NCBI RefSeq assembly: GCF_012932215.1
Contig: NZ_CP048788.1
Coordinates: 992,001-1,056,000 of the forward strand
Direction: 5' to 3'
DNA length: 64,000 nt
DNA from: Roseobacter ponti
GTDB lineage: Bacteria; Pseudomonadota; Alphaproteobacteria; Rhodobacterales; Rhodobacteraceae
Shown here: positions 1 to 64,000 of the stretch, one piece after another
Numbering within the stretch: the first letter of the stretch is position 1
Layout of the letters: every line of letters starts with the position of its first letter
The notes under the pieces: model-generated
What the model was told of the DNA's origin: nothing
The model's database searches: none
The model's input: the letters and a program-made list of their open reading frames with translations, nothing else
Made by a program: the position numbers and the translations under genes

Positions 1-218
1 AGACCCTGGCGCTCAGCCAGGTGGTGCAGTCAGTGCTGTTGTGGTCGGATCTGGCGTTCCGTGACCGCTCGCCACTGGCCGTGTCCGGCGAAAAGACCAT
101 TCTGCGCCCTGATATTGCGGCGCTGATCCGGGCGGCTTACGATCCGGCGATCCCGTCTGCGGCAACCGATCCTGGCCTCGCGCTGCGTCTCGCCGCCCGG
201 GTGGGACTTTTGCAATGA
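1..218 (+). CDS. C-terminal part of an unrecognised protein (5' truncated)
   Basis: The reading frame is open from the window edge (first full codon at 3) to a TGA at 216-218, giving about 71 C-terminal residues; the true start lies upstream. No family motif is recognisable. The stop overlaps the ATG of the next gene (ATGA), which argues for translational coupling and for this being a real gene end at the head of the ybgC-tol cluster. In related genomes genes such as ruvB lie upstream of ybgC, but this tail cannot be assigned to them from the sequence. Confidence 0.6.
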   Translation, partial: TLALSQVVQSVLLWSDLAFRDRSPLAVSGEKTILRPDIAALIRAAYDPAIPSAATDPGLALRLAARVGLLQ

Positions 219-568
219 GCCTGCCTGAGCCTTTGAGCTTTGCCCGCGACTGGCAGGCGGCCTGGAACAGTCACGACCTCGACCGTGTTCTGGCCAGATA
301 CACCGACGATATCCGGTTCCGCTCAAGCAAGGCGCAGACGCTGGTGGGGCGGGGGCTGATTGAGGGTAAAGACGCGCTGCGCGACTACTGGCGTCAGGCG
401 CTGGAGGCGCAGCCGACGCTGGCCTTCCGGGTGCAGGATGTATTCGGAGGGTATCAGATGATTGTCATTACCTACCTCAATCACCGCGATGTGCTGGCTG
501 CGGAGACGCTTTATTTCAACGAGGAGGGGCTCGTTTACCGCGCCGCCGCCTCGCACCGGGATATCTGA
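215..568 (+). CDS. SnoaL-like / NTF2-fold protein
   Basis: 117 residues with the look of a compact SnoaL-like (NTF2 superfamily) domain. An N-terminal helix (FARDWQAAWNSHDLDRVLA) is followed by 'YTDDIRFRS', a 'GRGLIEGKDALRDYWRQAL' helix and beta strands to the end. Such domains bind small hydrophobic ligands or act as isomerases or cyclases; the ligand here cannot be told. It overlaps the preceding gene by ATGA and ends 4 bases before the ybgC start, so it is probably co-transcribed with the tol genes. Its presence next to ybgC is genomic context only and does not prove a Tol-related job. Confidence 0.75.
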   Translation: MSLPEPLSFARDWQAAWNSHDLDRVLARYTDDIRFRSSKAQTLVGRGLIEGKDALRDYWRQALEAQPTLAFRVQDVFGGYQMIVITYLNHRDVLAAETLYFNEEGLVYRAAASHRDI

Positions 569-572
569 GCCG

Positions 573-968
573 ATGCATCGTTTCGAGGTCCGGGTTTATT
601 ACGAAGACACCGACATGGCGGGCATCGTCTATTATGCCAATTATCTGCGCTTCATTGAGCGCGCGCGCAGCGACTGGGTGCGCGAGGCCGGTATCGACCA
701 GCTGGCGATGAAGGTGCAGGGCCTCGTGTTCGCGGTGCGCCGGGTTGAGGCGGATTACCTGCTGCCTGCGGTTTTCGACGATCAGCTTGAGGTACAGACC
801 ACCATCTCGCAAATGACACCGGCGCGCATGATCATGGCGCAGAAAGTCTGGCGGGGTGATGCCCTGCTTTTTCAGGCCGACGTGACGATTGTCTGCATCG
901 GAGCAGGTGGAAAACCGGCGCGTTTGCCAGCAGAACTCCGCTTACTGCCTGTCACGCCACCCACCTGA
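573..968 (+). CDS. ybgC: Tol-Pal-associated acyl-CoA thioesterase YbgC
   Basis: 131-residue hotdog-fold thioesterase. The N-terminus carries the family signature YEDTDMAGIVYYANYLRFIE, with the catalytic Asp in 'DTDMAG' followed by the Tyr/Asn active-site helix. YbgC enzymes hydrolyse acyl-CoA or acyl-ACP thioesters in the cytoplasm and are encoded with Tol-Pal genes in most Proteobacteria. The frame is open further upstream (to 462), but the family begins right at the MHRFEVRVYYEDTD segment and the upstream part overlaps the SnoaL gene, so the ATG at 573 is chosen. tolQ follows after about 100 bases. Confidence 0.95.
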   Translation: MHRFEVRVYYEDTDMAGIVYYANYLRFIERARSDWVREAGIDQLAMKVQGLVFAVRRVEADYLLPAVFDDQLEVQTTISQMTPARMIMAQKVWRGDALLFQADVTIVCIGAGGKPARLPAELRLLPVTPPT

Positions 969-1066
969 CAGCATAGTGATAGCAATCTGTCTTGCGCTGG
1001 GTTAGGGTCCTGAGACAATGGAGCCGGAAAACCGGCCCACGGCGGTATTGAGCAAAGAGCAGGCAT

Positions 1067-1762
1067 ATGGAAGCAGAGACGCTGGCACTGGCGCATGAGA
1101 TTGATTTCTCATTTTTCGGGCTGTTCGCCCGTGCGACCCTCATCGTAAAAATCGTGATGATCATGCTGATCGTGGCCTCGTTCTGGTCCTGGTCCATCAT
1201 TGTCATCAAACTGATCCAGTACCGGCGCGCGCGCGCCGAGGCTGCGGTTTTCGATCAGGCCTTCTGGTCGGGCGAACCACTGGATTCGCTCTTTGAGCAG
1301 ACCGGGCCTGCCCCCTCAGGCAGTGCGGAGAAGATATTTGCCGCCGGCATGACCGAATGGCAGCGCTCGCACCGTGATGACGGCGGGCTGATTGCCGGGG
1401 CCACCGCGCGCATCGACCGTTCGATGGATGTGGCGATAAACAAAGAGGCAGAATATCTGCGCAACGGGCTGACCGTGCTGGCAACGGTAGGCTCCTCGGC
1501 ACCTTTTATCGGGCTTTTCGGCACGGTAATCGGCATTATGAACGCCTTTATCGAGATTGCCGAGCAGCAGAACACAAACCTTGCGGTTGTGGCACCCGGT
1601 ATTGCAGAGGCGCTTCTGGCCACCGGTCTGGGTCTTCTGGCCGCGATCCCGGCGGTAATATTCTATAACAAGCTGAGTTCGGATGCCGATCATATCCTCG
1701 GGGGCTACGAATCCTTTGCGGATGAGTTTGCCACCATCCTCAGCCGCCAGCTGGACAGCTGA
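1067..1762 (+). CDS. tolQ: Tol-Pal system proton channel protein TolQ
   Basis: 231 residues, MotA/TolQ/ExbB family, inner membrane. One transmembrane segment lies near residues 23-45 (ATLIVKIVMIMLIVASFWSW). Two more lie near 140-160 (VGSSAPFIGLFGTVIGIM) and 175-200 (IAEALLATGLGLLAAIPAVIF), which together form the proton channel with TolR. The complex energises TolA and outer-membrane constriction at division. The gap to tolR is 3 bases. About 98 bases separate it from ybgC, leaving room for a promoter, though I cannot place one firmly. Confidence 0.97.
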   Translation: MEAETLALAHEIDFSFFGLFARATLIVKIVMIMLIVASFWSWSIIVIKLIQYRRARAEAAVFDQAFWSGEPLDSLFEQTGPAPSGSAEKIFAAGMTEWQRSHRDDGGLIAGATARIDRSMDVAINKEAEYLRNGLTVLATVGSSAPFIGLFGTVIGIMNAFIEIAEQQNTNLAVVAPGIAEALLATGLGLLAAIPAVIFYNKLSSDADHILGGYESFADEFATILSRQLDS

Positions 1763-1765
1763 GCG

Positions 1766-2257
1766 ATGGGTGCCGGTGTCATGCAAAAGCAGGGCGGGGC
1801 CACCAAACGGCGCCGCCGCACCTCGCGGGCGCAGCCGATGGCCGAGATCAACGTCACGCCCTTTGTCGATGTGATGCTGGTGCTGCTCATTATCTTTATG
1901 GTGGCAGCACCGCTGCTCACAGTGGGGGTGCCGGTGGAGCTGCCGAAAACGGCGGCCGGGGCGCTGCCGACGGATCAGGAAGAGCCGCTGACGGTAACCA
2001 TTCTGGCGGATGGCAGCATTCAGATCCAGACCACTGAGACTGCGGGCAATGAGCTCGTCCCGAAGCTGCGGGCGATTGCGGCAGAACGTACCTCTGACCG
2101 GGTATTCCTGCGTGCGGACGGCGCTGTGCCGTATCTGCGGGTGATGGAGGTCATGGGCGCTCTGAATGCCGGCGGGTTCTCCAACATCGGTCTGGTGACC
2201 GATATCGGCGGGCCGACGCTTGACGGCACCGACGCGCCCGGCGGTACGGGGCAGTAG
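1766..2257 (+). CDS. tolR: Tol-Pal system protein TolR (ExbD family)
   Basis: 163 residues. The N-terminal cytoplasmic tail ends in the family sequence 'MAEINVTPFVDVMLVLLIIF', including the conserved Asp of the single membrane helix that takes part in proton conduction with TolQ. A periplasmic ExbD domain fills the rest. The C-terminal 20 residues are Gly/Asp/Thr-rich and probably disordered. Start at ATG 1766, 3 bases after tolQ; an in-frame ATG at 1781 is an alternative. Part of the ybgC-tolQRAB-pal-cpoB operon. Confidence 0.96.
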   Translation: MGAGVMQKQGGATKRRRRTSRAQPMAEINVTPFVDVMLVLLIIFMVAAPLLTVGVPVELPKTAAGALPTDQEEPLTVTILADGSIQIQTTETAGNELVPKLRAIAAERTSDRVFLRADGAVPYLRVMEVMGALNAGGFSNIGLVTDIGGPTLDGTDAPGGTGQ

Positions 2258-2266
2258 GGCGCGGCG

Positions 2267-3397
2267 GTGCATACCGGCCATTACATATCGGGTGCGGGGC
2301 ATCTGGTCCTGCTGGGCTGGCTGGCCTTTGGCGACGTGTTTGCGGCTGAGCCTCTGCCCTTTGAGATGTCTGAGGTCTCCGTGATCTCGGGCGATGAGTA
2401 TGCGGCGATGGTGGCGGCAGCCCGGTCGCCGCAATCGGTCACGGAAGTTGCCCAGCCTGCGAGCCCGGAGGTCACGCCCGATGCGCCGGAAGTATCCTCG
2501 GCACCAGATGAACAGACCGAGACGACCCCTCCCGCCCCGGCAGAGACGCCGAGCGAGGAAACACCCCCTGATGTCACCCAGATCACGCCGCCGCCACCGC
2601 AGGCCGATGTGAGCGACCAGGCGCCTGAACTGCCACAGCCCCCGGCGGATGTGGCCGTCGATGTGCCGCAGATCAGCGATACCGCCGTGCCCGAAGCGGT
2701 GGACCGCGTGGCACCGGAGGCGGTTGCACAACCAGACCCCGAAGCGATCCCCGATCCGGTGGAGCAGGAAGCCGTGGCTCAGGATGAAACCGGCGCGCAG
2801 GAACAGGAGCCCGCAGAGGCCACCGCCCCCGAGGCGGCCGCGACCGAGATCGTAACGGAGGCCGAAAAACCGGCCAGCACGCTGACAACCAGCCCGCGTC
2901 CGCCGGCCCGACCCAAGGCGCCGGCACCGCAGACGGTGGCGCAGCGCGCGCCCGATGCAACACCCGCGCCGGCACAGCCTGCCGAAACACCGGGACCCGC
3001 CTCCGATGCGCTGAATGATGCGCTTGCAGAAGCACTGGAGACGCCGTCTTCTGCGCCATCCGTGCCCAGCGGCCCGCCGCTGACCGCAGGTGAAAAGGAA
3101 ACCCTGCGCGTGGCCGTATCCAACTGCTGGAACGTCGGATCACTTTCGACTGATGCGCTGCGGACAACAGTTGTGGTCATCGTATCCATGACGCAGGATG
3201 GGAAACCGGTGACAGGCTCGATTGCAATGGCCTCCAGTTCCGGCGGGTCGGATACTGCCGCGCGCCAGGCTTTTGAGGCGGCACGCCGGGCGATTATTCG
3301 CTGCGGGGCCTCCGGCTTTGATCTGCCGGCTGAGAAATACGGCCAGTGGCAGGAAATTGAAATGACGTTCAATCCTGAAAGGATGCGTGTCAAATGA
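2267..3397 (+). CDS. tolA: Tol-Pal system protein TolA (GTG start)
   Basis: 376 residues with the TolA layout. An N-terminal membrane anchor (about residues 8-28) is followed by a long Pro/Ala/Glu-rich low-complexity spacer (about 50-265). A compact C-terminal domain (about 270-376) starts near '[20 protein letters not shown]', characteristic of alphaproteobacterial TolA. It bridges the TolQR motor to Pal/TolB at the outer membrane. The start is GTG at 2267, 9 bases after the tolR stop; [11 protein letters not shown] follows directly. The end overlaps tolB by ATGA (3394-3397), so translation is probably coupled. The spacer composition makes sequence-based homology weak there. Confidence 0.92.
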
Positions 3398-4722
3398 GAC
3401 TTCAGGCATTTTTCACCGGGCTTGCGATGGCGCTGAGCCTGGTTGCGGCCCCGCCGGTGCCGGCACAGGACGGCCCGCTGCGCATTGAGATCACCGAGGG
3501 GGTAATTGAGCCGCTGCCCTTTGCCCTGCCGGTCTTTGAGGCTGAAACCGCCGGCGCCGGAGATCTGGCCGCACAGATCAGCCAGGTGGTCTCTGCCGAT
3601 CTTATCGGCACCGGGCTTTTCCGCGAAATCCCGGCCTCGGCCTTCATCAGTAATGTCAGCAGTTTTGCAGCACCGGTGCAGTACGCGGACTGGAAAGCGA
3701 TCAACGCTCAGGCGCTGATCACCGGGGCGGCTGCGGTGAACGGCGGGCAGCTGACCGTGAAATTCCGGCTTTATGATGTGTTCTCCGGGGCCGAGATGGG
3801 CTCGGGCCTGCAGTTCTCCGGCACGCCCGAGGGCTGGCGGCGTATGGCACATAAAGTGGCCGATGCGGTTTACAGCCGGATCACCGGCGAAGGCGCCTAT
3901 TTCGACAGCCGCGTGGCCTATGTGGCTGAAACCGGACCCAAGGATGCCCGGCGTAAACGGATCGGCATCATGGATTATGATGGCGCCAATGTGCAGTATC
4001 TCACGGGCGACGAGTCCATTGTGCTCGCGCCGCGGTTCTCGCCCGACGGGCGCAGCATCCTCTATACAAGCTATGAGACAGGGTATCCGCGCATCTATCT
4101 GCTCGACGTGGCGTCGGTACAGCGCCGGGCGCTGGAAAGCCAGGAAGGCACGATGAGCTTTGCGCCGCGCTTTGCCCCTGACGGGCAGCGCATCGTCTTT
4201 TCGCTGAGCCAGGGCGGCAATACTGATATCTACGCGCTCAATCTGAGTGGTGGCGCGCCGGTGCGCCTGACCTCCGCGCCGTCAATTGAGACAGCGCCAA
4301 GTTTCTCACCCGATGGCAGCCGGATCGTTTTTGAGAGCGATCGTTCGGGCTCCCAGCAGCTTTACATCATGCCATCGACAGGTGGCGAGGCGACGCGCAT
4401 TTCCTTCGGCCCCGGACGCTACGGCACACCGGTCTGGTCACCGCGCGGCGATCTCATTGCCTTCACCAAGCAGAACGGCGGGCGGTTTCACATCGGGGTG
4501 ATGCGCACGGATGGCGGTGAAGAGCGGCTTCTGACGGCGTCCTTCCTTGATGAGGGGCCGACCTGGGCGCCCAACGGCCGGGTGATCATGTTTACCCGCG
4601 AAACCCAGGGCGAGGGTGGGCGGTCATCGCTTTACTCGGTTGATATCACCGGTCGGAACCTGCGTCCTGTGCGCACTCCGGAGGGTGGATCTGACCCGTC
4701 CTGGTCGCCGCTGCTGGAATAA
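3394..4722 (+). CDS. tolB: Tol-Pal system periplasmic beta-propeller TolB
   Basis: 442 residues. A signal peptide (about 1-24, cleavage near PVPAQ-D) directs it to the periplasm. The N-terminal TolB_N domain (about 28-160) precedes a WD40-like beta-propeller (about 185-440). The propeller's repeated blades are visible as '[12 protein letters not shown]', '[11 protein letters not shown]', '[12 protein letters not shown]', '[11 protein letters not shown]' and '[11 protein letters not shown]'. TolB binds Pal and TolA. It overlaps tolA by four bases; pal follows after about 90 bases, so pal may have its own promoter. Confidence 0.97.
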
Positions 4723-4813
4723 AACGATGCGCGGCGCCCCGTTCCCATGACGGTGGTGCTGTGCTAGAAGCTGAGACAATAATAAGAGCAATCAGAGCTG
4801 AGAGACACAGAGC

Positions 4814-5326
4814 ATGAAACTGACAACAAAAATCTTTCTTCTGGTGGCCGGCCTTGCGCTGGCAGCCTGTACAAATCCTGACCGCTTCGGTGCAGACGGC
4901 GCCGGCGGAGCGGGCGGTATCGGTGGTCCGCTGGTGCCCGGCAGCGCCAATGACCCGACCTCTACGGCATACTTCAACCAGACCGTGGGCGACCGCGTCC
5001 TGTTTGCCGTGGATCAGTCCGACGTCACCTCTGAGGGTCAGGTCACCCTGGACGGGCAGGCGCAGTGGTTGCTGACCAACACCGATTACACCGCCGTTAT
5101 CGAAGGTCACGCAGACGAGCAGGGCACCCGGGAATATAACGTCGCTCTGGGCGCGCGCCGCGCCAATGCCGTGCGTGAATACCTGATCTCCCGCGGGGTC
5201 GCGGGCAACCGGCTGCGCACCGTCAGCTATGGTAAAGAGCGCCCCATCGAGATCTGCAGCAACGAGGCCTGCTATGCCAAGAACCGCCGCGCGGTTACGG
5301 TGCTGGCCGCCGGTCTGACGGGGTAA
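4814..5326 (+). CDS. pal: Peptidoglycan-associated lipoprotein Pal
   Basis: 170 residues. The signal sequence ends in a lipobox LALAAC with the lipidated Cys at residue 19. A Gly-rich linker follows, then an OmpA-like peptidoglycan-binding domain (about 58-168) with the signature 'IEGHADEQGTREYNVALGAR' followed by 'RANAVREYLISRGV'. It anchors the outer membrane to peptidoglycan and partners TolB/TolA. cpoB begins 4 bases downstream. Length and domain order are standard. Confidence 0.97.
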   Translation: MKLTTKIFLLVAGLALAACTNPDRFGADGAGGAGGIGGPLVPGSANDPTSTAYFNQTVGDRVLFAVDQSDVTSEGQVTLDGQAQWLLTNTDYTAVIEGHADEQGTREYNVALGARRANAVREYLISRGVAGNRLRTVSYGKERPIEICSNEACYAKNRRAVTVLAAGLTG

Positions 5327-5330
5327 TCTC

Positions 5331-6179
5331 ATGCGCCTGATCGCCACCCTTTTCGTGTCAGTTGCTCTGCTGGTCCCGGCCGCAGAGGCGCAGGACCGCG
5401 ACCAGACCCTTGCGGATATCCGCCAGGAGCTGAACGTTCTTTACGTGGACATGCAGAGGCTGCGGCGCGAGCTTTCCACAACCGGCGCGCCAACCGTTCA
5501 GAATGGCGGCGGATCGGTGCTTGAAAGGGTCGCGGCGATCGAATCCGAACTGCAGCGCCTGACCTCTAAAACCGAAGAGATCGAGTTTCGCATCAACCGG
5601 ATTGTCGAGGACGGCACCAACCGGATCGGGGATCTTGAATTCCGGCTTGTCGAACTGGAAGGCGGCGATATCGGCAGCCTTGGTGAAACCACAACACTTG
5701 GCGGGGACAGCGGTGCACCGCAGGGCGGGAACGCCGCACCCGTCACAGGCGGCGGTGCTGCGCCGGTGGTTGATCCCGGCACGGGCATGCAGCTTGCCGT
5801 TGGCGAAGAGGATGATTTCAAGCGGGCGCAGCAGTCTCTGGCCAACGAAGACTACCGTACGGCGGCCGATCAGTTTGCCAGCTTCAAAGATACCTATCCG
5901 GGCAGCCCTCTGGCCGCCGGTGCCGGGCTCGGTCGCGGTGAAGCGCTCGAAAAAACCGGTGATGTGAAAGAAGCCGCCCGGGCCTATCTTGACGGCTTCA
6001 GCGCGGACCCCACCGGTCCTGTTGCGGCTGAGGCGCTTTTCCGGCTTGGGCGGTCACTGGGCGCTCTTGGACAGACCAGTGAGGCCTGCCTCACGCTGCG
6101 CGAGGTCGAAGCCCGCTTTCCCGGAAACCCGTCTGTGTCCGAGGCGCAGGCTGAGATGGCTGCACTGAACTGCGGCTAA
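5331..6179 (+). CDS. cpoB: Cell division coordinator CpoB / YbgF
   Basis: 282 residues. A signal peptide (cleavage near AAEAQ-D) is followed by an N-terminal coiled coil (about 22-105, heptad-like, trimerising in the family) and a Gly/Ala linker (about 120-150). C-terminal TPR repeats (about 162-280: 'DDFKRAQQSLANEDYRTAAD', 'GRGEALEKTGDVKEAARAYL', 'ALFRLGRSLGALGQTSEACL') complete it. CpoB coordinates Tol-mediated outer-membrane constriction with septal peptidoglycan synthesis. It closes the tol-pal group; tilS starts 3 bases later. Confidence 0.95.
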   Translation: MRLIATLFVSVALLVPAAEAQDRDQTLADIRQELNVLYVDMQRLRRELSTTGAPTVQNGGGSVLERVAAIESELQRLTSKTEEIEFRINRIVEDGTNRIGDLEFRLVELEGGDIGSLGETTTLGGDSGAPQGGNAAPVTGGGAAPVVDPGTGMQLAVGEEDDFKRAQQSLANEDYRTAADQFASFKDTYPGSPLAAGAGLGRGEALEKTGDVKEAARAYLDGFSADPTGPVAAEALFRLGRSLGALGQTSEACLTLREVEARFPGNPSVSEAQAEMAALNCG

Positions 6180-6182
6180 GCC

Positions 6183-7430
6183 ATGTCCGCTGAGCTTATC
6201 AGCGCGGTACGGGATCATTTACCGACCGCACTGCCCGGCAGGCTTGGGGTGGCGGTATCAGGCGGCAGCGACTCACTCGCTTTGCTGTCCCTTCTGCAGG
6301 AGATTTGCGCCGGCACAGCGACAACGCTTTTGGCTGTGACTGTGGATCACGGGTTGCGGCCCGGGGCAGCCCGCGAAGCCGCAGGTGTGGCGAGGCACTG
6401 CGCGCAGCTGAAAATCGCACATGAAACCCTTGTCTGGTCCGGGTGGGACGGCCAGGGCAACACACAGGACGCTGCCCGTCGCGCACGCTATGGCCTGATT
6501 GCGGGTTGGGCGCAGAAAGAAAATATTCCTGCGGTGGCACTCGGGCATACACTGAACGATCAGGCGGAAACCGTCCTGATGCGGCTCGCACGGGGTGCAG
6601 GTGTCGACGGGCTGTCGGCGATGTCGGTGCGGCGTGAAGCGCACGGGGTGGCCTGGCTGCGGCCCTTGCTCGGCACCGGGCGGGACAGGCTCCGAGAATA
6701 CCTGTCGGCCAAAGGCATCGTCTGGTCAGACGATCCCTCGAACGATGATGACCGCTATGACCGCATCCGGGCGCGTCGTGCGCTGGAGGTGCTGTCTCCG
6801 CTGGGACTTGATCCGCAGGTGCTCTGCGCGGTTGCGGACAACATGCGCAGCACCCGCGATGCGCTGGACCGGCACCTGATCGAAAAAGCGCACGACATCG
6901 TGACTGTCACTGCCGGTGCGGTCTGCATTGACCGTGCGGGGCTGGTGTCTTTGCCGGAGGAGACCCGGCGGCGTCTGCTCTCAGGTGTGCTGCGCTGGAT
7001 CGGTGGTGCGGCATATGCGCCGCGTGCGTCTGCTGTCGCGGCCTTTGCGCAGGCGCTTGAAGAAGAGGCGAGTGCCACACTGGCGGGCTGTCATGCGCGC
7101 CGGGTGAAAGAGACGGTGTGGATCTTCCGTGAATTCCGCGCAGTGGCTGGTCTGGAGACTTCGCACGATGCCGCATGGGATGATCGCTGGCGGCTCAGCG
7201 GGCCGGTTCCGCCCGAGGGGGCAACACTCCGGGCGCTTGGCGATGCGGGCCTGAAAGACTGCCCCGACCGGCGCGCCGCCGGACTGCCGCGCGACCTGCA
7301 GCGTGCGTCGCCCGGGCTGTGGCTGGGCGAGAGGCTTCTTTGCGCGCCGCAGGCCGGTCTTCAGGCAGACTGGCAGATCCGTGCAGAAGGCACGCGGGAT
7401 GCCTTCTTTGCCGCACTTTTATCGCATTGA
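6183..7430 (+). CDS. tilS: tRNA(Ile)-lysidine synthetase TilS
   Basis: 415 residues. The PP-loop ATP pyrophosphatase motif SGGSDS sits at residues 26-31, followed by 'TVDHGLRPGA' and the 'GHTLNDQAETVLMRLARGAG' helix, all typical of TilS. The enzyme converts C34 of the CAU-anticodon tRNA-Ile to lysidine, so it reads AUA. It is normally essential. The C-terminal third is divergent and lacks an obvious TilS_C domain, as in many alphaproteobacteria. It lies between cpoB and ftsH, a common order in this group. Confidence 0.94.
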   Translation: MSAELISAVRDHLPTALPGRLGVAVSGGSDSLALLSLLQEICAGTATTLLAVTVDHGLRPGAAREAAGVARHCAQLKIAHETLVWSGWDGQGNTQDAARRARYGLIAGWAQKENIPAVALGHTLNDQAETVLMRLARGAGVDGLSAMSVRREAHGVAWLRPLLGTGRDRLREYLSAKGIVWSDDPSNDDDRYDRIRARRALEVLSPLGLDPQVLCAVADNMRSTRDALDRHLIEKAHDIVTVTAGAVCIDRAGLVSLPEETRRRLLSGVLRWIGGAAYAPRASAVAAFAQALEEEASATLAGCHARRVKETVWIFREFRAVAGLETSHDAAWDDRWRLSGPVPPEGATLRALGDAGLKDCPDRRAAGLPRDLQRASPGLWLGERLLCAPQAGLQADWQIRAEGTRDAFFAALLSH

Positions 7431-7467
7431 AGATGTTGGATGAGTGTCTATCTTATCGACAACAAGA

Positions 7468-7473
7468 TATGAT
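7468..7473 (+). promoter_or_regulatory. Candidate -10 element ahead of ftsH
   Basis: TATGAT at 7468-7473 differs from the sigma-70 -10 consensus in one base and lies in the only AT-rich stretch between tilS and ftsH. No convincing -35 is seen at 16-18 bases. An inverted repeat (TATCTT 7449-7454 / AAGATA 7464-7469) overlaps it and could be an operator or chance. Weak evidence. Confidence 0.3.
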
Positions 7474-7511
7474 AGAGATGCGCAAACAGCGCAGTAATCA
7501 GGAGAATTTCC

Positions 7512-9437
7512 TTGGGTAACGCACGTAATATCGCCTTTTGGGTCGTATTGTTTCTGCTGATACTGGCATTGTTCAATCTGTTCAGTGGCTCAGGCAGTAC
7601 ACTGCAAAGCCGCGAGATCAGTTATTCCGAATTCGTCAACGCCGTCGAATCGGGCCAGGTCAGCAATGTCACCCTTGACGGAGAACAGGTTCGCTTCCGC
7701 CAGTCGGATGGTTCCGATTATGTGGCGATCCTGCCGTCGGATGCGGAAATCACGTCGCTTCTCATCGAAAACAACGTGCCGGTACGCGCGGAACAGCAAC
7801 AGCAGTCAGGTTTCCAGACCTTTCTGATGTCTCTTCTGCCCTTCCTGCTGCTCATCGGTGTGTGGATTTATTTCATGAATCGTATGCAGGGCGGCGGCAA
7901 AGGCGGCGCAATGGGCTTTGGTAAATCCAAAGCCAAGATGCTCACCGAGAAACATGGTCGCGTGACCTTTGACGACGTGGCCGGCATTGATGAAGCCAAA
8001 GAAGAGCTTGAGGAAATCGTTGAATTCCTGCGCAATCCGCAGAAATTCAGTCGTCTGGGTGGCAAAATCCCCAAAGGCGCATTGCTTGAGGGCCCTCCGG
8101 GTACCGGTAAAACACTGCTGGCGCGTGCGATTGCGGGCGAGGCGGGTGTGCCCTTCTTCACCATCTCCGGCTCTGACTTCGTCGAAATGTTCGTGGGCGT
8201 GGGTGCATCCCGTGTGCGCGATATGTTCGAGCAGGCCAAGAAAAACGCGCCCTGTATCGTGTTCATCGACGAGATCGACGCGGTCGGTCGTCACCGTGGC
8301 GCCGGCTATGGCGGCGGCAATGACGAGCGTGAACAGACGCTCAACCAGCTGCTCGTTGAGATGGACGGCTTTGAGGCCAATGAGGGCGTAATCATTATCG
8401 CCGCGACCAACCGAAAAGACGTGCTGGACCCTGCGCTCCTGCGTCCGGGCCGCTTTGACCGTCAGGTCACGGTCGGTAATCCGGACATTAAAGGTCGCGA
8501 GAAAATCCTCGGCGTGCATGCCCGCAAGACACCGCTGGGCCCTGACGTCGATCTGCGCATCATTGCGCGCGGCACGCCCGGTTTCTCCGGTGCGGATCTG
8601 GCCAACCTCGTGAACGAGGCGGCCCTCGGCGCGGCGCGCGTCGGCCGGCGGTTTGTGTCGATGATTGATTTCGAGAACGCCAAGGACAAGATCATGATGG
8701 GTGCGGAACGTCGCTCCATGGTCATGACCGATGCGCAAAAAGAGATGACCGCCTATCACGAGGCCGGTCACGCACTGGTGGGCATCAAGCTGCCGAAATG
8801 CGACCCGGTCTATAAGGCGACGATCATCCCGCGTGGTGGTGCGCTGGGTATGGTGATGAGCCTGCCGGAAATGGATCGTCTGAATATGTTCAAGGACGAA
8901 TGTCACCAGCGTCTCGCCATGACAATGGCCGGCAAGGCGGCAGAAATCCACAAATACGGACCGGAGGCTGTGTCGAACGGCCCTGCGGGCGACATCATGC
9001 AGGCTTCGGGCCTTGCCCGTGCCATGGTGCTGCGCTGGGGTATGTCGGATAAAGTCGGCAACATCGACTACTCCGAAGCGGCCGAAGGATACTCCGGGAA
9101 CACGGCCGGTTTCTCGGTTTCAGCGAATACCAAGGAGCTGATTGAGGAAGAGGTTCAGCGCTTTATCCAGGATGGTTATGAGTGGGCGCTGAAGATCATT
9201 CAGGAGAACGAGAAAGAATTCGAACGCCTTGCTCAGGGTCTGCTCGAGTATGAAACGCTCACCGGTGAAGAAATCAAACGTGTGATGAATGGCGAGCCAC
9301 CCGTGCCACCGTCTGACGAAGCCGACAAACCGGACAGTGGCTCAGCACCGAGCGTGACAGGCATTCCAAAAGCCAAGGTAAAGGGCAAAAAGGCGCCACC
9401 CTCCGATGATGGTATGGAACCTGAACCGTCGGCCTGA
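7512..9437 (+). CDS. ftsH: ATP-dependent zinc metalloprotease FtsH (TTG start)
   Basis: 641 residues. Two membrane helices (about 8-24 and 102-121) flank a periplasmic domain. The AAA module has Walker A GPPGTGKT (194-201), Walker B 'VFIDEID' and the second region of homology. The M41 protease domain has HEAGH near residue 418. FtsH degrades membrane and short-lived cytosolic proteins. The start is TTG at 7512, supported by AGGAGA seven bases upstream and by the family N-terminus 'GNARNIAFW'. The tail after about 600 is charged and low complexity. A strong terminator follows at 9470-9499. Confidence 0.97.
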
Positions 9438-9469
9438 TTGCATGGCGCGCTGAAACGGAAAATAATGAC

Positions 9470-9499
9470 AGGCCCCGCTCCGGCGGGGTCTTTTCTTTT
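9470..9499 (+). terminator. Rho-independent terminator after ftsH
   Basis: A nine-pair GC-rich stem (AGGCCCCGC 9470-9478 / GCGGGGTCT 9483-9491, one G-T pair) with a TCCG loop is followed by TTTTCTTTT. It sits 33 bases after the ftsH stop and ends the tol-tilS-ftsH region. Confidence 0.9.
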
Positions 9500-9550
9500 G
9501 CGGCGGTTTCCCGGCAGAGTGGGGCAGATACCTGACCCGGAGATGTGCCC

Positions 9551-10147
9551 ATGCCTGCCCTGAAACCTACCGGAATTACCGGCACCGTGACCTGGCTTGG
9601 CCGCGTCACGGATCAGGAAACCGACCTGCGCTCTGAAACTCTGAACGACGCCCGGCTCAGCTTTGCCGGTCTTGAGGGTGAGATGCATGGCGGTCTGACG
9701 CGGCCTTCCTGCTCACGCATGCTCTCGCAGTACCCGCGCGGCACCGAGATCCGGAATGTGCGGCAGCTGACCATCCTGTCACGCGAAGAGCTTGACCTTA
9801 TTGCGGCGGAGATGGGGGCCGATGGGCTTGACCCGATGCTGCTGGGTGCGTCGATGGTAATCGAGGGGATCCCGGATTTCACCCATGTCCCGCCATCCTC
9901 GCGGTTGCAGCTGCCCGATGGCGCCTGTCTGACGGTAGATATGGAGAACCGGCCCTGCACTTATCTCGCGCGCGATATTTCCAAAGACCACCCTGATCTC
10001 GGGCCCCGGTTCAAACCGGCGGCTGAAAACCGGCGCGGGGTGACCGCCTGGGTCGAGCGCGAGGGGCAGGTCGCCCTTGGCGACACCATCACGCTGCACG
10101 TTCCCGACCAGCCTGTCTGGGCTCATCTGGAGAGCGCGCGCGGCTGA
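9551..10147 (+). CDS. MOSC domain-containing protein
   Basis: 198 residues. The protein resembles the MOSC family (MOCO sulfurase C-terminal, beta-barrel), with 'HGGLTRPSCSRMLSQYPRGT' holding the family Cys, then 'REELDLIAAEMG' and 'SRLQLPDGACLTVDMENRPC'. MOSC domains transfer sulfur or bind molybdenum cofactor; the substrate here is unknown. The start is ATG 9551, with GGAG eight bases upstream; an in-frame GTG two codons earlier is possible. It stands alone between the ftsH terminator and fhs. Downstream, CGTTTC/GAAACG (10152-10169) forms a small hairpin without a T-tract. Confidence 0.85.
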   Translation: MPALKPTGITGTVTWLGRVTDQETDLRSETLNDARLSFAGLEGEMHGGLTRPSCSRMLSQYPRGTEIRNVRQLTILSREELDLIAAEMGADGLDPMLLGASMVIEGIPDFTHVPPSSRLQLPDGACLTVDMENRPCTYLARDISKDHPDLGPRFKPAAENRRGVTAWVEREGQVALGDTITLHVPDQPVWAHLESARG

Positions 10148-10236
10148 TGTTCGTTTCCGAAAAGAAACGCCCGCAGCCTTTCCCGCCGCTCACAGTGGTG
10201 GAAATGTCGGAATTGCCCCCACCATAGCGGCCCCGT

Positions 10237-10275
10237 CCCCTGTATGCAGGGGCAACAACACCGCCCGTTGCGGGC
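10237..10275 (+). promoter_or_regulatory. Two tandem hairpins in the fhs leader
   Basis: CCCCTG-TATG-CAGGGG (10237-10252) and GCCCG-TTG-CGGGC (10263-10275) form two short perfect hairpins in a row, ending 19 bases before the fhs ATG and just ahead of its CAGGGGA ribosome-binding segment (10281-10287). They could be a leader-RNA control element. No known riboswitch consensus is recognised. Confidence 0.35.
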
Positions 10276-10294
10276 ACTCTCAGGGGATTCTCTC

Positions 10295-11971
10295 ATGGCC
10301 TATAAATCAGACATCGAAATCGCGCGCGCCGCTTCCAAGAAACCGATCCAGGAGATCGGTGCGAAGCTGGGTATTTCCAGCGACGATCTGCTGCCCTACG
10401 GCCATGACAAAGCAAAGGTGAGCCAGAAGTTCATCAACTCCGTGCAGGGCAACAGCGACGGCAAGCTGATCCTGGTGACGGCGATCAACCCGACACCCGC
10501 GGGTGAGGGTAAGACCACCACCACCGTTGGTCTGGGCGACGGTCTCAACCGGATCGGCAAAAAAGCAGCTGTCTGTATCCGTGAAGCCTCGCTGGGTCCG
10601 AACTTCGGAATGAAGGGCGGCGCTGCGGGCGGTGGCTATGCCCAGATCGTGCCGATGGAAGAGATGAACCTGCACTTTACCGGAGATTTCCACGCGATCA
10701 CCTCGGCGCATTCGCTGCTTTCTGCGATGATCGACAACCATATCTACTGGGGCAATGAGCTTGAGATCGACACCCGCCGCGTCGTCTGGCGCCGCGTGGT
10801 GGATATGAACGACCGCGCGCTGCGCCAGATCACAGCCTCGCTGGGCGGTGTTGCCAACGGTTTCCCGCGTGAAGCGGGCTTTGACATCACTGTGGCCTCC
10901 GAGGTGATGGCGATCCTGTGCCTTTCCAAAGATCTCACTGATCTGCAAAAACGTCTCGGTGACATGATCGTGGCTTACCGTCGTGATCGCACGCCGGTTT
11001 TCGCCCGCGACATCAAAGCCGATGGTGCGATGACCGTGCTGCTGAAAGACGCGATGCAGCCGAACCTCGTGCAGACGCTTGAGAACAACCCGGCCTTTGT
11101 GCACGGCGGTCCCTTCGCCAATATCGCGCACGGATGCAACTCGGTGATTGCGACGACAACGGCGCTGAAACTGGCGGATTATGTGGTGACCGAAGCAGGC
11201 TTCGGTGCGGACCTCGGCGCTGAGAAGTTCCTCAACATCAAATGCCGCAAGGCCGGTCTCTCGCCCTCCTGTGTGGTCGTCGTAGCCACCGTGCGGGCTA
11301 TGAAAATGAACGGCGGCGTGGCGAAGGCTGATCTCGGTGCGGAGAACGTCGACGCGGTGAAGAACGGCTGCGCCAACCTGGGCCGGCATATTGAGAACGT
11401 AAAATCCTTTGGCGTGCCGGTGGTTGTTGCGATCAACCACTTTGTCACCGACACCGATGCCGAAGTGCAGGCGGTCAAAGACTACGTCGCAAGCCAGGGC
11501 TCCGAGGCCGTGCTCTCGCGTCACTGGGAGCTGGGCTCGGAAGGCTCGGCTGATCTTGCGGCCAAAGTCGTTGAAACCATCGAAAAGGGTGAAGCGAAGT
11601 TTGCGCCGATTTACCCCGATGAGATGAGCCTTGCCGACAAGATCAACTCGATCGCCACAAAGATTTACCGGGCGGATGCAGCGCAGATGGATCAGAAGAT
11701 CCTCAGCCAGCTCAAAGACTGGGAAGATCAGGGTTATGGCAATCTGCCGGTCTGTATGGCCAAAACGCAGTACAGCTTCACCACCGATCCCACACGGCGC
11801 GGCGCGCCCGAAGGATTCGACATTCCGGTGCGTGAAGTCCGCCTGAGTGCCGGCGCCGGTTTTGTCGTCGCAATCTGTGGAGAGATCATGACGATGCCGG
11901 GCCTGCCGCGGGTGCCGTCGGCCGAGAGCATCCGCCTGAATGCGGATGGCGATGTTGAAGGTCTTTTCTGA
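10295..11971 (+). CDS. fhs: Formate--tetrahydrofolate ligase
   Basis: 558 residues, the usual length. It contains the P-loop-like '[18 protein letters not shown]' near residue 65, then '[20 protein letters not shown]' and '[14 protein letters not shown]'. The enzyme makes 10-formyl-THF from formate, THF and ATP in the cytoplasm. With folD downstream it links formate to methylene-THF, a route used in Roseobacters for one-carbon oxidation and for purine and serine supply. The open frame extends upstream to 10244, but [13 protein letters not shown] at 10295 is the family N-terminus and has a ribosome-binding site. Confidence 0.97.
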
Positions 11972-11997
11972 TCGGTTTTTGTCACGACACAGTGTTC

Positions 11998-12021
11998 GGA
12001 GGGCAGGGCCGCTTGCCCTCC
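11998..12021 (+). terminator. Hairpin after fhs (possible weak terminator)
   Basis: An eight-pair stem GGAGGGCA / TGCCCTCC with loop GGGCCGCT lies 26 bases after the fhs stop. No T-tract follows, so it may act as an RNA-stability element or partial terminator rather than a full one. Confidence 0.4.
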
Positions 12022-12070
12022 GGCAGATCCACCCGCAAGCTGGCTTTATGATTTACCAGAGGACATCATC

Positions 12071-12541
12071 ATGACCAGACTAATCACTTTCGCTGCCGCA
12101 CTGATCTTTGCAGGGGCGGTCGCGGCCGAAGACAGGTATGTGGGCTATTATTACCCTGATATCACGTCTGAGGAGACCTTTGACCGGGTGATCCGCGCCA
12201 GCGAAGGCGCCGGCAAAGCGGTTCGTCTGGATTTCATCAATGTGCTGACCACGGCGCAGCTCGAAGCGCCTGAAAGCCCTCGTTTCGTGTTCTTTGCCAA
12301 AGGCAGCGACGCCGGCACGCTGATCCTGACGGCGCTGGATGATGACGTATTCTCAAGCATTTACCGGGCGCGTGCGATTATGGCGCAGCTCACCGTGAGC
12401 GTGCGCAAGGGTGGGTTTTTCCAGCAGGAAGATCTGCAGTACGTGGCGACATTCTATGATCTGCTGCAGCTGATGCAGTTTGACGAGATGATCATCACGG
12501 ATGGCGAGACCTGGTCCCACAGGGTCACTTTTACCAGATAA
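12071..12541 (+). CDS. Periplasmic protein of unknown function between fhs and folD
   Basis: 156 residues. A clear signal peptide (about 1-20, cleavage near AVAAE-D) predicts export. The mature part contains 'YVGYYYPDITSEETFDRV', a helix 'RARAIMAQLTVSVRKGGFF' and a C-terminal segment 'LLQLMQFDEMIITDGETW'. I do not recognise a named domain. It is preceded by a ribosome-binding segment (CAGAGGACATC) and ends 12 bases before folD, so it is likely co-transcribed with folD. An exported protein between two cytoplasmic folate enzymes is unexpected; context alone does not give it a role. Confidence 0.8.
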   Translation: MTRLITFAAALIFAGAVAAEDRYVGYYYPDITSEETFDRVIRASEGAGKAVRLDFINVLTTAQLEAPESPRFVFFAKGSDAGTLILTALDDDVFSSIYRARAIMAQLTVSVRKGGFFQQEDLQYVATFYDLLQLMQFDEMIITDGETWSHRVTFTR

Positions 12542-12553
12542 CAGGACGACACC

Positions 12554-13456
12554 ATGACCGCTAAGATCATCGATGGAAAAGCCTTCGCCGCGCGCGTGCG
12601 CGGACTGGTCAAAGACCATGTGACGCGACTGAAAGAGGATCACGGCATTACGCCGGGCCTTGCTGTGGTGCTGGTCGGCGAAGACCCGGCCAGCCAGGTT
12701 TACGTGCGCTCAAAGGGCAGGCAAACTGTTGAGGCAGGCATGAAATCGGTTGAACATAAGCTCGATGCCGACACCTCAGAGGAAGACCTGCTGAAAACAG
12801 TTCAACAGTTAAACGATGATCCTGAGATCCACGGCATCCTCGTGCAGCTGCCCCTGCCAAAGCATCTGAACGAAGATCTGGTGATCGGATCCATTGACCC
12901 GGCCAAGGATGTCGACGGGTTTCACATCTCCAACGTCGGCCTCCTCGGCACGGGTCAGAAATCGATGGTGCCCTGCACGCCGCTGGGCTGTCTGATGATG
13001 CTGCGCGATCATCATGGATCGATCTCGGGGATGGATGCTGTTGTTATCGGACGCTCGAACATCGTGGGCAAGCCAATGGCGCAGCTTTTGCTGGGCGACA
13101 GTTGTACCGTTACCATCGCGCACAGCCGGACCAAAGATCTGCCGGATGTCGTGCGGCGCGCCGACATCGTTGTCGCTGCGGTCGGGCGCCCCCGGATGGT
13201 GCCGGGCGACTGGATCAAACCGGGCGCGACGGTCATCGACGTTGGTATCAACCGGCTCGATGCGCCGGAAAAAGGCGAGGGTAAGACCCGGCTTGTGGGA
13301 GACGTGGATTATGAAAGCTGTGCTGCCGTGGCCGGTGCGATCACCCCGGTGCCGGGCGGTGTCGGGCCGATGACCATTGCCTGCCTGCTTGCCAATACGG
13401 TCACTGCCTGCTGCCGGGCCAGCGGGTTGCCTGAGCCGGAAGGTCTGACGGCGTAA
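12554..13456 (+). CDS. folD: Methylene-THF dehydrogenase / methenyl-THF cyclohydrolase FolD
   Basis: 300 residues. The catalytic N-domain contains 'YVRSKGRQT' with the Tyr-x3-Lys pair, and '[13 protein letters not shown]'. The Rossmann domain shows '[15 protein letters not shown]' and the family C-terminal '[15 protein letters not shown]'. It interconverts methylene-, methenyl- and 10-formyl-THF with NADP, directly after Fhs in the pathway. It converges with the thioesterase gene on the opposite strand, with only about a dozen bases between their stops. Confidence 0.97.
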
Positions 13457-13468
13457 AGCGCTGTCAGA

Positions 13469-13888
13469 TCAGCGCGGTACCGGCACCATGGTGCCCTGAA
13501 GCACCGCAATGAGAACGTCCTCGTCGCCGGTTACGGCGTGCACATCTGCAGCGACCACCACCAGCCGGCGGCCCGGCTTGATAACCCGTCCCGTAGCACG
13601 CAGAAAATCACCTCCGGCAGGTGCGAGCAGGTTGATCTTCATCTCAGCGGTCAGAACTTCCATGTTCTCCGGGATTGTGGTGAGCGCGGCGTAGCCTGCC
13701 GCACTGTCTCCGATGGAAAACGTCAGCCCGGCATGGCCGTACCCCTGCTGCTGACGGCTGCCGGGGAGCACCGGCGCTGTGATGATCACTTCGCCTGTTG
13801 CGATCCCCGTCAGCTGCGCGCCCAGAGTTGCCATCATCGACTGCGCGTCAAAACTCTCGCGTATCCGCTGCTTTGCCTCATCTTTCAT
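13469..13888 (-). CDS. PaaI-family hotdog thioesterase
   Basis: 139 residues. A hotdog-fold 4HBT/PaaI domain is seen in 'GYGHAGLTFSIGDSAAGYAA', where the Gly-His-Ala and Asp positions match the PaaI active-site region. 'LTAEMKINLLAPAGGDFLRA' and 'VIKPGRRLVVVAADV' follow. It probably hydrolyses an acyl- or aryl-CoA; the substrate is unknown. The ATG at 13888 overlaps the stop of pdeM (ATGA), so it is translated with the upstream DNA-repair genes, although no functional link is evident. An upstream extension in the same frame is a shadow of pdeM. Confidence 0.88.
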   Translation of the reverse strand: MKDEAKQRIRESFDAQSMMATLGAQLTGIATGEVIITAPVLPGSRQQQGYGHAGLTFSIGDSAAGYAALTTIPENMEVLTAEMKINLLAPAGGDFLRATGRVIKPGRRLVVVAADVHAVTGDEDVLIAVLQGTMVPVPR

Positions 13889-14562
13889 CGGGTCATTTCC
13901 TGTCGTGGCATGGGAACGCAGGTAGGCACCGACCCGGTCAGAATGGCCAGTGCGTCGGGCTGCATGAGCCGACACAGCGTGTCGCTGTAACTGCGCAGCC
14001 CGCCTGTGTAAGTGCCATAGGCCGGCAGGATCAGCCGCCGGGTGTCGCATAAAAAGGCAGGCCGGGTGACACGGCGTCCGCGCGCCTGAACATGCGCCTT
14101 GGGGTGATAATGCCCTGAGACCTCGCCCGTGCCGTCCGGGACGGCGATATGCCGGAAGGTGAGCGGACCGCTTGTCAGTTCGGAGACATGGCTGCCGCCG
14201 AAATCCTGCGGTCCCGGGTCGTGATTGCCCTCGATCCAGACCCATTCGCGCCCGGCCTGCAGAGTGGTAATCCAAAGCCTCTCCTCTTCGGGCAGGGACG
14301 CGGCGGCGGTCAGATCGTCAAAACTGTCACCAAGGCATATTACGCAACGCGCATCCGTGGCCTCCAGATCGGCACTCAGCCGCTGCAGCGTGTCGCGTGT
14401 TTCATAGGGTGGAAGGGGCTGACCGCTGCGCCGGGCCACCCGTTCCGATTTTCCGAAATGAAGGTCCGATACACACAGCAGGTCTTCATCCGGCCACCAG
14501 AGTGCGCCGGATCCGAGTGCGCGCAATGCAGCACCGGCAAAACGGAAATCGTGATAGTTCAT
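13885..14562 (-). CDS. pdeM: Ligase-associated DNA damage response endonuclease PdeM
   Basis: 225 residues from ATG 14562 (an alternative ATG six codons earlier, 14580, is also open). Calcineurin-like metallophosphoesterase motifs are in order: 'SDLHFGKSER', 'LGDSFDD', 'EGNHDP' and 'GHYHPKAHV', which supply the two-metal site. This family is typically encoded beside a Lhr-like helicase, an ATP-dependent ligase and a beta-CASP exonuclease. Here the helicase is immediately upstream with about 40 bases between. The ligase and exonuclease genes are not in this window. Confidence 0.92.
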   Translation of the reverse strand: MNYHDFRFAGAALRALGSGALWWPDEDLLCVSDLHFGKSERVARRSGQPLPPYETRDTLQRLSADLEATDARCVICLGDSFDDLTAAASLPEEERLWITTLQAGREWVWIEGNHDPGPQDFGGSHVSELTSGPLTFRHIAVPDGTGEVSGHYHPKAHVQARGRRVTRPAFLCDTRRLILPAYGTYTGGLRSYSDTLCRLMQPDALAILTGSVPTCVPMPRQEMTR

Positions 14563-14601
14563 GCTTTGTTCATGGCGCATCTGCCACGCGGGATCAAGCG
14601 G

Positions 14602-17055
14602 TCAGTAGCCCACGCGCCATTTCGGTTTGTCAGAGGGGGGCGGGGTCAGCGTGGCAAGTCCGGAGGTCTGCATCAGCCGGGCGGCCTCCTCGGCCAGCAG
14701 ACGTTCTTCGGCAGCGCCCTTCACCGGAACCCGGCCCATTTCCAGCAGCATCGGCGCGGCGAGCGGGCTCACGCGGGTGAGGATCTTGTGATCAATGCGA
14801 CCAGCCACGCGCTCAGCCATTTCTTCGATCCGTCCGAAATCCACGAGGCCGCGCAGCGCTTCTTCGCGGGTGATGTCCAGCAAAAGGTGGTCCGGGTCGT
14901 ATTTAAGCAATGTGTCATAGAGGATATCCGAGCTGAAGGTCGCCTGGCGTCCGGTTTTGCGGGACTGGGGCGTATTGCGTTGAATCAGACCGGCGATGGT
15001 CGCGCTGGCCCGGAAAGTGCGTTTCATCACTGCATTGCCGGCGAGCCAGGTGTCGAGGCCTTCGCGCAGCGCGTCGAGTTCAAAAAGCGGGGCCGGGTCC
15101 GTGATCCGGTCCAGCCCCCAGATCAGCGTGGCATAGTCGGTGGCCACAAATCCCAGCGGATTGAGGCCCAGTTCCTCCATGCGTTTTGTCAGCAACAGCC
15201 CCAGTGTCTGCTGGCCGTTTCGCCCGGCAAAACCATAAATCGCTGTCTGCTCGCGGCCATCATGCGGGAAGCTTTCGATCAGAAGGCGTCCGGGGCGTGG
15301 CAGCTGACTGACATCGCGCTGCAGGGACAACCAGGCTGACGTGTGGGTTGGCAGCCCGGGCCATGTCTCCTGCTGAAACATCGCCACAACCCGTGCGCTG
15401 AGCTGGGTCGATGTGGCGAACTTCGTGCCGAGGAATGTCGCTACTTTTGGCTTTTTCGCGGCATTGCGACTGACTTCCACCGTCATTTCGCGCAGCCCTT
15501 CATAGCGTACAATCTGACCACCGATCAGAAAGGTATCGCCAGGGCTCAGCGTTGCGGCAAAGCCTTCTTCCACCTCCCCCAGTGGCTTGCCACCGCGGCT
15601 GCGCTGCAGCCGGACTTTGAGCGTATCGGTGTCCTGAATCGTGCCGATATTCATGCGGATCTTTTGGGCCGAGCGCGGGTCGCGCAGCTGCCAGAGTCCC
15701 CCGGCGGTCTGCATCAGGCGCTGCCACTGGTCGTAAGCGCGCAACGCATATCCGCCGGTTGCGCAAAAATCGAGGCAGGCGTCAAATTCAGCACGGGAGA
15801 GATCTTTGTAAGCGCCGACCGTTGTCACCTCGTCATAAAGCGCGTTTGCATGGAACGGCCCGGCACAGGCGGTGATCAGAATGTGCTGGCACAGCACATC
15901 GCGCGGACCGCGGCCTTTCGGCTCCCCGTCCAGTGCGCCCTCGCGAACTGCATCAAGGGCGGCCACGCATTCGACGACTTCAAACCTGTTTGCGGGCACC
16001 AGAAGCGCCTTGGAGGGTGCATTGTAACGGTGATTGGCGCGCCCGATGCGTTGAACGAGGCGTTTGACGTTTTTTGGTGCGCCGATCTGGATTACCAGAT
16101 CCACGTCACCCCAGTCGATGCCGAGATCGAGACTTCCGGTGCAGACGATGGCGCGCAACTCTCCCCGAACCATCGCCGCCTCGACACGCTCGCGCTGCTG
16201 ACGGTCCAGAGAGCCATGGTGAATGCCGATCGGCAGACCTTCTTCATTCGCAAGCCACAGATTATGAAAGAAAATTTCTGCCTGCGCGCGCGTGTTATGA
16301 AACACCAGTGTCGTGTTGTGCGCGCGGATCTGTTCAAGAACGGCCGGAATGGAATAGGCCGCATTTCCGCCCGACCAGGGCGGCGCTTCTGTGGTGGTGA
16401 GCATCGTGATGTCCGGCGCCGGGCCGGGGTCGGCGAGCAGCACGGCGCAGGGATCAGGGTGCTTTGCGAGCATGCGCGCAATCGCCTGCGGATCTTCGAC
16501 GGTGGCTGAGAGCCCGACGCGGCGCAGCTCGGGACAGAGCCTCTGCAGACGGCCAAGCGCCAGCATCAGCTGGTCGCCACGCTTGCTTTCCGCAAGCGCG
16601 TGGATTTCATCCACAACGACCCGCTTCAGGCCGCGGAACATGCGCGGAGCATCCTCATAGCTCGTCAGAAGGGCAAGGCTTTCCGGCGTGGTCAGCAGGA
16701 TATGAGGTGGGTCAGCACGCTGACGTTTCTTGCGGCTGGCTGGTGTGTCTCCGGTCCGGTCTTCAATGCGGACAGGCAGACCCATTTCGGTCACGGGTGT
16801 GGTAAGATTGCGCTTGATATCGGCGGCAAGCGCTTTGAGCGGCGAGATATAAAGCGTGTGCAGCCCTTCATGCGGCTGGTTCGCCAGATCGACCAGAGTG
16901 GGCAGAAATCCGGCCAGTGTTTTGCCGCCACCGGTGGGCGCGATCAACAGCAGAGCCGGGTCCTCCGCGCGGTCCAGCATTTCAAGCTGGTGCGGGTGTA
17001 TTGTCCATCCTCTGGACGCGAACCAGTCGGTGAAAATATCAGGAAGGGCGATCAT
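14602..17055 (-). CDS. Ligase-associated DNA damage response DEXH-box helicase
   Basis: 817 residues, normal for this Lhr-like superfamily 2 helicase group. Motif I is 'APTGGGKTLAG' near residue 40, motif II 'VVDEIHAL', motif V 'TGSLDLGIDWGDVDLVIQ' and motif VI 'LVQRIGRANHR'. A winged-helix and Lhr-type C-terminal region follows. It translocates on DNA and unwinds duplexes in a repair pathway. The frame is open another 60 codons upstream, but MIALPDIFTDWFASRGW (17055) is the family N-terminus. The gene pairs with pdeM downstream. Confidence 0.94.
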   Translation of the reverse strand: MIALPDIFTDWFASRGWTIHPHQLEMLDRAEDPALLLIAPTGGGKTLAGFLPTLVDLANQPHEGLHTLYISPLKALAADIKRNLTTPVTEMGLPVRIEDRTGDTPASRKKRQRADPPHILLTTPESLALLTSYEDAPRMFRGLKRVVVDEIHALAESKRGDQLMLALGRLQRLCPELRRVGLSATVEDPQAIARMLAKHPDPCAVLLADPGPAPDITMLTTTEAPPWSGGNAAYSIPAVLEQIRAHNTTLVFHNTRAQAEIFFHNLWLANEEGLPIGIHHGSLDRQQRERVEAAMVRGELRAIVCTGSLDLGIDWGDVDLVIQIGAPKNVKRLVQRIGRANHRYNAPSKALLVPANRFEVVECVAALDAVREGALDGEPKGRGPRDVLCQHILITACAGPFHANALYDEVTTVGAYKDLSRAEFDACLDFCATGGYALRAYDQWQRLMQTAGGLWQLRDPRSAQKIRMNIGTIQDTDTLKVRLQRSRGGKPLGEVEEGFAATLSPGDTFLIGGQIVRYEGLREMTVEVSRNAAKKPKVATFLGTKFATSTQLSARVVAMFQQETWPGLPTHTSAWLSLQRDVSQLPRPGRLLIESFPHDGREQTAIYGFAGRNGQQTLGLLLTKRMEELGLNPLGFVATDYATLIWGLDRITDPAPLFELDALREGLDTWLAGNAVMKRTFRASATIAGLIQRNTPQSRKTGRQATFSSDILYDTLLKYDPDHLLLDITREEALRGLVDFGRIEEMAERVAGRIDHKILTRVSPLAAPMLLEMGRVPVKGAAEERLLAEEAARLMQTSGLATLTPPPSDKPKWRVGY

Positions 17056-17279
17056 ATCACACAGTTTAGCACGCGGGGGACTGCGGACCAGCGGTGCACC
17101 TGGTCCCGCGGGCCAGGTAATCCGTCGCGGCGCGCCGATCTCGCTGCTGTTTCGCGCCGGCGCAGACGGCGGAGGGATCGCTCGCGCATGAATGGCAAAC
17201 AAATGCTCTGCGCGCTTTGCGAACCCTCGTCCCAAACCGCTTCAGGATCTGTTTATGGTCAAATACCGCTCTGTTTATC

Positions 17280-17501
17280 CTACAGGTAAAGCGTAACTTT
17301 TCCTTTTTCTTCCTCCGCCCATAATATCGCGTCGTGAAGAAGTACGCTCACCTTTTCAGCGTAGATGGGTGCCGCATCGTTTTGCTCTTCAAAGATATCA
17401 GAGTCTTCGCAAAAATTGTCGTGAGTAATATTCTCGATCACCGCATTTACTTCGCGCCATCGGTGATCGCGACTGCGCCGGTCAACAATGTTCCAGATCA
17501 T
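17280..17501 (-). CDS. Small protein of unknown function, AT-richer than its surroundings
   Basis: 73 acidic residues starting MIWNIVDRRSRDHRWREVNA and ending KVTLYL. The ATG at 17501 has a perfect GGAGG four bases upstream; a longer frame to 17540 lacks such a site. The stretch from about 17250 to 17550 is visibly richer in A/T than flanking genes, suggesting separate ancestry. No family is recognised with confidence. Read-through of the TAG stop would add only DKQSGI before the next stop, so the C-terminus may have been shortened by a point mutation; this is inference. It lies alone between the helicase and the Tad cluster. Confidence 0.6.
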   Translation of the reverse strand: MIWNIVDRRSRDHRWREVNAVIENITHDNFCEDSDIFEEQNDAAPIYAEKVSVLLHDAILWAEEEKGKVTLYL

Positions 17502-17619
17502 TAAGCCTCCGGTATCTCCGGGCTTCCAAACGAGCAGCAATAAATTCAGTCAGGAGCACCGTGGGCCCGAAGCAAAAAACATGCCTGAACCAGAGCCTAC
17601 TGCTCAGCGCCTCTCAGAT

Positions 17620-18927
17620 TCACTTAACGATATGCTCGTCTTTCACGAACATATTGGCCCAGGCCCGGTCGATAAGATCCGGCGACATCTGATAGGGGAT
17701 GCCTTCGAACTCGCAGATGGAAATCATCTGGTCGATCAGGAAGATCGGCTGATAGTTTGCATAGATATTGTCGATCTCGGGGTATCTGACCTTCAGCAGA
17801 TGAACCAGTGTCGCCTCATCCAGCGGCATTTTACGTTTCTTGGCCACCATGGCGAAGATCTTGAGGAAGTTCTCCTGGTTCGGGCCGTCGATTTTGATCT
17901 TAAAGAAAATCCGGCGCAGAGCGGCCTGGTCAAAGATCTCATTGGGGTGGAAGTTGGTGGAGAAAATTACGAGCGTGTCAAAGGGCACCTCGAATTTCTC
18001 ACCTGATTGCAGTGCGAGGATATCCTTGCTTTCTTCAAGCGGAACAATCCAGCGGTTCACAAGGCTTTGCGGCGGCTCGGCCTGACGGCCAAGGTCGTCC
18101 ACGATGAAGATGCCGCCGGTCGATTTCAGCTGCAACGGCGCCTGATAGGTCCGGGCTGTGGGATTGTAGACAAGATCAAGCATGTCCAGCGACAGCTCAC
18201 CACCGGTGATCACGGTAGGGCGCTCACATTTCACATAGCGCATATCGAACCGCGTGGTGCGGCGCAGGGAATTAGGGTCATCTGCCTCCTCTTCGGCGGC
18301 GGAATGAACGATCGGGTCATAGACGGTGATGACCTGGCCCGCGTATTCGATGGCGCGGGGCACATAGACCATATCGCCCAGAGCGTCGCGAATCCCGTTG
18401 GAAATCGAGGATTTACCGTTGCCGGGCGGGCCGTACATCAGAATCGAGCGGCCGGCGGACACCGCGGGTCCGAGATGATCAAGCAGGCTGTCGGGCAGCA
18501 CAAGATGCCCCATGGCCCCGGTCAGCTGATCGCGCGTGACCTGAATGTTGCGGACCGACTGGCGCTTCACCTGTTCGCGGTAAACATCGAGCGGGACGGG
18601 CATGGCGCCGAAATACTCGGACTGCGCCAGAGCGTCGAGCGCGCGTGCTTTGCCCTGTTCGGTCAGCTGGTATCCCATTTCGTTGCCGTTGTTGGCGTTG
18701 AGCGTGCCCGTCGCTTCAAGAAGACGCTGGGTGCGGGCAAGATCGACGAGCTCCTGGGTGACCGGGATCGGCAGGCAGATTGCCTTTGACAGCTCCGTCA
18801 CCATATCCACGTTTTTGCGGAACATCGTTTTGAGTACGATATCGCGCATCATAACCGTTGGCAGCCGCATTTCCTCCAGCGTTTTCGGCGGAGGGGGGGC
18901 CATCACATTTGCGGTTTGCATATTCAT
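17620..18927 (-). CDS. AAA family ATPase at the end of the Tad locus
   Basis: 435 residues. An N-terminal winged-helix-like region (about 20-130, 'TMFRKNVDMVTELSKAICLP') precedes an AAA domain. Walker A is 'GPPGNGKSSISNGI' near residue 163 and Walker B 'GGIFIVDDLGRQ', followed by 'RWIVPLEESKDI' and 'VIFSTNFHPNEI' (sensor-1 region). Function is unproven; proteins of this kind recur beside tad/cpa genes in Rhodobacterales, so a role in pilus control or assembly is likely. It follows the cpaA gene on the same strand after about 90 bases. The C-terminal segment 'PIFLIDQMISICEFEGIPYQ' is well formed and untruncated. Confidence 0.85.
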   Translation of the reverse strand: MNMQTANVMAPPPPKTLEEMRLPTVMMRDIVLKTMFRKNVDMVTELSKAICLPIPVTQELVDLARTQRLLEATGTLNANNGNEMGYQLTEQGKARALDALAQSEYFGAMPVPLDVYREQVKRQSVRNIQVTRDQLTGAMGHLVLPDSLLDHLGPAVSAGRSILMYGPPGNGKSSISNGIRDALGDMVYVPRAIEYAGQVITVYDPIVHSAAEEEADDPNSLRRTTRFDMRYVKCERPTVITGGELSLDMLDLVYNPTARTYQAPLQLKSTGGIFIVDDLGRQAEPPQSLVNRWIVPLEESKDILALQSGEKFEVPFDTLVIFSTNFHPNEIFDQAALRRIFFKIKIDGPNQENFLKIFAMVAKKRKMPLDEATLVHLLKVRYPEIDNIYANYQPIFLIDQMISICEFEGIPYQMSPDLIDRAWANMFVKDEHIVK

Positions 18928-19014
18928 CTGAGTAAGGTCCTTGCAGAACAGTCACGTCTCGATTGCGCTTATTTGCGCCTCAGAGTGAACGGTAGAAGAA
19001 AAAAATGGCTTAAT

Positions 19015-19512
19015 TCAGGCACCATTTAGTGCTGCAAGGCACAGATACAGGGCGAGTGTGGGGCCAAGTGCCAGACCCATCGGGAACTTGTTGCCGGCGT
19101 CCCAGCTTTTCCAGCCGGGCGCGAGATTTCTCAGCGGTGAGGCGCGCACGACCCTGTGTGCGGCAAAGGCCGCGACCATCATCACCGCAAAGATCACAGC
19201 GACCACCGCCACATCCTGCAGCGCCACATAAGGGGCTGCTGCGGCTGCGAATTTTGCGTCACCCGCGCCAAAGGCCCCGACGGCATTAAGCGCGATCCCG
19301 GCCAGCAGTACGATCACAAGCTGGGCCAGTTGCCACAGATAGAGGGTGAACCCGTCCAGCACGAAAGGGCCCAGAAGAACGAAGATCACCGCCAGGACCG
19401 TCACGGCCTTGTTGGTGATCTTCATGTAAGCAAGATCCGTCCAGGATACGTAGAAACAGACGGGCAGAACAAACGGCAAAAACCACAGCGCGGCAAAAGA
19501 AGACAGCGCCAT
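19015..19512 (-). CDS. cpaA: Prepilin peptidase CpaA/TadV
   Basis: 165 residues, about six hydrophobic segments, inner membrane. It is an aspartic protease of the A24 family. The two catalytic Asp are visible: D26 in 'VSWTDLAYMKITN' and D85 in 'GAFGAGDAKFAAA' (family FxGxGD). The short length without the methylase domain is typical of Tad peptidases. It would process the Flp-type pilins encoded at the far end of this cluster. It starts 6 bases after the TPR gene, so they share an operon. Confidence 0.93.
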   Translation of the reverse strand: MALSSFAALWFLPFVLPVCFYVSWTDLAYMKITNKAVTVLAVIFVLLGPFVLDGFTLYLWQLAQLVIVLLAGIALNAVGAFGAGDAKFAAAAAPYVALQDVAVVAVIFAVMMVAAFAAHRVVRASPLRNLAPGWKSWDAGNKFPMGLALGPTLALYLCLAALNGA

Positions 19513-19518
19513 CAGAGA

Positions 19519-20379
19519 TCAACCGGTAGTGGTGGTCTGCTCGAGTGCTTCCAGCGCGCGAACGGCAGGCTCAAAATACTGCGGATGGGTATCGATCGAG
19601 TCCTTCAGCAGTGCTTTACCCTGGCTCACGTCGCCCTGTTTAATCGCAGCCAGACCAAGCGTGTGCAGAAGCTGCGCTCGTTCGATCTGATCCATGGGGA
19701 TCACAGGCAGCGTGTAATCGCGCTGTGTTCCGCGGGCGAGGACAAGGTTGTTCTTGGCGGTAAAGAGCGTCGGATCCTCGCGGATCGCTTCGCCAAAGAG
19801 ACGCTCGGCCTCTTTGATGTCGCCGCGCGACAGTTTGGAATAGCCCCAGTTGTTCATGACATTCGCAGGTTTGGTCGTCAGACCCACCGCAATTTCATAA
19901 AAGCTGTCGGCTTTCTTCCACTCTTTGTTGCTGTCAGCCACCATGGCTTCGAGACGGTAGCGGTCAAAGGTCTCGAAGGTTGGCGGAATGGTATCGAGCA
20001 CCGTTTCAGCCGTGGCCCAGTCGCCGGAGCGGATCAGGTTGTCGGCATACTGCACGCTGTCACCGGGGTTTGAGCCCGGGTGCTCGACAACCTTTTTCCA
20101 GGCGGGGACGGCTTCGGTATATCGTTGGCCACGGGTATAAGACACGGCCAGACCCCGGCGCACATCAAGCCGGTCGGGGTTGGATTTGATCGTGCGTTTG
20201 AAGTAATTTACCGCCTCGTCGGGGTCGGCGACAGTCAGCATGATGTCCGAAAGATCGGTTTCGTCGATCACGTTGACGTCCTGAAACGCGCGGTCCACGG
20301 TCTCGTCCGGTCCCGGCGCACAGCCTGCTACAATGAGGATTCCTGCCATAGTGGCAGACAAAACGATTGGTCGGCGCAT
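19519..20379 (-). CDS. tadD: TadD-like TPR lipoprotein (second copy)
   Basis: 286 residues. The signal sequence has a lipobox ending AGC ('ILIVAGC'), so it is an outer-membrane-directed lipoprotein. TPR repeats cover about residues 45-275 ('PDRLDVRRGLAVSYTRGQRY', 'FETFDRYRLEAMVADSNKEW', 'NVMNNWGYSKLSRGDIKEAE'). TadD-type proteins help pilus secretin assembly. The start at ATG 20379 has AGGACGC upstream; the longer frame is rejected as it lacks the signal sequence at its N-terminus. A shorter TadD-like gene lies immediately upstream. Confidence 0.88.
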   Translation of the reverse strand: MRRPIVLSATMAGILIVAGCAPGPDETVDRAFQDVNVIDETDLSDIMLTVADPDEAVNYFKRTIKSNPDRLDVRRGLAVSYTRGQRYTEAVPAWKKVVEHPGSNPGDSVQYADNLIRSGDWATAETVLDTIPPTFETFDRYRLEAMVADSNKEWKKADSFYEIAVGLTTKPANVMNNWGYSKLSRGDIKEAERLFGEAIREDPTLFTAKNNLVLARGTQRDYTLPVIPMDQIERAQLLHTLGLAAIKQGDVSQGKALLKDSIDTHPQYFEPAVRALEALEQTTTTG

Positions 20380-20410
20380 TTTTGCGTCCTTTTTGCTGCT
20401 CTTGCCCGTT

Positions 20411-20995
20411 TCACGGTGACGGCCCGATCGTAAACTCGCTCCGACTGCGCCGCACCAGTGTGAAGTCAGTGCTTTTCTGTGCAACTTGTGTAGCAGAATT
20501 TTCGGATTTTGCGAGTGCTAAGCGCAGATTGTCACGGATTGCGATATCTTCGCCATTGCTGAGCGCAAAGGCGCGCTGAAAATACTGCGCGGCCTCGGCG
20601 GTGCGTCCGGTCTCCATCAGTACAACGCCGAGATTGTTGAGATCAGAGGGCTGTACATCGGGCTTTGCAATCGCCCGCCGCATCATCGTTTCCGCCTGGC
20701 CCAGCCTGCCAAGGCCGAGGTTGGCAGCACCAAGGCCGGAAAGGATTTCGCCGTCAATCTCGCCGCGATCAACGGCGGCGCGGTTAAAAGCCTTGATCGC
20801 GAGTTCATACTCACCCGAAGCCAGTAACCGGTGCCCCACCTCGACACCGTCTTCCGCTTCAGCGCGGTAATCCACGCCGGGTGCAAACACGCCGTCGCCG
20901 GATGCGGAAAGGCCGCCCGTATCACAGGCGGCAAGTCCGAGTGTTGCGGTGGCGATAGCGGCGGGCCCGGAGACCCGCCAGAGCCATTTTATCAT
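20411..20995 (-). CDS. TadD-like TPR lipoprotein (first copy)
   Basis: 194 residues. The lipobox 'LGLAAC' places the lipidated Cys at residue 24. TPR units run from about 50 to 165 ('GHRLLASGEYELAIKAFNRA', 'GLGAANLGLGRLGQAETMMR', 'NNLGVVLMETGRTAEAAQYF'). The ATG at 20995 overlaps the tadC stop, so it is co-translated with tadC. Two consecutive TPR lipoproteins of different length are common in Roseobacter tad loci; their separate roles are not known to me. Confidence 0.87.
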   Translation of the reverse strand: MIKWLWRVSGPAAIATATLGLAACDTGGLSASGDGVFAPGVDYRAEAEDGVEVGHRLLASGEYELAIKAFNRAAVDRGEIDGEILSGLGAANLGLGRLGQAETMMRRAIAKPDVQPSDLNNLGVVLMETGRTAEAAQYFQRAFALSNGEDIAIRDNLRLALAKSENSATQVAQKSTDFTLVRRSRSEFTIGPSP

Positions 20996-21978
20996 TGAGG
21001 GCCTGACATATTCCCGAGTTGTGTGATGCCATGTGCCGAAGGACCCACAAGAATGACCAGCAGCGGTGGCACGGTCAGCATCATAGTGGCAAGGGTCATC
21101 TTGGTTGGCAACTTGTTTGCGGCCTCTTCGGCGCGCATCACACGTTTGTCCCGCATCTCGGCAGCATAGACCCGCAAGGCTTCGGCGATCGATGTACCAA
21201 ACTGCGCGGACTGGTTCAGCACGGTGACGAAGGACGATACATCCTGCACACCGCAACGCTCGCCCAGATCATTGAGAACGGTTGATTTGTCTTTACCCGC
21301 CTTCATTTCATAGGCCACGACGTCAAATTCCTGGGCCAGGGCGGGGTAGGAGGCGTGCAGTTCGCGCGCCACACGGACGATACACTGGTCAAGCGACTGA
21401 CCGGCTTCCACACAGACAAGCATCATGTCGAGACAGTCAGGAAACCCGCCGGTGATCTCTTCTTTGCGCATCGCGACACGGCGGGTGACCCAGTAGCTGG
21501 GCAGATAATACCCTGCGAGGCCGGGGACCAGCGTGTAGATCATCATTTTCTGGGTGCTGAAACCTTCACCACCCTCCAGTACGTTCAGCCAGACGAAGGC
21601 GAGGATCAGACCGGCGATGCCCAGAGCGAACTGAGCAAAGTGGAAAAAACGGACAGAGTCCTGGCTCTGATATCCGGCCTGGCGCAGCTGCAGCTGTCTC
21701 TTTGTCAGCTCAGCTGCGTCCTTGGGCTCCAGAAAAGAGGCAAATTTCTGCAGCTGTTCATTGCGGCCGCCCTGGCGCAGACGTTTCTGATCAGTTTTTC
21801 CGCTTTCGGGTGCCTGAACGGACTTCTTCAGTTTGTCCATCGGGTCTTCGGGCTGTGCCATCATCGCGACGATTGTCATGATAATGATGACGAGGCCTAC
21901 CGTGCCGAGGAGGATCATGGGCCCGAGCGGGCCGAGCAGATCCGTGATCATCGCATTGACGTTGTTAATCATTTCCAT
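20992..21978 (-). CDS. tadC: Tad pilus inner-membrane platform protein TadC
   Basis: 328 residues, T2SS-F/GspF superfamily. Membrane segments lie near residues 15-40, 110-150 and 295-320. The F domain (about 165-290) contains 'GGFPDCLDMMLVCVEAGQSL' and 'SFVTVLNQSAQFGTSIAEAL', characteristic of TadC. It pairs with TadB to form the assembly platform over the CpaF ATPase. tadB is directly upstream (12 bases) and a TPR gene overlaps its end. Confidence 0.95.
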   Translation of the reverse strand: MEMINNVNAMITDLLGPLGPMILLGTVGLVIIIMTIVAMMAQPEDPMDKLKKSVQAPESGKTDQKRLRQGGRNEQLQKFASFLEPKDAAELTKRQLQLRQAGYQSQDSVRFFHFAQFALGIAGLILAFVWLNVLEGGEGFSTQKMMIYTLVPGLAGYYLPSYWVTRRVAMRKEEITGGFPDCLDMMLVCVEAGQSLDQCIVRVARELHASYPALAQEFDVVAYEMKAGKDKSTVLNDLGERCGVQDVSSFVTVLNQSAQFGTSIAEALRVYAAEMRDKRVMRAEEAANKLPTKMTLATMMLTVPPLLVILVGPSAHGITQLGNMSGPQ

Positions 21979-21990
21979 GGATCTGGTTCC

Positions 21991-22953
21991 TTACACCTTA
22001 ATGTTGGTGAGCACGCGCATCACGACGAGGTTCACGGCGAGCATGATCCCGACGAAAAAGCAGGCGGGAATGAAATAGGGGTGGTCCCGCACGTTGTCAT
22101 AGTAACCCGGGTCGGTGACGTTGATGATGATCAGTGCGGCGACCGGGAAGCCGGAAAGGAATTTGCCGGACCATTTGGCTTCGGCAGTGATCGCTTTCAC
22201 CCGGCGGAAAAGCCGGAAGCGCGCACGGATCACCTTTGCCAGCCCGGCGAGAATTTCGGCAAGGTTACCGCCCGAGGTCTGCTGAATTGTGACGGCAACG
22301 GCCAGAAAGCGCAGATCCTGCATATCGAGCCGTTCTGCCATTTCCTTGAGCGCGTCGCCGACGTCACGGCCATAGGCCGCCTCATCCGCGATCATCCCGA
22401 ACTCAGAGGCCAGCGGATCCTGGATTTCCTTGGAGACGATCTGCACGGCGGAGGAGAAAGGATGACCCACACGCAGGGAGCGCACCATCAGTTCCACCGC
22501 ATCGGGCAGCTGTTCTTCGATCATCGACAGGCGCTTGTTTGCCTTGCTCGAGACCCAGTAGAATACGCCCCCCACACCGATGCCGATTGCCATCACGATA
22601 CGTACAGGCAGACCGGTGGCAGTGCCCACGGTCAGACCCATGAAGGAAACAAACGACAGGATGATCATTACAAGGATCAGCTGTTGCGGCGTAAAAGCAA
22701 TCGCGGCTTTCTGCGCCTTTTCCCCCAGCATCGAATAGAGCGGGATCGATTTGGTTTTCATGTGCTGCTGCATTTCCTTGCGCAGCTTTTCCAGCACTTC
22801 TTCGCGGCCGGCACCTTTATCAAGCATCTCCAGCCGGCGGTTCACGCGGCTGTTCAGTGAGATCGACTTTCCGAATGTAACGAGATAGAGCCCTTCGACG
22901 AGCACAAGCACGCCGATAAAGATCAACCCGTAAATAATTGGTTCGATTGACAT
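21991..22953 (-). CDS. tadB: Tad pilus inner-membrane platform protein TadB
   Basis: 320 residues, T2SS-F superfamily. N-terminal membrane helix (about 5-27), central pair (about 95-130), F domain with 'QLPDAVELMVRSLRVGHPFS' and 'QQTSGGNLAEILAGLAKVIR', and C-terminal helices (about 270-315). It partners TadC. It sits 11 bases downstream of cpaF and 12 upstream of tadC, all on the minus strand. Confidence 0.95.
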   Translation of the reverse strand: MSIEPIIYGLIFIGVLVLVEGLYLVTFGKSISLNSRVNRRLEMLDKGAGREEVLEKLRKEMQQHMKTKSIPLYSMLGEKAQKAAIAFTPQQLILVMIILSFVSFMGLTVGTATGLPVRIVMAIGIGVGGVFYWVSSKANKRLSMIEEQLPDAVELMVRSLRVGHPFSSAVQIVSKEIQDPLASEFGMIADEAAYGRDVGDALKEMAERLDMQDLRFLAVAVTIQQTSGGNLAEILAGLAKVIRARFRLFRRVKAITAEAKWSGKFLSGFPVAALIIINVTDPGYYDNVRDHPYFIPACFFVGIMLAVNLVVMRVLTNIKV

Positions 22954-22964
22954 TTTTCTGATCC

Positions 22965-24416
<1,452 letters not shown>

Positions 24417-24436
24417 GCAGGTATTCCTTCAAAGGA

Positions 24437-25672
24437 TCAGGCTGCTTTGGCATCGTCGGTGCCGAGCTCGTGGATGGAGAGTGCCAGTTTTGCAATTTCC
24501 TTGCGCAGGGGGTTCTTCGGAGCGGAGATTGCCAGCGGCAGGCCGTGATCTGCACCTTGGGTGATGGGTTTGCCGCCGTCGGGCATCTGCAGGTCGATGG
24601 AGATGCTGAGCGATTCGCCCATGCGCTTGACGCGGCTCTTGCCGGACAGATCGGTAAAGCCGGGCGCGCGGTTCATTACATAGCGCAGCTTTTCCACGGG
24701 CAGTTCTTCGGACTGCAGCGCGCGTTTGAACCGCAACGCGTTCTGCGCCGAGCGCATGTCCATCTCAAGCATGGCAAAATATACATGTGCCTGGTTAAGC
24801 ACCGCCTCGGACCATGTCACCAGGGTCGACGGCATATCGACCACAACATATTCAAAGTGCCGGCGGGCCATCGCCAGAAGACGGTTGATGTCTTCCGAGG
24901 ATACCAGATCGAGCGGCAGCATATCGGTAGGGGCGGTCAGAACCTGCATTTTGTCCTGGAAGGTCAGCAGCGACTGGCCGAATGTCTCATCATCCATGTT
25001 TTCGGTGTCCGACAGCATGTCATAAACCACTTCCCGGCGCGGCAGATCGAGATAGGTCGCCGCGGAACCGTACTGCAGATCAAGATCGAGCAGACAGACG
25101 CTTGGTCCGCCTTCTTTCTTTGCGGTGGCAAGCTCCCAGGCAAGGTTCACCGCAAGCGTGGTGGAGCCTGTGCCGCCGGCGAGGCCGTGCACGACAATGA
25201 CAGCGCCTTCTTTATGATTACCGGATTGCAGAGCAGGACCGCTTGTGGTGGCGGGCAGTGCCGCTTCGGCGGCGCGGACACGCTCAATAGCCTCAGACAG
25301 CTCATTTTCCGGAAGCGGGTAGGGGACAAACTCGTCCGCACCCTGGCGCAGCAGCGTGTGCAGCGATGCCGGCGTGACATCTTCGGCAATCAGGATGACT
25401 TTGATCCTGCGGGACTTGGCCTGCGTGATGATCTCGCCCATCAGAGAGAGATTTTCCTCATCGGACTCGTCGATCGCAAGGGCAATAAATTCAAGGGCCT
25501 GGGCTTCGGGCTGGCCGAAAAAGGCAAGCGCCTCGGCAAACCCCAGATCGCCCCAGTTTTCCCCCAGTGCCAGCTCCATGTCTTCGATCAGGAGATCAAA
25601 GTTCTGCACATCGCGACTGACTGTGCAGGCTACGATCAGCGATGTATCGGGTTGTGGCATTGTACTGCTCAT
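24437..25672 (-). CDS. cpaE: Pilus localisation ATPase-like protein CpaE/TadZ
   Basis: 411 residues. An N-terminal receiver-like domain (about 10-130) is joined to a ParA/MinD-like domain (about 150-400). The P-loop is 'HGLAGGTGSTTLAVNLAWEL', in which the usual second Lys of the GKT motif is Ser, a degeneracy known for several CpaE proteins. It positions the Tad machine at the cell pole. ATG 25672 is chosen with GAGG upstream; the frame to 25753 adds no conserved residues. Upstream lies a 380-base gene-free stretch with a terminator. Confidence 0.92.
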   Translation of the reverse strand: MSSTMPQPDTSLIVACTVSRDVQNFDLLIEDMELALGENWGDLGFAEALAFFGQPEAQALEFIALAIDESDEENLSLMGEIITQAKSRRIKVILIAEDVTPASLHTLLRQGADEFVPYPLPENELSEAIERVRAAEAALPATTSGPALQSGNHKEGAVIVVHGLAGGTGSTTLAVNLAWELATAKKEGGPSVCLLDLDLQYGSAATYLDLPRREVVYDMLSDTENMDDETFGQSLLTFQDKMQVLTAPTDMLPLDLVSSEDINRLLAMARRHFEYVVVDMPSTLVTWSEAVLNQAHVYFAMLEMDMRSAQNALRFKRALQSEELPVEKLRYVMNRAPGFTDLSGKSRVKRMGESLSISIDLQMPDGGKPITQGADHGLPLAISAPKNPLRKEIAKLALSIHELGTDDAKAA

Positions 25673-26052
25673 TGCCTCGTCGTCCTCTTTGTTCAAAGGG
25701 CGGGCAGAGCGTAAACGGGCATATGTTAATATTCGCCCACCATACTCCGGCACAGCCCTCGCCCGGCATCGCCGGACATACGTGTCCCATTGCAGGTAAA
25801 GTCGCAGTCAATCTGGGCGAGATTAGGGCTTAATCCGCCCAATTGTTGGGTATCTCGACACAATGATCCCCGGATGGAATGCTTTGTCTGACGGCCCCGG
25901 GCACGGCCTGTTCCGGGCCTACTGCGCGTCCGCTGATGCGGATCGCAGCAGGCGGCCAATTGCAGCTGGATAAAAGAGCAGGGGCCACGGACGGAAAAAG
26001 GGCGGATCCACCGGACCCGCCCTTTGATTTTGTAACTGCGTCAGACGCTGGT
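25673..26052. other. Gene-free stretch inside the tad locus
   Basis: About 380 bases between the cpaE start and the lipoprotein stop. It holds the minus-strand terminator at 25995-26027. On its cpaE side it must carry the cpaE promoter if that terminator is efficient. I cannot pick a convincing -35/-10 pair there, and see no credible coding frame. Confidence 0.6.
25995..26027 (-). terminator. Rho-independent terminator between the lipoprotein gene and cpaE
   Basis: Read on the minus strand, AAAGGGCGG / CCGCCCTTT (plus coordinates 25997-26005 and 26017-26025) forms a nine-pair stem with an 11-base loop and the T run continues to five. It lies about 27 bases after the lipoprotein stop and would split the tad locus into two transcripts. 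Confidence 0.75.
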
Positions 26053-26421
26053 TTAATCGCCGCTGTCTACTTCGTTGACAGTCGGAACCTGCGTCGCACT
26101 GCCAACATACTCGTTGTAGATGACGTTGGCGTACTTGCCGTCGAGGCGGCCATCGCAATGGACGCGGTAGATCTTGCGGCCCGGCGTGCTTGCCGGATCG
26201 AGAACGACAACCGGATCTGCAAGGTGGCTGCCGTATTTGCCACCTTTGCCCGCACCAAGCCCGTTCGTCATACAGGCCTGCACCATCATGTTGTGCATTG
26301 TCGCATCGCCGAAGTTGCCGTTATCAAGCTGGCTGCCTGCAGGGTAGGCACAGGCGGAGAGTGTTGCGAGACACAGTCCCAGGGCCGTTGCGCGGGTTTT
26401 GTTTATTGTCACGTGTTTCAT
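26053..26421 (-). CDS. Small Tad-locus lipoprotein
   Basis: 122 residues. A signal sequence with lipobox 'TLSAC' puts the lipidated Cys at 24. The mature part includes 'GNFGDATMHNMMVQACMTNG', with two further Cys residues (ACM and HCDGRLDG) that could form a disulfide. No named domain is recognised. It sits 4 bases after the secretin gene and before a terminator, where other tad loci carry a CpaD- or OmpA-like lipoprotein; it may substitute for a pilotin or peptidoglycan anchor (inference). Confidence 0.75.
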   Translation of the reverse strand: MKHVTINKTRATALGLCLATLSACAYPAGSQLDNGNFGDATMHNMMVQACMTNGLGAGKGGKYGSHLADPVVVLDPASTPGRKIYRVHCDGRLDGKYANVIYNEYVGSATQVPTVNEVDSGD

Positions 26422-26425
26422 CTGA

Positions 26426-27793
26426 TCACTCCATCACGTAGCCGTAGGAACCGCTGAAGTCCTGCTTGGCAACTTCACCTGCTGCGCCGGCATTGCGAAT
26501 GACGCGGCCATTGAGAAACAGGTCTGCTTCGCTGGGTGCACGGATCCGGTCAGTTGACAGTGCCAGTGCTTCACCACGTGTCGGCGACACAAGATGGGCT
26601 GTGATGATGATCACCAGCTCAGTCTGTGAGCGCTGATAGTCGGCGCTGCGGAACAGGGCACCAAGGACAGGCACATCGCCCAGCCACGGAACCTGCGTTG
26701 CAGAGTCGGTGAAGTCATCCTGAAGAAGGCCCGCAATCGCAAAGCTTTCCCCGTCGTCCATCTCAACCGTGGTCGAGGTTTCGCGGCGGGTGAAGGCGTC
26801 GATCGAGATGCCGTTTGCCAGTGAGATGCCGTTTGCCGTGTCGATAGAAGACACCGCAGCCGCCAACTGCAGGTTGATGGTATCGCCGTCCACGACGCGG
26901 GGCACAAAGTTGAGCTCAATACCGAAGGGCTTGAATTCAACCGAGATTGTGTCGTTGTCCTGAGCGACCGGTACCGGATATTCACCACCGGCGAGGAAGT
27001 TGGCTTCCTGACCCGAGAGTGCTACCAGGTTTGGCTCCGCAAGGGTGCGAACAGCACCTTTACGCTCCAGAGCTTCAAGCAGGACGCCGACTTCGACGGA
27101 TCCGAGGCTGAAGCCTACGTTCAGTGCACCCGCGGGAGCACCACCGGAGACGCCACCCACACCGAGGAAGCTGCCGTCTGTGCCGTTGATACCGATCGAT
27201 GCGCCGAGCGATTTCGACACCGTGCGGTTCATTTCAGCAAAGCGGACCTTAAGCTGCACCTGCTGAACACCGCCAACCGTCATCAGGTTGGAGACGCGGT
27301 CAGGCGCATAGCGGTTTGCCAGTTCCAGGGCCCGTGAGAGCTTCTGGCTGCTGGACACAAGACCCGACAGCACGATGCCGTCGTTTGCTGTGCGTACTTC
27401 GATGCGCTCTCCGGGAAGGATCTGCTGGAGACGCTCTTTGAACTCGGTCACATCCGGGGCGACCCGGACTTCAACATTGGTAATAAGCTGTCCCGCAGCG
27501 TCCAGAAGCGTCAGCGTCGTGATCCCGGGCGCTTTGCCCAGAACATAGATGCTGCGATCCGAAAGCGACGAGATGTCTGCGATACCCGGGTTTGCGATGC
27601 TGAGTTCAGCGAAAGGAATCTCGCTTTCAACAACAACCGCCCGGTTCATGGATACGTTAAGTGAAGAGTTAGTTTCCTTCGCAATCACGCGCAGAGTATC
27701 AGCAGTTGCTGATCCTGTACCCGTGAAAGCAACCGGACTAACACTGATGGCCAGCCCGAGAAGGGCCGCTTTCAATATTCCGTTGTTTTTCAT
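26426..27793 (-). CDS. cpaC: Tad pilus secretin CpaC/RcpA
   Basis: 455 residues. A signal peptide (about 1-31), a pilus N-terminal domain (about 35-105, 'SIYVLGKAPGITTLTLLDAA') and a BON-like region ('RIEVRTANDGIVLSGLV') precede the secretin core (about 190-410). The core is marked by 'VQLKVRFAEMNRTVSKSLGA' and 'LTEPNLVALSG'-like 'LAEPNLVALSGQEANFLAGG'. It forms the outer-membrane channel for the Tad pilus. ATG 27793 has AGGGCAGG upstream; the longer frame lacks a signal peptide at its start. Confidence 0.95.
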   Translation of the reverse strand: MKNNGILKAALLGLAISVSPVAFTGTGSATADTLRVIAKETNSSLNVSMNRAVVVESEIPFAELSIANPGIADISSLSDRSIYVLGKAPGITTLTLLDAAGQLITNVEVRVAPDVTEFKERLQQILPGERIEVRTANDGIVLSGLVSSSQKLSRALELANRYAPDRVSNLMTVGGVQQVQLKVRFAEMNRTVSKSLGASIGINGTDGSFLGVGGVSGGAPAGALNVGFSLGSVEVGVLLEALERKGAVRTLAEPNLVALSGQEANFLAGGEYPVPVAQDNDTISVEFKPFGIELNFVPRVVDGDTINLQLAAAVSSIDTANGISLANGISIDAFTRRETSTTVEMDDGESFAIAGLLQDDFTDSATQVPWLGDVPVLGALFRSADYQRSQTELVIIITAHLVSPTRGEALALSTDRIRAPSEADLFLNGRVIRNAGAAGEVAKQDFSGSYGYVME

Positions 27794-27937
27794 GTGACCT
27801 GCCCTTTTTGTCACGCCTCGTTTCCGGGTCTTTAAGCCCGCATGTGGATTACTCTGCGTCGGTTTTAGTTTTTTTTCAATAATCAATGGGTTCTGACACA
27901 CAGCTTATGTGGGTAATTGGCAACAGACAGAACGAAG

Positions 27938-27967
27938 ACAGGCGCCACACCGGGGTGCAGCGCCTGT
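27938..27967 (-). terminator. Strong hairpin between cpaB and cpaC
   Basis: ACAGGCGC (27938-27945) pairs with GCGCCTGT (27960-27967), eight perfect pairs, with an inner CAC/GTG extension. On the minus strand it follows the cpaB stop by 20 bases and is followed by TCTTCGTTCTGT, a poor T-tract. It could be a partial terminator that lowers expression of the genes after cpaB. Confidence 0.5.
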
Positions 27968-27986
27968 ATAAGGTCTTGGTTTTGTT

Positions 27987-28835
27987 TTAGTTTGTGCAGG
28001 GGATCGGAACCGATACGATCTCTTCACCTTTGCGCTGGCGGATCGCACAGACGCGTTCCTTGGGTGCTGCAACCTTAGGTGCGGCCTTTGTCAGGCCGAG
28101 CAGGGAGACCTGATCCACCTCAATGCCACCGACTTCTGTGTCATCGCCGGCACCAACCAGCGACAGGGACAGACGGCCTGTGGATTGTGCCTGCGCCAGG
28201 GCCGCGACCTGCTCGGGGGAGGCCTGGACAGTGACGGTGCGGGCGATGCGCGCGCCGTTAACTTTGTCGTCAGACTGGTCCACCGCAATAAGACGCACGC
28301 TGGCTTCGATCAGTTTGGTAACGTCTTCACGACCCTCCCCAACATTCACAGCACCGGTCCAGTAAACGTCCACGCGGTCACCCGGGCGCAGAAAGCCCGA
28401 CACGCCGCTGGCCACGTCCACCCGGATTGCAAAGGCACGCATGCCTTTGTCGAGGCGTGTGGTCAGGCCGATATCCTCACCCGGCTGGGTGATCTTGACC
28501 TGCATGAGCGGCTCGCCAGGCTCCATCGGACGGACAACGAGGCGATGCTCATCGACACCTTCCGGGAAAAGAACGGCCAGATCGCTGTAGGTGCCCTGAG
28601 GAACGGAATCCTGAGGCCAGTTCACAGCACGGATGTCTTCCTGTTTCAGGATGTCACCGTATTTCATCGGATTCTTCGCGACAAATACCGTTTGAGTAGG
28701 AACGATCGCCTGTTCCTTCTGTTTCGCAGCTGCCAGCTGCTGCTGATACTGACCAATGTAATCCTTGGCCATGTAAACGGCACCACCGGCCAGGGCCACG
28801 CCCGCCAAAAGCACCAAACCGAAAATCAATCGCAT
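27987..28835 (-). CDS. cpaB: Tad pilus assembly protein CpaB/RcpC
   Basis: 282 residues. An N-terminal membrane anchor (about 1-22) is followed by a coiled segment, a SAF-like domain (about 48-110, 'TVFVAKNPMKYGDILKQEDI') and a RcpC/CpaB domain ('DKGMRAFAIRVDVASGVSGF', 'GDRVDVYWTG'). A C-terminal 'CAIRQRKGEEIVSVPIPC' holds two Cys. It probably stabilises the secretin and may bind peptidoglycan. First gene of the machine after the two pilins. Confidence 0.93.
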   Translation of the reverse strand: MRLIFGLVLLAGVALAGGAVYMAKDYIGQYQQQLAAAKQKEQAIVPTQTVFVAKNPMKYGDILKQEDIRAVNWPQDSVPQGTYSDLAVLFPEGVDEHRLVVRPMEPGEPLMQVKITQPGEDIGLTTRLDKGMRAFAIRVDVASGVSGFLRPGDRVDVYWTGAVNVGEGREDVTKLIEASVRLIAVDQSDDKVNGARIARTVTVQASPEQVAALAQAQSTGRLSLSLVGAGDDTEVGGIEVDQVSLLGLTKAAPKVAAPKERVCAIRQRKGEEIVSVPIPCTN

Positions 28836-29075
28836 TGTCTTACCTCGTTCTACTACCCGTTTTGAGCCTGAAAGCGGGTCTGTTTATATCTGCTGTCTGA
28901 CTGACATCCGATTGTGGCAATTTAAGGATCAACGCATGTCTCAACAGCGGCGTTTTGCGCGGTCCGGCAACAATCGCCGGATGTGCTGTCGGTGCTGTTC
29001 CGGGGTCGGATGCGGAATCGGATGCCGGGGCGGGGCATTCTGCCGCCGCTCTGGCTCAGGGCGTCACGCGCCGTT

Positions 29076-29255
29076 TCAGAACGGCTCGTAATTTGCAAGA
29101 AAGTCGCCGGTTTTCTGCGTAACCGCAGTGGATCCGCCGCGCAGTTCTACAACAAGAGTAACTGCAAGCCCCACGACAGCTGCCGTCAGGACAACCCAGT
29201 CCACTGCTACCGCGCCGTCTTCGTTTTTTAATACCTGTCTGAACAGTCGTACCAT
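29076..29255 (-). CDS. Flp-type pilin (short, 59 residues)
   Basis: 59 residues starting MVRLFRQVLKNEDG. The processing site would be after Gly14, leaving 'AVAVDWVVLTAAVVGLAV' as the N-terminal helix. Position +5 is Asp and +6 Trp, where most Flp pilins have Glu-Tyr. The C-terminus ends in an aromatic patch (NYEPF). ATG 29255 is chosen over the longer 78-residue frame. A paralogue of the pilin at 29386-29610; probably a minor subunit given its location after the first gene's terminator. Confidence 0.85.
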   Translation of the reverse strand: MVRLFRQVLKNEDGAVAVDWVVLTAAVVGLAVTLVVELRGGSTAVTQKTGDFLANYEPF

Positions 29256-29314
29256 ACACCACACTCTTTGCTTAAATATGTGAAACAGGCCGGCAGAAAA
29301 TGACCGGCGCAACG

Positions 29315-29355
29315 AAAAAGGGGGGCCGGTTCCGGATGTGGAACCGGGCCCCCCC
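29315..29355 (-). terminator. Rho-independent terminator after the first pilin gene
   Basis: A very long stem (GGGGGGCCGGTTCC 29320-29333 with GGAACCGG...CCCCCC 29340-29355, one bulged G) followed on the minus strand by TTTTT (29319-29315). It lies 31 bases after the pilin stop and would uncouple abundant major-pilin mRNA from the downstream tad genes. Confidence 0.88.
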
Positions 29356-29385
29356 GATTTTCTGAGACCTCAGGTCCCGGAAGTA

Positions 29386-29610
29386 TCAGGTACCGGGAGT
29401 TGTCAGGCCGGTGTTGTCGTTGCCAGCGGCGTTCGCCGGGTCAACACCTTCCATGAAGGTACCTGTGGATTCTGTCAGAGCAGTCGCACCATCTTCGATG
29501 GACTGGTAAGCAGCAATCGCCAGGCCAACAACAGCAGCTGTCAGAACAACCCAGTCAACCGTAACCGCACCATCTTCGTCGTTGCGGAAGTTTTCGATAA
29601 ATTTCATCAT
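29386..29610 (-). CDS. flp: Flp-type major pilin candidate
   Basis: 74 residues: leader MMKFIENFRNDEDG cut after Gly14, then AVTVDWVVLTAAVVGLAIAA as the assembly helix and a Gly/Asn/Thr-rich tail. Asp at +5 and Trp at +6 replace the common Glu-Tyr. The start has GGAGGG eight bases before ATG 29610. First gene of the locus and followed directly by a strong terminator, as expected for a highly expressed major pilin. The second pilin shares 'DGAV-VDWVVLTAAVVGLA'. Confidence 0.88.
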   Translation of the reverse strand: MMKFIENFRNDEDGAVTVDWVVLTAAVVGLAIAAYQSIEDGATALTESTGTFMEGVDPANAAGNDNTGLTTPGT

Positions 29611-29964
29611 AGTATGTCCCTCCAAAGGATCATTGAGATTTCACTTTTTAACCTTGCCGTCCTCGTGACCGTTACTCTCATGTGGTCTGTCCGACTTGGT
29701 ATGCCGCTATATAGACGCTGGATTGGGGCATGAATTTGACCGCAAATGTGACTTTTGCAGACTGCCCGCAGAAATATCCGGAAAATTTTTCAAATCATTG
29801 TTTTCACAATAAAATAACCTTTTCTCTGGGGGTGGCGGACGCGGTAAGGGGGCGGATTGTGGCGAAATCGCCCTCTTAAGGTGCCGGTTTAACTGGTCTG
29901 CGGGCTGTTTCTCTGCGAGACTGACGCCAATAATGCGTGAAAAAATCAACGCCGGGCGGTACAT
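29611..29964. promoter_or_regulatory. Divergent intergenic region between pilin and lytic transglycosylase
   Basis: 354 bases without a gene, with an AT-rich core at about 29740-29825. It must contain promoters for both directions. CTATAT (minus strand, 29714-29709) resembles the alphaproteobacterial -10 about 100 bases from the pilin ATG, but has no good -35 partner. No palindromic operator stands out. Confidence 0.4.
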
Positions 29965-30801
29965 ATGCGAAATATTCTGGCTTCAGGGCTCTGTGCGCTT
30001 TTGTTCACAGCAGCCCCGGCACTGGCGGAGAGCCCGCCACCCTTTCCTGAATTCAAATCCAAAAGAATCGGAGTGCCCCAGTCGGGCGCAAAACGCATCA
30101 ACGTGCAGATTGACCCGAATGATCAGTTCTTTGACCGGCCTGCTCCGCGCGCCGGGCGCACCCTTCCGGTGACGGCCCCCGAGGAAACCCTCCCGCCGGC
30201 CACAGATGTTCCGGTGATCGGCGCTTACGGCTGGTTCTGGGATCGGGTCTCGCCGAGTATGCTGGCTTCGGGGCCCGGACGACTGCAATCGGCAATGAAT
30301 ATCATCTCGGGCATCGGGCGCGTGCCACAGCCGCGTCTGCAGCATCTGCAGAGCATCGCCCGCAGCAACGGACGTGAGATCCTTAAATCCACGATTGGTA
30401 CGCGGGTGTCGCCGGCGCTGGTGCTTGCGGTGATCTCGGTTGAATCGGCGGGAAAGACCGACGCGGTGAGCCACGCGGGGGCACAGGGTCTGATGCAGCT
30501 GATGCCCGCAACCGCCGCCCGCTTCGGCGTCAAGGACAGCCAGTCGCCGTCGGAAAACATCTCAGGCGGCGTGAAATATCTCGACTGGCTCATGGGCGAA
30601 TTTGACGGTGATCCTATCCTCGTTCTGGCCGGATATAACGCGGGCGAGGGGGCTGTGCGCAAACACGAAGGCGTGCCGCCCTATGCTGAGACACGCGATT
30701 ACGTGCCCAAGGTGCTGGCGGCCTTTCAGGTCGCGCGGGGTCTGTGCCTCACGCCGCCCGAGCTCGTTACTGACGGATGTGTTTTTGCAGGGCTGAACTG
30801 A
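29965..30801 (+). CDS. Lytic transglycosylase with SLT domain
   Basis: 278 residues. A signal peptide (cleavage near ALA-ES) is followed by a Pro-rich linker and a C-terminal SLT/goose-lysozyme-like domain (about 130-265). The catalytic Glu is in 'VISVESAGKT'; 'GAQGLMQLMPATAARFGVKD' and 'ILVLAGYNAGEGAV' are the other family motifs. It cleaves peptidoglycan glycan strands. Its divergent placement from the pilin gene suggests a role in making room for the Tad machine, but it could equally be a general housekeeping enzyme. Confidence 0.92.
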   Translation: MRNILASGLCALLFTAAPALAESPPPFPEFKSKRIGVPQSGAKRINVQIDPNDQFFDRPAPRAGRTLPVTAPEETLPPATDVPVIGAYGWFWDRVSPSMLASGPGRLQSAMNIISGIGRVPQPRLQHLQSIARSNGREILKSTIGTRVSPALVLAVISVESAGKTDAVSHAGAQGLMQLMPATAARFGVKDSQSPSENISGGVKYLDWLMGEFDGDPILVLAGYNAGEGAVRKHEGVPPYAETRDYVPKVLAAFQVARGLCLTPPELVTDGCVFAGLN

Positions 30802-30815
30802 GCGGCTGAACCGTC

Positions 30816-31106
30816 TCAGACTTTGAAGGCATCTGCCCAGTCGGGATGTTTGCGCCGCTGTGCGTTCACAAAAGGACAAAGCGGTACGATTTTAAACCCT
30901 TCAGAGCGTGCGTCCGCCACAAGCCGGGTCACAAGAGCCAGTCCCGCACCGGTACCGCGCAGCGCATCCGGGACACCGGTGTGATCGGCAATCACGGCCT
31001 CGGGCGACAGAACCGAATAGGTCAGATCCGCCTCATGCCCGTTCAGGACGAGGACATATCGCCCCTTGCTGCCGTTCTGCTCGCGCGTGATTGCGAACTC
31101 AGACAA
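30816..31106 (-). CDS. Small GNAT-fold N-acetyltransferase (COG2388 type)
   Basis: About 96 residues if begun at TTG 31106, which overlaps the end of scoB by a few bases. The short GNAT module shows '[20 protein letters not shown]' then the acetyl-CoA loop '[20 protein letters not shown]' and 'IVPLCPFV', matching the YjdJ-like family. The longer frame to ATG 31166 adds a Pro-rich stretch overlapping scoB and is less likely. The substrate is unknown. It converges with the lytic transglycosylase. Confidence 0.8.
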
Positions 31107-31725
31107 TGGTGGCTTCGGTGGCGGCGCGCAGCTCGTCTTCTGTGACGCCATCGGCGCATACCACAATCTTCAGGCCGCCGTCGACCACATCCAGCACACC
31201 CAGATTGGTGATGATACGGTCCACCACGCCGGTGCCTGTAAGCGGCAGGGTACATTCGCGCAGCACCTTGCTGTCGCCGTGTTTGTTGGTGTGATCCATG
31301 ACGACAACGACCCGGCCGACACCGGCAACAAGGTCCATTGCACCACCCATTCCCTTCACCAGCTTGCCGGGAATCATCCAGTTCGCCAGATCGCCGTTTT
31401 CGGCCACTTCCATAGCGCCCAGGATCGCCATCGCGATTTTGCCGCCCCGGATCATGCCAAAGCTGGTGGCGCTGTCGAAATAGGAGGTCTGCGGCAGCTC
31501 GGTGATCGTCTGCTTGCCGGCATTGATAAGATCAGGGTCTTCGGTGCCTTCAACGGGGAAGGGGCCCATGCCCAGCATCCCGTTCTCCGATTGCAGCGTA
31601 ACTTCGATACCGTCAGGGATATAGTTACTCACCAGCGTCGGAATGCCGATGCCGAGATTTACATACCAGCCGTCTTCAAGCTCTCGGGCGGCGCGGGCCG
31701 CCATCTGATTACGATCCCAGGGCAT
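31099..31725 (-). CDS. scoB: 3-oxoacid CoA-transferase subunit B
   Basis: 208 residues. Family I CoA-transferase beta subunit with '[20 protein letters not shown]' and the catalytic Glu motif '[13 protein letters not shown]'; '[15 protein letters not shown]' and '[20 protein letters not shown]' follow. With subunit A it moves CoA from succinyl-CoA to acetoacetate or a related 3-oxoacid, in ketone-body or PHB breakdown. Unusually, it is separated from scoA by a LOV-kinase gene, with 7 bases between that gene and its ATG. Confidence 0.95.
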
Positions 31726-31732
31726 GAGTTTC

Positions 31733-32791
31733 CTATTCTGACAGGGACGCGCCGGCAGGCACATCTATTGTGATAAAACTGCCCGCGGCGCCACGGCCGA
31801 GATGCAATGTGCCTTCGAGCCCTTCGATGAGGCCGTTTATGATGCGTCCGCCAACGGTCTTGTCGGAAGGCCACTGCATATTGCGGGGAATGCCTGTGCC
31901 GTCATCCGAAACGATCAGGCGCAGCCCCCCCGCGCTCAGCTGCGACATGCGGATTTCAACAAGGCCGTTGTCGAGACGGTCAAAAGCATGCTGGAAGGCG
32001 TTGGTCAGCAGTTCGGACGCAACGAGCCCCACGCGCGTCGCCACCTCAATCGGAACTTCGGCGGGTTCAATATGGATGCTGACACGGACGCCTGAGCGCC
32101 CTTCAATATGACAGATCGCACAGGCCAGACGGGACATGAAGCTGCCCATCGGAATGGTGCCGCGGGTGGACTGGGTGTCCGAGAGTTTCATCTCTTCGTA
32201 GAGAAGCTGCAGCGTTTCGATCCGGCGGCTCAGGGCGGCAAAATCTTCAGGCACGGAGGTCGCCGCGGACTGCTGTCTGATCATCGAGATGATCATCGAC
32301 AGATCTGCGTGGACACGGTTCTGCACTTCCATCAGCTGTTCGTTAACAGTATCGGGACCAGCCGTGCGCTCGCCTTTTCTGAGCACTTTCTGAATGCCCA
32401 TGAAATACTGAACACGGCCTTTGCTGTCGATGATGGGCGACACCACCAGGCGGTTCATAAAAGGCTCGCCGCTGGCGCGGTAGTTCAGAATATCGACCGC
32501 GACTGTCTCATCGGCCTGGATATGTTTGCGCAGCGCATCGACCGAGGCTTTTTCGGTATCCTCGCCCTGCAGAAACCGGCAGTTGCGCCCGATAATGGCG
32601 CTGCGCGGATAGCCTGTGGTCCGGGTAAAGGCCTGATTGACGTAAACGATGGGGTTGTCTTCAAGATGCGGGTTGGTGAGCACCATCGACACTTCGGCAC
32701 GCGCAAACCCGTCAAAGGCCCGGTCATCGAAAAAGAGCTCTTCTTCGGTGACGAGGTCGCTGTCGGCTGAGGGGTGAAATGTATCTGCCAT
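31733..32791 (-). CDS. LOV-domain (blue-light) histidine-kinase-like protein
   Basis: 352 residues. The LOV domain (about 25-136) has the flavin signature 'GRNCRFLQG' with photo-adduct Cys71, Asn103 and Asn113 positions and Gln134 in 'FMGIQ'. A HisKA_2-type dimerisation segment (about 145-205) and a HATPase domain follow, with N-box '[11 protein letters not shown]' (260-270) and G1 'SDDGTGIP' (295-302). In '[14 protein letters not shown]' the usual phospho-accepting His of 'HRVKN' is Asn158; a His occurs three residues later (H161). It is transcribed between scoA and scoB with gaps of 14 and 7 bases. Confidence 0.92.
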
Positions 32792-32805
32792 CTGGTGATC
32801 CGGCC

Positions 32806-33501
32806 TCAGGCGGCCCGTGTTGTGCGCTGTTCGATGCGCTTTTCATGTGTTCCCTGAATCAGCCGGTGCACATAGATGCCCGGCAGGTGAATGCTGTCCG
32901 CGTCAAGACTGCCGGTCGGCACAATCTCTTCGACCTCAACCACACATACTTTCCCGCACATCGCGGCAGGCGGGTTGAAATTGCGCGCTGTCTTGCGGAA
33001 GACGAGGTTGCCCGTCGGGTCGGCTTTCCAGGCTTTGACGATGCTGAGATCGGCAAAGATACCGCGTTCAAGGATATAGGTCTCGCCGTCGAAGTCTTTG
33101 TGTTCTTTGCCTTCTGCAATCACAGTGCCGACGCCGGTTTTCGTGTAAAAGCCGGGGATGCCGCAGCCGGCCGCACGCATGCGTTCGGCGAGTGTGCCCT
33201 GGGGATTAAACTCAAGTTCAAGCTCGCCGGAGAGATACTGGCGCATGAATTCCGCGTTCTCACCCACATAGGAACTGATCATCTTTTTTACCTGGCGCGT
33301 CTGCAGCAGGATGCCGATGCCGAAATCATCCACGCCGGCATTGTTGGACGCAAAGGTAAGGTCTCTGGTGCCGGCATCGCGGATTGCAGCGAGCAGCAGT
33401 TCAGGTATGCCGCAGAGGCCGAACCCGCCGGCGGCAATTGTCATGCCGTCGTGCAGAACGCCATCAAGCGCCTCAGCGGCTGATCCGTAGACTTTCTTCA
33501 T
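32806..33501 (-). CDS. scoA: 3-oxoacid CoA-transferase subunit A
   Basis: 231 residues. Family I CoA-transferase alpha subunit: 'DGMTIAAGGFGLCGIPELLL', 'FASNNAGVDDFGIGILL' and 'GIPGFYTKTGVGTVIAEGKE'. Partner of ScoB. ATG 33501 is used; the upstream open frame is not conserved. First gene of a three-gene unit, scoA - LOV kinase - scoB. Confidence 0.95.
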   Translation of the reverse strand: MKKVYGSAAEALDGVLHDGMTIAAGGFGLCGIPELLLAAIRDAGTRDLTFASNNAGVDDFGIGILLQTRQVKKMISSYVGENAEFMRQYLSGELELEFNPQGTLAERMRAAGCGIPGFYTKTGVGTVIAEGKEHKDFDGETYILERGIFADLSIVKAWKADPTGNLVFRKTARNFNPPAAMCGKVCVVEVEEIVPTGSLDADSIHLPGIYVHRLIQGTHEKRIEQRTTRAA

Positions 33502-33621
33502 TGTGCATCCCCAAAAACCGGTGGCTTGCCGGACTTTGCATCGCGTTGCCCGGGCTGTCAATCACGGCTGACAGCTTGCTGGTGTTCCGTCGCATACCGT
33601 ATCGCAGGCCGGCTCCGGGCG

Positions 33622-33652
33622 CAAAGGGTTTGCGGAAAGGGCACCGCAAACC
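33622..33652 (-). terminator. Hairpin after topA
   Basis: GGTTTGCGG (33627-33635) and CCGCAAACC (33644-33652) form a nine-pair perfect stem located just past the topA stop, followed on the minus strand by CCTTTGC. A short T-tract makes it a moderate terminator candidate. Confidence 0.55.
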
Positions 33653-33661
33653 GGGGTTCGT

Positions 33662-36241
33662 TCAGCTGCTTTTTGCTGTTTTCTTCGCTGCTGTTTTTTT
33701 GCGCGGTGCTGCTTTCTTGCGGCGGGTGCCCTTCTTCGCGGCTTTCTCTTCGATCAGCGCAACGGCGGCCTCTATGCTCAGATCATCAGGCGCTGTTTCT
33801 TTAGGGATCGTCGCATTGATCTTGTCCCACTTCACGTAAGGCCCGTATTTGCCCTCCATGATCGAAATCTGGCCACCCTGATCAGGATGTTCGCCCAGAT
33901 CGCGCAGGGTCTTTGCCGCCGCACCACGTCCGCCCCGGCTCGCGACCTTTTCCGCCAGCAGCTGCACTGCACGGTTCATGCCCACGGTAAAGACCTCGTC
34001 GATACTCTCGAGGTTGGCGTTCGTCCCGCCGCGCTCGGAAGTCGAAGCTGCGTGTTTGAGGTAGGGCCCGTATCGCCCGATGTTCGACCAGACCGGCACG
34101 CCGTCTTCGGGATGTGGGCCGATCTCACGGGGCAGAGACAACAGTTTAAGCGCCTGCGGCAAATCGACGTCTTCGGGCGGCCAGTCCTTGGGGATCGACT
34201 GGCGTGGCGGCTTTTTGTTGTCTTCTGAGACTTCGCCGCGCTGCACGTAAGGACCAAACCGGCCCTTGAACGCAAAGATTTTGTCGCCGGCGTCCTCACC
34301 GAGCAGTTTGCCCTCGGGCGGGATGCCGCTGTCGTCTTCCTCGCCCGGCGGGCCGAAGGCACGGGTGTAACGGCATTCAGGGTAATTTGAACAGCCGATG
34401 AACGCCCCGCCCGAGCGCGCTGTGCGCATGCTCAGCCGGCCCGCGCCGCAGTTGGGGCAGAGCCGCGGATCGGTGCCGTCCTCGTTGGGCGGAAAAAGGT
34501 GCGGCTCGAGCACCTCGTTGATCTTTTCCAGCACCTCCGTGATGCGCAGATCGGCTGTTTCTGCAACGGCGGCGGAAAAATCCCGCCAGAAGCGGCGCAG
34601 CACTTCTTTATAATCGGCATCGCCTGCGCTCACATTGTCGAGCTGGTCTTCAAGGTCGGCGGTGAAATCATATCCCACATAGCGGCGGAAATAGTTTTCC
34701 AGGAACGCAGTCACCAGACGCCCCTTATCCTCGGGGATAAGCCGGTTTTTGTCTTTGCGTACATATTCGCGGTCCTGGATCGTTGTGACGATCGACGCAT
34801 AAGTCGACGGGCGTCCGATGCCGAGCTCTTCCATGCGCTTGACCAGCGTTGCCTCGGTATAGCGCGGCGGGGGCTGGGTGAAATGCTGCTCTGGCGTGAT
34901 CGAGCGTTTCTCCATTGCATCGCCCTGATCAATCTGCGGCAGGCGCCTGTCATCGTCATCCGTGACGACATCATCACGGCCCTCTTCATAGACGCGCAGA
35001 AAGCCGTCAAAGAGCACGACCTGACCCGTAGCGCGCAGTTCGACCTGACCGTCGGCGCTGGCCACATCTACCGTGGTACGTTCCATCCTTGCCGCTTCCA
35101 TCTGGCAGGCCAGCGTGCGTTTCCAGATGAGATCGTAGAGTTTGCGCTGATCTGCGTCGGAGGTTTTCAGGTCCTCCGGTTTGGTCAGCATCTCGGTCGG
35201 GCGCACGCATTCATGCGCTTCCTGGGCGTTCTTGGCTTTGTTTTTGTAGATGCGCGGGCTGGAGGGGACGTATTCGCTGCCGTAGAGCGTTTTGATCGCG
35301 TCGCGCGCCGCGGTGACTGCTTCGGGCGCCATGTCGATACCATCGGTCCGCATATACGTGATGTAGCCGGCCTCATAAAGCCGCTGCGCGGTGCTCATGG
35401 TCTGGCGCGCGCCCATGCCGAACTTGCGACTGGCCTCCTGCTGCAGCGTCGATGTCATGAAAGGGGCGGCGGGGTTACGGTTGGCGGGCTTTGCTTCGAC
35501 CGATTTTACTTTGAGATCGCGCGAGGTGATGGCCTGAACGGCCATTTCCGCCTGAGTCTGATCGGCAATGTCAAAGCGTTCAAGCTTCTTGCCGGCCAGA
35601 ACGGTGAGACGCGCCTCGAAATCCTGTCCGCGCGGGGTGCCGAGCATTGCCCTGACCGACCAGTACTCGCGGTTGCGGAAGGCCTCGATTTCCATCTCGC
35701 GTTCGACAATCAGGCGCAGGGTCACCGACTGCACGCGCCCTGCGGATTTGGCACCGGGCAGTTTACGCCAGAGCACAGGCGAGAGATTAAAGCCCACCAG
35801 ATAATCCAGCGCGCGCCGTGCGAGATAGGCTTCAACAAGCGGCATATCGACCTGGCGGGGGTTGGCCATCGCCTCGGTCACGGCCTTTTTGGTGATCTGG
35901 TTGAAGACCACCCGGCTGACGGGGGTGTCCTTTTTGATCGACTTGCGTTTGGTAAGGGCTTCCTGAAGGTGCCAGCTGATCGCTTCGCCTTCGCGGTCGG
36001 GGTCGGTGGCGAGAATGAGAGCGTTGTCTTCCTTGAGCGCATCGGCGATGGCCTTGACGTGCTTTTTGCTGTCGGAGGCCACTTCCCAGAGCATGTCGAA
36101 TTCGTTTTCGGGATCCACCGAGCCGTCTTTCGGGGGCAGGTCGCGCACATGTCCGTAGGAGGCCAGAACGGTGTAATCCTTACCCAGATAAGAGTTGATC
36201 GTTTTTGCTTTGGCTGGGGATTCGACGACGACGACCGGCAT
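33662..36241 (-). CDS. topA: DNA topoisomerase I
   Basis: 859 residues. The TOPRIM domain opens with 'MPVVVVESPAKAKTINSYLG' and contains 'ATDPDREGEAISWH'. The catalytic Tyr lies in 'YEAGYITYMRTDGIDM'. One four-Cys zinc ribbon ('CPNCGAGRL...CSNYPEC') is near 590-620, followed by C-terminal repeats with 'GRFGPYVQ', 'GRYGPYLK' and 'GKYGPYVKW', and a Lys/Arg-rich tail. It relaxes negative supercoils. ATG 36241 is the family start; the upstream extension is not conserved. dprA lies upstream on the same strand. Confidence 0.97.
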   Translation of the reverse strand: MPVVVVESPAKAKTINSYLGKDYTVLASYGHVRDLPPKDGSVDPENEFDMLWEVASDSKKHVKAIADALKEDNALILATDPDREGEAISWHLQEALTKRKSIKKDTPVSRVVFNQITKKAVTEAMANPRQVDMPLVEAYLARRALDYLVGFNLSPVLWRKLPGAKSAGRVQSVTLRLIVEREMEIEAFRNREYWSVRAMLGTPRGQDFEARLTVLAGKKLERFDIADQTQAEMAVQAITSRDLKVKSVEAKPANRNPAAPFMTSTLQQEASRKFGMGARQTMSTAQRLYEAGYITYMRTDGIDMAPEAVTAARDAIKTLYGSEYVPSSPRIYKNKAKNAQEAHECVRPTEMLTKPEDLKTSDADQRKLYDLIWKRTLACQMEAARMERTTVDVASADGQVELRATGQVVLFDGFLRVYEEGRDDVVTDDDDRRLPQIDQGDAMEKRSITPEQHFTQPPPRYTEATLVKRMEELGIGRPSTYASIVTTIQDREYVRKDKNRLIPEDKGRLVTAFLENYFRRYVGYDFTADLEDQLDNVSAGDADYKEVLRRFWRDFSAAVAETADLRITEVLEKINEVLEPHLFPPNEDGTDPRLCPNCGAGRLSMRTARSGGAFIGCSNYPECRYTRAFGPPGEEDDSGIPPEGKLLGEDAGDKIFAFKGRFGPYVQRGEVSEDNKKPPRQSIPKDWPPEDVDLPQALKLLSLPREIGPHPEDGVPVWSNIGRYGPYLKHAASTSERGGTNANLESIDEVFTVGMNRAVQLLAEKVASRGGRGAAAKTLRDLGEHPDQGGQISIMEGKYGPYVKWDKINATIPKETAPDDLSIEAAVALIEEKAAKKGTRRKKAAPRKKTAAKKTAKSS

Positions 36242-36477
36242 AATACGGGGTACCTCTGAGCGAAAATATCTGATGTCTATGGCCACCTCTGAGGTGGGGT
36301 GCAAGCGGATTTTGTCAATCGTGCCTCATGCAGGCTGTGCTTCAGGCGCCGGGGCGGAGCGGCATCAGAGCTGCTTCATGACTGGGCGGACGGCAGGCGT
36401 CCGGGAGCGAAAGCCGGGTTCTCAGAGGGCGCAGGCCGGGATCCTCAGGGCGGGGCGGTCAGTGCAGCGACGCCCGG

Positions 36478-37689
36478 TCAGCCTGTGCGCGAAACCAGTC
36501 CGCCGGCCTGTCGGATGATCTCGCCTTTCAGTTCCAGTTCGAGCAGCGCAGGGGCGGCATCTGATGAGCGCACCGCGAGATCACGGATGAGCTGGTCTTC
36601 GGCCAGCGGTGCCGGGCTCAGCCGGTCGAGGATGCGGCGGTGCAGTTCTGCTGCGTGGGCGAGGGCTGCGTTTTTGACCCGGTGTGCCGGCGGGGTCGGC
36701 GAAGCTTTTCCTGACACCGCCGTATTTTTGCCAGGTGCGGGGGACCGCGCGGGCAGCGGAAGCGGCCGCAGATCAGAATGCGGCGCGATGGGGCCGATTG
36801 CTTCGAGAACGTCCTGAGCCGACCGCACCAGAACCGCGCCGTCGCGGATCAGCTGATTACAGCCTGAGGCGCGCGCATCAAAGGGGCTGCCGGGCACGGC
36901 CAGAACGTCACGGCCCTGATCGAGAGCATCACGTGCTGTAATCAGGCTGCCTGACTTGGCGGCGGCTTCCACAACGACAGTTGCCCGGCTCAGCCCTGAG
37001 ATGATCCGGTTGCGGCTGGGAAAATGCCGCGCTTTTGGTTGCAATCCGGGCGGATGCTCTGACAGACGCAGCCCGCGGTCCGCGATGTCACGGGCCAGTC
37101 CGGTGTTCTCTGCTGGATAGATGATATCCACGCCGCCGGCCTGAACCGCGATTGTTCCGGTGGGCAGCGCCGCCAGATGTGCGGCGGTATCGACGCCACG
37201 GGCGAGGCCCGAGACAATCACATAACCCGCCGCCCCAAGATCCGCGGCAAGCGCGCGCGCCATTCTGGTGCCGAGCGAGGAGGCGTTGCGGGCACCGACC
37301 AGAGAGATCATTGGTCGCAGCAGCAATTCAGGATCGCCGATCACCCATAAAAACGGGGGCGCATCACTGATTTCGTCGAGCGTGGCGGGGTAGGCGGGGG
37401 TGCCGGACATCACCAGCCGGGCACCGGCCGCGCGGGCGGCGTTGAGTTCGGCCTGCACAACCTCGGGGGGGCAGACCTCATATTTCTCAACGCCGGCGGC
37501 GCGCGCCACCTCAGGCAGCGCGGCCAGCGCATTCTGCGCAGTGCCGTGTTCAGTCAGCAGTCGTTTATACGTCGTTATGCCAACCCGGCGGGAGCGCAAG
37601 AGACGGAGCCGGGAGAACTGTTCGTCTTCCGGGGTGGGTGGGAGTGGGGGGTGAGTGGAAGAAGGATTGAGATCCTTTTCATCAGTCAT
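36478..37689 (-). CDS. dprA: DNA-processing protein DprA
   Basis: 403 residues. A short SAM-like N-terminal region is followed by the Rossmann-like DprA core ('MISLVGARNASSLGTRMARA', 'VSGLARGVDTAAHLAAL', 'FPSRNRIISGLSRATVVVEA'). A winged-helix C-terminal part (about 340-400, 'LAEDQLIRDLAVRSSDAAPA') completes it. DprA loads RecA on incoming single-stranded DNA in transformation. It is 236 bases upstream of topA, an order common in Rhodobacterales. Confidence 0.95.
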   Translation of the reverse strand: MTDEKDLNPSSTHPPLPPTPEDEQFSRLRLLRSRRVGITTYKRLLTEHGTAQNALAALPEVARAAGVEKYEVCPPEVVQAELNAARAAGARLVMSGTPAYPATLDEISDAPPFLWVIGDPELLLRPMISLVGARNASSLGTRMARALAADLGAAGYVIVSGLARGVDTAAHLAALPTGTIAVQAGGVDIIYPAENTGLARDIADRGLRLSEHPPGLQPKARHFPSRNRIISGLSRATVVVEAAAKSGSLITARDALDQGRDVLAVPGSPFDARASGCNQLIRDGAVLVRSAQDVLEAIGPIAPHSDLRPLPLPARSPAPGKNTAVSGKASPTPPAHRVKNAALAHAAELHRRILDRLSPAPLAEDQLIRDLAVRSSDAAPALLELELKGEIIRQAGGLVSRTG

Positions 37690-37798
37690 CCGCGGCTCCG
37701 TCCTTTGCAGAATCAGGTTTAAGCCGTCTTGGTTAACAACGCGTGAAGAAGAGAGAGCCCCACCATTGCTATTTGTGCGGGGGCGCGGATTTTTCCTT

Positions 37799-39220
37799 TC
37801 AGGAGGCAGATCCGCCCACCGTCAGCCCGCCGATCATCAGGGTCGGCTGGCCCACGCCCACCGGGACCCATTGTCCCGCCTTGCCGCAGTTGCCCATGCC
37901 CGGATCAAGCGCCATGTCATTGCCGATGGCGCGGATGTGTTTCAGCGCCGTGGAGCCGTCCCCGATCAGCGTCGCACCACGCACCGGTGCGCCCACTTTG
38001 CCGTCCTGAACACGGTATGCTTCGGTGCAGGAGAATACGAACTTACCGTTCGTGATATCGACCTGGCCGCCGCCGAAACCGACGGCATAGATGCCGTCCT
38101 TCAGCCCGGCAACAATATCACCGGGGGCCGTGTCGCCGCCCAGCATATAGGTGTTGGTCATCCGCGGCATCGGAGCATTGGCATAGCTTTCGCGCCGCCC
38201 GTTGCCCGTGGAGGTGACCCCCATCAGCCGCGCATTCTGGCGGTCCTGCATATAGCCCACAAGTATGCCGTCCTCGATCAGGGTATTTTTGCCCGAAGGC
38301 GTGCCCTCATCATCAACCGAGATCGAGCCGCGCCGGTCCGGGATCGTACCGTCATCCAGCACAGTAACCCCGGGGCTGGCGATCCGCTGACCCATCAGTC
38401 CGGCAAAGGCCGAAGAGCCCTTGCGGTTGAAATCACCCTCCAGCCCGTGCCCGATCGCCTCGTGCAGCAGGATTCCGGGCCATCCCGGGCCAAGCACAAC
38501 ATCCATGACACCCGCCGGAGCAGGGACAGCACCAAGATTGACAACCGCAACGCGCAGGGCCTCGCGCGCCTTTGCCTGCCAGTCCTGCGGCGCCAGCAGC
38601 CCGTCAAGGCCCACGCGCCCGCCACCACCGGCAGTGCCGGATTCGCGCCGGCCGTTTTCCTCGACGATCACCGAGACATTTACGCGCGTCATGGGCCGGA
38701 CATCACGCACGGAATGTCCGTCAGGGCGCAGAATTTCGACCTCCTGCAGACTGGCGGCAATCGTGGCCGAGACCTGCACAACCCGCGGGTCAAGATCCCG
38801 GGCAAAGGCATCGATTTCGCGCAGAGTTTCGATTTTCACCGGGAAGGGCGCGCCTGCGATCGGGTCATCGTCAGTATAAAGCTTCTTATTTGTTGCGGCG
38901 GGCGCATCCGCCCGGGTGCCGCCGCCGTCGCCCACAGCCAGACGCGCGGTTTCCGCCGCGCGCTTCAGTGCGCTTTCGGTTATTTCAGTGGAATGGGCGT
39001 AGCCGGTGACTTCGCCGCGAACAGCGCGCAGACCAAAACCCATGCCCGCATCATAACTCGCGGTCCTGAGCCGCCCGTCGTCAAAGACCAGCGCCTCGGA
39101 CCGGCGGCGCTCCAGAAACAGCTCTCCGTCATCGGCACCATCCGTGGCCGCGCGCAGAACCTTCAGAGCCGTCTCCCGGTCCAGCGAATCGTCGAAGGGT
39201 GAAAAAGGCGCGTCTGTCAT
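37799..39220 (-). CDS. tldD: Metalloprotease TldD
   Basis: 473 residues. The U62 family zinc motif is visible in 'LLHEAIGHGLEGD' (HExxxH), and the C-terminal part contains 'GGQVDITNGKFVFSCTEAYR' and 'GPTLIGDG'-like 'GATLIGDGSTALKHI'. TldD with TldE processes small peptides and modified peptide substrates. No tldE (pmbA) is adjacent. ATG 39220 is chosen; about 90 upstream codons of the open frame run into the region ahead of coxB and are not conserved. Divergent from coxB. Confidence 0.95.
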   Translation of the reverse strand: MTDAPFSPFDDSLDRETALKVLRAATDGADDGELFLERRRSEALVFDDGRLRTASYDAGMGFGLRAVRGEVTGYAHSTEITESALKRAAETARLAVGDGGGTRADAPAATNKKLYTDDDPIAGAPFPVKIETLREIDAFARDLDPRVVQVSATIAASLQEVEILRPDGHSVRDVRPMTRVNVSVIVEENGRRESGTAGGGGRVGLDGLLAPQDWQAKAREALRVAVVNLGAVPAPAGVMDVVLGPGWPGILLHEAIGHGLEGDFNRKGSSAFAGLMGQRIASPGVTVLDDGTIPDRRGSISVDDEGTPSGKNTLIEDGILVGYMQDRQNARLMGVTSTGNGRRESYANAPMPRMTNTYMLGGDTAPGDIVAGLKDGIYAVGFGGGQVDITNGKFVFSCTEAYRVQDGKVGAPVRGATLIGDGSTALKHIRAIGNDMALDPGMGNCGKAGQWVPVGVGQPTLMIGGLTVGGSAS

Positions 39221-39413
39221 GGGGCTGATCCTTTGCAAAAAGCTGGTATTTTCGGGCTCAGCGTCTGTTTGACGCAAGCTGAAGCCTTTATCTCGTACCC
39301 AGAATATGATTGTAAGGATGGCGAATACAACGGGAGGGCTGATGCGCAACTCAGATCCCACCCCACAATGCGCAACAATGATCCAGCGATCACCAATCAG
39401 ATCAGGACGACAC

Positions 39414-40295
39414 ATGAAAAGAATCACATCCCTCGCAGGCTTTTTGGCCGGCCTGACAGCGACCGGTGCCTCTGCACAGGACAACCTCGAGATCATCGGG
39501 AAACCTGTGGACGGGCTGACCGGGTTTCAGCCGGCTGTTACCGAACTGGCGCGCGATATCCACAATCTGGACTGGATGCTGCTGGTGATCATCACGATCA
39601 TCTCGCTCTTTGTAACCGCACTCATTGCCTGGGTCTGCATCCGCTATAATGCAAAGCGCAATCCGGAGCCTGCGACCTTCACACACCACACACCTGTTGA
39701 GATCGCCTGGACGGTGATCCCGATTGTGATCCTGGTGTTTATCGGTGCCTATTCGCTGCCGGTTCTGTTCAAGCAACAGGAAATTCCCGAGGGCGACATC
39801 ACGATTAAAGTGACCGGATACCAGTGGTACTGGGATTACGAATATGTGGATGAGGGCTTTGAGTTCTCTTCCTACATGATCGGTGCGCCGGCAACCGGTG
39901 GCAACAACGCCAAATCGCCCGAGGTGATCCGGCAGCTTGAAGAAGCCGGATATTCGGAAGACGAATTCCTGCTGGCAACTGATACATCTGTTGTGGTGCC
40001 CGTTGGTAAAACCATCGTGATGCAGGTCACGGCCGGCGATGTAATCCATTCCTGGACGATCCCTGCCTTTGGCGTGAAACAGGATGGTGTACCCGGTCGT
40101 CTGGCAGAGCTGTGGTTCAAGGCCGAACAGGAAGGCATCTACTTCGGCCAGTGCTCTGAGCTTTGCGGTCTGAACCATGCCTATATGCCGATCACGGTCA
40201 AAGTCGTGTCGGAAGAGGCCTATGCTGACTGGCTGGCCGGTGCGAAAGAGGAATACGCCGGTATTCCTCAGACCCGCGTTCTGGCTTCCAACTGA
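39414..40295 (+). CDS. coxB: Cytochrome c oxidase subunit II
   Basis: 293 residues. A signal peptide (near ASA-QD) and two membrane helices (about 48-75 and 90-118) precede the periplasmic cupredoxin domain. The CuA ligands are in '[11 protein letters not shown]' and '[15 protein letters not shown]' (two Cys, His, Met), so it is an aa3-type cytochrome c oxidase subunit. An aromatic electron-entry patch 'YQWYWDYEY' is present. The start is ATG 39414. It heads the coxB-ctaB-coxF-ctaG-ctaE cluster; subunit I is not in the window. Confidence 0.97.
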
Positions 40296-40353
40296 AGCGG
40301 GCCGGGCTGTGCGTGTCACAGCCCGTCGCGCCACCTGCGCCCGAGGCACCTGA

Positions 40354-41292
40354 ATGTCTGATGTAAGCTACAATACACCCACCGGGGAATATGACACGCA
40401 GCTGGGGGATTATTTCGCCCTGATGAAGCCGCGCGTCATGTCACTGGTGGTCTTCACGGCGCTGGTGGGCCTGATCGCGGCCCCGGTGCCTGTGCATCCG
40501 GTCATTGCTTTTGCCTCGATCCTGTTTGTGGCCATCGGGGCGGGCGCGTCAGGTGCGCTCAACATGTGGCGGGATGCGGATATCGATGCGGTGATGCGGC
40601 GCACGGCGAAACGCCCGATCCCGTCAGGTCGGGTGCCTGCGGGTGAGGCACTGAGCCTCGGGCTGGCGCTTTCGGGTCTTTCGGTGATGATGCTGGGGCT
40701 TGCGGCAAATCTGCTGTCGGCAGCACTGCTGGCTTTCACGATCTTTTTCTACGCCGTGATCTATTCGATGTGGCTGAAACGCGCAACGCCGCAGAACATC
40801 GTAATCGGCGGAGCCGCAGGGGCCTTCCCGCCGGTGATCGGCTGGGTAATCGCGACAGGCAGTTTCTCGGTTGAGGCCTGGCTGATGTTTGCGCTGATCT
40901 TCATGTGGACGCCGCCGCACTTCTGGGCGCTGGCGCTCTTTATGAAATCCGATTACGACGACGCGGATGTGCCGATGCTGACGGTGACCCACGGGCGCAA
41001 AGTGACCCGCACACATATCATCGTCTATACCGTGCTGCTGGCCTTTCTGGCCGTGGGCACCGGATTTACCGCAATCGGTGGCCCGCTTTATCTGGCGACG
41101 GCTGTGGTGCTGAACGTGCTCTTTCTGAAAGGTGCTTATGACATCTGGCGCCGCCCGGAAGAGGCTGCCATCGAAGACGGCTATACCGTGGAGAAGAAGT
41201 TTTTCCGCCTGTCGCTCTGGTATCTTTTTGCCCATTTCGGCGCGATCCTTTTTGAAGCGGTGCTGCGCCCCTTCGGTCTCGGAGGCTGGTGA
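40354..41292 (+). CDS. ctaB: Protoheme IX farnesyltransferase (heme O synthase)
   Basis: 312 residues, UbiA superfamily, about nine membrane helices. The prenyl-diphosphate-binding region is 'NMWRDADIDAVMRRTAKRPI'. 'WTPPHFWALALFMKSDYDDA' is the second Asp-rich region. It farnesylates heme B to heme O for the oxidase. coxB is 58 bases upstream and the coxF-like gene starts 3 bases after its stop. Confidence 0.96.
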   Translation: MSDVSYNTPTGEYDTQLGDYFALMKPRVMSLVVFTALVGLIAAPVPVHPVIAFASILFVAIGAGASGALNMWRDADIDAVMRRTAKRPIPSGRVPAGEALSLGLALSGLSVMMLGLAANLLSAALLAFTIFFYAVIYSMWLKRATPQNIVIGGAAGAFPPVIGWVIATGSFSVEAWLMFALIFMWTPPHFWALALFMKSDYDDADVPMLTVTHGRKVTRTHIIVYTVLLAFLAVGTGFTAIGGPLYLATAVVLNVLFLKGAYDIWRRPEEAAIEDGYTVEKKFFRLSLWYLFAHFGAILFEAVLRPFGLGGW

Positions 41293-41295
41293 ACC

Positions 41296-41460
41296 ATGGC
41301 GTTGCGTCCCGAACACGAGATACACACACGCCGCCGCGGACGTAATGTCGGCGTCGGGCTGATGCTTGCAGGTTTTGTGGTGCTGGTGCTGGCGCTGACC
41401 TTCACCAAGGTCACCAACGGCGCATTTGAGCTGCCCCGCGCAGAGGAGCTGACACAGTAA
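41296..41460 (+). CDS. coxF: Small membrane protein CoxF, oxidase assembly
   Basis: 54 residues: a basic N-terminus (HEIHTRRRGRNVGVG), one membrane helix (about 18-37, 'VGLMLAGFVVLVLALTF') and a short tail. It starts 3 bases after ctaB and its TAA overlaps the ctaG ATG (TAATG). A small gene at exactly this place is present in cytochrome oxidase clusters of Paracoccus and relatives and is called CoxF; its exact function is not established. Short length is normal. Confidence 0.85.
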   Translation: MALRPEHEIHTRRRGRNVGVGLMLAGFVVLVLALTFTKVTNGAFELPRAEELTQ

Positions 41461-42044
41461 TGGCGCTTTCCGGTCCGGCAAAAACAGTGACACAGACCGT
41501 CAGCCTCGTGCTGGTGATGGGTGCGCTGGCCTGGGCATCGGTGCCGTTTTACGACTGGTTCTGCCGGGTGACGGGTTTTGGAGGGGTCACCGGCGTTTCC
41601 GAAGTGGCGCCCGACGATGTGCTTGATCAGACGATCAAAGTCCGCTTTGACGGCTCTCTGAACAACCGCATGTCCTGGGAGTTCAAACCCGTGGTCCGCG
41701 AGATGGAAGTGAAGATCGGTGAAACCGGCCTTGCCTTTTATGAGGCCTATAACCCTACCGACCGGCCCATCGCGGGATCAGCGAGCTATAACGTCACCCC
41801 GTATCAGGCGGGCGGCTTTTTCAACAAGATCCAGTGCTTCTGCTTTGAAGAGCAGGTGCTCGCCCCCGGTGAACGGGTGCAGATGCCGGTCACCTTCTAT
41901 GTCGATCCGGAAATAGTCGATGACCGCGACGGACAGTATATACACACCATCACACTGTCTTATACATTCTACGAAATTGATCTGCCTGAAGGTTACGCCG
42001 CGGTGGACGATGCCAATACCAACTCAGACACAAGTCTGAACTGA
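41460..42044 (+). CDS. ctaG: Cytochrome c oxidase assembly protein CtaG (Cox11)
   Basis: 194 residues. A single N-terminal membrane helix with '[15 protein letters not shown]' is followed by a periplasmic immunoglobulin-like domain. The copper-binding motif CFCF occurs in '[16 protein letters not shown]'. It delivers copper to the CuB site of subunit I. Translationally coupled to coxF by the TAATG overlap; ctaE follows after 25 bases. Confidence 0.96.
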
Positions 42045-42069
42045 CCAGGATAAGGTAAGGGACGCACAT

Positions 42070-42876
42070 ATGGCCCATGAAAAGAACCACGACTATCACA
42101 TTCTGAACCCCTCGATCTGGCCGTTTCTGGGCGCGCTGTCGGGCTTCGTTATGCTCTTTGGGGCGGTGCTCTGGATGCAGGATGTCACGCCCTTCATGTT
42201 CTGGATCGGCTTTGTGGGCGTGCTTTATGTCATGTTCGCCTGGTGGTCCGAGGTGGTTACCGAAAGCAAGGTGGGTGATCATACGCCCGTCGTCCGGATC
42301 GGCCTGCGCTATGGCTTTATCCTCTTTATCATGTCCGAAGTGATGTTCTTTGCGGCCTGGTTCTGGAGCTTTTTCAAACACGCCATCTACCCGATGAACG
42401 AATACGTCGGCTCAGAATATATCCCACCGGAGATCTATCAGGTGGACGCGCTGCACCTGCCGCTGATCAACACGCTGGTTCTGCTGCTGTCGGGCTGTGC
42501 GGTGACCTGGGCGCACCATGCGCTGGTGCATGAGAATAACCGCAAAGACCTGGTCTGGGGTCTTGCGATCTCGATTATCCTTGGCGTTCTCTTCACCGCC
42601 CTGCAGGCCTATGAGTATTCATATCTGCTCTATCAGGGCTGGGAGTTCGGCGGTGACAAGTTCTTCTCCAACTTCTTTATGGCAACGGGCTTTCACGGCG
42701 CGCATGTGATCATCGGGACGATCTTCCTGACGGTCTGTCTGGTGCGCGCGATGAAGGGGCATTTTACGCCTGAAAAGCACGTCGGTTTTGAGGCAGCGGC
42801 CTGGTACTGGCACTTTGTGGACGTGGTATGGCTCTTCCTCTTCTTCGCCGTTTACATGTGGGGCGTGCCGGGCTGA
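42070..42876 (+). CDS. ctaE: Cytochrome c oxidase subunit III
   Basis: 268 residues with seven membrane helices, complete COX3 family: '[19 protein letters not shown]' at the N-terminus, '[14 protein letters not shown]', '[16 protein letters not shown]', '[15 protein letters not shown]' and the terminal '[17 protein letters not shown]'. It stabilises proton uptake in the aa3 oxidase. A strong intrinsic terminator follows at 42921-42952. Confidence 0.97.
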
Positions 42877-42920
42877 ACCGCACGCCTTGCAATCCCGCCC
42901 GGGGCACTTAAAAAGCCAAC

Positions 42921-42952
42921 GGCGCGCGCAGCGATGCGCGCGCCTTGTTTTT
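42921..42952 (+). terminator. Rho-independent terminator/attenuator between ctaE and SURF1
   Basis: A nine-pair stem GGCGCGCGC (42921-42929) / GCGCGCGCC (42936-42944), loop AGCGAT, followed by TTGTTTTT. It ends only 16 bases before the SURF1 ATG, so it either terminates the cox transcript or attenuates SURF1 read-through. Confidence 0.88.
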
Positions 42953-42968
42953 GAGGAGCGGAGGATCC

Positions 42969-43649
42969 ATGCGACGACTTGCATTCCTGCTGATCTTTGG
43001 TCTGGGCGGTGCAGCCATCCTGACCGGTCTGGGCATCTGGCAGGTGCAGCGTCTGGCGTGGAAAGAGGCGATTATCGACAGGATCGATGCCGCGATCCTC
43101 GCCGACCCGGTCGCTTTGCCCGAAGCGCCCGATCCGGAGCGCGACGCCTATCTTCCGGTGCAGGTCACCGGCATGCTGGGCGCGGATTACCTGCGGGTAC
43201 TTGTCTCGAAAAAGCAGGTAGGTGCAGGCTACCGCATCATCCGGCCGATGCTGCATGAGACGGGGCCGTTGCTCATTGATCTCGGTTTTGTCTCCGTCGC
43301 GGATGCCGGCGGGCTCAAATTCGAGGAGGGGCCACCTGTCAGCATCACCGGCAATCTGCAATGGCCGCAGGAGACGGACAGCTTCACCCCGCCGCCCGAC
43401 ACCGATGAAAACATCTGGTTCGCGCGCGACGTCTCCGCCATGGCCGATGCCCTGAACACACGGCCCGTCATGGTCGTAAGGCGCGACGTGCCGTTTCCGG
43501 ACAGCCCGCTGACGGCAATGCCGGTGGACACCAGCGCAATTCCGAACGATCACTTGCAGTACGCGATCACGTGGTTCTCTCTGGCCGCGATCTGGGTCGC
43601 GATGACTGCTTTCTTCCTGCGCCGCGGCTCCGCGGCCAACCGGACCTGA
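42969..43649 (+). CDS. SURF1 family cytochrome oxidase biogenesis protein
   Basis: 226 residues. Two membrane helices (about 5-22 and 200-220) bracket a periplasmic loop. Signature 'TGLGIWQVQRLAWKEAIIDR' lies at the N-terminus and 'NDHLQYAITWFSLAAIWV' at the C-terminus, as in SURF1/Shy1. It helps heme A insertion into subunit I. ATG 42969 has GCGGAGGA upstream; the terminator upstream leaves little room for a promoter, so expression probably depends on read-through or a promoter within the hairpin region. thrC follows in 4 bases. Confidence 0.92.
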   Translation: MRRLAFLLIFGLGGAAILTGLGIWQVQRLAWKEAIIDRIDAAILADPVALPEAPDPERDAYLPVQVTGMLGADYLRVLVSKKQVGAGYRIIRPMLHETGPLLIDLGFVSVADAGGLKFEEGPPVSITGNLQWPQETDSFTPPPDTDENIWFARDVSAMADALNTRPVMVVRRDVPFPDSPLTAMPVDTSAIPNDHLQYAITWFSLAAIWVAMTAFFLRRGSAANRT

Positions 43650-43653
43650 CCCC

Positions 43654-45042
43654 ATGCGTTACATCTCAACCCGCGGCACAGCGCCCGTTCTGAACTTTGA
43701 AGAGGCGATGCTCACGGGCCTTGCCCGTGACGGCGGGCTTTATGTCCCGGAGACGATTCCGCAGATGTCCGCCACAGAAATCGCGGCTCTTGAGGGGCTG
43801 AGCTATGAGGCAACCGCGTACCGGGTGATGCGGCCTTTCGTGGGTGATGTTTTTACCGACGACGAATTCGAAGACATTATCGGGCGCGCTTATGCAGGCT
43901 TTGGTCATGCCGCCCGCGCGCCGCTGAAACAGCTTGATCAGGGGCACTTCCTGCTGGAACTTTTCCACGGCCCGACGCTGGCGTTCAAAGATTTTGCCAT
44001 GCAGCTTATCGGCCAGATGTTCCAGACCGCTCTGGGGCGCAAGGGTGAGCGCGTCACGATTGTAGGGGCCACATCAGGCGATACCGGGTCGGCGGCGATT
44101 GAGGCGTTTCGCGGGCTCGACAATGTGGATGTCTTCATCATGTACCCGCACGGGCGTATCTCCGAAGTACAGCGCCGGCAGATGACCACTCCGCAGGAAA
44201 GCAATGTGCACGCGCTTGCCATGGACGGGGATTTTGACGCCTGCCAGGCGCGGCTGAAGGATATGTTCAACGACTTTGAGTTCCGCGACGGGGTGCGGCT
44301 GGCCGGTGTGAATTCGATTAACTGGGGCCGGGTGCTGGCGCAGGTCGTCTATTACTTCTCCTCCGCCGTCGCTCTGGGCGCACCGCACCGACCCATAAGC
44401 TTTACCGTGCCCACGGGCAATTTCGGTGACATCTTTGCCGGCTACATCGCCAAGCAGATGGGGCTGCCCATCGGCCGTCTGGTCGTGGCGACCAATCAGA
44501 ACGACATACTGCATCGCTGCCTTTCGGGGCACGGGTATCACAAGGGCGAGACGGTGCCCTCAATCAGCCCGTCGATGGACATCCAGGTCAGCTCCAACTT
44601 TGAACGCGCTCTCTTTGATGCCTATGACCGGGAAGCGGCGGCTGTGGTGCAGCTGATGAATGAGCTGAAAGAGGGGGGCTTTGACGTCAGCCAGGGCGCG
44701 ATGCAGGTGCTGCAGTCGCATTACAGCTCCGGGCGCGTCTCTGAGGCGGAAACTTCGGCCACGATCACCTCAGAGCTGAAGGCCAGCGGTGAGCTCCTTT
44801 GTCCGCACTCCGCAGTCGGTGTCCGCGTGGCACAGGCACAACGTGAGACCGGCACGCCCATGATCACACTGGCTACCGCGCATCCGGCGAAATTCCCCGA
44901 TGCGGTTGAGCAGGCTTCGGGCATCCGCCCGCCCTTGCCCCCGCGCATGGCTGACCTGTATGAACGCAGCGAGAGGGTGAGCAGGGTGCCGGATGATCTG
45001 GAGGCTCTGAAAGGGTTTATCAGGGAGAATATCTCAGCGTGA
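43654..45042 (+). CDS. thrC: Threonine synthase
   Basis: 462 residues, the longer (yeast/alphaproteobacterial) form. The PLP-binding Lys is in 'FHGPTLAFKDFAMQ', and 'VGATSGDTGSAAIEAF' and 'PTGNFGDIFAGYIAKQMGLP' are the cofactor and substrate loops. It converts O-phosphohomoserine to threonine. The stop overlaps the GTG of the M16 peptidase (GTGA). Confidence 0.97.
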   Translation: MRYISTRGTAPVLNFEEAMLTGLARDGGLYVPETIPQMSATEIAALEGLSYEATAYRVMRPFVGDVFTDDEFEDIIGRAYAGFGHAARAPLKQLDQGHFLLELFHGPTLAFKDFAMQLIGQMFQTALGRKGERVTIVGATSGDTGSAAIEAFRGLDNVDVFIMYPHGRISEVQRRQMTTPQESNVHALAMDGDFDACQARLKDMFNDFEFRDGVRLAGVNSINWGRVLAQVVYYFSSAVALGAPHRPISFTVPTGNFGDIFAGYIAKQMGLPIGRLVVATNQNDILHRCLSGHGYHKGETVPSISPSMDIQVSSNFERALFDAYDREAAAVVQLMNELKEGGFDVSQGAMQVLQSHYSSGRVSEAETSATITSELKASGELLCPHSAVGVRVAQAQRETGTPMITLATAHPAKFPDAVEQASGIRPPLPPRMADLYERSERVSRVPDDLEALKGFIRENISA

Positions 45043-46301
45043 CAGTAGAGCAGCACCGTCTGGCCAACGGGTTTCGTATCGTGACCGAACACATGCCGGG
45101 GCTTGCCTCGGCTTCCGTCGGGGTATGGGTGACCGCCGGCGCGCGCCATGAAAAGCCCGGACAGAACGGCATCGCCCACTTTCTGGAGCATATGGCATTC
45201 AAGGGCACAAAGCGGCGCTCTGCGCTGCAGATTGCGGAAAGCATTGAGGACGTGGGCGGCTATATCAATGCCTACACCAGCCGTGAGGTGACGGCCTATT
45301 ACGCCCGTGTACTGGAAAATGATGTACCGCTGGCGCTGGATGTGATCTCGGATATTCTGCTGAACCCGACTCTGGAAAAGGCGGAGATTGAGGTTGAGCG
45401 TGGGGTGATCCTGCAGGAGATCGGTCAGGCACTGGACACCCCCGATGACGTAATCTTTGACTGGCTTCAGGAAGAAGCCTATCCCGATCATCCGATGGGC
45501 CGCACGATCCTCGGAGCGGCCGAGCGGGTATCCGCTTTTACCCGGGCGGATCTGAAGAAATTCATTTCCCAGCATTACGGCCCTGAACAGATGATCCTGT
45601 CAGCGGCGGGGGCAGTTGATCACGAGGCGATCGTGAGGCTTGCCGAAGAGCTCTTCGGGGAGATGGAGGCGCGACCTGAGGCAGCGGTGAAAGCGGCACA
45701 GTTTTCGGGCGGTGAGCGGCGGCAGGTCAAAGCGCTGGAGCAGGCGCATTTTGCAATGGCATTCGAGAGCCCGGGCTACCGTGATGATGCGATTTACACC
45801 GCGCAGATCTACGCCTCGGCGCTGGGGGGCGGCATGTCGAGCCGGCTTTTCCAGGAGATCCGCGAGAACCGCGGGCTGTGCTATTCGATCTTTGCCCAGG
45901 CAGGTGCCTATGCCGATACCGGCATGACCACGATCTATGCCGGTACCTCTGCCGCGCGCCTGGCACAGCTCGCGGAGATCACCATCGACGAGATGAAACG
46001 CGCGGCCAGTGACATGTCGCCGGCTGAGGTGGCCCGCGCGAGGGTGCAGATGAAAGCGGGGCTGCTGATGGGGCTGGAGAGCCCGTCCAATCGGGCCGAA
46101 CGTCTGGCCCGGCTGGTACAGATATGGGACCGCGTGCCGCCCCTTGAGGAAACGGTCGCGCTCATTGATGCGGTCACGACCGGGGATGTGCGCGAGTTTG
46201 CTGAAGGAATGGCCTCTGCCGCGCCTGCGGCGATGGCGCTTTATGGTCCGGTCGAAGACGCGCCGACGCTTGAGCGGTTACAGGAGCGCCGGGCCGCCTG
46301 A
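45039..46301 (+). CDS. M16 family zinc metallopeptidase (processing-peptidase-like)
   Basis: 420 residues. The inverted zinc motif HFLEH is in 'NGIAHFLEHMAFKGTKRR', with the third ligand Glu in the 'VERGVILQEIGQALDTPDD' region. A second inactive M16 domain (about 230-410) has 'GGGMSSRLFQEIRENRGLCY'. This subfamily is related to the mitochondrial processing peptidase beta subunit. The GTG at 45039 overlaps thrC, a linkage common in alphaproteobacteria. The downstream GNAT gene overlaps its stop (TGATG). Confidence 0.94.
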   Translation: MTVEQHRLANGFRIVTEHMPGLASASVGVWVTAGARHEKPGQNGIAHFLEHMAFKGTKRRSALQIAESIEDVGGYINAYTSREVTAYYARVLENDVPLALDVISDILLNPTLEKAEIEVERGVILQEIGQALDTPDDVIFDWLQEEAYPDHPMGRTILGAAERVSAFTRADLKKFISQHYGPEQMILSAAGAVDHEAIVRLAEELFGEMEARPEAAVKAAQFSGGERRQVKALEQAHFAMAFESPGYRDDAIYTAQIYASALGGGMSSRLFQEIRENRGLCYSIFAQAGAYADTGMTTIYAGTSAARLAQLAEITIDEMKRAASDMSPAEVARARVQMKAGLLMGLESPSNRAERLARLVQIWDRVPPLEETVALIDAVTTGDVREFAEGMASAAPAAMALYGPVEDAPTLERLQERRAA

Positions 46302-46885
46302 TGCTGCGCGGCTTTCGCAAACTGAAGATCGAAACCGAGCGTCTGACGCTGCGACCGCCTGTACATTCGGATTTTCGGCCCTGGTCGGTGCTGCGTGCGC
46401 AAAGTGCAGGCTATTTGCGCTCCTGGGAGCCGAGCTGGGCGGATGATCATCTGACACGAAAAGCTTTTACCAACCGGGTCTACTGGGCGCAGCGTTCGGT
46501 CTCGGGCGGCACGGCCCTGCCGCTTTTTCTGATCCGGCGGAGCGATTCCGTTTTGCTGGGCGCGATTACGCTCGACAATATCCGGCGCGGGCCTGCGCAG
46601 GCCGGCACGCTGGGCTACTGGACGGGCGAACCTTTTGCGCGCCAGGGCTATATGCGCGAAGCGATCACGGCACTTGTACATCACGCGTTCACGCGGCTCG
46701 ATCTGAGCCGGATCGAGGCGGCATGCCTGCCGGAGAACGCAGCCTCGCGCGGATTGCTGGAAACCTCCGGGTTCAAGTACGAGGGCGTGGCGCAGAGCTA
46801 TCTGCAGATTGACGGGCGCTGGCGCACGCATGTGCTTTATGCGGCCCTGCGCGGCGACAGGCGTGGCAAAGCTGCGGCCTCCTGA
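46301..46885 (+). CDS. GNAT N-acetyltransferase (RimJ/RimL type)
   Basis: 194 residues. The fold of ribosomal-protein-alanine acetyltransferases is seen in 'IETERLTLRPPVHSDFRPWS', 'LGYWTGEPFARQGYMREAIT' (acetyl-CoA loop) and 'LSRIEAACLPENAASRGLLE' with 'GFKYEGVAQSYLQIDGRWR'. The likely substrate is an N-terminal amine. Coupled to the M16 gene by TGATG. Confidence 0.92.
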   Translation: MLRGFRKLKIETERLTLRPPVHSDFRPWSVLRAQSAGYLRSWEPSWADDHLTRKAFTNRVYWAQRSVSGGTALPLFLIRRSDSVLLGAITLDNIRRGPAQAGTLGYWTGEPFARQGYMREAITALVHHAFTRLDLSRIEAACLPENAASRGLLETSGFKYEGVAQSYLQIDGRWRTHVLYAALRGDRRGKAAAS

Positions 46886-46904
46886 AACCTGCCGGTTAAA
46901 CTGC

Positions 46905-46977
46905 GCGGCTGCGCCGCACGACACGCCCCGGTCCCTTTCCTGCGGAAGGGGACCGCGATGCGCCTTCGGCGGGCGCA
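46905..46977. repeat. Cluster of three hairpins downstream of the GNAT gene
   Basis: GCGGC-TGC-GCCGC (46905-46917), GGTCCCTTTCC-TGC-GGAAGGGGACC (46930-46954, eleven pairs with one G-T) and TGCGCC-TTCGGCG-GGCGCA (46959-46977) follow one another. No T-tract follows. This may be an mRNA 3' stabiliser, REP-like element or terminator region. Confidence 0.6.
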
Positions 46978-47088
46978 CTTCTGCTGCAGGATGAGGCAGT
47001 TGACCACTGGATTTGTGCGGCGAGGGGGTCGGGGTGCTGATTTTGCCCTGAGGTGCGCTATTCTTTATCGGGACAGGGGGAACTGACC

Positions 47089-47901
47089 ATGCTGATCCGC
47101 GCATTCATTTTGCTGTTGTTATCCGCCGCAGGCGTGTCTGCGCAGGAGCGCACGCCGAGCCATTGCGTGGCACTCGCACAATCCGCGCCAGGACTTGAAT
47201 ATGTGCAGCCTGCAGCACTCGGGCCCGTTCCGCCTGAGACGGTAAGACTGCATTACATCAACCATGCCAGTTTTCTGATCCGCAGCCATGGCGGGTTGAA
47301 TATGGTGACCGATTACACCGGCTATACAGGCACGCTGCCATGGATCCCGGATGTTGTGACGATGAACCACGCGCATGACACGCACTGGACGGCCTTTCCG
47401 GATCCTGCGATCCCGCATGTACTGCCGGGCTGGGGCGAGTTCGGTGCGGGCATCGATCATCGTCTGGATCTGGGCGAGGTGCTGGTCCGCAATGTTTCCA
47501 CCGATATCCGCTCGCAGTTTTCCGGTCTTGAGGCCGAGGGCAATTCAATTTTTATCTTCGAGATGGCCGGGCTTTGCATCGGGCACCTTGGGCATCTGCA
47601 CCATGAACCCGATGCAGAGCAGTATGCCGCGATCGGGCGCCTTGATGTGGTAATGGCACCGGTGGACGGCGGCTACACGCTGGACCTGCCGACGATGACG
47701 CGGGTGCTCAAGAGGCTGCGCTCCTCCGTTGTGATCCCGATGCACTGGTTCTCTCTTTATGCGCTGGATGAGTTTCTGGCCGGCATGTCGGATGAGTTCA
47801 CCGTGATCGACACCGGCGCACCCTCTCTGGAAATTTCGCTCGATAAGCTGCCCTCGCGGCCCACGATTATGGTGCTGCGTCCGGAATATCTGAGCGAATA
47901 G
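47089..47901 (+). CDS. Exported MBL-fold (UlaG-like) metallo-hydrolase
   Basis: 270 residues. A signal peptide (cleavage near VSAQ-E) predicts a periplasmic protein. The metallo-beta-lactamase fold appears as 'LHYINHASFLIRSHGGLNMV', 'TMNHAHDTHW' (metal motif HxHDxH instead of HxHxDH), 'GHLGHLHHEPD' and 'VIPMHWFSLY'. ATG 47089 with GGGGGAA upstream is preferred over an upstream frame start at 47053. The substrate is unknown. Confidence 0.82.
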   Translation: MLIRAFILLLLSAAGVSAQERTPSHCVALAQSAPGLEYVQPAALGPVPPETVRLHYINHASFLIRSHGGLNMVTDYTGYTGTLPWIPDVVTMNHAHDTHWTAFPDPAIPHVLPGWGEFGAGIDHRLDLGEVLVRNVSTDIRSQFSGLEAEGNSIFIFEMAGLCIGHLGHLHHEPDAEQYAAIGRLDVVMAPVDGGYTLDLPTMTRVLKRLRSSVVIPMHWFSLYALDEFLAGMSDEFTVIDTGAPSLEISLDKLPSRPTIMVLRPEYLSE

Positions 47902-47948
47902 GCAGGCCACCTGCTTGCATATCGCTGCCGGAAAGGGGATCAGGTTTT

Positions 47949-49364
47949 ATGACCCTTATTTCAGCTGACAAAGATTTTGCGGCGCGGCTCAAGGCGCAGT
48001 TTTCCGATGATATCGTTGCCGATACCGAACCGCGATATCTTGAGGAGCCGCGTGGCACCTGGCAGGGGCGGCCGACGCTGGTGGCAAGACCGCGAAACGT
48101 TGAGGAGGTGGCCGGTATCATCCGTGCGGCGTCCGAGGCGCGGGTTCCTGTCATTCCCTACGGCGGCGGCACCGGCCTGGTGGGCGCGCAGATTTCGCCT
48201 GAGGGGGCCCTGCCGCTGATCCTGTCGCTGGAGCGGATGACGGCGGTACGCGCGGTCTGGCCCGAAGAGAATGTCCTGATCGTAGAAGCCGGTGTGATCC
48301 TTGCTGACGTGCAGACGGCTGCGCGGGATGCAGGCCGGCTGTTTCCGCTGTCGCTGGCCGCAGAGGGGACCGCGCGCATTGGCGGAAATCTCGCCACGAA
48401 TGCAGGCGGTACCGGCGTGCTGCGCTATGGCAACACGCGCGATCTGTGTCTGGGGCTCGAGGCGGTGCTGCCCGACGGACAGATCTGGCACGGGCTGCGG
48501 CGGCTGCGCAAAGACAACACCGGCTATGACCTGCGCAATCTGCTGATCGGTTCTGAGGGAACGCTCGGTGTTATTACGGCGGCGGCGATGAAGATGTTCC
48601 CGCAGCCGCACGATACCGGGACGGCTGTCTTCTCTGTCGCCTCCCCGGCGGCAGCGCTCACGTTGCTCTCGATGGCACGTGAGCGGCTCGGAGATATGGT
48701 CAGCGCGTTTGAGCTGATCAGCGGACAGGGGCTGGCCTTTCTCCGGCAGGAGCTGCCTGAGATCAGGCAACCCTTTGAGGTGGCCCCGGACTGGTCTGTT
48801 CTGATCGAAGTCGGTGTGGCCGCCGGCATGACAGCGCAGTCTGCGCTTGAGGATCTCTTTGAGCACGCGCTTGAGCGGGATCTGGTCAGCGATGGCGTGA
48901 TTGCACAGAGCGCGCAGCAAAGCGACGCATTCTGGTCAGTGCGCGAGCATATTCCGGAGGCCAACAAACGCATAGGCGCAGTGGTGTCCAGCGATGTTTC
49001 CCTGCCGCTCGGGGCACTGGCTGACTTTATCAAAGCGGGCCCGGCCCGCATCGCCGGCGTCGGGGAGTTCCGGATCAACTGCTTCGGCCACATGGGCGAT
49101 GGCAATCTGCACTACAATATCTTTCCGGTGGAGGGACGCAGCAAGAAAGATCATCTGGGCGATCGCGAGAACGTGCAGCGGGCGATCCATGATCTGGTGC
49201 ATGAGTTTGACGGCTCCTTCAGCGCGGAACACGGCGTGGGCAGGCTCAAGGTGGGAGATCTGGAACGCTATGGCGATCCTGCGAAGCTCAGTGCGATGCG
49301 GGCGATCAAACAGGCGCTGGACCCATCGGGGATTATGAATCCCGGAGCGGTGCTGCGCGCATAA
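47949..49364 (+). CDS. FAD-linked oxidase (D-2-hydroxyacid / glycolate oxidase GlcD-like)
   Basis: 471 residues. A FAD_binding_4 (PCMH) domain (about 35-215) shows 'VIPYGGGTGLVGAQISPEGA' and 'IGGNLATNAGGTGVLRYGNT'. The FAD-oxidase C-terminal domain contains 'CFGHMGDGNLHYNIFP' and 'AEHGVGRLKVGDLERYGDP', typical of D-lactate and D-2-hydroxyglutarate dehydrogenases. The exact substrate cannot be read from the sequence. No iron-sulfur partner gene is adjacent. Confidence 0.92.
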   Translation: MTLISADKDFAARLKAQFSDDIVADTEPRYLEEPRGTWQGRPTLVARPRNVEEVAGIIRAASEARVPVIPYGGGTGLVGAQISPEGALPLILSLERMTAVRAVWPEENVLIVEAGVILADVQTAARDAGRLFPLSLAAEGTARIGGNLATNAGGTGVLRYGNTRDLCLGLEAVLPDGQIWHGLRRLRKDNTGYDLRNLLIGSEGTLGVITAAAMKMFPQPHDTGTAVFSVASPAAALTLLSMARERLGDMVSAFELISGQGLAFLRQELPEIRQPFEVAPDWSVLIEVGVAAGMTAQSALEDLFEHALERDLVSDGVIAQSAQQSDAFWSVREHIPEANKRIGAVVSSDVSLPLGALADFIKAGPARIAGVGEFRINCFGHMGDGNLHYNIFPVEGRSKKDHLGDRENVQRAIHDLVHEFDGSFSAEHGVGRLKVGDLERYGDPAKLSAMRAIKQALDPSGIMNPGAVLRA

Positions 49365-49367
49365 GGC

Positions 49368-50534
49368 TCAGGCCGCAGCCTGCGCGGTTACCGCGCTGCG
49401 CTGATACAGCAGCAAAGAGCCCAGAGCACATGCGATCATCACAATACCGCACAGATAGGCGGCACCCGCATCTGCCGCACTTTCCGCGAAATAGCCGCCG
49501 ATGGCCGGCGCACTCATCATCGCGACGTAATAGATAGTGAAAAAGACGCCCATCCCGAGCGCCCGTGCCGGCGGTGGGAGAACTTTTGAGGGCAGGGTCA
49601 TTACGGGCCCGGCGGCAAGCCCGGCGATCAGGCCGGCAACACCATAGGCGGGGAGCGCGAGGCGGATGGGGACGACGGGCAGGACAAGCAGACAGAAAGC
49701 AAAACTCAGCAGGCTGGCAGAGATGATAGCGACCGTGCGGCCGGTCCTGTCGGCAAGTAGCCCGCCGAGCGGAACGCCGACCGCCAGTGTGAACATGAAA
49801 AAGCTGATGACCGGGCCTGCCGTTGCGGCGGTCATGCCCTGCTCGGTCAGCAGCAGGGGTCCGAATGCAAAGACCATGGCGCAGCCGGCGTTGTAGAGCG
49901 CCCAGACGCCACCGGCTGCCACCAGCGGTGTGACAGGCAGCCCCCGTGATGGCGCACCGGCAGCAACAGCGACGGATGCGCTGGCAGGCCGGTAGATTAC
50001 CGCCAGTGCCGCGATTGCCACCGCGATAATCATGATGACCCCGGCGTCAGCGAGCATGAGGCCGCCACCCGCTGCAAGCAGCGGCAGAATGAGCAGCGCG
50101 AGCGCAATGCCGGCGGGCCATGAGCAGATAAAAATACCCATCGCGGTGCCGATCTCCCGGCCTTCAAACCAGTCGACCAGCATCTTGGTCATGATCACGT
50201 TGATCACCACACCGCCGATGCCCGCGAGGATCCGTCCCGCCGCGATCAGGTTCCAGTCACTGGCAAAGGTGATCATCACCGCGCCGGCCAGCATCAGGCC
50301 GAGGCTGGCCATCGTGACGCGCTTGTCGCCGAAGCGGGCCGCAATCGTTCCACCGGGGATCGCCACGAAGATGCCCGGACCCAGATAAAGGCCGATCAGA
50401 ATGCCCAGATCGGCAATGCTCAGCAGATAGCTTTCAACGAGCTGCGGGGAGAGCGCCGCGACAGACTGATACTGAAAGGCCATCGCCGTACGGGCGAAAA
50501 AGAGAACGGCAAGAATGCTCCAGCGCGATGTCAT
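49368..50534 (-). CDS. MFS transporter
   Basis: 388 residues, about twelve membrane segments. The cytoplasmic loop 2-3 motif appears as 'GTIAARFGDKRVTMAS' and its repeat as 'GGLLADRTGRTVAI'. This resembles the CynX/NimT or NarK-like part of the major facilitator superfamily, but substrate is unknown. The ATG at 50534 is the first Met ahead of helix 1; the frame upstream is a shadow of apt. Its stop converges with the FAD-oxidase gene, leaving 3 bases. Confidence 0.9.
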   Translation of the reverse strand: MTSRWSILAVLFFARTAMAFQYQSVAALSPQLVESYLLSIADLGILIGLYLGPGIFVAIPGGTIAARFGDKRVTMASLGLMLAGAVMITFASDWNLIAAGRILAGIGGVVINVIMTKMLVDWFEGREIGTAMGIFICSWPAGIALALLILPLLAAGGGLMLADAGVIMIIAVAIAALAVIYRPASASVAVAAGAPSRGLPVTPLVAAGGVWALYNAGCAMVFAFGPLLLTEQGMTAATAGPVISFFMFTLAVGVPLGGLLADRTGRTVAIISASLLSFAFCLLVLPVVPIRLALPAYGVAGLIAGLAAGPVMTLPSKVLPPPARALGMGVFFTIYYVAMMSAPAIGGYFAESAADAGAAYLCGIVMIACALGSLLLYQRSAVTAQAAA

Positions 50535-50580
50535 ATGGTAATTCTTCCGGTTGAGGGCGGGACCTTCAGGCGCGGCCGGA

Positions 50581-51111
50581 TCAGAGACCGTCAAAAGCGC
50601 AGAGCGCGTGTACATCCATGCCCATCGCTTCAAGTTTTGCCCGCCCGCCAAGCTCCGGCAGATCGATGATAAAAGCGCAGGACAGGATTTCCCCACCCAG
50701 CCGTTCGATCAGTTTAATGCCGGCTTCGGCGGTGCCGCCGGTGGCCAGCAGATCATCGACTACCAGAATTTTCTCCCCGGCCTGGATCGCATCGTCGTGG
50801 ATTTCGACAATCGCCTCTCCGTACTCAAGCGTATATTCCTGACTGATGGTGGTGCCGGGCAGCTTGCCCTTCTTGCGGATCGGCACGAACCCGACGGAGA
50901 GCTGATGGGCAATGGCGCCGCCCAGAATAAAGCCGCGCGCCTCCAGCCCCACGACCTTGTCGATGTCGATCCCGGCATAAGGATGCAGCATCTGGTCAAT
51001 GGCCATCCGGAACCCGCGCGGATCGGCAAAAAGCGTTGTCACGTCACGGAACATGATCCCCTCATGGGGGAAATCGACGATGGTGCGGATATAATCCTGA
51101 ACGGTTTTCAT
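50581..51111 (-). CDS. apt: Adenine phosphoribosyltransferase
   Basis: 176 residues, the family length. The PRPP loop is '[18 protein letters not shown]', with '[20 protein letters not shown]' at the N-terminus and '[16 protein letters not shown]'. It salvages adenine to AMP. mtnP, which releases adenine from methylthioadenosine, lies about 1 kb away on the same strand, so the two may be metabolically linked. Confidence 0.97.
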
Positions 51112-51128
51112 GAGGTCTTTATTCCTTG

Positions 51129-51749
51129 TCAGGCGGCGCGGCGCAGGGTCGCCGTCAGCGCACCCATTGCAATGAGGGTGGCCCCGCCGGCGCGGGTGAT
51201 CCAGGTGATGACGGAAGGGCGTGCGAACAGGCCGCGCAGCCGGCCAGCCAGAAGTGCATAGGCCAGCGCGTTAAGTGCGGCGAGCCCCACGAAGGTGCTG
51301 ATGAGAATGGCGAACTGCGGCAGTAACGGCGCTTCCGGCCGGATGAACTGCGGCACAAAGGCAATGAAGAAAGCGATGGATTTCGGGTTAAGTGCTGTGA
51401 CAGCTGCTGTGTGCCCGAAAACGCTGCGTGGGTTTACGTTCCGCACCGGGGCGAGCCCGCCCGAGGGCGCGGATCGTATGAGCCGGATGCCCAGCCAGAT
51501 CAGGTAAACGGCGCCCGTCCATTTGAGCACGGTAAAGGCTGTGGCGGATGCGAGCACCAGCGCGCCGAGACCGACCAGCGACGCGGTCATTGCAATGAAA
51601 TCCCCCAGCGCCACACCCGCAGCAGAGGCCAGAGCCACACCGCGCCCTTTTGACAGAGCATAGGAAAGCACCAGCAGAACGGTCGGCCCGGGGATCAGCA
51701 AAAGGGCGGTAGAGGCTGCCACAAAGGTCAGCCAGATATCGAGGGGCAT
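51129..51749 (-). CDS. LysE family exporter
   Basis: 206 residues with about six membrane helices. The opening '[20 protein letters not shown]' and '[20 protein letters not shown]' with '[19 protein letters not shown]' are diagnostic for the LysE/RhtB superfamily, which exports amino acids or related compounds. It ends 17 bases upstream of apt and is co-directional. Substrate not predictable. Confidence 0.92.
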
Positions 51750-51820
51750 TACGCACGTCTCCTGGTGTCGGGTCCGGGGGCCAGTCTTGCGCAAGATCTG
51801 CCCCTTTGACAATGTGAAGC

Positions 51821-52141
51821 GTGACTGTCCCGGACAGAAACGGCCAAAAGAAGGTGGGTACCGAGGTTATCTCTGTTCATGTCATCGGACCGCCGGATAT
51901 CATTGTTCCTGACCGGTACGGGACTTATCGTGCGGCGTTCCTGCCGGTTTTGGAGCGCCATGGCGGCGAACTCCCTGCAACGAGATCGGGTGAGGCAACG
52001 GTGGCGGAGGCGACCCGGGGGAACCTGCAAACGTCAAATATGTGGTTTCAGGAGATTGCAGATCCTTAATACATCGCCCTGTCGGCGCACGGGCACAGCG
52101 CGGCGCACACCAGGCCCGCCGTTATTAATGGCAACGCCTAG
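51821..52141 (+). pseudogene. Decayed DUF1330-like gene
   Basis: One frame encodes 'PDRYGTYRAAFLPVLERHGG', matching the common DUF1330 opening ('VTDPERY..YR....'). After an in-frame TAA at 52067-52069 it continues with 'YIALSAHGHSAAHTRPAVIN', which resembles the family C-terminus ('Y..ISAHR.AAA'). The middle is shorter than normal, so a small deletion is likely in addition to the stop. The remnant ends within the mtnP stop. Both arms lie in one frame, which supports a recent decay rather than chance similarity; I have no alignment to prove it. Confidence 0.5.
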
Positions 52142-53010
52142 AGCACACGCCCGGCGACAGCAACGAGCTTTGCGGTCACTGCGGGGTCACGCGCGTCGGG
52201 TTGTGTAAGGATCGCATATTCAAGCGCCCGGTCGCAGCCGTGCGGGCAGGGCGCGCGTTCGGCCCCCAGCAGGTCCGGCAGGCGACGCACCAGATCGCGG
52301 GCTTTGCCCGCATTGCCCGTCAGCGTTCTGATGATATCGCTCACATCGACCTCGCCGTGCTCAGGATGCCAGCTGTCGTAATCCGTGATCATGGCGACAG
52401 AGGCATAGCAGAGCTCCGCCTCCCGGGCGAGTTTGGCTTCGGGCATATTGGTCATGCCAATCACATCCGCGCCCCAGCTTTCACGGTACATTTTCGATTC
52501 CGCGAGGGTCGAGAACTGCGGGCCTTCCATCGCCAGATACGTTCCGCCGTTGTGCACTGTGATGCCTGCGTCGCGCGCGGCGGTCAGACAGGCCGCCCCC
52601 AGACGCGGGCATGTCGGGTGCGCGACCGACACATGGGCCACGCAGCCGGTGCCGAAGAATGATTTTTCCCGCGCAAAAGTGCGGTCTATGAACTGATCGA
52701 CGATGACAAAATGTCCCGGCGCCATTTCTTCCCGGAAAGACCCGCAGGCGGAAACCGAGATCACATCCGTAACGCCCAGGCGTTTGAGCGCGTCGATGTT
52801 TGCGCGATAGGGCACGGTTGTCGGGCTGTGTACATGGCCCCGGCCGTGCCGCGGCAAAAAGACCATTCCGACACCGCCCAGTGAACCGGTCAGCACCGCG
52901 TCAGACGGCGCGCCCCAGGGTGTGTCGACAGACGTCCAGGTGGCGTCTTCGAGGCCCTCGATGTCATAGATGCCCGAGCCGCCGATCACGGCTATTTTTG
53001 TCTCTGTCAT
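52138..53010 (-). CDS. mtnP: S-methyl-5'-thioadenosine phosphorylase
   Basis: 290 residues, PNP/MTAP family 2. The phosphate-binding N-terminus is 'IAVIGGSGIYDIEGLED'; 'PRHGRGHVHSPTTVPYRANI' and 'NGGTYLAMEGPQFSTLAESK' are MTAP signatures; 'VIGMTNMPEAKLAREAELCY' follows. It splits MTA from polyamine or quorum-signal synthesis into adenine and methylthioribose-1-phosphate. No other mtn genes are adjacent. Confidence 0.96.
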   Translation of the reverse strand: MTETKIAVIGGSGIYDIEGLEDATWTSVDTPWGAPSDAVLTGSLGGVGMVFLPRHGRGHVHSPTTVPYRANIDALKRLGVTDVISVSACGSFREEMAPGHFVIVDQFIDRTFAREKSFFGTGCVAHVSVAHPTCPRLGAACLTAARDAGITVHNGGTYLAMEGPQFSTLAESKMYRESWGADVIGMTNMPEAKLAREAELCYASVAMITDYDSWHPEHGEVDVSDIIRTLTGNAGKARDLVRRLPDLLGAERAPCPHGCDRALEYAILTQPDARDPAVTAKLVAVAGRVL

Positions 53011-53355
53011 AGTGGTCTCCTGATGGCCTGTCCGGCAGATGGTGGCGCTGTTTCAGCGGGAATTCAACATGGTGCGGGCTGAGAAATGCCACCCTGTCAT
53101 CAAAGAGATGTGAAAGACGCGCGCGGTGGCCCGGGGGGCGCCCGCTGGTGAGTGCTCTTTCAGGCGGCGCGTTTCTCCGGGGGGATTTACGGCCCCCCGC
53201 ACTGCGGAGGGTTTCACCGGATGTTTACCATGATGCATCACACCGGCGCTGTGCTGCGGGGGTTTTCATTTCGCATCAAACAGTCTAGGCAGCGCGCAAC
53301 GCAAGGCCCCAGTGCCCGACCCCCTCCCGCTCAACGACACCACGAGGAGCCATGC
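53011..53355. other. Gene-free stretch between mtnP and the SulP gene
   Basis: 345 bases between divergent genes, so both promoters should lie here. A hairpin CGGGGGG (53178-53184) / CCCCCCG (53193-53199) is visible. I see no convincing -35/-10 pair and no recognisable riboswitch. The upstream frame extension of the SulP gene (to 53152) has no family similarity. Confidence 0.5.
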
Positions 53356-54984
53356 ATGGCTAAGACGACGTTCCGTTCTTTTGCAAAAAACCTTGAGGTT
53401 ACAGATCTGCGGTGGGCGCCGAAAGAAGGGCTTACGCCTGCACGGCTGCGCATTGAACTGCTCTCGGGGCTCACTGTTGCTCTGGCGCTGGTGCCTGAAG
53501 CGGTGGCCTTCGCATTTGTTGCGGGGGTGCACCCGCTGGTCGGACTTTATGCGGCGTTTCTTGTGGGTCTGATCACCGCGCTCATCGGGGGCCGTCCGGG
53601 TATGATATCCGGGGCCACCGGTGCCCTTGCGGTTGTGATGGTGGCGCTGGTCGCTGAACACGGGGTGGAATACCTCTTTGCCACGGTGGTGCTGATGGGG
53701 CTTTTGCAGGTTTTTGCAGGCGTCATGCAGTGGGGCAAGTTCATCCGGCTGGTGCCGCATCCGGTGATGCTGGGTTTTGTGAACGGGCTCGCGATCGTTA
53801 TTTTTCTGGCGCAGATGAGCCAGTTTAAAGTGCCGGGCACCATGGAAAACACAGGCCACGGGCTCGGGGGCGGCGAGTGGCTGTCAGGCGGCCCGCTTAT
53901 TCTGATGCTGGTACTGGTGGCCGCGACGATGGCGATCATCTGGGTCATGCCGCGTATCACCAGAGCAGTTCCGGCACCGCTGGCGGGGATCGGCATTGTA
54001 GCAGCGGTCGTGATTGGTTTTGGCCTTGATGTGCCGCGGGTCGGCGATCTGGCGTCTATTCAGGGTGGTTTGCCGCCGTTCCATATCCCGATGGTGCCAC
54101 TGACTTTTGAAACGTTTGAGATTATTCTGCCCTATGCCGTCATCCTCGCAGCCATTGGTCTGATCGAGAGCCTTCTGACGCTTAACCTGGTGGGGGATAT
54201 GACCAATCAGCGCGGTGGTGCCAGCCAGGAATGTATCGCTCAGGGTGTGGCCAATACGGTGACCGGCTTTTTCGGCGGTATGGGCGGCTGTGCGATGATC
54301 GGCCAGTCAATGATCAACGTAAAATCGGGCGGGCGCACCCGGGTGGCGGGGATTGCCGCGGCGGTGTTTCTTCTGCTCTTTATTCTTGTGGGTTCCTCGG
54401 TGATCGAGCTTATTCCGCTCGCCGCTCTGGTCGGTGTCATGTTCATGGTTGTGATCGGGACCTTTGCCTGGAACTCGCTCACGATCCTGCGCAAAGTGCC
54501 GCTGACAGACGCCTTTGTAATCCTGCTGGTAACGGTGGTGACCGTGATGGAAGATCTGGCCGTGGCGGTGGTCGTCGGCGTGATCGTGAGCGCTCTGGCC
54601 TATGCCTGGAACAACGCCCGCCGTATTTACGCCAAGACCTATACAACGCCGGAAGGCGCGCGGGTTTATCAGGTGCAGGGGCCGCTCTTTTTCGGCTCAA
54701 GCGACGGGTTTTCAGAGTTGTTCGACGTTCAGGGCGACCCGTCGGAGGTCATTGTGGATTTTGCCGACAGCCGGGTGGTGGATCAGTCAGCGCTTCAGGC
54801 CATTGAGGCGGTAGCCGGCAAGTATGAGGAGGTCGGCAAACGGTTGCAGCTGCGCCATCTGAGCCCGGATTGTCACCGACTGCTGGCCAAAGCCGGCCAT
54901 CTGATGATCGACAGCGATGACGATCCGGACTATGCGCTGGCGGTCAATTATCAGGTGCGCACGGGCATTCTGGGCGGGCACTGA
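53356..54984 (+). CDS. SulP family anion transporter with STAS domain
   Basis: 542 residues. Membrane region (about 30-420) with the SulP signature ('LTVALALVPEAVAFAFVAGV', 'GLYAAFLVGLITALIGGRPG', 'GATGALAVVMVAL'). A short C-terminal STAS domain (about 440-535) follows, containing 'VIVDFADSRVVDQSALQAIE'. Members carry sulfate, bicarbonate or other anions; which one is not evident. ATG 53356 is preceded by CGAGGAGC. Confidence 0.93.
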   Translation: MAKTTFRSFAKNLEVTDLRWAPKEGLTPARLRIELLSGLTVALALVPEAVAFAFVAGVHPLVGLYAAFLVGLITALIGGRPGMISGATGALAVVMVALVAEHGVEYLFATVVLMGLLQVFAGVMQWGKFIRLVPHPVMLGFVNGLAIVIFLAQMSQFKVPGTMENTGHGLGGGEWLSGGPLILMLVLVAATMAIIWVMPRITRAVPAPLAGIGIVAAVVIGFGLDVPRVGDLASIQGGLPPFHIPMVPLTFETFEIILPYAVILAAIGLIESLLTLNLVGDMTNQRGGASQECIAQGVANTVTGFFGGMGGCAMIGQSMINVKSGGRTRVAGIAAAVFLLLFILVGSSVIELIPLAALVGVMFMVVIGTFAWNSLTILRKVPLTDAFVILLVTVVTVMEDLAVAVVVGVIVSALAYAWNNARRIYAKTYTTPEGARVYQVQGPLFFGSSDGFSELFDVQGDPSEVIVDFADSRVVDQSALQAIEAVAGKYEEVGKRLQLRHLSPDCHRLLAKAGHLMIDSDDDPDYALAVNYQVRTGILGGH

Positions 54985-55039
54985 CGCCGCGCGTCGCGCT
55001 TGCGATGCCGCACAAGACGCCCCGCCCGCCGTCCGGTGA

Positions 55040-55684
55040 TCAGGTCGCGCTGTCCTGTGCCTGCCGGATTAATGCTGCGATGTCAGCCGACAGAAGCGCG
55101 TCCTGTGAGGCGGTAATCCGGTCAACGGGCCAGTCCCACCAGGCCAGTGCGTTGAGCCGTGTGATCTCATCGGGCTCAAAGCGCATGCGGGTCACGACAG
55201 CGGGGTTGCCAGTGGCGATGCAGTAATCCGGCAGCGTGCCCCGCACGACGGAGCCCGCGCCCACGATCACCCCGTTTCCGATGCGCGCCCCTGGCATCAC
55301 GAGCGCGCCGTACCCCAGCCAGACATCATGGCCGATCACGGTGTCACGCCGGTCGGGCTGATAGCCGTCGCGGCTCTCTGCGTCAAAGACAGGAAAGGGG
55401 AAGGTGCTGATGCCGCTGGCGTCATGGCTGGCGGAAGCGGTGATAAAACGCACGCCGTGGGCGATCTGGCAAAAGCGACCGATTGTCAGCCTTTCGGTGG
55501 AAAACGGAAAGAGATAGGGGGCGAGATGCGTCGCCCAGTCGTCAGGCGGATCGAAATCGGAGGCATAGGTGAAATCACCGACCGCAAACTGTGGATGGTC
55601 GATGACGCGCGCCAGAAATACGGTGCCTTTGTGCGGCGTCCCGTCAGGCAGCAGAATGGGGTAGGTGGCTGCAGGATCAATCAT
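55040..55684 (-). CDS. CatB-related O-acetyltransferase (xenobiotic acyltransferase family)
   Basis: 214 residues with left-handed beta-helix hexapeptides: 'IGHDVWLGYGALVMPGARIG' and 'IVGAGSVVRGTLPDYCIATG'. The active-site His region is 'RFITASASHDASGISTFPF'. It resembles chloramphenicol/streptogramin acetyltransferases, but in marine bacteria such proteins more often modify sugars or unknown metabolites, so resistance is not inferred. Its ATG at 55684 overlaps the flavin reductase stop by 8 bases. Confidence 0.9.
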   Translation of the reverse strand: MIDPAATYPILLPDGTPHKGTVFLARVIDHPQFAVGDFTYASDFDPPDDWATHLAPYLFPFSTERLTIGRFCQIAHGVRFITASASHDASGISTFPFPVFDAESRDGYQPDRRDTVIGHDVWLGYGALVMPGARIGNGVIVGAGSVVRGTLPDYCIATGNPAVVTRMRFEPDEITRLNALAWWDWPVDRITASQDALLSADIAALIRQAQDSAT

Positions 55685-56282
55685 CGGGCCGGGAGAGCTC
55701 AAAGATTTCTCTGACAACCGTGTAATCGCGGTATCCCATCCGGGACAGAGGCTGATATGTGGTGATGTCAAAACGTCCGTCGATGATCGCATCGTCGCGC
55801 AGGTGCACGCCGACAACCTCGCCGAATACGACGAAATTGCTCTCCCCCTCCATCCGTACGATCTGTGTCATCCGGCATTCAAGCGAGGCCGGTGCCGCTG
55901 CCACCCGCGAGCAGGCGATTTCCGAGCATTCCGCCGGTGTGATGCCGGCATGCTCAAACTCATCCGTTTCGCGCGGCAGCATCGCCGACGACAGGTTCAT
56001 AACATCGCGCATCGCATATTCGACGATGTTGACACAGAAAACGCCTGTCTCGCGTATGTTGGCAACGCTGTCTTTGGTATCGCCGCGGTCCTCTTTTGAT
56101 GAGGTGGACGCAAACATGACCTGCGGCGGCACATAAGCCACGGCATTGAAAAACGAATAGGGTGCCAGGTTGTTGGCGCCTTCCGCGTCGCGCGTCGAAA
56201 TCCAGCCGATAGGGCGCGGTGTCACGATGGCATTAAACGGGTTGTGGGGCAGGCCGTGACCGTCAGCGGGGCGGTAGAACAT
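55677..56282 (-). CDS. Flavin reductase family protein
   Basis: 201 residues, FMN-binding split-barrel. 'NPFNAIVTPRPIGWISTRDA' and 'NNLAPYSFFNAVAYVPPQVM' match the family; 'KDSVANIRETGVFCVNIVEY' follows. It may reduce flavin with NAD(P)H for a partner monooxygenase or act alone. ATG 56282 is used as upstream residues lack similarity. Divergent from a GNAT gene. Confidence 0.92.
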   Translation of the reverse strand: MFYRPADGHGLPHNPFNAIVTPRPIGWISTRDAEGANNLAPYSFFNAVAYVPPQVMFASTSSKEDRGDTKDSVANIRETGVFCVNIVEYAMRDVMNLSSAMLPRETDEFEHAGITPAECSEIACSRVAAAPASLECRMTQIVRMEGESNFVVFGEVVGVHLRDDAIIDGRFDITTYQPLSRMGYRDYTVVREIFELSRPDD

Positions 56283-56385
56283 TGTGGGCTCCTGATCGTT
56301 TGCGCGCCGTGTAACGCACCTGCCTGACGGGGACCAGTTGAAAACCCGCGCCAGGCAGGGCATAGCGGCCCGCGTGTATGATGTG

Positions 56386-56865
56386 ATGACAGAGACCGCG
56401 CAGGACTGGCATGAGGTCGAAGCGCTTTATGATCTGTGCTTTGCGCCCGGGCGCGAGGCGCTGTCGTCCTACCGTTTACGCGATGATATTCCGCCGGTTT
56501 CCGGACTGAGCCTGGTGGCCCGCGACCGGGACGGGATCCTCGCCGGGGCGATCCGCTACTGGCCGGTCATGGTGGAGCAGGCAGAGACGCTGCTGCTTGG
56601 TCCGGTGGCGGTGCACCCGACCCGGCAGGGCGAAGGTCTGGCCACGGTGCTCATCCGCGAGTCGCTGGGGCTGGCAGTACTGCGGGGATGGGCGCGGGTC
56701 ATGCTTGTGGGCGACGCTCCTTATTACAACCGGTTCGGCTTTCACCGGCTGGACGGTGTGTCGATGCCACCGCCCACCAACCCGGCGCGGGTGCTTGGTC
56801 AGGCGCTGGTCAGCGGTGCATGGGACGGGGTGCAGGGCGAGGTCACGCGATGGCCCGGGAATTGA
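56386..56865 (+). CDS. GNAT N-acetyltransferase (YhbS-like)
   Basis: About 159 residues from ATG 56386; a TTG at 56338 with GGGGA upstream is an alternative start. Motifs: 'EVEALYDLCFAPGREALSSY', 'LLLGPVAVHPTRQGEGLATV' (acetyl-CoA loop) and 'VMLVGDAPYYNRFGFHRL'. The last is characteristic of the YhbS/COG3153 subgroup. Substrate unknown. Confidence 0.88.
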   Translation: MTETAQDWHEVEALYDLCFAPGREALSSYRLRDDIPPVSGLSLVARDRDGILAGAIRYWPVMVEQAETLLLGPVAVHPTRQGEGLATVLIRESLGLAVLRGWARVMLVGDAPYYNRFGFHRLDGVSMPPPTNPARVLGQALVSGAWDGVQGEVTRWPGN

Positions 56866-56910
56866 TTTTATCCTGATACTGCCCATCTTCTTTGTGTGAA
56901 GGAGCAAGTG

Positions 56911-57675
56911 ATGGATGTGACGGTGCACAGCGGGCCCCCGGTGGATGTGGAGGCTGAACTTGACGCGCTTGCCGCGCGATACAGGGGCGCATCCGGTCTG
57001 GGGATCGAGTTGCTGAACATGATCGGTGGCAGTGCTGAGAACGTGCTTGACCGGCTGCCAAAGCCGGTGCGCGCAGGTCTGCAGGACGCCACAACAGCGG
57101 CCCTGACCCAGGCGATGAAGGCTGCAAGTTCCAGCCGTGGTGTTGTCGCGGACCAGAAAAGCTGGCTCAACTCCGCCGTGGGTGCTGCGATGGGTGCGGT
57201 TGGCGGTATGGGCGGATTGCCCACGGCGCTGGCGGAACTGCCGGTGACGACGACGCTGCTGTTGCGGGTCATTCAGGGGGTGGCCGCCGAGGAAGGCTTT
57301 GATCCTGAAAGCGAAAGTGTTCAGTTCGACTGCATCACCGTTTTTGCAAGTGCCGGGCCTCTGAAAGAAGATGACGGCGCAGACCTTGCCTTTCTGTCAA
57401 CGCGTATTGCGCTTTCGGGCCACGCGGTGCGTGGCATCGTTGCCAGGGTGGCGCCGCGTCTGGCGACTGTTCTGGGACAGAAGCTGGCCGCCCAGACGGT
57501 ACCGGTACTGGGTGCCGTAGCCGGTGCTGCCACGAACTACGCGTACACCAGCTATTATCAGGAGGTGGCGCATGTGCATTTCGGGTTGCGACGCCTTGCC
57601 ATTGAGGCGGATGTGCCGCTGGATGAGCTGGCGGAAAAGCTCCGGCGCAGAATAAGCAAAAGAGCGCTTGCCTGA
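56911..57675 (+). CDS. EcsC family protein
   Basis: 254 residues. Central helices with 'LNMIGGSAENVLDRLPKPVR', 'GAVGGMGGLPTALAELPVTT' and 'ESVQFDCITVFASAG' match the EcsC domain. EcsC proteins were named from a Bacillus ABC-transporter operon, but the biochemical role is unknown. ATG 56911 is chosen with AAGGAG six bases upstream over the GTG at 56896. The C-terminus is basic (RRRISKRALA). Confidence 0.85.
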   Translation: MDVTVHSGPPVDVEAELDALAARYRGASGLGIELLNMIGGSAENVLDRLPKPVRAGLQDATTAALTQAMKAASSSRGVVADQKSWLNSAVGAAMGAVGGMGGLPTALAELPVTTTLLLRVIQGVAAEEGFDPESESVQFDCITVFASAGPLKEDDGADLAFLSTRIALSGHAVRGIVARVAPRLATVLGQKLAAQTVPVLGAVAGAATNYAYTSYYQEVAHVHFGLRRLAIEADVPLDELAEKLRRRISKRALA

Positions 57676-57749
57676 CGCGGACTGCCTACCTGTCCCTAGT
57701 GGCATTCCTCGGCCCGCGGGGTACATATTGTGCCGGATCGTGGTATTAC

Positions 57750-57778
57750 TTGGCAATCTGAGTAAGTTCTGGCATAGT
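57750..57778 (+). promoter_or_regulatory. Candidate sigma-70 promoter of the Nudix gene
   Basis: TTGGCA (57750-57755), a 17-base spacer, and CATAGT (57773-57778). The -35 matches five of six consensus bases and the -10 four of six. About 60 bases upstream of the Nudix ATG. A 7-base inverted repeat overlaps the -10 (next entry). Confidence 0.5.
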
Positions 57779-57797
57779 TATCTAAAGCGGAGATAAC
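57777..57797 (+). promoter_or_regulatory. Inverted repeat overlapping the Nudix promoter
   Basis: GTTATCT (57777-57783) and AGATAAC (57791-57797) form a perfect 7-base inverted repeat with a 7-base centre, beginning inside the predicted -10 and covering the transcription start. It could be an operator or an mRNA 5' hairpin. Confidence 0.45.
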
Positions 57798-57840
57798 AGA
57801 AAATTAACAGTTTTACAGACAGAGTTCGCTCAAGCGAGAC

Positions 57841-58302
57841 ATGATCAAACAGCTCCCCATTTCCGTTTCAGGATCGCGTAAATATGACGTGCGATCCCAG
57901 TTTGCTGCGCTGTGCTACCGGATCCGCAAAAATAAGATTCAGATTTTGCTGATCACCTCGCGCGGCACCCGTCGCTGGATCGTGCCCAAGGGCTGGCCGA
58001 TGCACGGGCTGACGCCGGCGCAGACCGCCGCTCAGGAAGCATGGGAAGAGGCCGGCGTGCGCGGCCAGTCGGACGGTCGGTGCCTCGGTATTTATTCCTA
58101 TAGCAAAGAAACCGACGAAAACGGCCATTTTCCCTGTCTCGGTATGATATTTGCCGTCGAGGTCAGCTCGATCGCTGATGAATACCCGGAAGCAGGCGAA
58201 CGCGAGCGCCGCTGGGTGTCGCGCAAAAAGGCCGCAAAAATGGTGGATGAGCCTGAACTGGCACGAATTCTGCTGGATTTTGATCCGCGGCGCCCGATCT
58301 GA
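57841..58302 (+). CDS. Nudix hydrolase with a modified Nudix box
   Basis: 153 residues. 'FAALCYRIRKNKIQILLITS' and 'RRWIVPKGWPMHGLTPAQTA' lead into 'AQEAWEEAGVRG', the Nudix helix. Relative to Gx5Ex7REUxEExGU, the first Glu is Leu and the Arg is Gln; the catalytic EE pair is kept. This form is found in a proteobacterial branch related to diphosphoinositol-phosphate hydrolases, with substrate unknown. Monocistronic by the look of its own promoter. Confidence 0.9.
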   Translation: MIKQLPISVSGSRKYDVRSQFAALCYRIRKNKIQILLITSRGTRRWIVPKGWPMHGLTPAQTAAQEAWEEAGVRGQSDGRCLGIYSYSKETDENGHFPCLGMIFAVEVSSIADEYPEAGERERRWVSRKKAAKMVDEPELARILLDFDPRRPI

Positions 58303-58374
58303 GGCGACTTGACCCGGAGGGGTTTGCGCCCCATTTCTTTGATACCAGAAACTTCCTTCGGAGACCGGTCTGAA

Positions 58375-58797
58375 ATGATCAGCTATACGCTGAAATGTGA
58401 TCAGGGGCACCGCTTTGACAGCTGGTTTCAGTCAGCGGGCGCCTATGAGACGCTGCGCTCTGCGGGGCATCTGGCCTGCGCGGAATGCGGCTCTTATGGC
58501 GTGGAAAAGGCACTGATGGCACCGCGGGTTTCATCCGCGGAAACACCTGAGAAACCTGACCTGACAGCGCCTGAGAACGAGACAGCCGGTAAAATTGCGA
58601 AGCTGCGCCGCTATGTAGAGGACAATGCAGATTACGTGGGATCGGGTTTTGCCAGCGAGGCACGATCCATGTATCTCGGCGCAACGCCGGAGCGGGCGAT
58701 TTACGGCGAAGCGAATGCCGCAGAAGCCAGAAAGCTGATCGAGGATGGTGTGCCGGTGGCGCCGCTGCCGTTTCTTCCTGGAAAAAAGGCGAACTGA
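58375..58797 (+). CDS. DUF1178 family protein with zinc-ribbon-like N-terminus
   Basis: 140 residues. 'MISYTLKCDQGHRFDSWFQS' then 'LACAECGSYGVEKALMAPRV' gives a Cys-x2-(Gly)His / Cys-x2-Cys arrangement likely to bind zinc. The C-terminal half ('YVGSGFASEARSMYLGATPE', 'AIYGEANAAEARKLIEDGVP') is highly conserved in the family. Function unknown. ATG 58375 is the family start. The SDR gene starts 3 bases later, so they are co-transcribed. Confidence 0.92.
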   Translation: MISYTLKCDQGHRFDSWFQSAGAYETLRSAGHLACAECGSYGVEKALMAPRVSSAETPEKPDLTAPENETAGKIAKLRRYVEDNADYVGSGFASEARSMYLGATPERAIYGEANAAEARKLIEDGVPVAPLPFLPGKKAN

Positions 58798-58800
58798 GCA

Positions 58801-59439
58801 ATGACAGTGGTAATTACCGGCGCAAGCCGCGGAATCGGCGAAGGGCTGGCCCGGGCGTATGCCGCGCGCGGCACAGATACCATCGGCACAACGCGGGATG
58901 CCGGCTGGCAGCTTGATGTAACAGATCCGGGATCTGTTGCGCGCTTTGCCGGAGCGCTGGAGGACCGCCCGGTTGATTTACTGGTGTGCAATGCCGGTGT
59001 CTATCTCGATAAGGGGCATGTGATCGGTAAGGGATACCAGCCGGAGATCTGGGCGCGCAGTTTTGCCGCGAACGTGACTGGTGTCTTTCTGACGATCGAA
59101 GCCCTGTTGCCGGCATTGCGCCGGGCGGACTCAGCGAAAATTGCGATTATCTCGTCTCAGATGGCCTCGAGCGAACGCGCGCCCGGAGGCAGCTATGTGT
59201 ACCGCGCCTCCAAGGCTGCCGTGCTCAATCTGGGACGCAACCTTGCCGCTGATCTGGCATCAGAAGGTATCGCCGTCGGCATCTACCATCCCGGCTGGGT
59301 GAAAACTGATATGGGCAGCATGTCGGCTGACATAACCGTCGAAGAGGCTGTGGCCGGTCTGATGGCGCGGTTTGAGGCGCTGAACATGAACACGACGGGA
59401 TGTTTTGAGACCTGGGACGGCCGTGCGCATCCCTTTTAA
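58801..59439 (+). CDS. Short-chain dehydrogenase/reductase (SDR)
   Basis: 212 residues. The NAD(P) motif is 'VITGASRGIGEGLARAY' (TGxxxGIG) and 'VCNAGVYLD' (NNAG equivalent). The catalytic Ser is in 'IISSQMASSERAPGG' and the Tyr-x3-Lys in 'YVYRASKAAVLN'. A short, classical-like SDR of the CsgA/sniffer type. Substrate unknown. Confidence 0.93.
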   Translation: MTVVITGASRGIGEGLARAYAARGTDTIGTTRDAGWQLDVTDPGSVARFAGALEDRPVDLLVCNAGVYLDKGHVIGKGYQPEIWARSFAANVTGVFLTIEALLPALRRADSAKIAIISSQMASSERAPGGSYVYRASKAAVLNLGRNLAADLASEGIAVGIYHPGWVKTDMGSMSADITVEEAVAGLMARFEALNMNTTGCFETWDGRAHPF

Positions 59440-59557
59440 GCTATCTGCACACGTCTGATTTATGGCTGAACATAGGGCCAGTGGCCGGCCCTGCTCTGGT
59501 GCGCATATACTGCACGCTGAGAAATCAGGTCCCCGCAAACGCGTGAGACTTGTGATC

Positions 59558-59583
59558 GGCGCGGTCTGCGCGTAAACCGCGCC
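59558..59583 (+). promoter_or_regulatory. Hairpin in the lysC leader
   Basis: GGCGCGGT (59558-59565) and ACCGCGCC (59576-59583) form an eight-pair stem 10 bases ahead of the lysC ribosome-binding site (AGGGGG 59593-59598). Another GGGCC/GGCCC inverted repeat lies near 59476-59492. No lysine-riboswitch core is seen. Confidence 0.35.
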
Positions 59584-59607
59584 CGACTGACCAGGGGGAT
59601 GCGGGGT

Positions 59608-60846
59608 ATGCCTGTTCTTGTGATGAAATTCGGTGGCACTTCGGTAGCCACTCCGGACCGCATCAGGCGCGCGGCAAAGCGCGTGGGCGTCGAGGTATCC
59701 AAAGGCTATAATGTCATCGTGATCGTCTCTGCCATGTCCGGCAAGACCAATGAGCTTGTGGGCTGGGTCAATGAAACGTCCCCTCTCTATGACGCACGCG
59801 AATACGATGCGGTTGTCTCATCGGGCGAGAATGTCACGGCGGGCCTGATGGCACTGACACTGCAGGAAATGGACGTGCCGGCGCGCAGCTGGCAGGGCTG
59901 GCAGGTGCCGGTCCGTACGACGGCAGCCCATTCCTCGGCGCGCATCGAAGAGATCCCCACCGACAACATCAACGGCAAATTCGCCGAAGGCATGCGGGTG
60001 GCCGTCGTCGCCGGTTTCCAGGGCGTGAGCCCCGAAGGGCGCATCACCACTCTGGGACGTGGCGGGTCAGATACAACAGCTGTGGCCTTTGCCGCGTCAT
60101 TCGGGGCAGAGCGCTGTGATATCTATACGGATGTGGACGGTGTTTATACCACCGACCCGCGGGTCTCCAGCAAGGCACGCAAACTCGACCGCATCGCGTT
60201 TGAGGAAATGCTTGAGCTGGCCTCTCTGGGCGCCCGTGTCCTGCAGACCCGCTCGGTTGAGCTGGCGATGCGCTACAAGGTAAAGCTGCGGGTGCTGAGC
60301 AGTTTTGAGGAACAGTCGGATGATGCGGGCACGCTCGTCTGTGATGAGGAGGAAATTATGGAAAGTAATGTCGTTGCAGGTGTGGCGTTCAGCCGGGATG
60401 AAGCCAAGATGACGCTCGTGAGCGTTGCCGACCGCCCCGGGATTGCCGCCAGTATTTTCACAGCTCTCAGTGACGGCGGCGTGAATGTCGATATGATCGT
60501 TCAGAACATCGCCGAAGAGGGCCGCACCGACATGACCTGGTCCTGCCCGACCGATCAGGTGATGCGGGCGCAAAAGGCCGTTGAGGCAGCCAAGGCCGAC
60601 GCGGTCATCAACTATCAGGACGTTATCGCGGACACGGATGTGGCCAAAGTCAGTGTCGTCGGCATCGGCATGCGCAGCCACACAGGCGTTGCGGCAAAGA
60701 TGTTTCAGGTGCTCAGCGCCGAGGGCATAAACATCAAGGTCATTACCACGTCAGAGATCAAGATTTCTGTGCTGATCGACCGGAAATACATGGAACTCGC
60801 CGTACAGGCACTGCATGATGCCTTTGAGCTGGACAAAGCGGCCTGA
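59608..60846 (+). CDS. lysC: Aspartate kinase
   Basis: 412 residues. The catalytic N-domain starts 'VLVMKFGGTSVATPDRIRRA' and contains 'GRGGSDTTAVAFAASFGAER'. Two ACT domains (about 270-410) would bind lysine/threonine for feedback control. It phosphorylates aspartate for lysine, threonine and methionine synthesis; thrC lies 15 kb upstream. ATG 59608 is preferred to an in-frame ATG three codons earlier because of spacing from AGGGGG. Confidence 0.97.
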   Translation: MPVLVMKFGGTSVATPDRIRRAAKRVGVEVSKGYNVIVIVSAMSGKTNELVGWVNETSPLYDAREYDAVVSSGENVTAGLMALTLQEMDVPARSWQGWQVPVRTTAAHSSARIEEIPTDNINGKFAEGMRVAVVAGFQGVSPEGRITTLGRGGSDTTAVAFAASFGAERCDIYTDVDGVYTTDPRVSSKARKLDRIAFEEMLELASLGARVLQTRSVELAMRYKVKLRVLSSFEEQSDDAGTLVCDEEEIMESNVVAGVAFSRDEAKMTLVSVADRPGIAASIFTALSDGGVNVDMIVQNIAEEGRTDMTWSCPTDQVMRAQKAVEAAKADAVINYQDVIADTDVAKVSVVGIGMRSHTGVAAKMFQVLSAEGINIKVITTSEIKISVLIDRKYMELAVQALHDAFELDKAA

Positions 60847-60893
60847 GCCGGTTGGCTGAAGCCGGAAATCGCTGAGCCGGGAGGCAGTACGAG

Positions 60894-63137
60894 GTGGCAG
60901 AACGCCCCGAAACAGGGTCCCGTGTGTTGCTGGGCCGTTTGCGTGATGCGATGGCGGGCGATGTCGAAGGACAGGCCCGGCTCAACAAAATCACGCATCT
61001 GATCGCCGACAGCATGGGCTGTGAAGTCTGCTCAATCTATCTCTTCCGGGATGATGAGACGCTGGAGCTTTGCGCCACAGAAGGGCTTAATCAGGACGCG
61101 GTGCACCAGACCCGGATGAAGGTCGGAGAGGGACTGGTCGGCCTCGTGGCGCGGCGCCGGTCGGTGATCAACGAACCTGATGCGCCGCAGGCGCGCGGTT
61201 TTCGGTATATGCCCGAAACCGGCGAGGAAATTTACTCCAGTTTTCTGGGTGTGCCGGTGCAGCGGCTGGGCGAGGCGCTTGGGGTTCTGGTGGTTCAGTC
61301 GCGTGCCGCGCGAGTGTATTCCGCCGACGAGGTCTATGCACTGGAAGTGGTCGCGATGGTCCTTGCGGAAATGACTGAGCTTGGTGCCTTTGTCGGTGAA
61401 GGCGCTGCCATGTCTGCCCGCCATTCTCAGCCGGCGATGTTTCGCGGTACTGTCGGTCAGGAGGGGGCGGCGGAGGGCCATGTATGGCTGCATGAACCCC
61501 GTGTCGTGGTCACCAACCCGATCGCTGATGACCCGGTACGCGAAATAGAACGGCTGCGCGAGGCCGTGGAACAGTTGCGCGTGGGTGTCGATAAGATGCT
61601 CGAAATCGCCGGCGCTCAGGACAAAGACCAGGCCCAGGTTCTCGAAGCCTATCGGATGTTTGCCAACTCCAAAGGCTGGATGCGCCGGATGGAAGACGAC
61701 ATCGGCGGTGGTCTCTCCGCTGAGGCCGCTGTTGAAAAAGAGCAGTCGCTCGCGCGGGCCCGGATGGGGCAGGTGACCGATAATTACCTGCGCGAACGCC
61801 TGAGTGATCTGGATGATCTGAGTAACCGGCTGCTGCGGATCCTGACCGGGCAGGGTAAGGATACAGGCGCAGAAATGCCTGCAAACCCGATCCTCGTAGC
61901 GCGTAATATCGGGCCTGCGGAACTGCTGGAATACGGGCGCAGCCTGCGCGGCATCGTCCTCGAAGAAGGCTCGGTCGGCAGCCATGCGGCAATCGTCGCG
62001 CGCGCACTGGCGATCCCGCTGGTGGTGCACGCAAGCCGCGTGACGACCGAAGCGCTGAACGGTGATCAGATCATGGTCGATGGTGAGCAGGGTATTGTGC
62101 ATCTGCGCCCGGACGACACCGTCGTGACAGCCTTTCGAGACAAAATTGCGATGCTGGCGGAAGCGCAGGAGCGCTATGCCTCGATCCGGGACAAGCCCGC
62201 CACAACGGCCTGCGGCAATACGGTCGGGCTCTTTATGAACGCGGGTCTGATGGCTGATCTGCCCTCGCTGCCGTCGTCCGGGGCTGAAGGGGTCGGGCTC
62301 TTTCGCACTGAGCTGCAGTTTCTGGTGCGCAACCAGATGCCGCGACGGGGTGAGCTTGTCGCCCTTTACAAACGTGTTCTGGATGCTGCCGGTGGCAAGC
62401 CTGTGGTCTTCCGCACGCTGGACATCGGGTCTGATAAAGTGCTGCCCTATATGAAGCCCAATGACGAGCCGAACCCGGCGCTCGGCTGGCGGGCGATCCG
62501 GGTGGGCCTTGATAAGCCGGGGATTATGCGGATGCAGCTTCAGGCGCTGATCCGGGCGGCAGAAGGGCGGCCGCTGACGGTGATGTTCCCTTTCGTCGCA
62601 CAGTTTGAGGAATACCGCGAAGCCCGCAGGCTCATGGAAAAAACCCTGCAGGCCGAAGAGCGCCTCGGCCATCCGCTGCCCGAAACAGTGAAAATCGGTG
62701 CCATGCTTGAGACGCCGAGCCTCGGTTTCGCGCCGATGAAGTTTTTTGAAGAAGTCGATTTCCTGTCAATCGGCGGCAACGATCTGAAACAGTTTTTCTT
62801 TGCGGCTGACCGGGAAAACGAACGTGTGCGGCGGCGCTATGACACGCTGAACGTCTCATTCCTGAGTTTTATCGAGAGTATCGTTGAGCGCTGCGACAAG
62901 ACCGGAACACCGTTGTCATTTTGTGGTGAGGATGCGGGTCGCCCTGTCGAAGCCCTTTGTTTTGCTGCCATCGGGCTGCGGTCTCTGTCCATGCGGCCGG
63001 CGTCAATCGGCCCGGTCAAGAGCCTTCTGCGCCGGTCCGACCTCGGAGAAGTGCGCAAAGTCATTGCTGACGCACGTCATCGTGGCGGGATGTCAGTTCG
63101 CCCGGCTGTGATGGAATGGCTGCGCAATCAGGGGTAA
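60894..63137 (+). CDS. ptsP: Phosphoenolpyruvate--protein phosphotransferase PtsP (EI-Ntr)
   Basis: 747 residues. An N-terminal GAF domain (about 20-160, 'EGLVGLVARRRSVINEPDAP') is followed by the PTS EI N-domain. The phospho-His is in 'EEGSVGSHAAIVARALAIPL'. The TIM-barrel PEP-binding domain has 'AEGVGLFRTELQFLVRNQMP', 'IGGNDLKQFFFAADRENERV' and 'FCGEDAGRPVEAL' (catalytic Cys). It starts the nitrogen PTS relay that regulates metabolism and transport rather than sugar import. The start is GTG 60894 with GGGAGG upstream. Located after lysC as in many alphaproteobacteria. Confidence 0.95.
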   Translation: MAERPETGSRVLLGRLRDAMAGDVEGQARLNKITHLIADSMGCEVCSIYLFRDDETLELCATEGLNQDAVHQTRMKVGEGLVGLVARRRSVINEPDAPQARGFRYMPETGEEIYSSFLGVPVQRLGEALGVLVVQSRAARVYSADEVYALEVVAMVLAEMTELGAFVGEGAAMSARHSQPAMFRGTVGQEGAAEGHVWLHEPRVVVTNPIADDPVREIERLREAVEQLRVGVDKMLEIAGAQDKDQAQVLEAYRMFANSKGWMRRMEDDIGGGLSAEAAVEKEQSLARARMGQVTDNYLRERLSDLDDLSNRLLRILTGQGKDTGAEMPANPILVARNIGPAELLEYGRSLRGIVLEEGSVGSHAAIVARALAIPLVVHASRVTTEALNGDQIMVDGEQGIVHLRPDDTVVTAFRDKIAMLAEAQERYASIRDKPATTACGNTVGLFMNAGLMADLPSLPSSGAEGVGLFRTELQFLVRNQMPRRGELVALYKRVLDAAGGKPVVFRTLDIGSDKVLPYMKPNDEPNPALGWRAIRVGLDKPGIMRMQLQALIRAAEGRPLTVMFPFVAQFEEYREARRLMEKTLQAEERLGHPLPETVKIGAMLETPSLGFAPMKFFEEVDFLSIGGNDLKQFFFAADRENERVRRRYDTLNVSFLSFIESIVERCDKTGTPLSFCGEDAGRPVEALCFAAIGLRSLSMRPASIGPVKSLLRRSDLGEVRKVIADARHRGGMSVRPAVMEWLRNQG

Positions 63138-63141
63138 CGGT

Positions 63142-64000
63142 TCAGCCCGCTGCTGTGCCGCCATAGGTCTGCCGGAACATCCGGTCTCCCAGAAACGCAT
63201 TTGCCTCCCGTGTCACGCCGGCCATAAGATCGCTCACCGGGCTGCCTGTTACGTGGCTTGCAGTGAAGGCGATGGGCGGCAGATCGACCTCTGTGGGCAG
63301 AACAACGAGCCGTCCGTCCGCCAGTTCTTCGCGAATGACCGCTGCCGGGATCGCACAGATGCCAAAGCCTGCAACCGCCAGTCTGATAAGAGCGCCCAGT
63401 GACGACGAGGTCGACATGTCCAGCGTCGGCCGCGCATGCTGTGCGAGCATCTCACGCAGAAGCCGGCTGGGTTTGGTATTGTTTGCAAAGGTCAGAACGG
63501 GCTGTGCTGCGAGTTCTTCCACGCTCCACTTTTCCGACTTTCCCGCCAGGGAAGGGGTCGCCGCAAAGATCATGTCAAAGCTGCACAGTTCGCGGTTGGT
63601 GATGCTGGCCTCTGCAACAGGCCCCATCAGAAACGCCAGATCGATCTCGCGGGAGACCAGCGCATTTCGCAGACTGTCGGTGGAATCCACCATCAGATCA
63701 AAAGACAAGCCCTGGCGGGTGTCACTGAGCAGGCTCAGAAAATCCGGCAGCCAGGTGGCCACGATGGTCTCTGATGCCCCCAGACGGATCGACTGTTTGA
63801 CATTGGTCTGACCGCTGAAAGCCTCCAGAACATTCTGCTCAAGCGCCATGTACCGTCGCGCCAGCGGCAAAAGGCGCCGCCCCGAGGGCGTCAGCCCGGC
63901 GTGGCGGGCTCCACGCAGAAAAACTGTGGTGCCGAGGTCCTGCTCCAGCATCTGAATGCGTGCGCTGACAGCGGGCTGAGACAGATTGAGCTTCATAGCC
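63142..64000 (-). CDS. LysR family transcriptional regulator (5' truncated by window)
   Basis: About 286 residues are visible. The helix-turn-helix region is cut at its beginning: it reads '..AMKLNLSQPAVSARIQMLEQ' at the window edge, so the true start lies beyond 64000. The substrate-binding domain (about 70-285) contains 'ETIVATWLPDFLSLL' and 'DLAFLMGPVAEASITNRELC'. Its target and inducer are unknown. It converges with ptsP. Confidence 0.93.
   Translation of the reverse strand, partial: AMKLNLSQPAVSARIQMLEQDLGTTVFLRGARHAGLTPSGRRLLPLARRYMALEQNVLEAFSGQTNVKQSIRLGASETIVATWLPDFLSLLSDTRQGLSFDLMVDSTDSLRNALVSREIDLAFLMGPVAEASITNRELCSFDMIFAATPSLAGKSEKWSVEELAAQPVLTFANNTKPSRLLREMLAQHARPTLDMSTSSSLGALIRLAVAGFGICAIPAAVIREELADGRLVVLPTEVDLPPIAFTASHVTGSPVSDLMAGVTREANAFLGDRMFRQTYGGTAAG

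Follow-up and report, generated by a model that had tools for sequence, protein, structure and literature searches.

The LOV gene that lies between the two subunit genes of a 3-oxoacid CoA-transferase in Roseobacter ponti is, with a probability that we put at about 0.84, an orthologue of ldaP of Dinoroseobacter shibae. Its product would be a kinase-dead protein that acts in the dark as an antirepressor of PpsR, and its place within scoAB would be inherited from a His-bearing LOV kinase. The present analysis contributes gene content, clade membership, loss of the H-box, co-occurrence, synteny, and the positions of PpsR-type boxes. LdaP was described in 2024 from a single species (PMC10890935), and its photocycle, lack of autophosphorylation, binding to PpsR, and dark antirepression are shown experimentally in D. 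shibae alone.

RESULTS

The LOV gene and its neighbors

The stretch analyzed, referred to as the window, comprises 64,000 nt of R. ponti (GCF_012932215.1, contig NZ_CP048788.1, positions 992,001-1,056,000). The features discussed are as follows, in window coordinates.

30816..31106, minus strand: small GNAT (Acetyltransf_CG) gene, start uncertain (PF14542, E 4.2e-22), after scoB
31099..31725, minus strand: scoB, 3-oxoacid CoA-transferase subunit B, 208 aa (TIGR02428 pcaJ_scoB, E 2.1e-97)
31726-31732: intergenic gap between the LOV gene and scoB, 7 nt
31733..32791, minus strand: LOV gene, probable ldaP orthologue, 352 aa, with LOV, kinase-dead EL346-like DHp, and ATPase domains (Pfam; phmmer to 4r3a; clade with D. 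shibae LdaP)
31799..32062, minus strand: HATPase_c-like domain, residues 244-331 (start from the HATPase_c_2 match, end from the HATPase_c match), N-box and DDGxG kept
32291..32329, minus strand: degenerate H-box
32303-32305, minus strand: Asp163 codon, new Asp
32318-32320, minus strand: Asn158 codon, in place of the phospho-acceptor His
32390..32686, minus strand: LOV (PAS_9) domain, residues 36-134, with the GRNCRFLQ motif
32579..32581, minus strand: Cys71 codon, photo-adduct cysteine by homology, within the conserved GRNCRFLQ
32792-32805: intergenic gap between scoA and the LOV gene, 14 nt
32806..33501, minus strand: scoA, 3-oxoacid CoA-transferase subunit A, 231 aa (TIGR02429 pcaI_scoA, E 1.1e-69)
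33533..33561, minus strand: predicted promoter TTGACA-17-CAAAGT in the topA-scoA gap upstream of scoA (relaxed scan)
33556..33573, no strand assigned: PpsR-type palindrome TGTCA-N8-TGACA, overlapping the predicted -35 (TTGACA) of the operon promoter

The three open reading frames and the two short gaps lie where the earlier note had placed them, all on the minus strand. Both sco products score above the curated cut-offs of their families (TIGR02429 and TIGR02428), consistent with a two-subunit 3-oxoacid CoA-transferase. Upstream of scoA, at a distance of 160 nt, lies topA. The GNAT gene on the other side has an in-frame TTG at 31104-31106 that would overlap the scoB stop codon, and in some relatives (genome_contigs loci) a match likewise comes after scoB.

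The predicted scoA promoter has 9 of 12 consensus bases, which 2% of shuffles reach, and is found at the same -60 position in three relatives (L001, L005, and L016); a stricter promoter scan did not report the site. Across the three genes, a scan restricted, for promoters, to the consensus type gave one promoter-like site (inside scoB) compared with 1.1 in shuffles, and three terminator-like sites compared with 3.1. Among the latter is a hairpin at 31783-31796, close to where the LOV gene ends and on its strand, likewise at chance level. Separate promoters and terminators, which the earlier note had named as evidence against its reading, thus appear no more often than in shuffles, and scoA, the LOV gene, and scoB likely form a single operon in the window.

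Loss of the phospho-acceptor and membership of the LdaP clade

The earlier note described the gene as LOV kinase-like, which is apt for the LOV domain and for the descent of the protein. Pfam matches both PAS_9 and HATPase_c, the nearest solved structure by sequence is the LOV histidine kinase EL346 (PDB 4r3a, phmmer E 4.6e-86), and the ATP-binding N and G1 boxes are retained, including VSDDGTGIP. The description is less apt for the kinase core: HisKA_2 reaches 20.7 bits, below the Pfam cut-off of 22.3, and the column of EL346 His142 is occupied by Asn158. Among 56 aligned proteins, HRxKNH is kept in 18, while the His is absent from the other 38, of which 37 have a common Asp (Asp163 in the window protein) where the second His stood. 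The H-box acceptor His by which HWE/HisKA_2 kinases are recognized is lacking throughout the clade of the window protein and present in the 18 proteins outside it.

In a tree of these 56 rows, selected from the loci as a subset of all and calculated with the H-box columns excluded, the 38 His-less proteins form one clade (support, 95/90; 97% of 200 bootstrap trees). That such a clade emerges without the H-box columns fits a single loss of the His. The clade includes the window protein and D. shibae LdaP, which share a moderate 55% identity. The D. shibae genome and its gene Dshi_1135, that is, ldaP, were recognized by an exact match to the published primer, a product of 338 aa, Arg148, and GRNCRFLQ at residues 58 to 65, all in agreement with PMC10890935; this gene too lies between scoA and scoB. 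A plasmid collection contained no close relative of ldaP, the two matches found having 33% identity.

Dshi_1135 had been listed in an earlier paper as one of three LOV genes of D. shibae (PMC4335406). According to the later report, LdaP binds FMN and undergoes a photocycle, has no kinase activity, binds the repressor PpsR, and in the dark lifts PpsR repression of photosynthesis genes; a Dshi_1135 transposon mutant is colorless, and Dshi_1135 by itself suffices to complement it (PMC10890935). This complementation speaks against a polar effect on scoB. Neither Dshi_1134 nor Dshi_1136 is mentioned by name in the main text of that report. Taken together, sequence and place strongly support a predicted LdaP identity for the window gene, which is most likely not a kinase gene but the local ldaP; the activity of its product would follow by analogy with D. 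shibae.

An old and recurrent gene order

The arrangement is not peculiar to one strain, an outcome that the earlier note would have taken as refutation. Of 49 loci from relatives, collected by a protein search of genome_contigs followed by tblastn with the window genes, 41 have the LOV gene between scoA and scoB, counting L015 as flanked despite 437 nt between the LOV gene and scoB. One or both sco genes are missing in the remaining eight (L018, L019, L024, L025, L030, L031, L033, and L048); L024 starts just ahead of the LOV gene, so that the missing scoB alone is visible there. An even draw of the family (295 genomes, 294 genera) yielded the LOV protein at E <= 1e-60 in 29 genomes, at 32 places of which 30 were taken as loci. 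At 20 of these 30 loci, the LOV gene has scoA on one side and scoB on the other, the gaps reaching ~480 nt at most; these are 12 of 13 His-less loci versus 8 of 17 His-bearing ones. An order-level search found the LOV protein in 27 of 195 genomes, all within the same family; its five new loci, kept outside every other count, are all His-less and all flanked by scoA and scoB. Among the open-licence PMC papers listed in literature searches, none seemed, by its title and the opening of its abstract, to deal with a sco-LOV arrangement.

The reference state was taken from 40 scoA loci without a LOV insert, a nonrandom sample drawn from high-scoring scoA matches that includes two genomes (G325 and G327) with a His-bearing LOV gene elsewhere. 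The scoA-scoB gap is 2 to 42 nt in 31 of them and 250 to 263 nt, with a small ORF, in 5. A LOV gene between scoA and scoB is thus a minority state, old and repeated, and since His-bearing forms outside the LdaP clade occupy the same site, the order would predate the LdaP function.

The remaining 4 of the 40 loci hold inserts of 1.9 to 3.3 kb (a GSCFA-like gene pair in three and a glycosyl hydrolase 9 gene in one), which suggests another view of the position: the scoA-scoB junction may simply tolerate inserts, the LOV gene being one of several, in which case its position would be meaningless. The presence of His-bearing relatives at the same site in 8 of 17 loci agrees with such a neutral passenger. 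Against it, the gene order is retained across genera, and in R. cerasinus (L018) the region upstream of scoA is kept although scoA has decayed to its start and end, followed by the LOV gene; from both observations, the shared promoter at least would seem to matter. We give neutrality of the position an even chance. It concerns the position only and is compatible with an LdaP function of the protein.

The LOV gene outlives its sco neighbors

The earlier note found a light-sensor gene unexpected at this place and proposed that its coupled expression ties light to the breakdown of ketone bodies or PHB. This proposal is supported in part: the order recurs across the family, and the three genes likely share one operon. 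Ketone-body or PHB coupling as the main job of the gene is not supported, the LOV gene being kept where sco genes were lost and its D. shibae orthologue, in the same position, acting on PpsR and on photosynthesis genes (PMC10890935). More generally, the LOV protein might act on ScoAB, or the operon might serve to co-express light sensing and CoA transfer. The short gaps, the predicted promoter ahead of scoA, the PpsR-type box on that promoter in R. ponti, and an order found with both types of protein, with and without the His (20 of 30 loci), would all suit such coupling. Yet in 9 of the 38 rows of the LdaP clade, the sco neighbors are missing or reduced to remnants, and scoA occurs in 264 of the 295 draw genomes (E <= 1e-80) as against 29 with the LOV protein. 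Furthermore, the D. shibae phenotype is one of pigmentation and is restored by Dshi_1135 alone (PMC10890935).

Over the LOV tree, the sco pair beside the LOV gene switches state six times (five of the switches being forced by the starred branches); it is intact in 37 of 47 rows. Besides L018, other scoA remnants lie beside the LOV gene in G013 and G004, and scoB is missing at the LOV locus of G016. Among nine genomes of the genus with sco genes lost or damaged at the LOV locus, eight have a full-length scoA elsewhere and one (G007) has none. The LOV gene itself is under purifying selection also where the adjacent sco genes were lost or have decayed: a comparison of the window with its sister species gives a dN/dS of 0.047, and values of 0.012 to 0.096 were obtained in five pairs without intact sco genes on both sides, with a sixth pair giving no value and dS being high in several pairs. 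Because the LOV gene outlives its sco neighbors, it is unlikely to serve mainly in sco coupling, and we regard coupling as an explanation of the locus as improbable.

Co-occurrence with phototrophy and PpsR

In the family draw, the reaction-centre L/M family PF00124 is found in 122 and PpsR in 123 of 295 genomes. All 13 genomes with a His-less protein have PF00124, versus 6 of the 16 that are His-bearing only as judged from the loci examined (Fisher p 4e-4) and 109 of the 282 draw genomes without a His-less protein (p 7e-6). His-bearing genomes do not differ from the remaining ones in this respect (Fisher p 1.0). PpsR is matched in 12 of the 13 His-less genomes. The link with phototrophy runs one way only, since the His-less protein is present in 13 and absent from 109 of the 122 genomes with PF00124.

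Within the genus, 18 of 19 genomes carry the LOV gene and 17 have PF00124, all 17 phototrophs being carriers; G006 has neither. The exception among the carriers is G016, a single-contig genome that has kept the LOV gene without PF00124 and without PpsR. Beyond the draw, PF00124 was present in 15 of 16 genus carriers and in 32 of 34 further carriers reached via the loci, the two negatives being the metagenome-assembled genomes G348 and G364. Pooling gives 59 of 62 carriers after removal of one overlap (L023 = G011), with further overlap possible. In a second set of carriers that overlaps the draw, PpsR was found in 31 of 33; the negatives are G016 and G306, the latter genome being 77% complete. 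These counts are not independent, as the co-occurrence is clustered on the topA tree. On that tree (70 rows, from which L160/G090 was left out for lack of topA), there are five independent pairs over well supported branches, of which a mean of 4 agree and 0 go against the association (median p 0.125).

R. ponti carries PF00124 and ppsR (TIGR02040, E 2.6e-121) on a second contig (100,942 bp). An 8-kb segment surrounding ppsR aligns with plasmid pRLO149_94 of Roseobacter litoralis over 86% of its length at 77.6% identity. The bchF-like gene is preceded by two TGT-N12-ACA boxes with a spacing of 143 nt, an arrangement shared with R. litoralis and D. shibae.

A PpsR-type box at the predicted operon promoter

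The palindrome at 33556-33573 is the single match to TGTMA-N8-TKACA in the window, where 0.05 is expected, a rarity that is partly post hoc because this strict motif was picked after both the window and photosynthesis-cluster sites had been seen. Genome-wide, the motif has 13 sites, 7 on the chromosome and 6 on the second contig, compared with 2 for a reversed-pattern control. The genes around the sites examined include hemF, fnrL/hemN, a ferredoxin-NADP reductase-like gene, crtI (two sites), and bchC, and further ppk, a pyruvate phosphate dikinase-like gene, and an ORF without a family match. Across 18 genomes, the strict motif averages 17.5 sites with PF00124 (n=8) versus 6.9 without (n=10; Mann-Whitney p 0.001), the reversed-pattern control ranging from 0 to 12; genus genomes that lack the photosynthesis cluster still hold 13 (G006) and 12 (G016) sites. 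In a position weight matrix, the scoA-promoter box scores 18.8, within the range of the 15 photosynthesis-cluster sites used (15.3 to 26.9).

Of the two marks by which we judged membership of the PpsR regulon, the box shows one, a TGT-N12-ACA palindrome overlapping a predicted promoter element, and lacks the other, conservation in orthologous promoters. Among the loci examined, the box before scoA is common only to the window species and its sister (L001/G001); neither D. shibae nor most of the relatives have it. With a matrix built without the scoA box, scores of at least 10 occurred upstream in 6 of 59 LdaP loci versus 0 of 40 LOV-less loci (p 0.08), where three of the 59 loci come from a genome already counted, the sister species has been excluded, and the regions are longer wherever scoA is not intact. 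The loose pattern TGT-N12-ACA occurs 10 times in the window versus 7.9 expected. Conserved PpsR control of the sco operon was accordingly rejected, the loose pattern being near chance and the site poorly kept, and we hold the box as a lineage-specific lead only.

DISCUSSION

In the reading that we prefer, an older His-bearing LOV kinase would have entered the sco operon before its function changed. The LOV domain of the resulting LdaP orthologue would bind flavin and form a cysteine adduct under blue light, and the former histidine-kinase module, having lost its phospho-acceptor, would serve as a platform for protein binding. In the dark, the protein would bind PpsR and thereby relieve repression of the photosynthesis gene cluster; under blue light, it would let PpsR go, so that PpsR represses the photosynthesis genes. 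Transcription of the ldaP orthologue would start at the sco promoter, because this is where the kinase ancestor sat. The LdaP-like action of the window protein, co-transcription, the order of events, and the use of the box are parts of the scheme that we infer.

Possibly, the PpsR-type box is a feedback site in the window species and its sister, where PpsR may also repress the sco promoter and thereby act back on its own antirepressor; scoAB would then belong to the same light circuit. Succinyl-CoA is the substrate for 5-aminolevulinate and hence for bacteriochlorophyll. One could go further and suppose that in R. ponti PpsR binds the scoA-ldaP-scoB promoter and controls both antirepressor and CoA-transferase, giving positive feedback in the dark and drawing the handling of acetoacetate and succinyl-CoA into the photosynthesis regulon. 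We consider this extension doubtful. If it were correct, an old gene order would have acquired a late metabolic use. The sco promoter is a candidate site at which the target repressor of a sensor may act back on that sensor.

Our counts suggest that LdaP is a blue-light switch in many of the family's phototrophs, though in a minority of them (13 of 122 in the draw and 17 of 17 in the genus), and that it can be recognized from one sequence change together with one gene position. A kinase would have turned once into a nonenzymatic antirepressor, in step with phototrophy, while its relatives stayed His-bearing, and a photosynthesis cluster carried by a contig of plasmid size could have a regulator encoded on the chromosome. 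A rival view, in which the window protein would be a functional histidine kinase of the EL346/HWE type that responds to blue light and signals to a response regulator (PhyR of the general stress response, for example), is very improbable: the match to EL346, the kept N-box and DDGxG, and a Rubellimicrobium HisKA2 LOV kinase that signals to PhyR (PMC12148442) would fit, but the acceptor His and H-x-x-K-N-H are lost in the 38 rows of the clade, whereas the other 18 rows retain them, and D. shibae LdaP, with His replaced by Arg, gave no autophosphorylation in two assays (PMC10890935).

Among known systems, LdaP of D. shibae is the closest to the LdaP orthologue proposed here. Both combine a LOV domain with an EL346-like, kinase-dead module in which the acceptor His is lost (PMC10890935), and they share clade, position between scoA and scoB, a genome with PpsR and photosynthesis genes, and identical box spacing ahead of bchF. 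They differ in the residue at the His position (Arg in D. shibae, Asn in the window protein), in the location of the photosynthesis genes and ppsR (main contig in D. shibae, second contig in R. ponti), and in the operon promoter, which carries a PpsR-type box in the window only. EL346 of Erythrobacter litoralis, a monomeric LOV histidine kinase (4r3a), resembles the window protein in domain order, length, GRNCRFLQ, N-box, and DDGxG, but still has its acceptor His142 and is active as a kinase (PMC10890935, PMC10359499). A subgroup of EL346-like LOV histidine kinases without the phospho-acceptor His, a trait that the window protein shares, was pointed out by Dikiy et al. (2023) in a single sentence, in a section that gives neither function, link to phototrophy, nor gene context for the subgroup (PMC10359499). 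Functionally, the window protein would act like AppA (BLUF) and AerR/PpaA (cobalamin), antirepressors of PpsR/CrtJ (PMC10890935) that use other photoreceptor domains; the likeness is one of function, and we claim no homology.

Genes inserted between scoA and scoB

The junction between scoA and scoB, the two genes for the 3-oxoacid CoA-transferase subunits, is a site of recurrent gene insertion. In genome G074 (locus L094, 4694-8004), an ORF of 1060 amino acids lies there and gave a match to glycosyl hydrolase family 9 from its first 557 residues. At four other loci (L098, L119, L122, and L143), a GSCFA-like gene and a second small gene lie between scoA and scoB; this call comes from a Pfam test (PF08885) of the L098 protein and was made by eye for the other three. 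Five further loci (L099, L102, L113, L125, and L132) carry an ORF of about 70 to 86 amino acids in a gap of approximately 250 nucleotides. Sorted by eye, these small ORFs fall into two sequence types, and those from the two of the five loci that were tested had no match in Pfam.

A possible fourth operon member

On the other side of scoB, the window holds the following feature:

30816-31106, GNAT gene, in which an in-frame TTG would overlap the scoB stop codon

Because of this potential overlap, we suggest that the GNAT gene may be translationally coupled to scoB and may form a fourth member of the operon. A match to it follows scoB in some relatives, but not in all.

Other PpsR-type boxes and genomes of unusual ldaP content

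In the window's own genome, PpsR-type boxes near position 2009 of locus L178 and near 1973 of L181 lie immediately upstream of ppk (polyphosphate kinase) and approximately 200 nucleotides upstream of a pyruvate phosphate dikinase-like gene, making both possible, if unexpected, targets.

Genome G100 contains both LOV forms (L152 and L153), the copy lacking the phospho-acceptor His being flanked by scoA and scoB and the His-bearing copy residing elsewhere. The single-contig genome G016, from the genus, lacks the reaction-centre genes and ppsR, and its ldaP locus (L134) has no scoB; ldaP and scoA are retained. This genome offers a natural test of the role of LdaP in the absence of PpsR.
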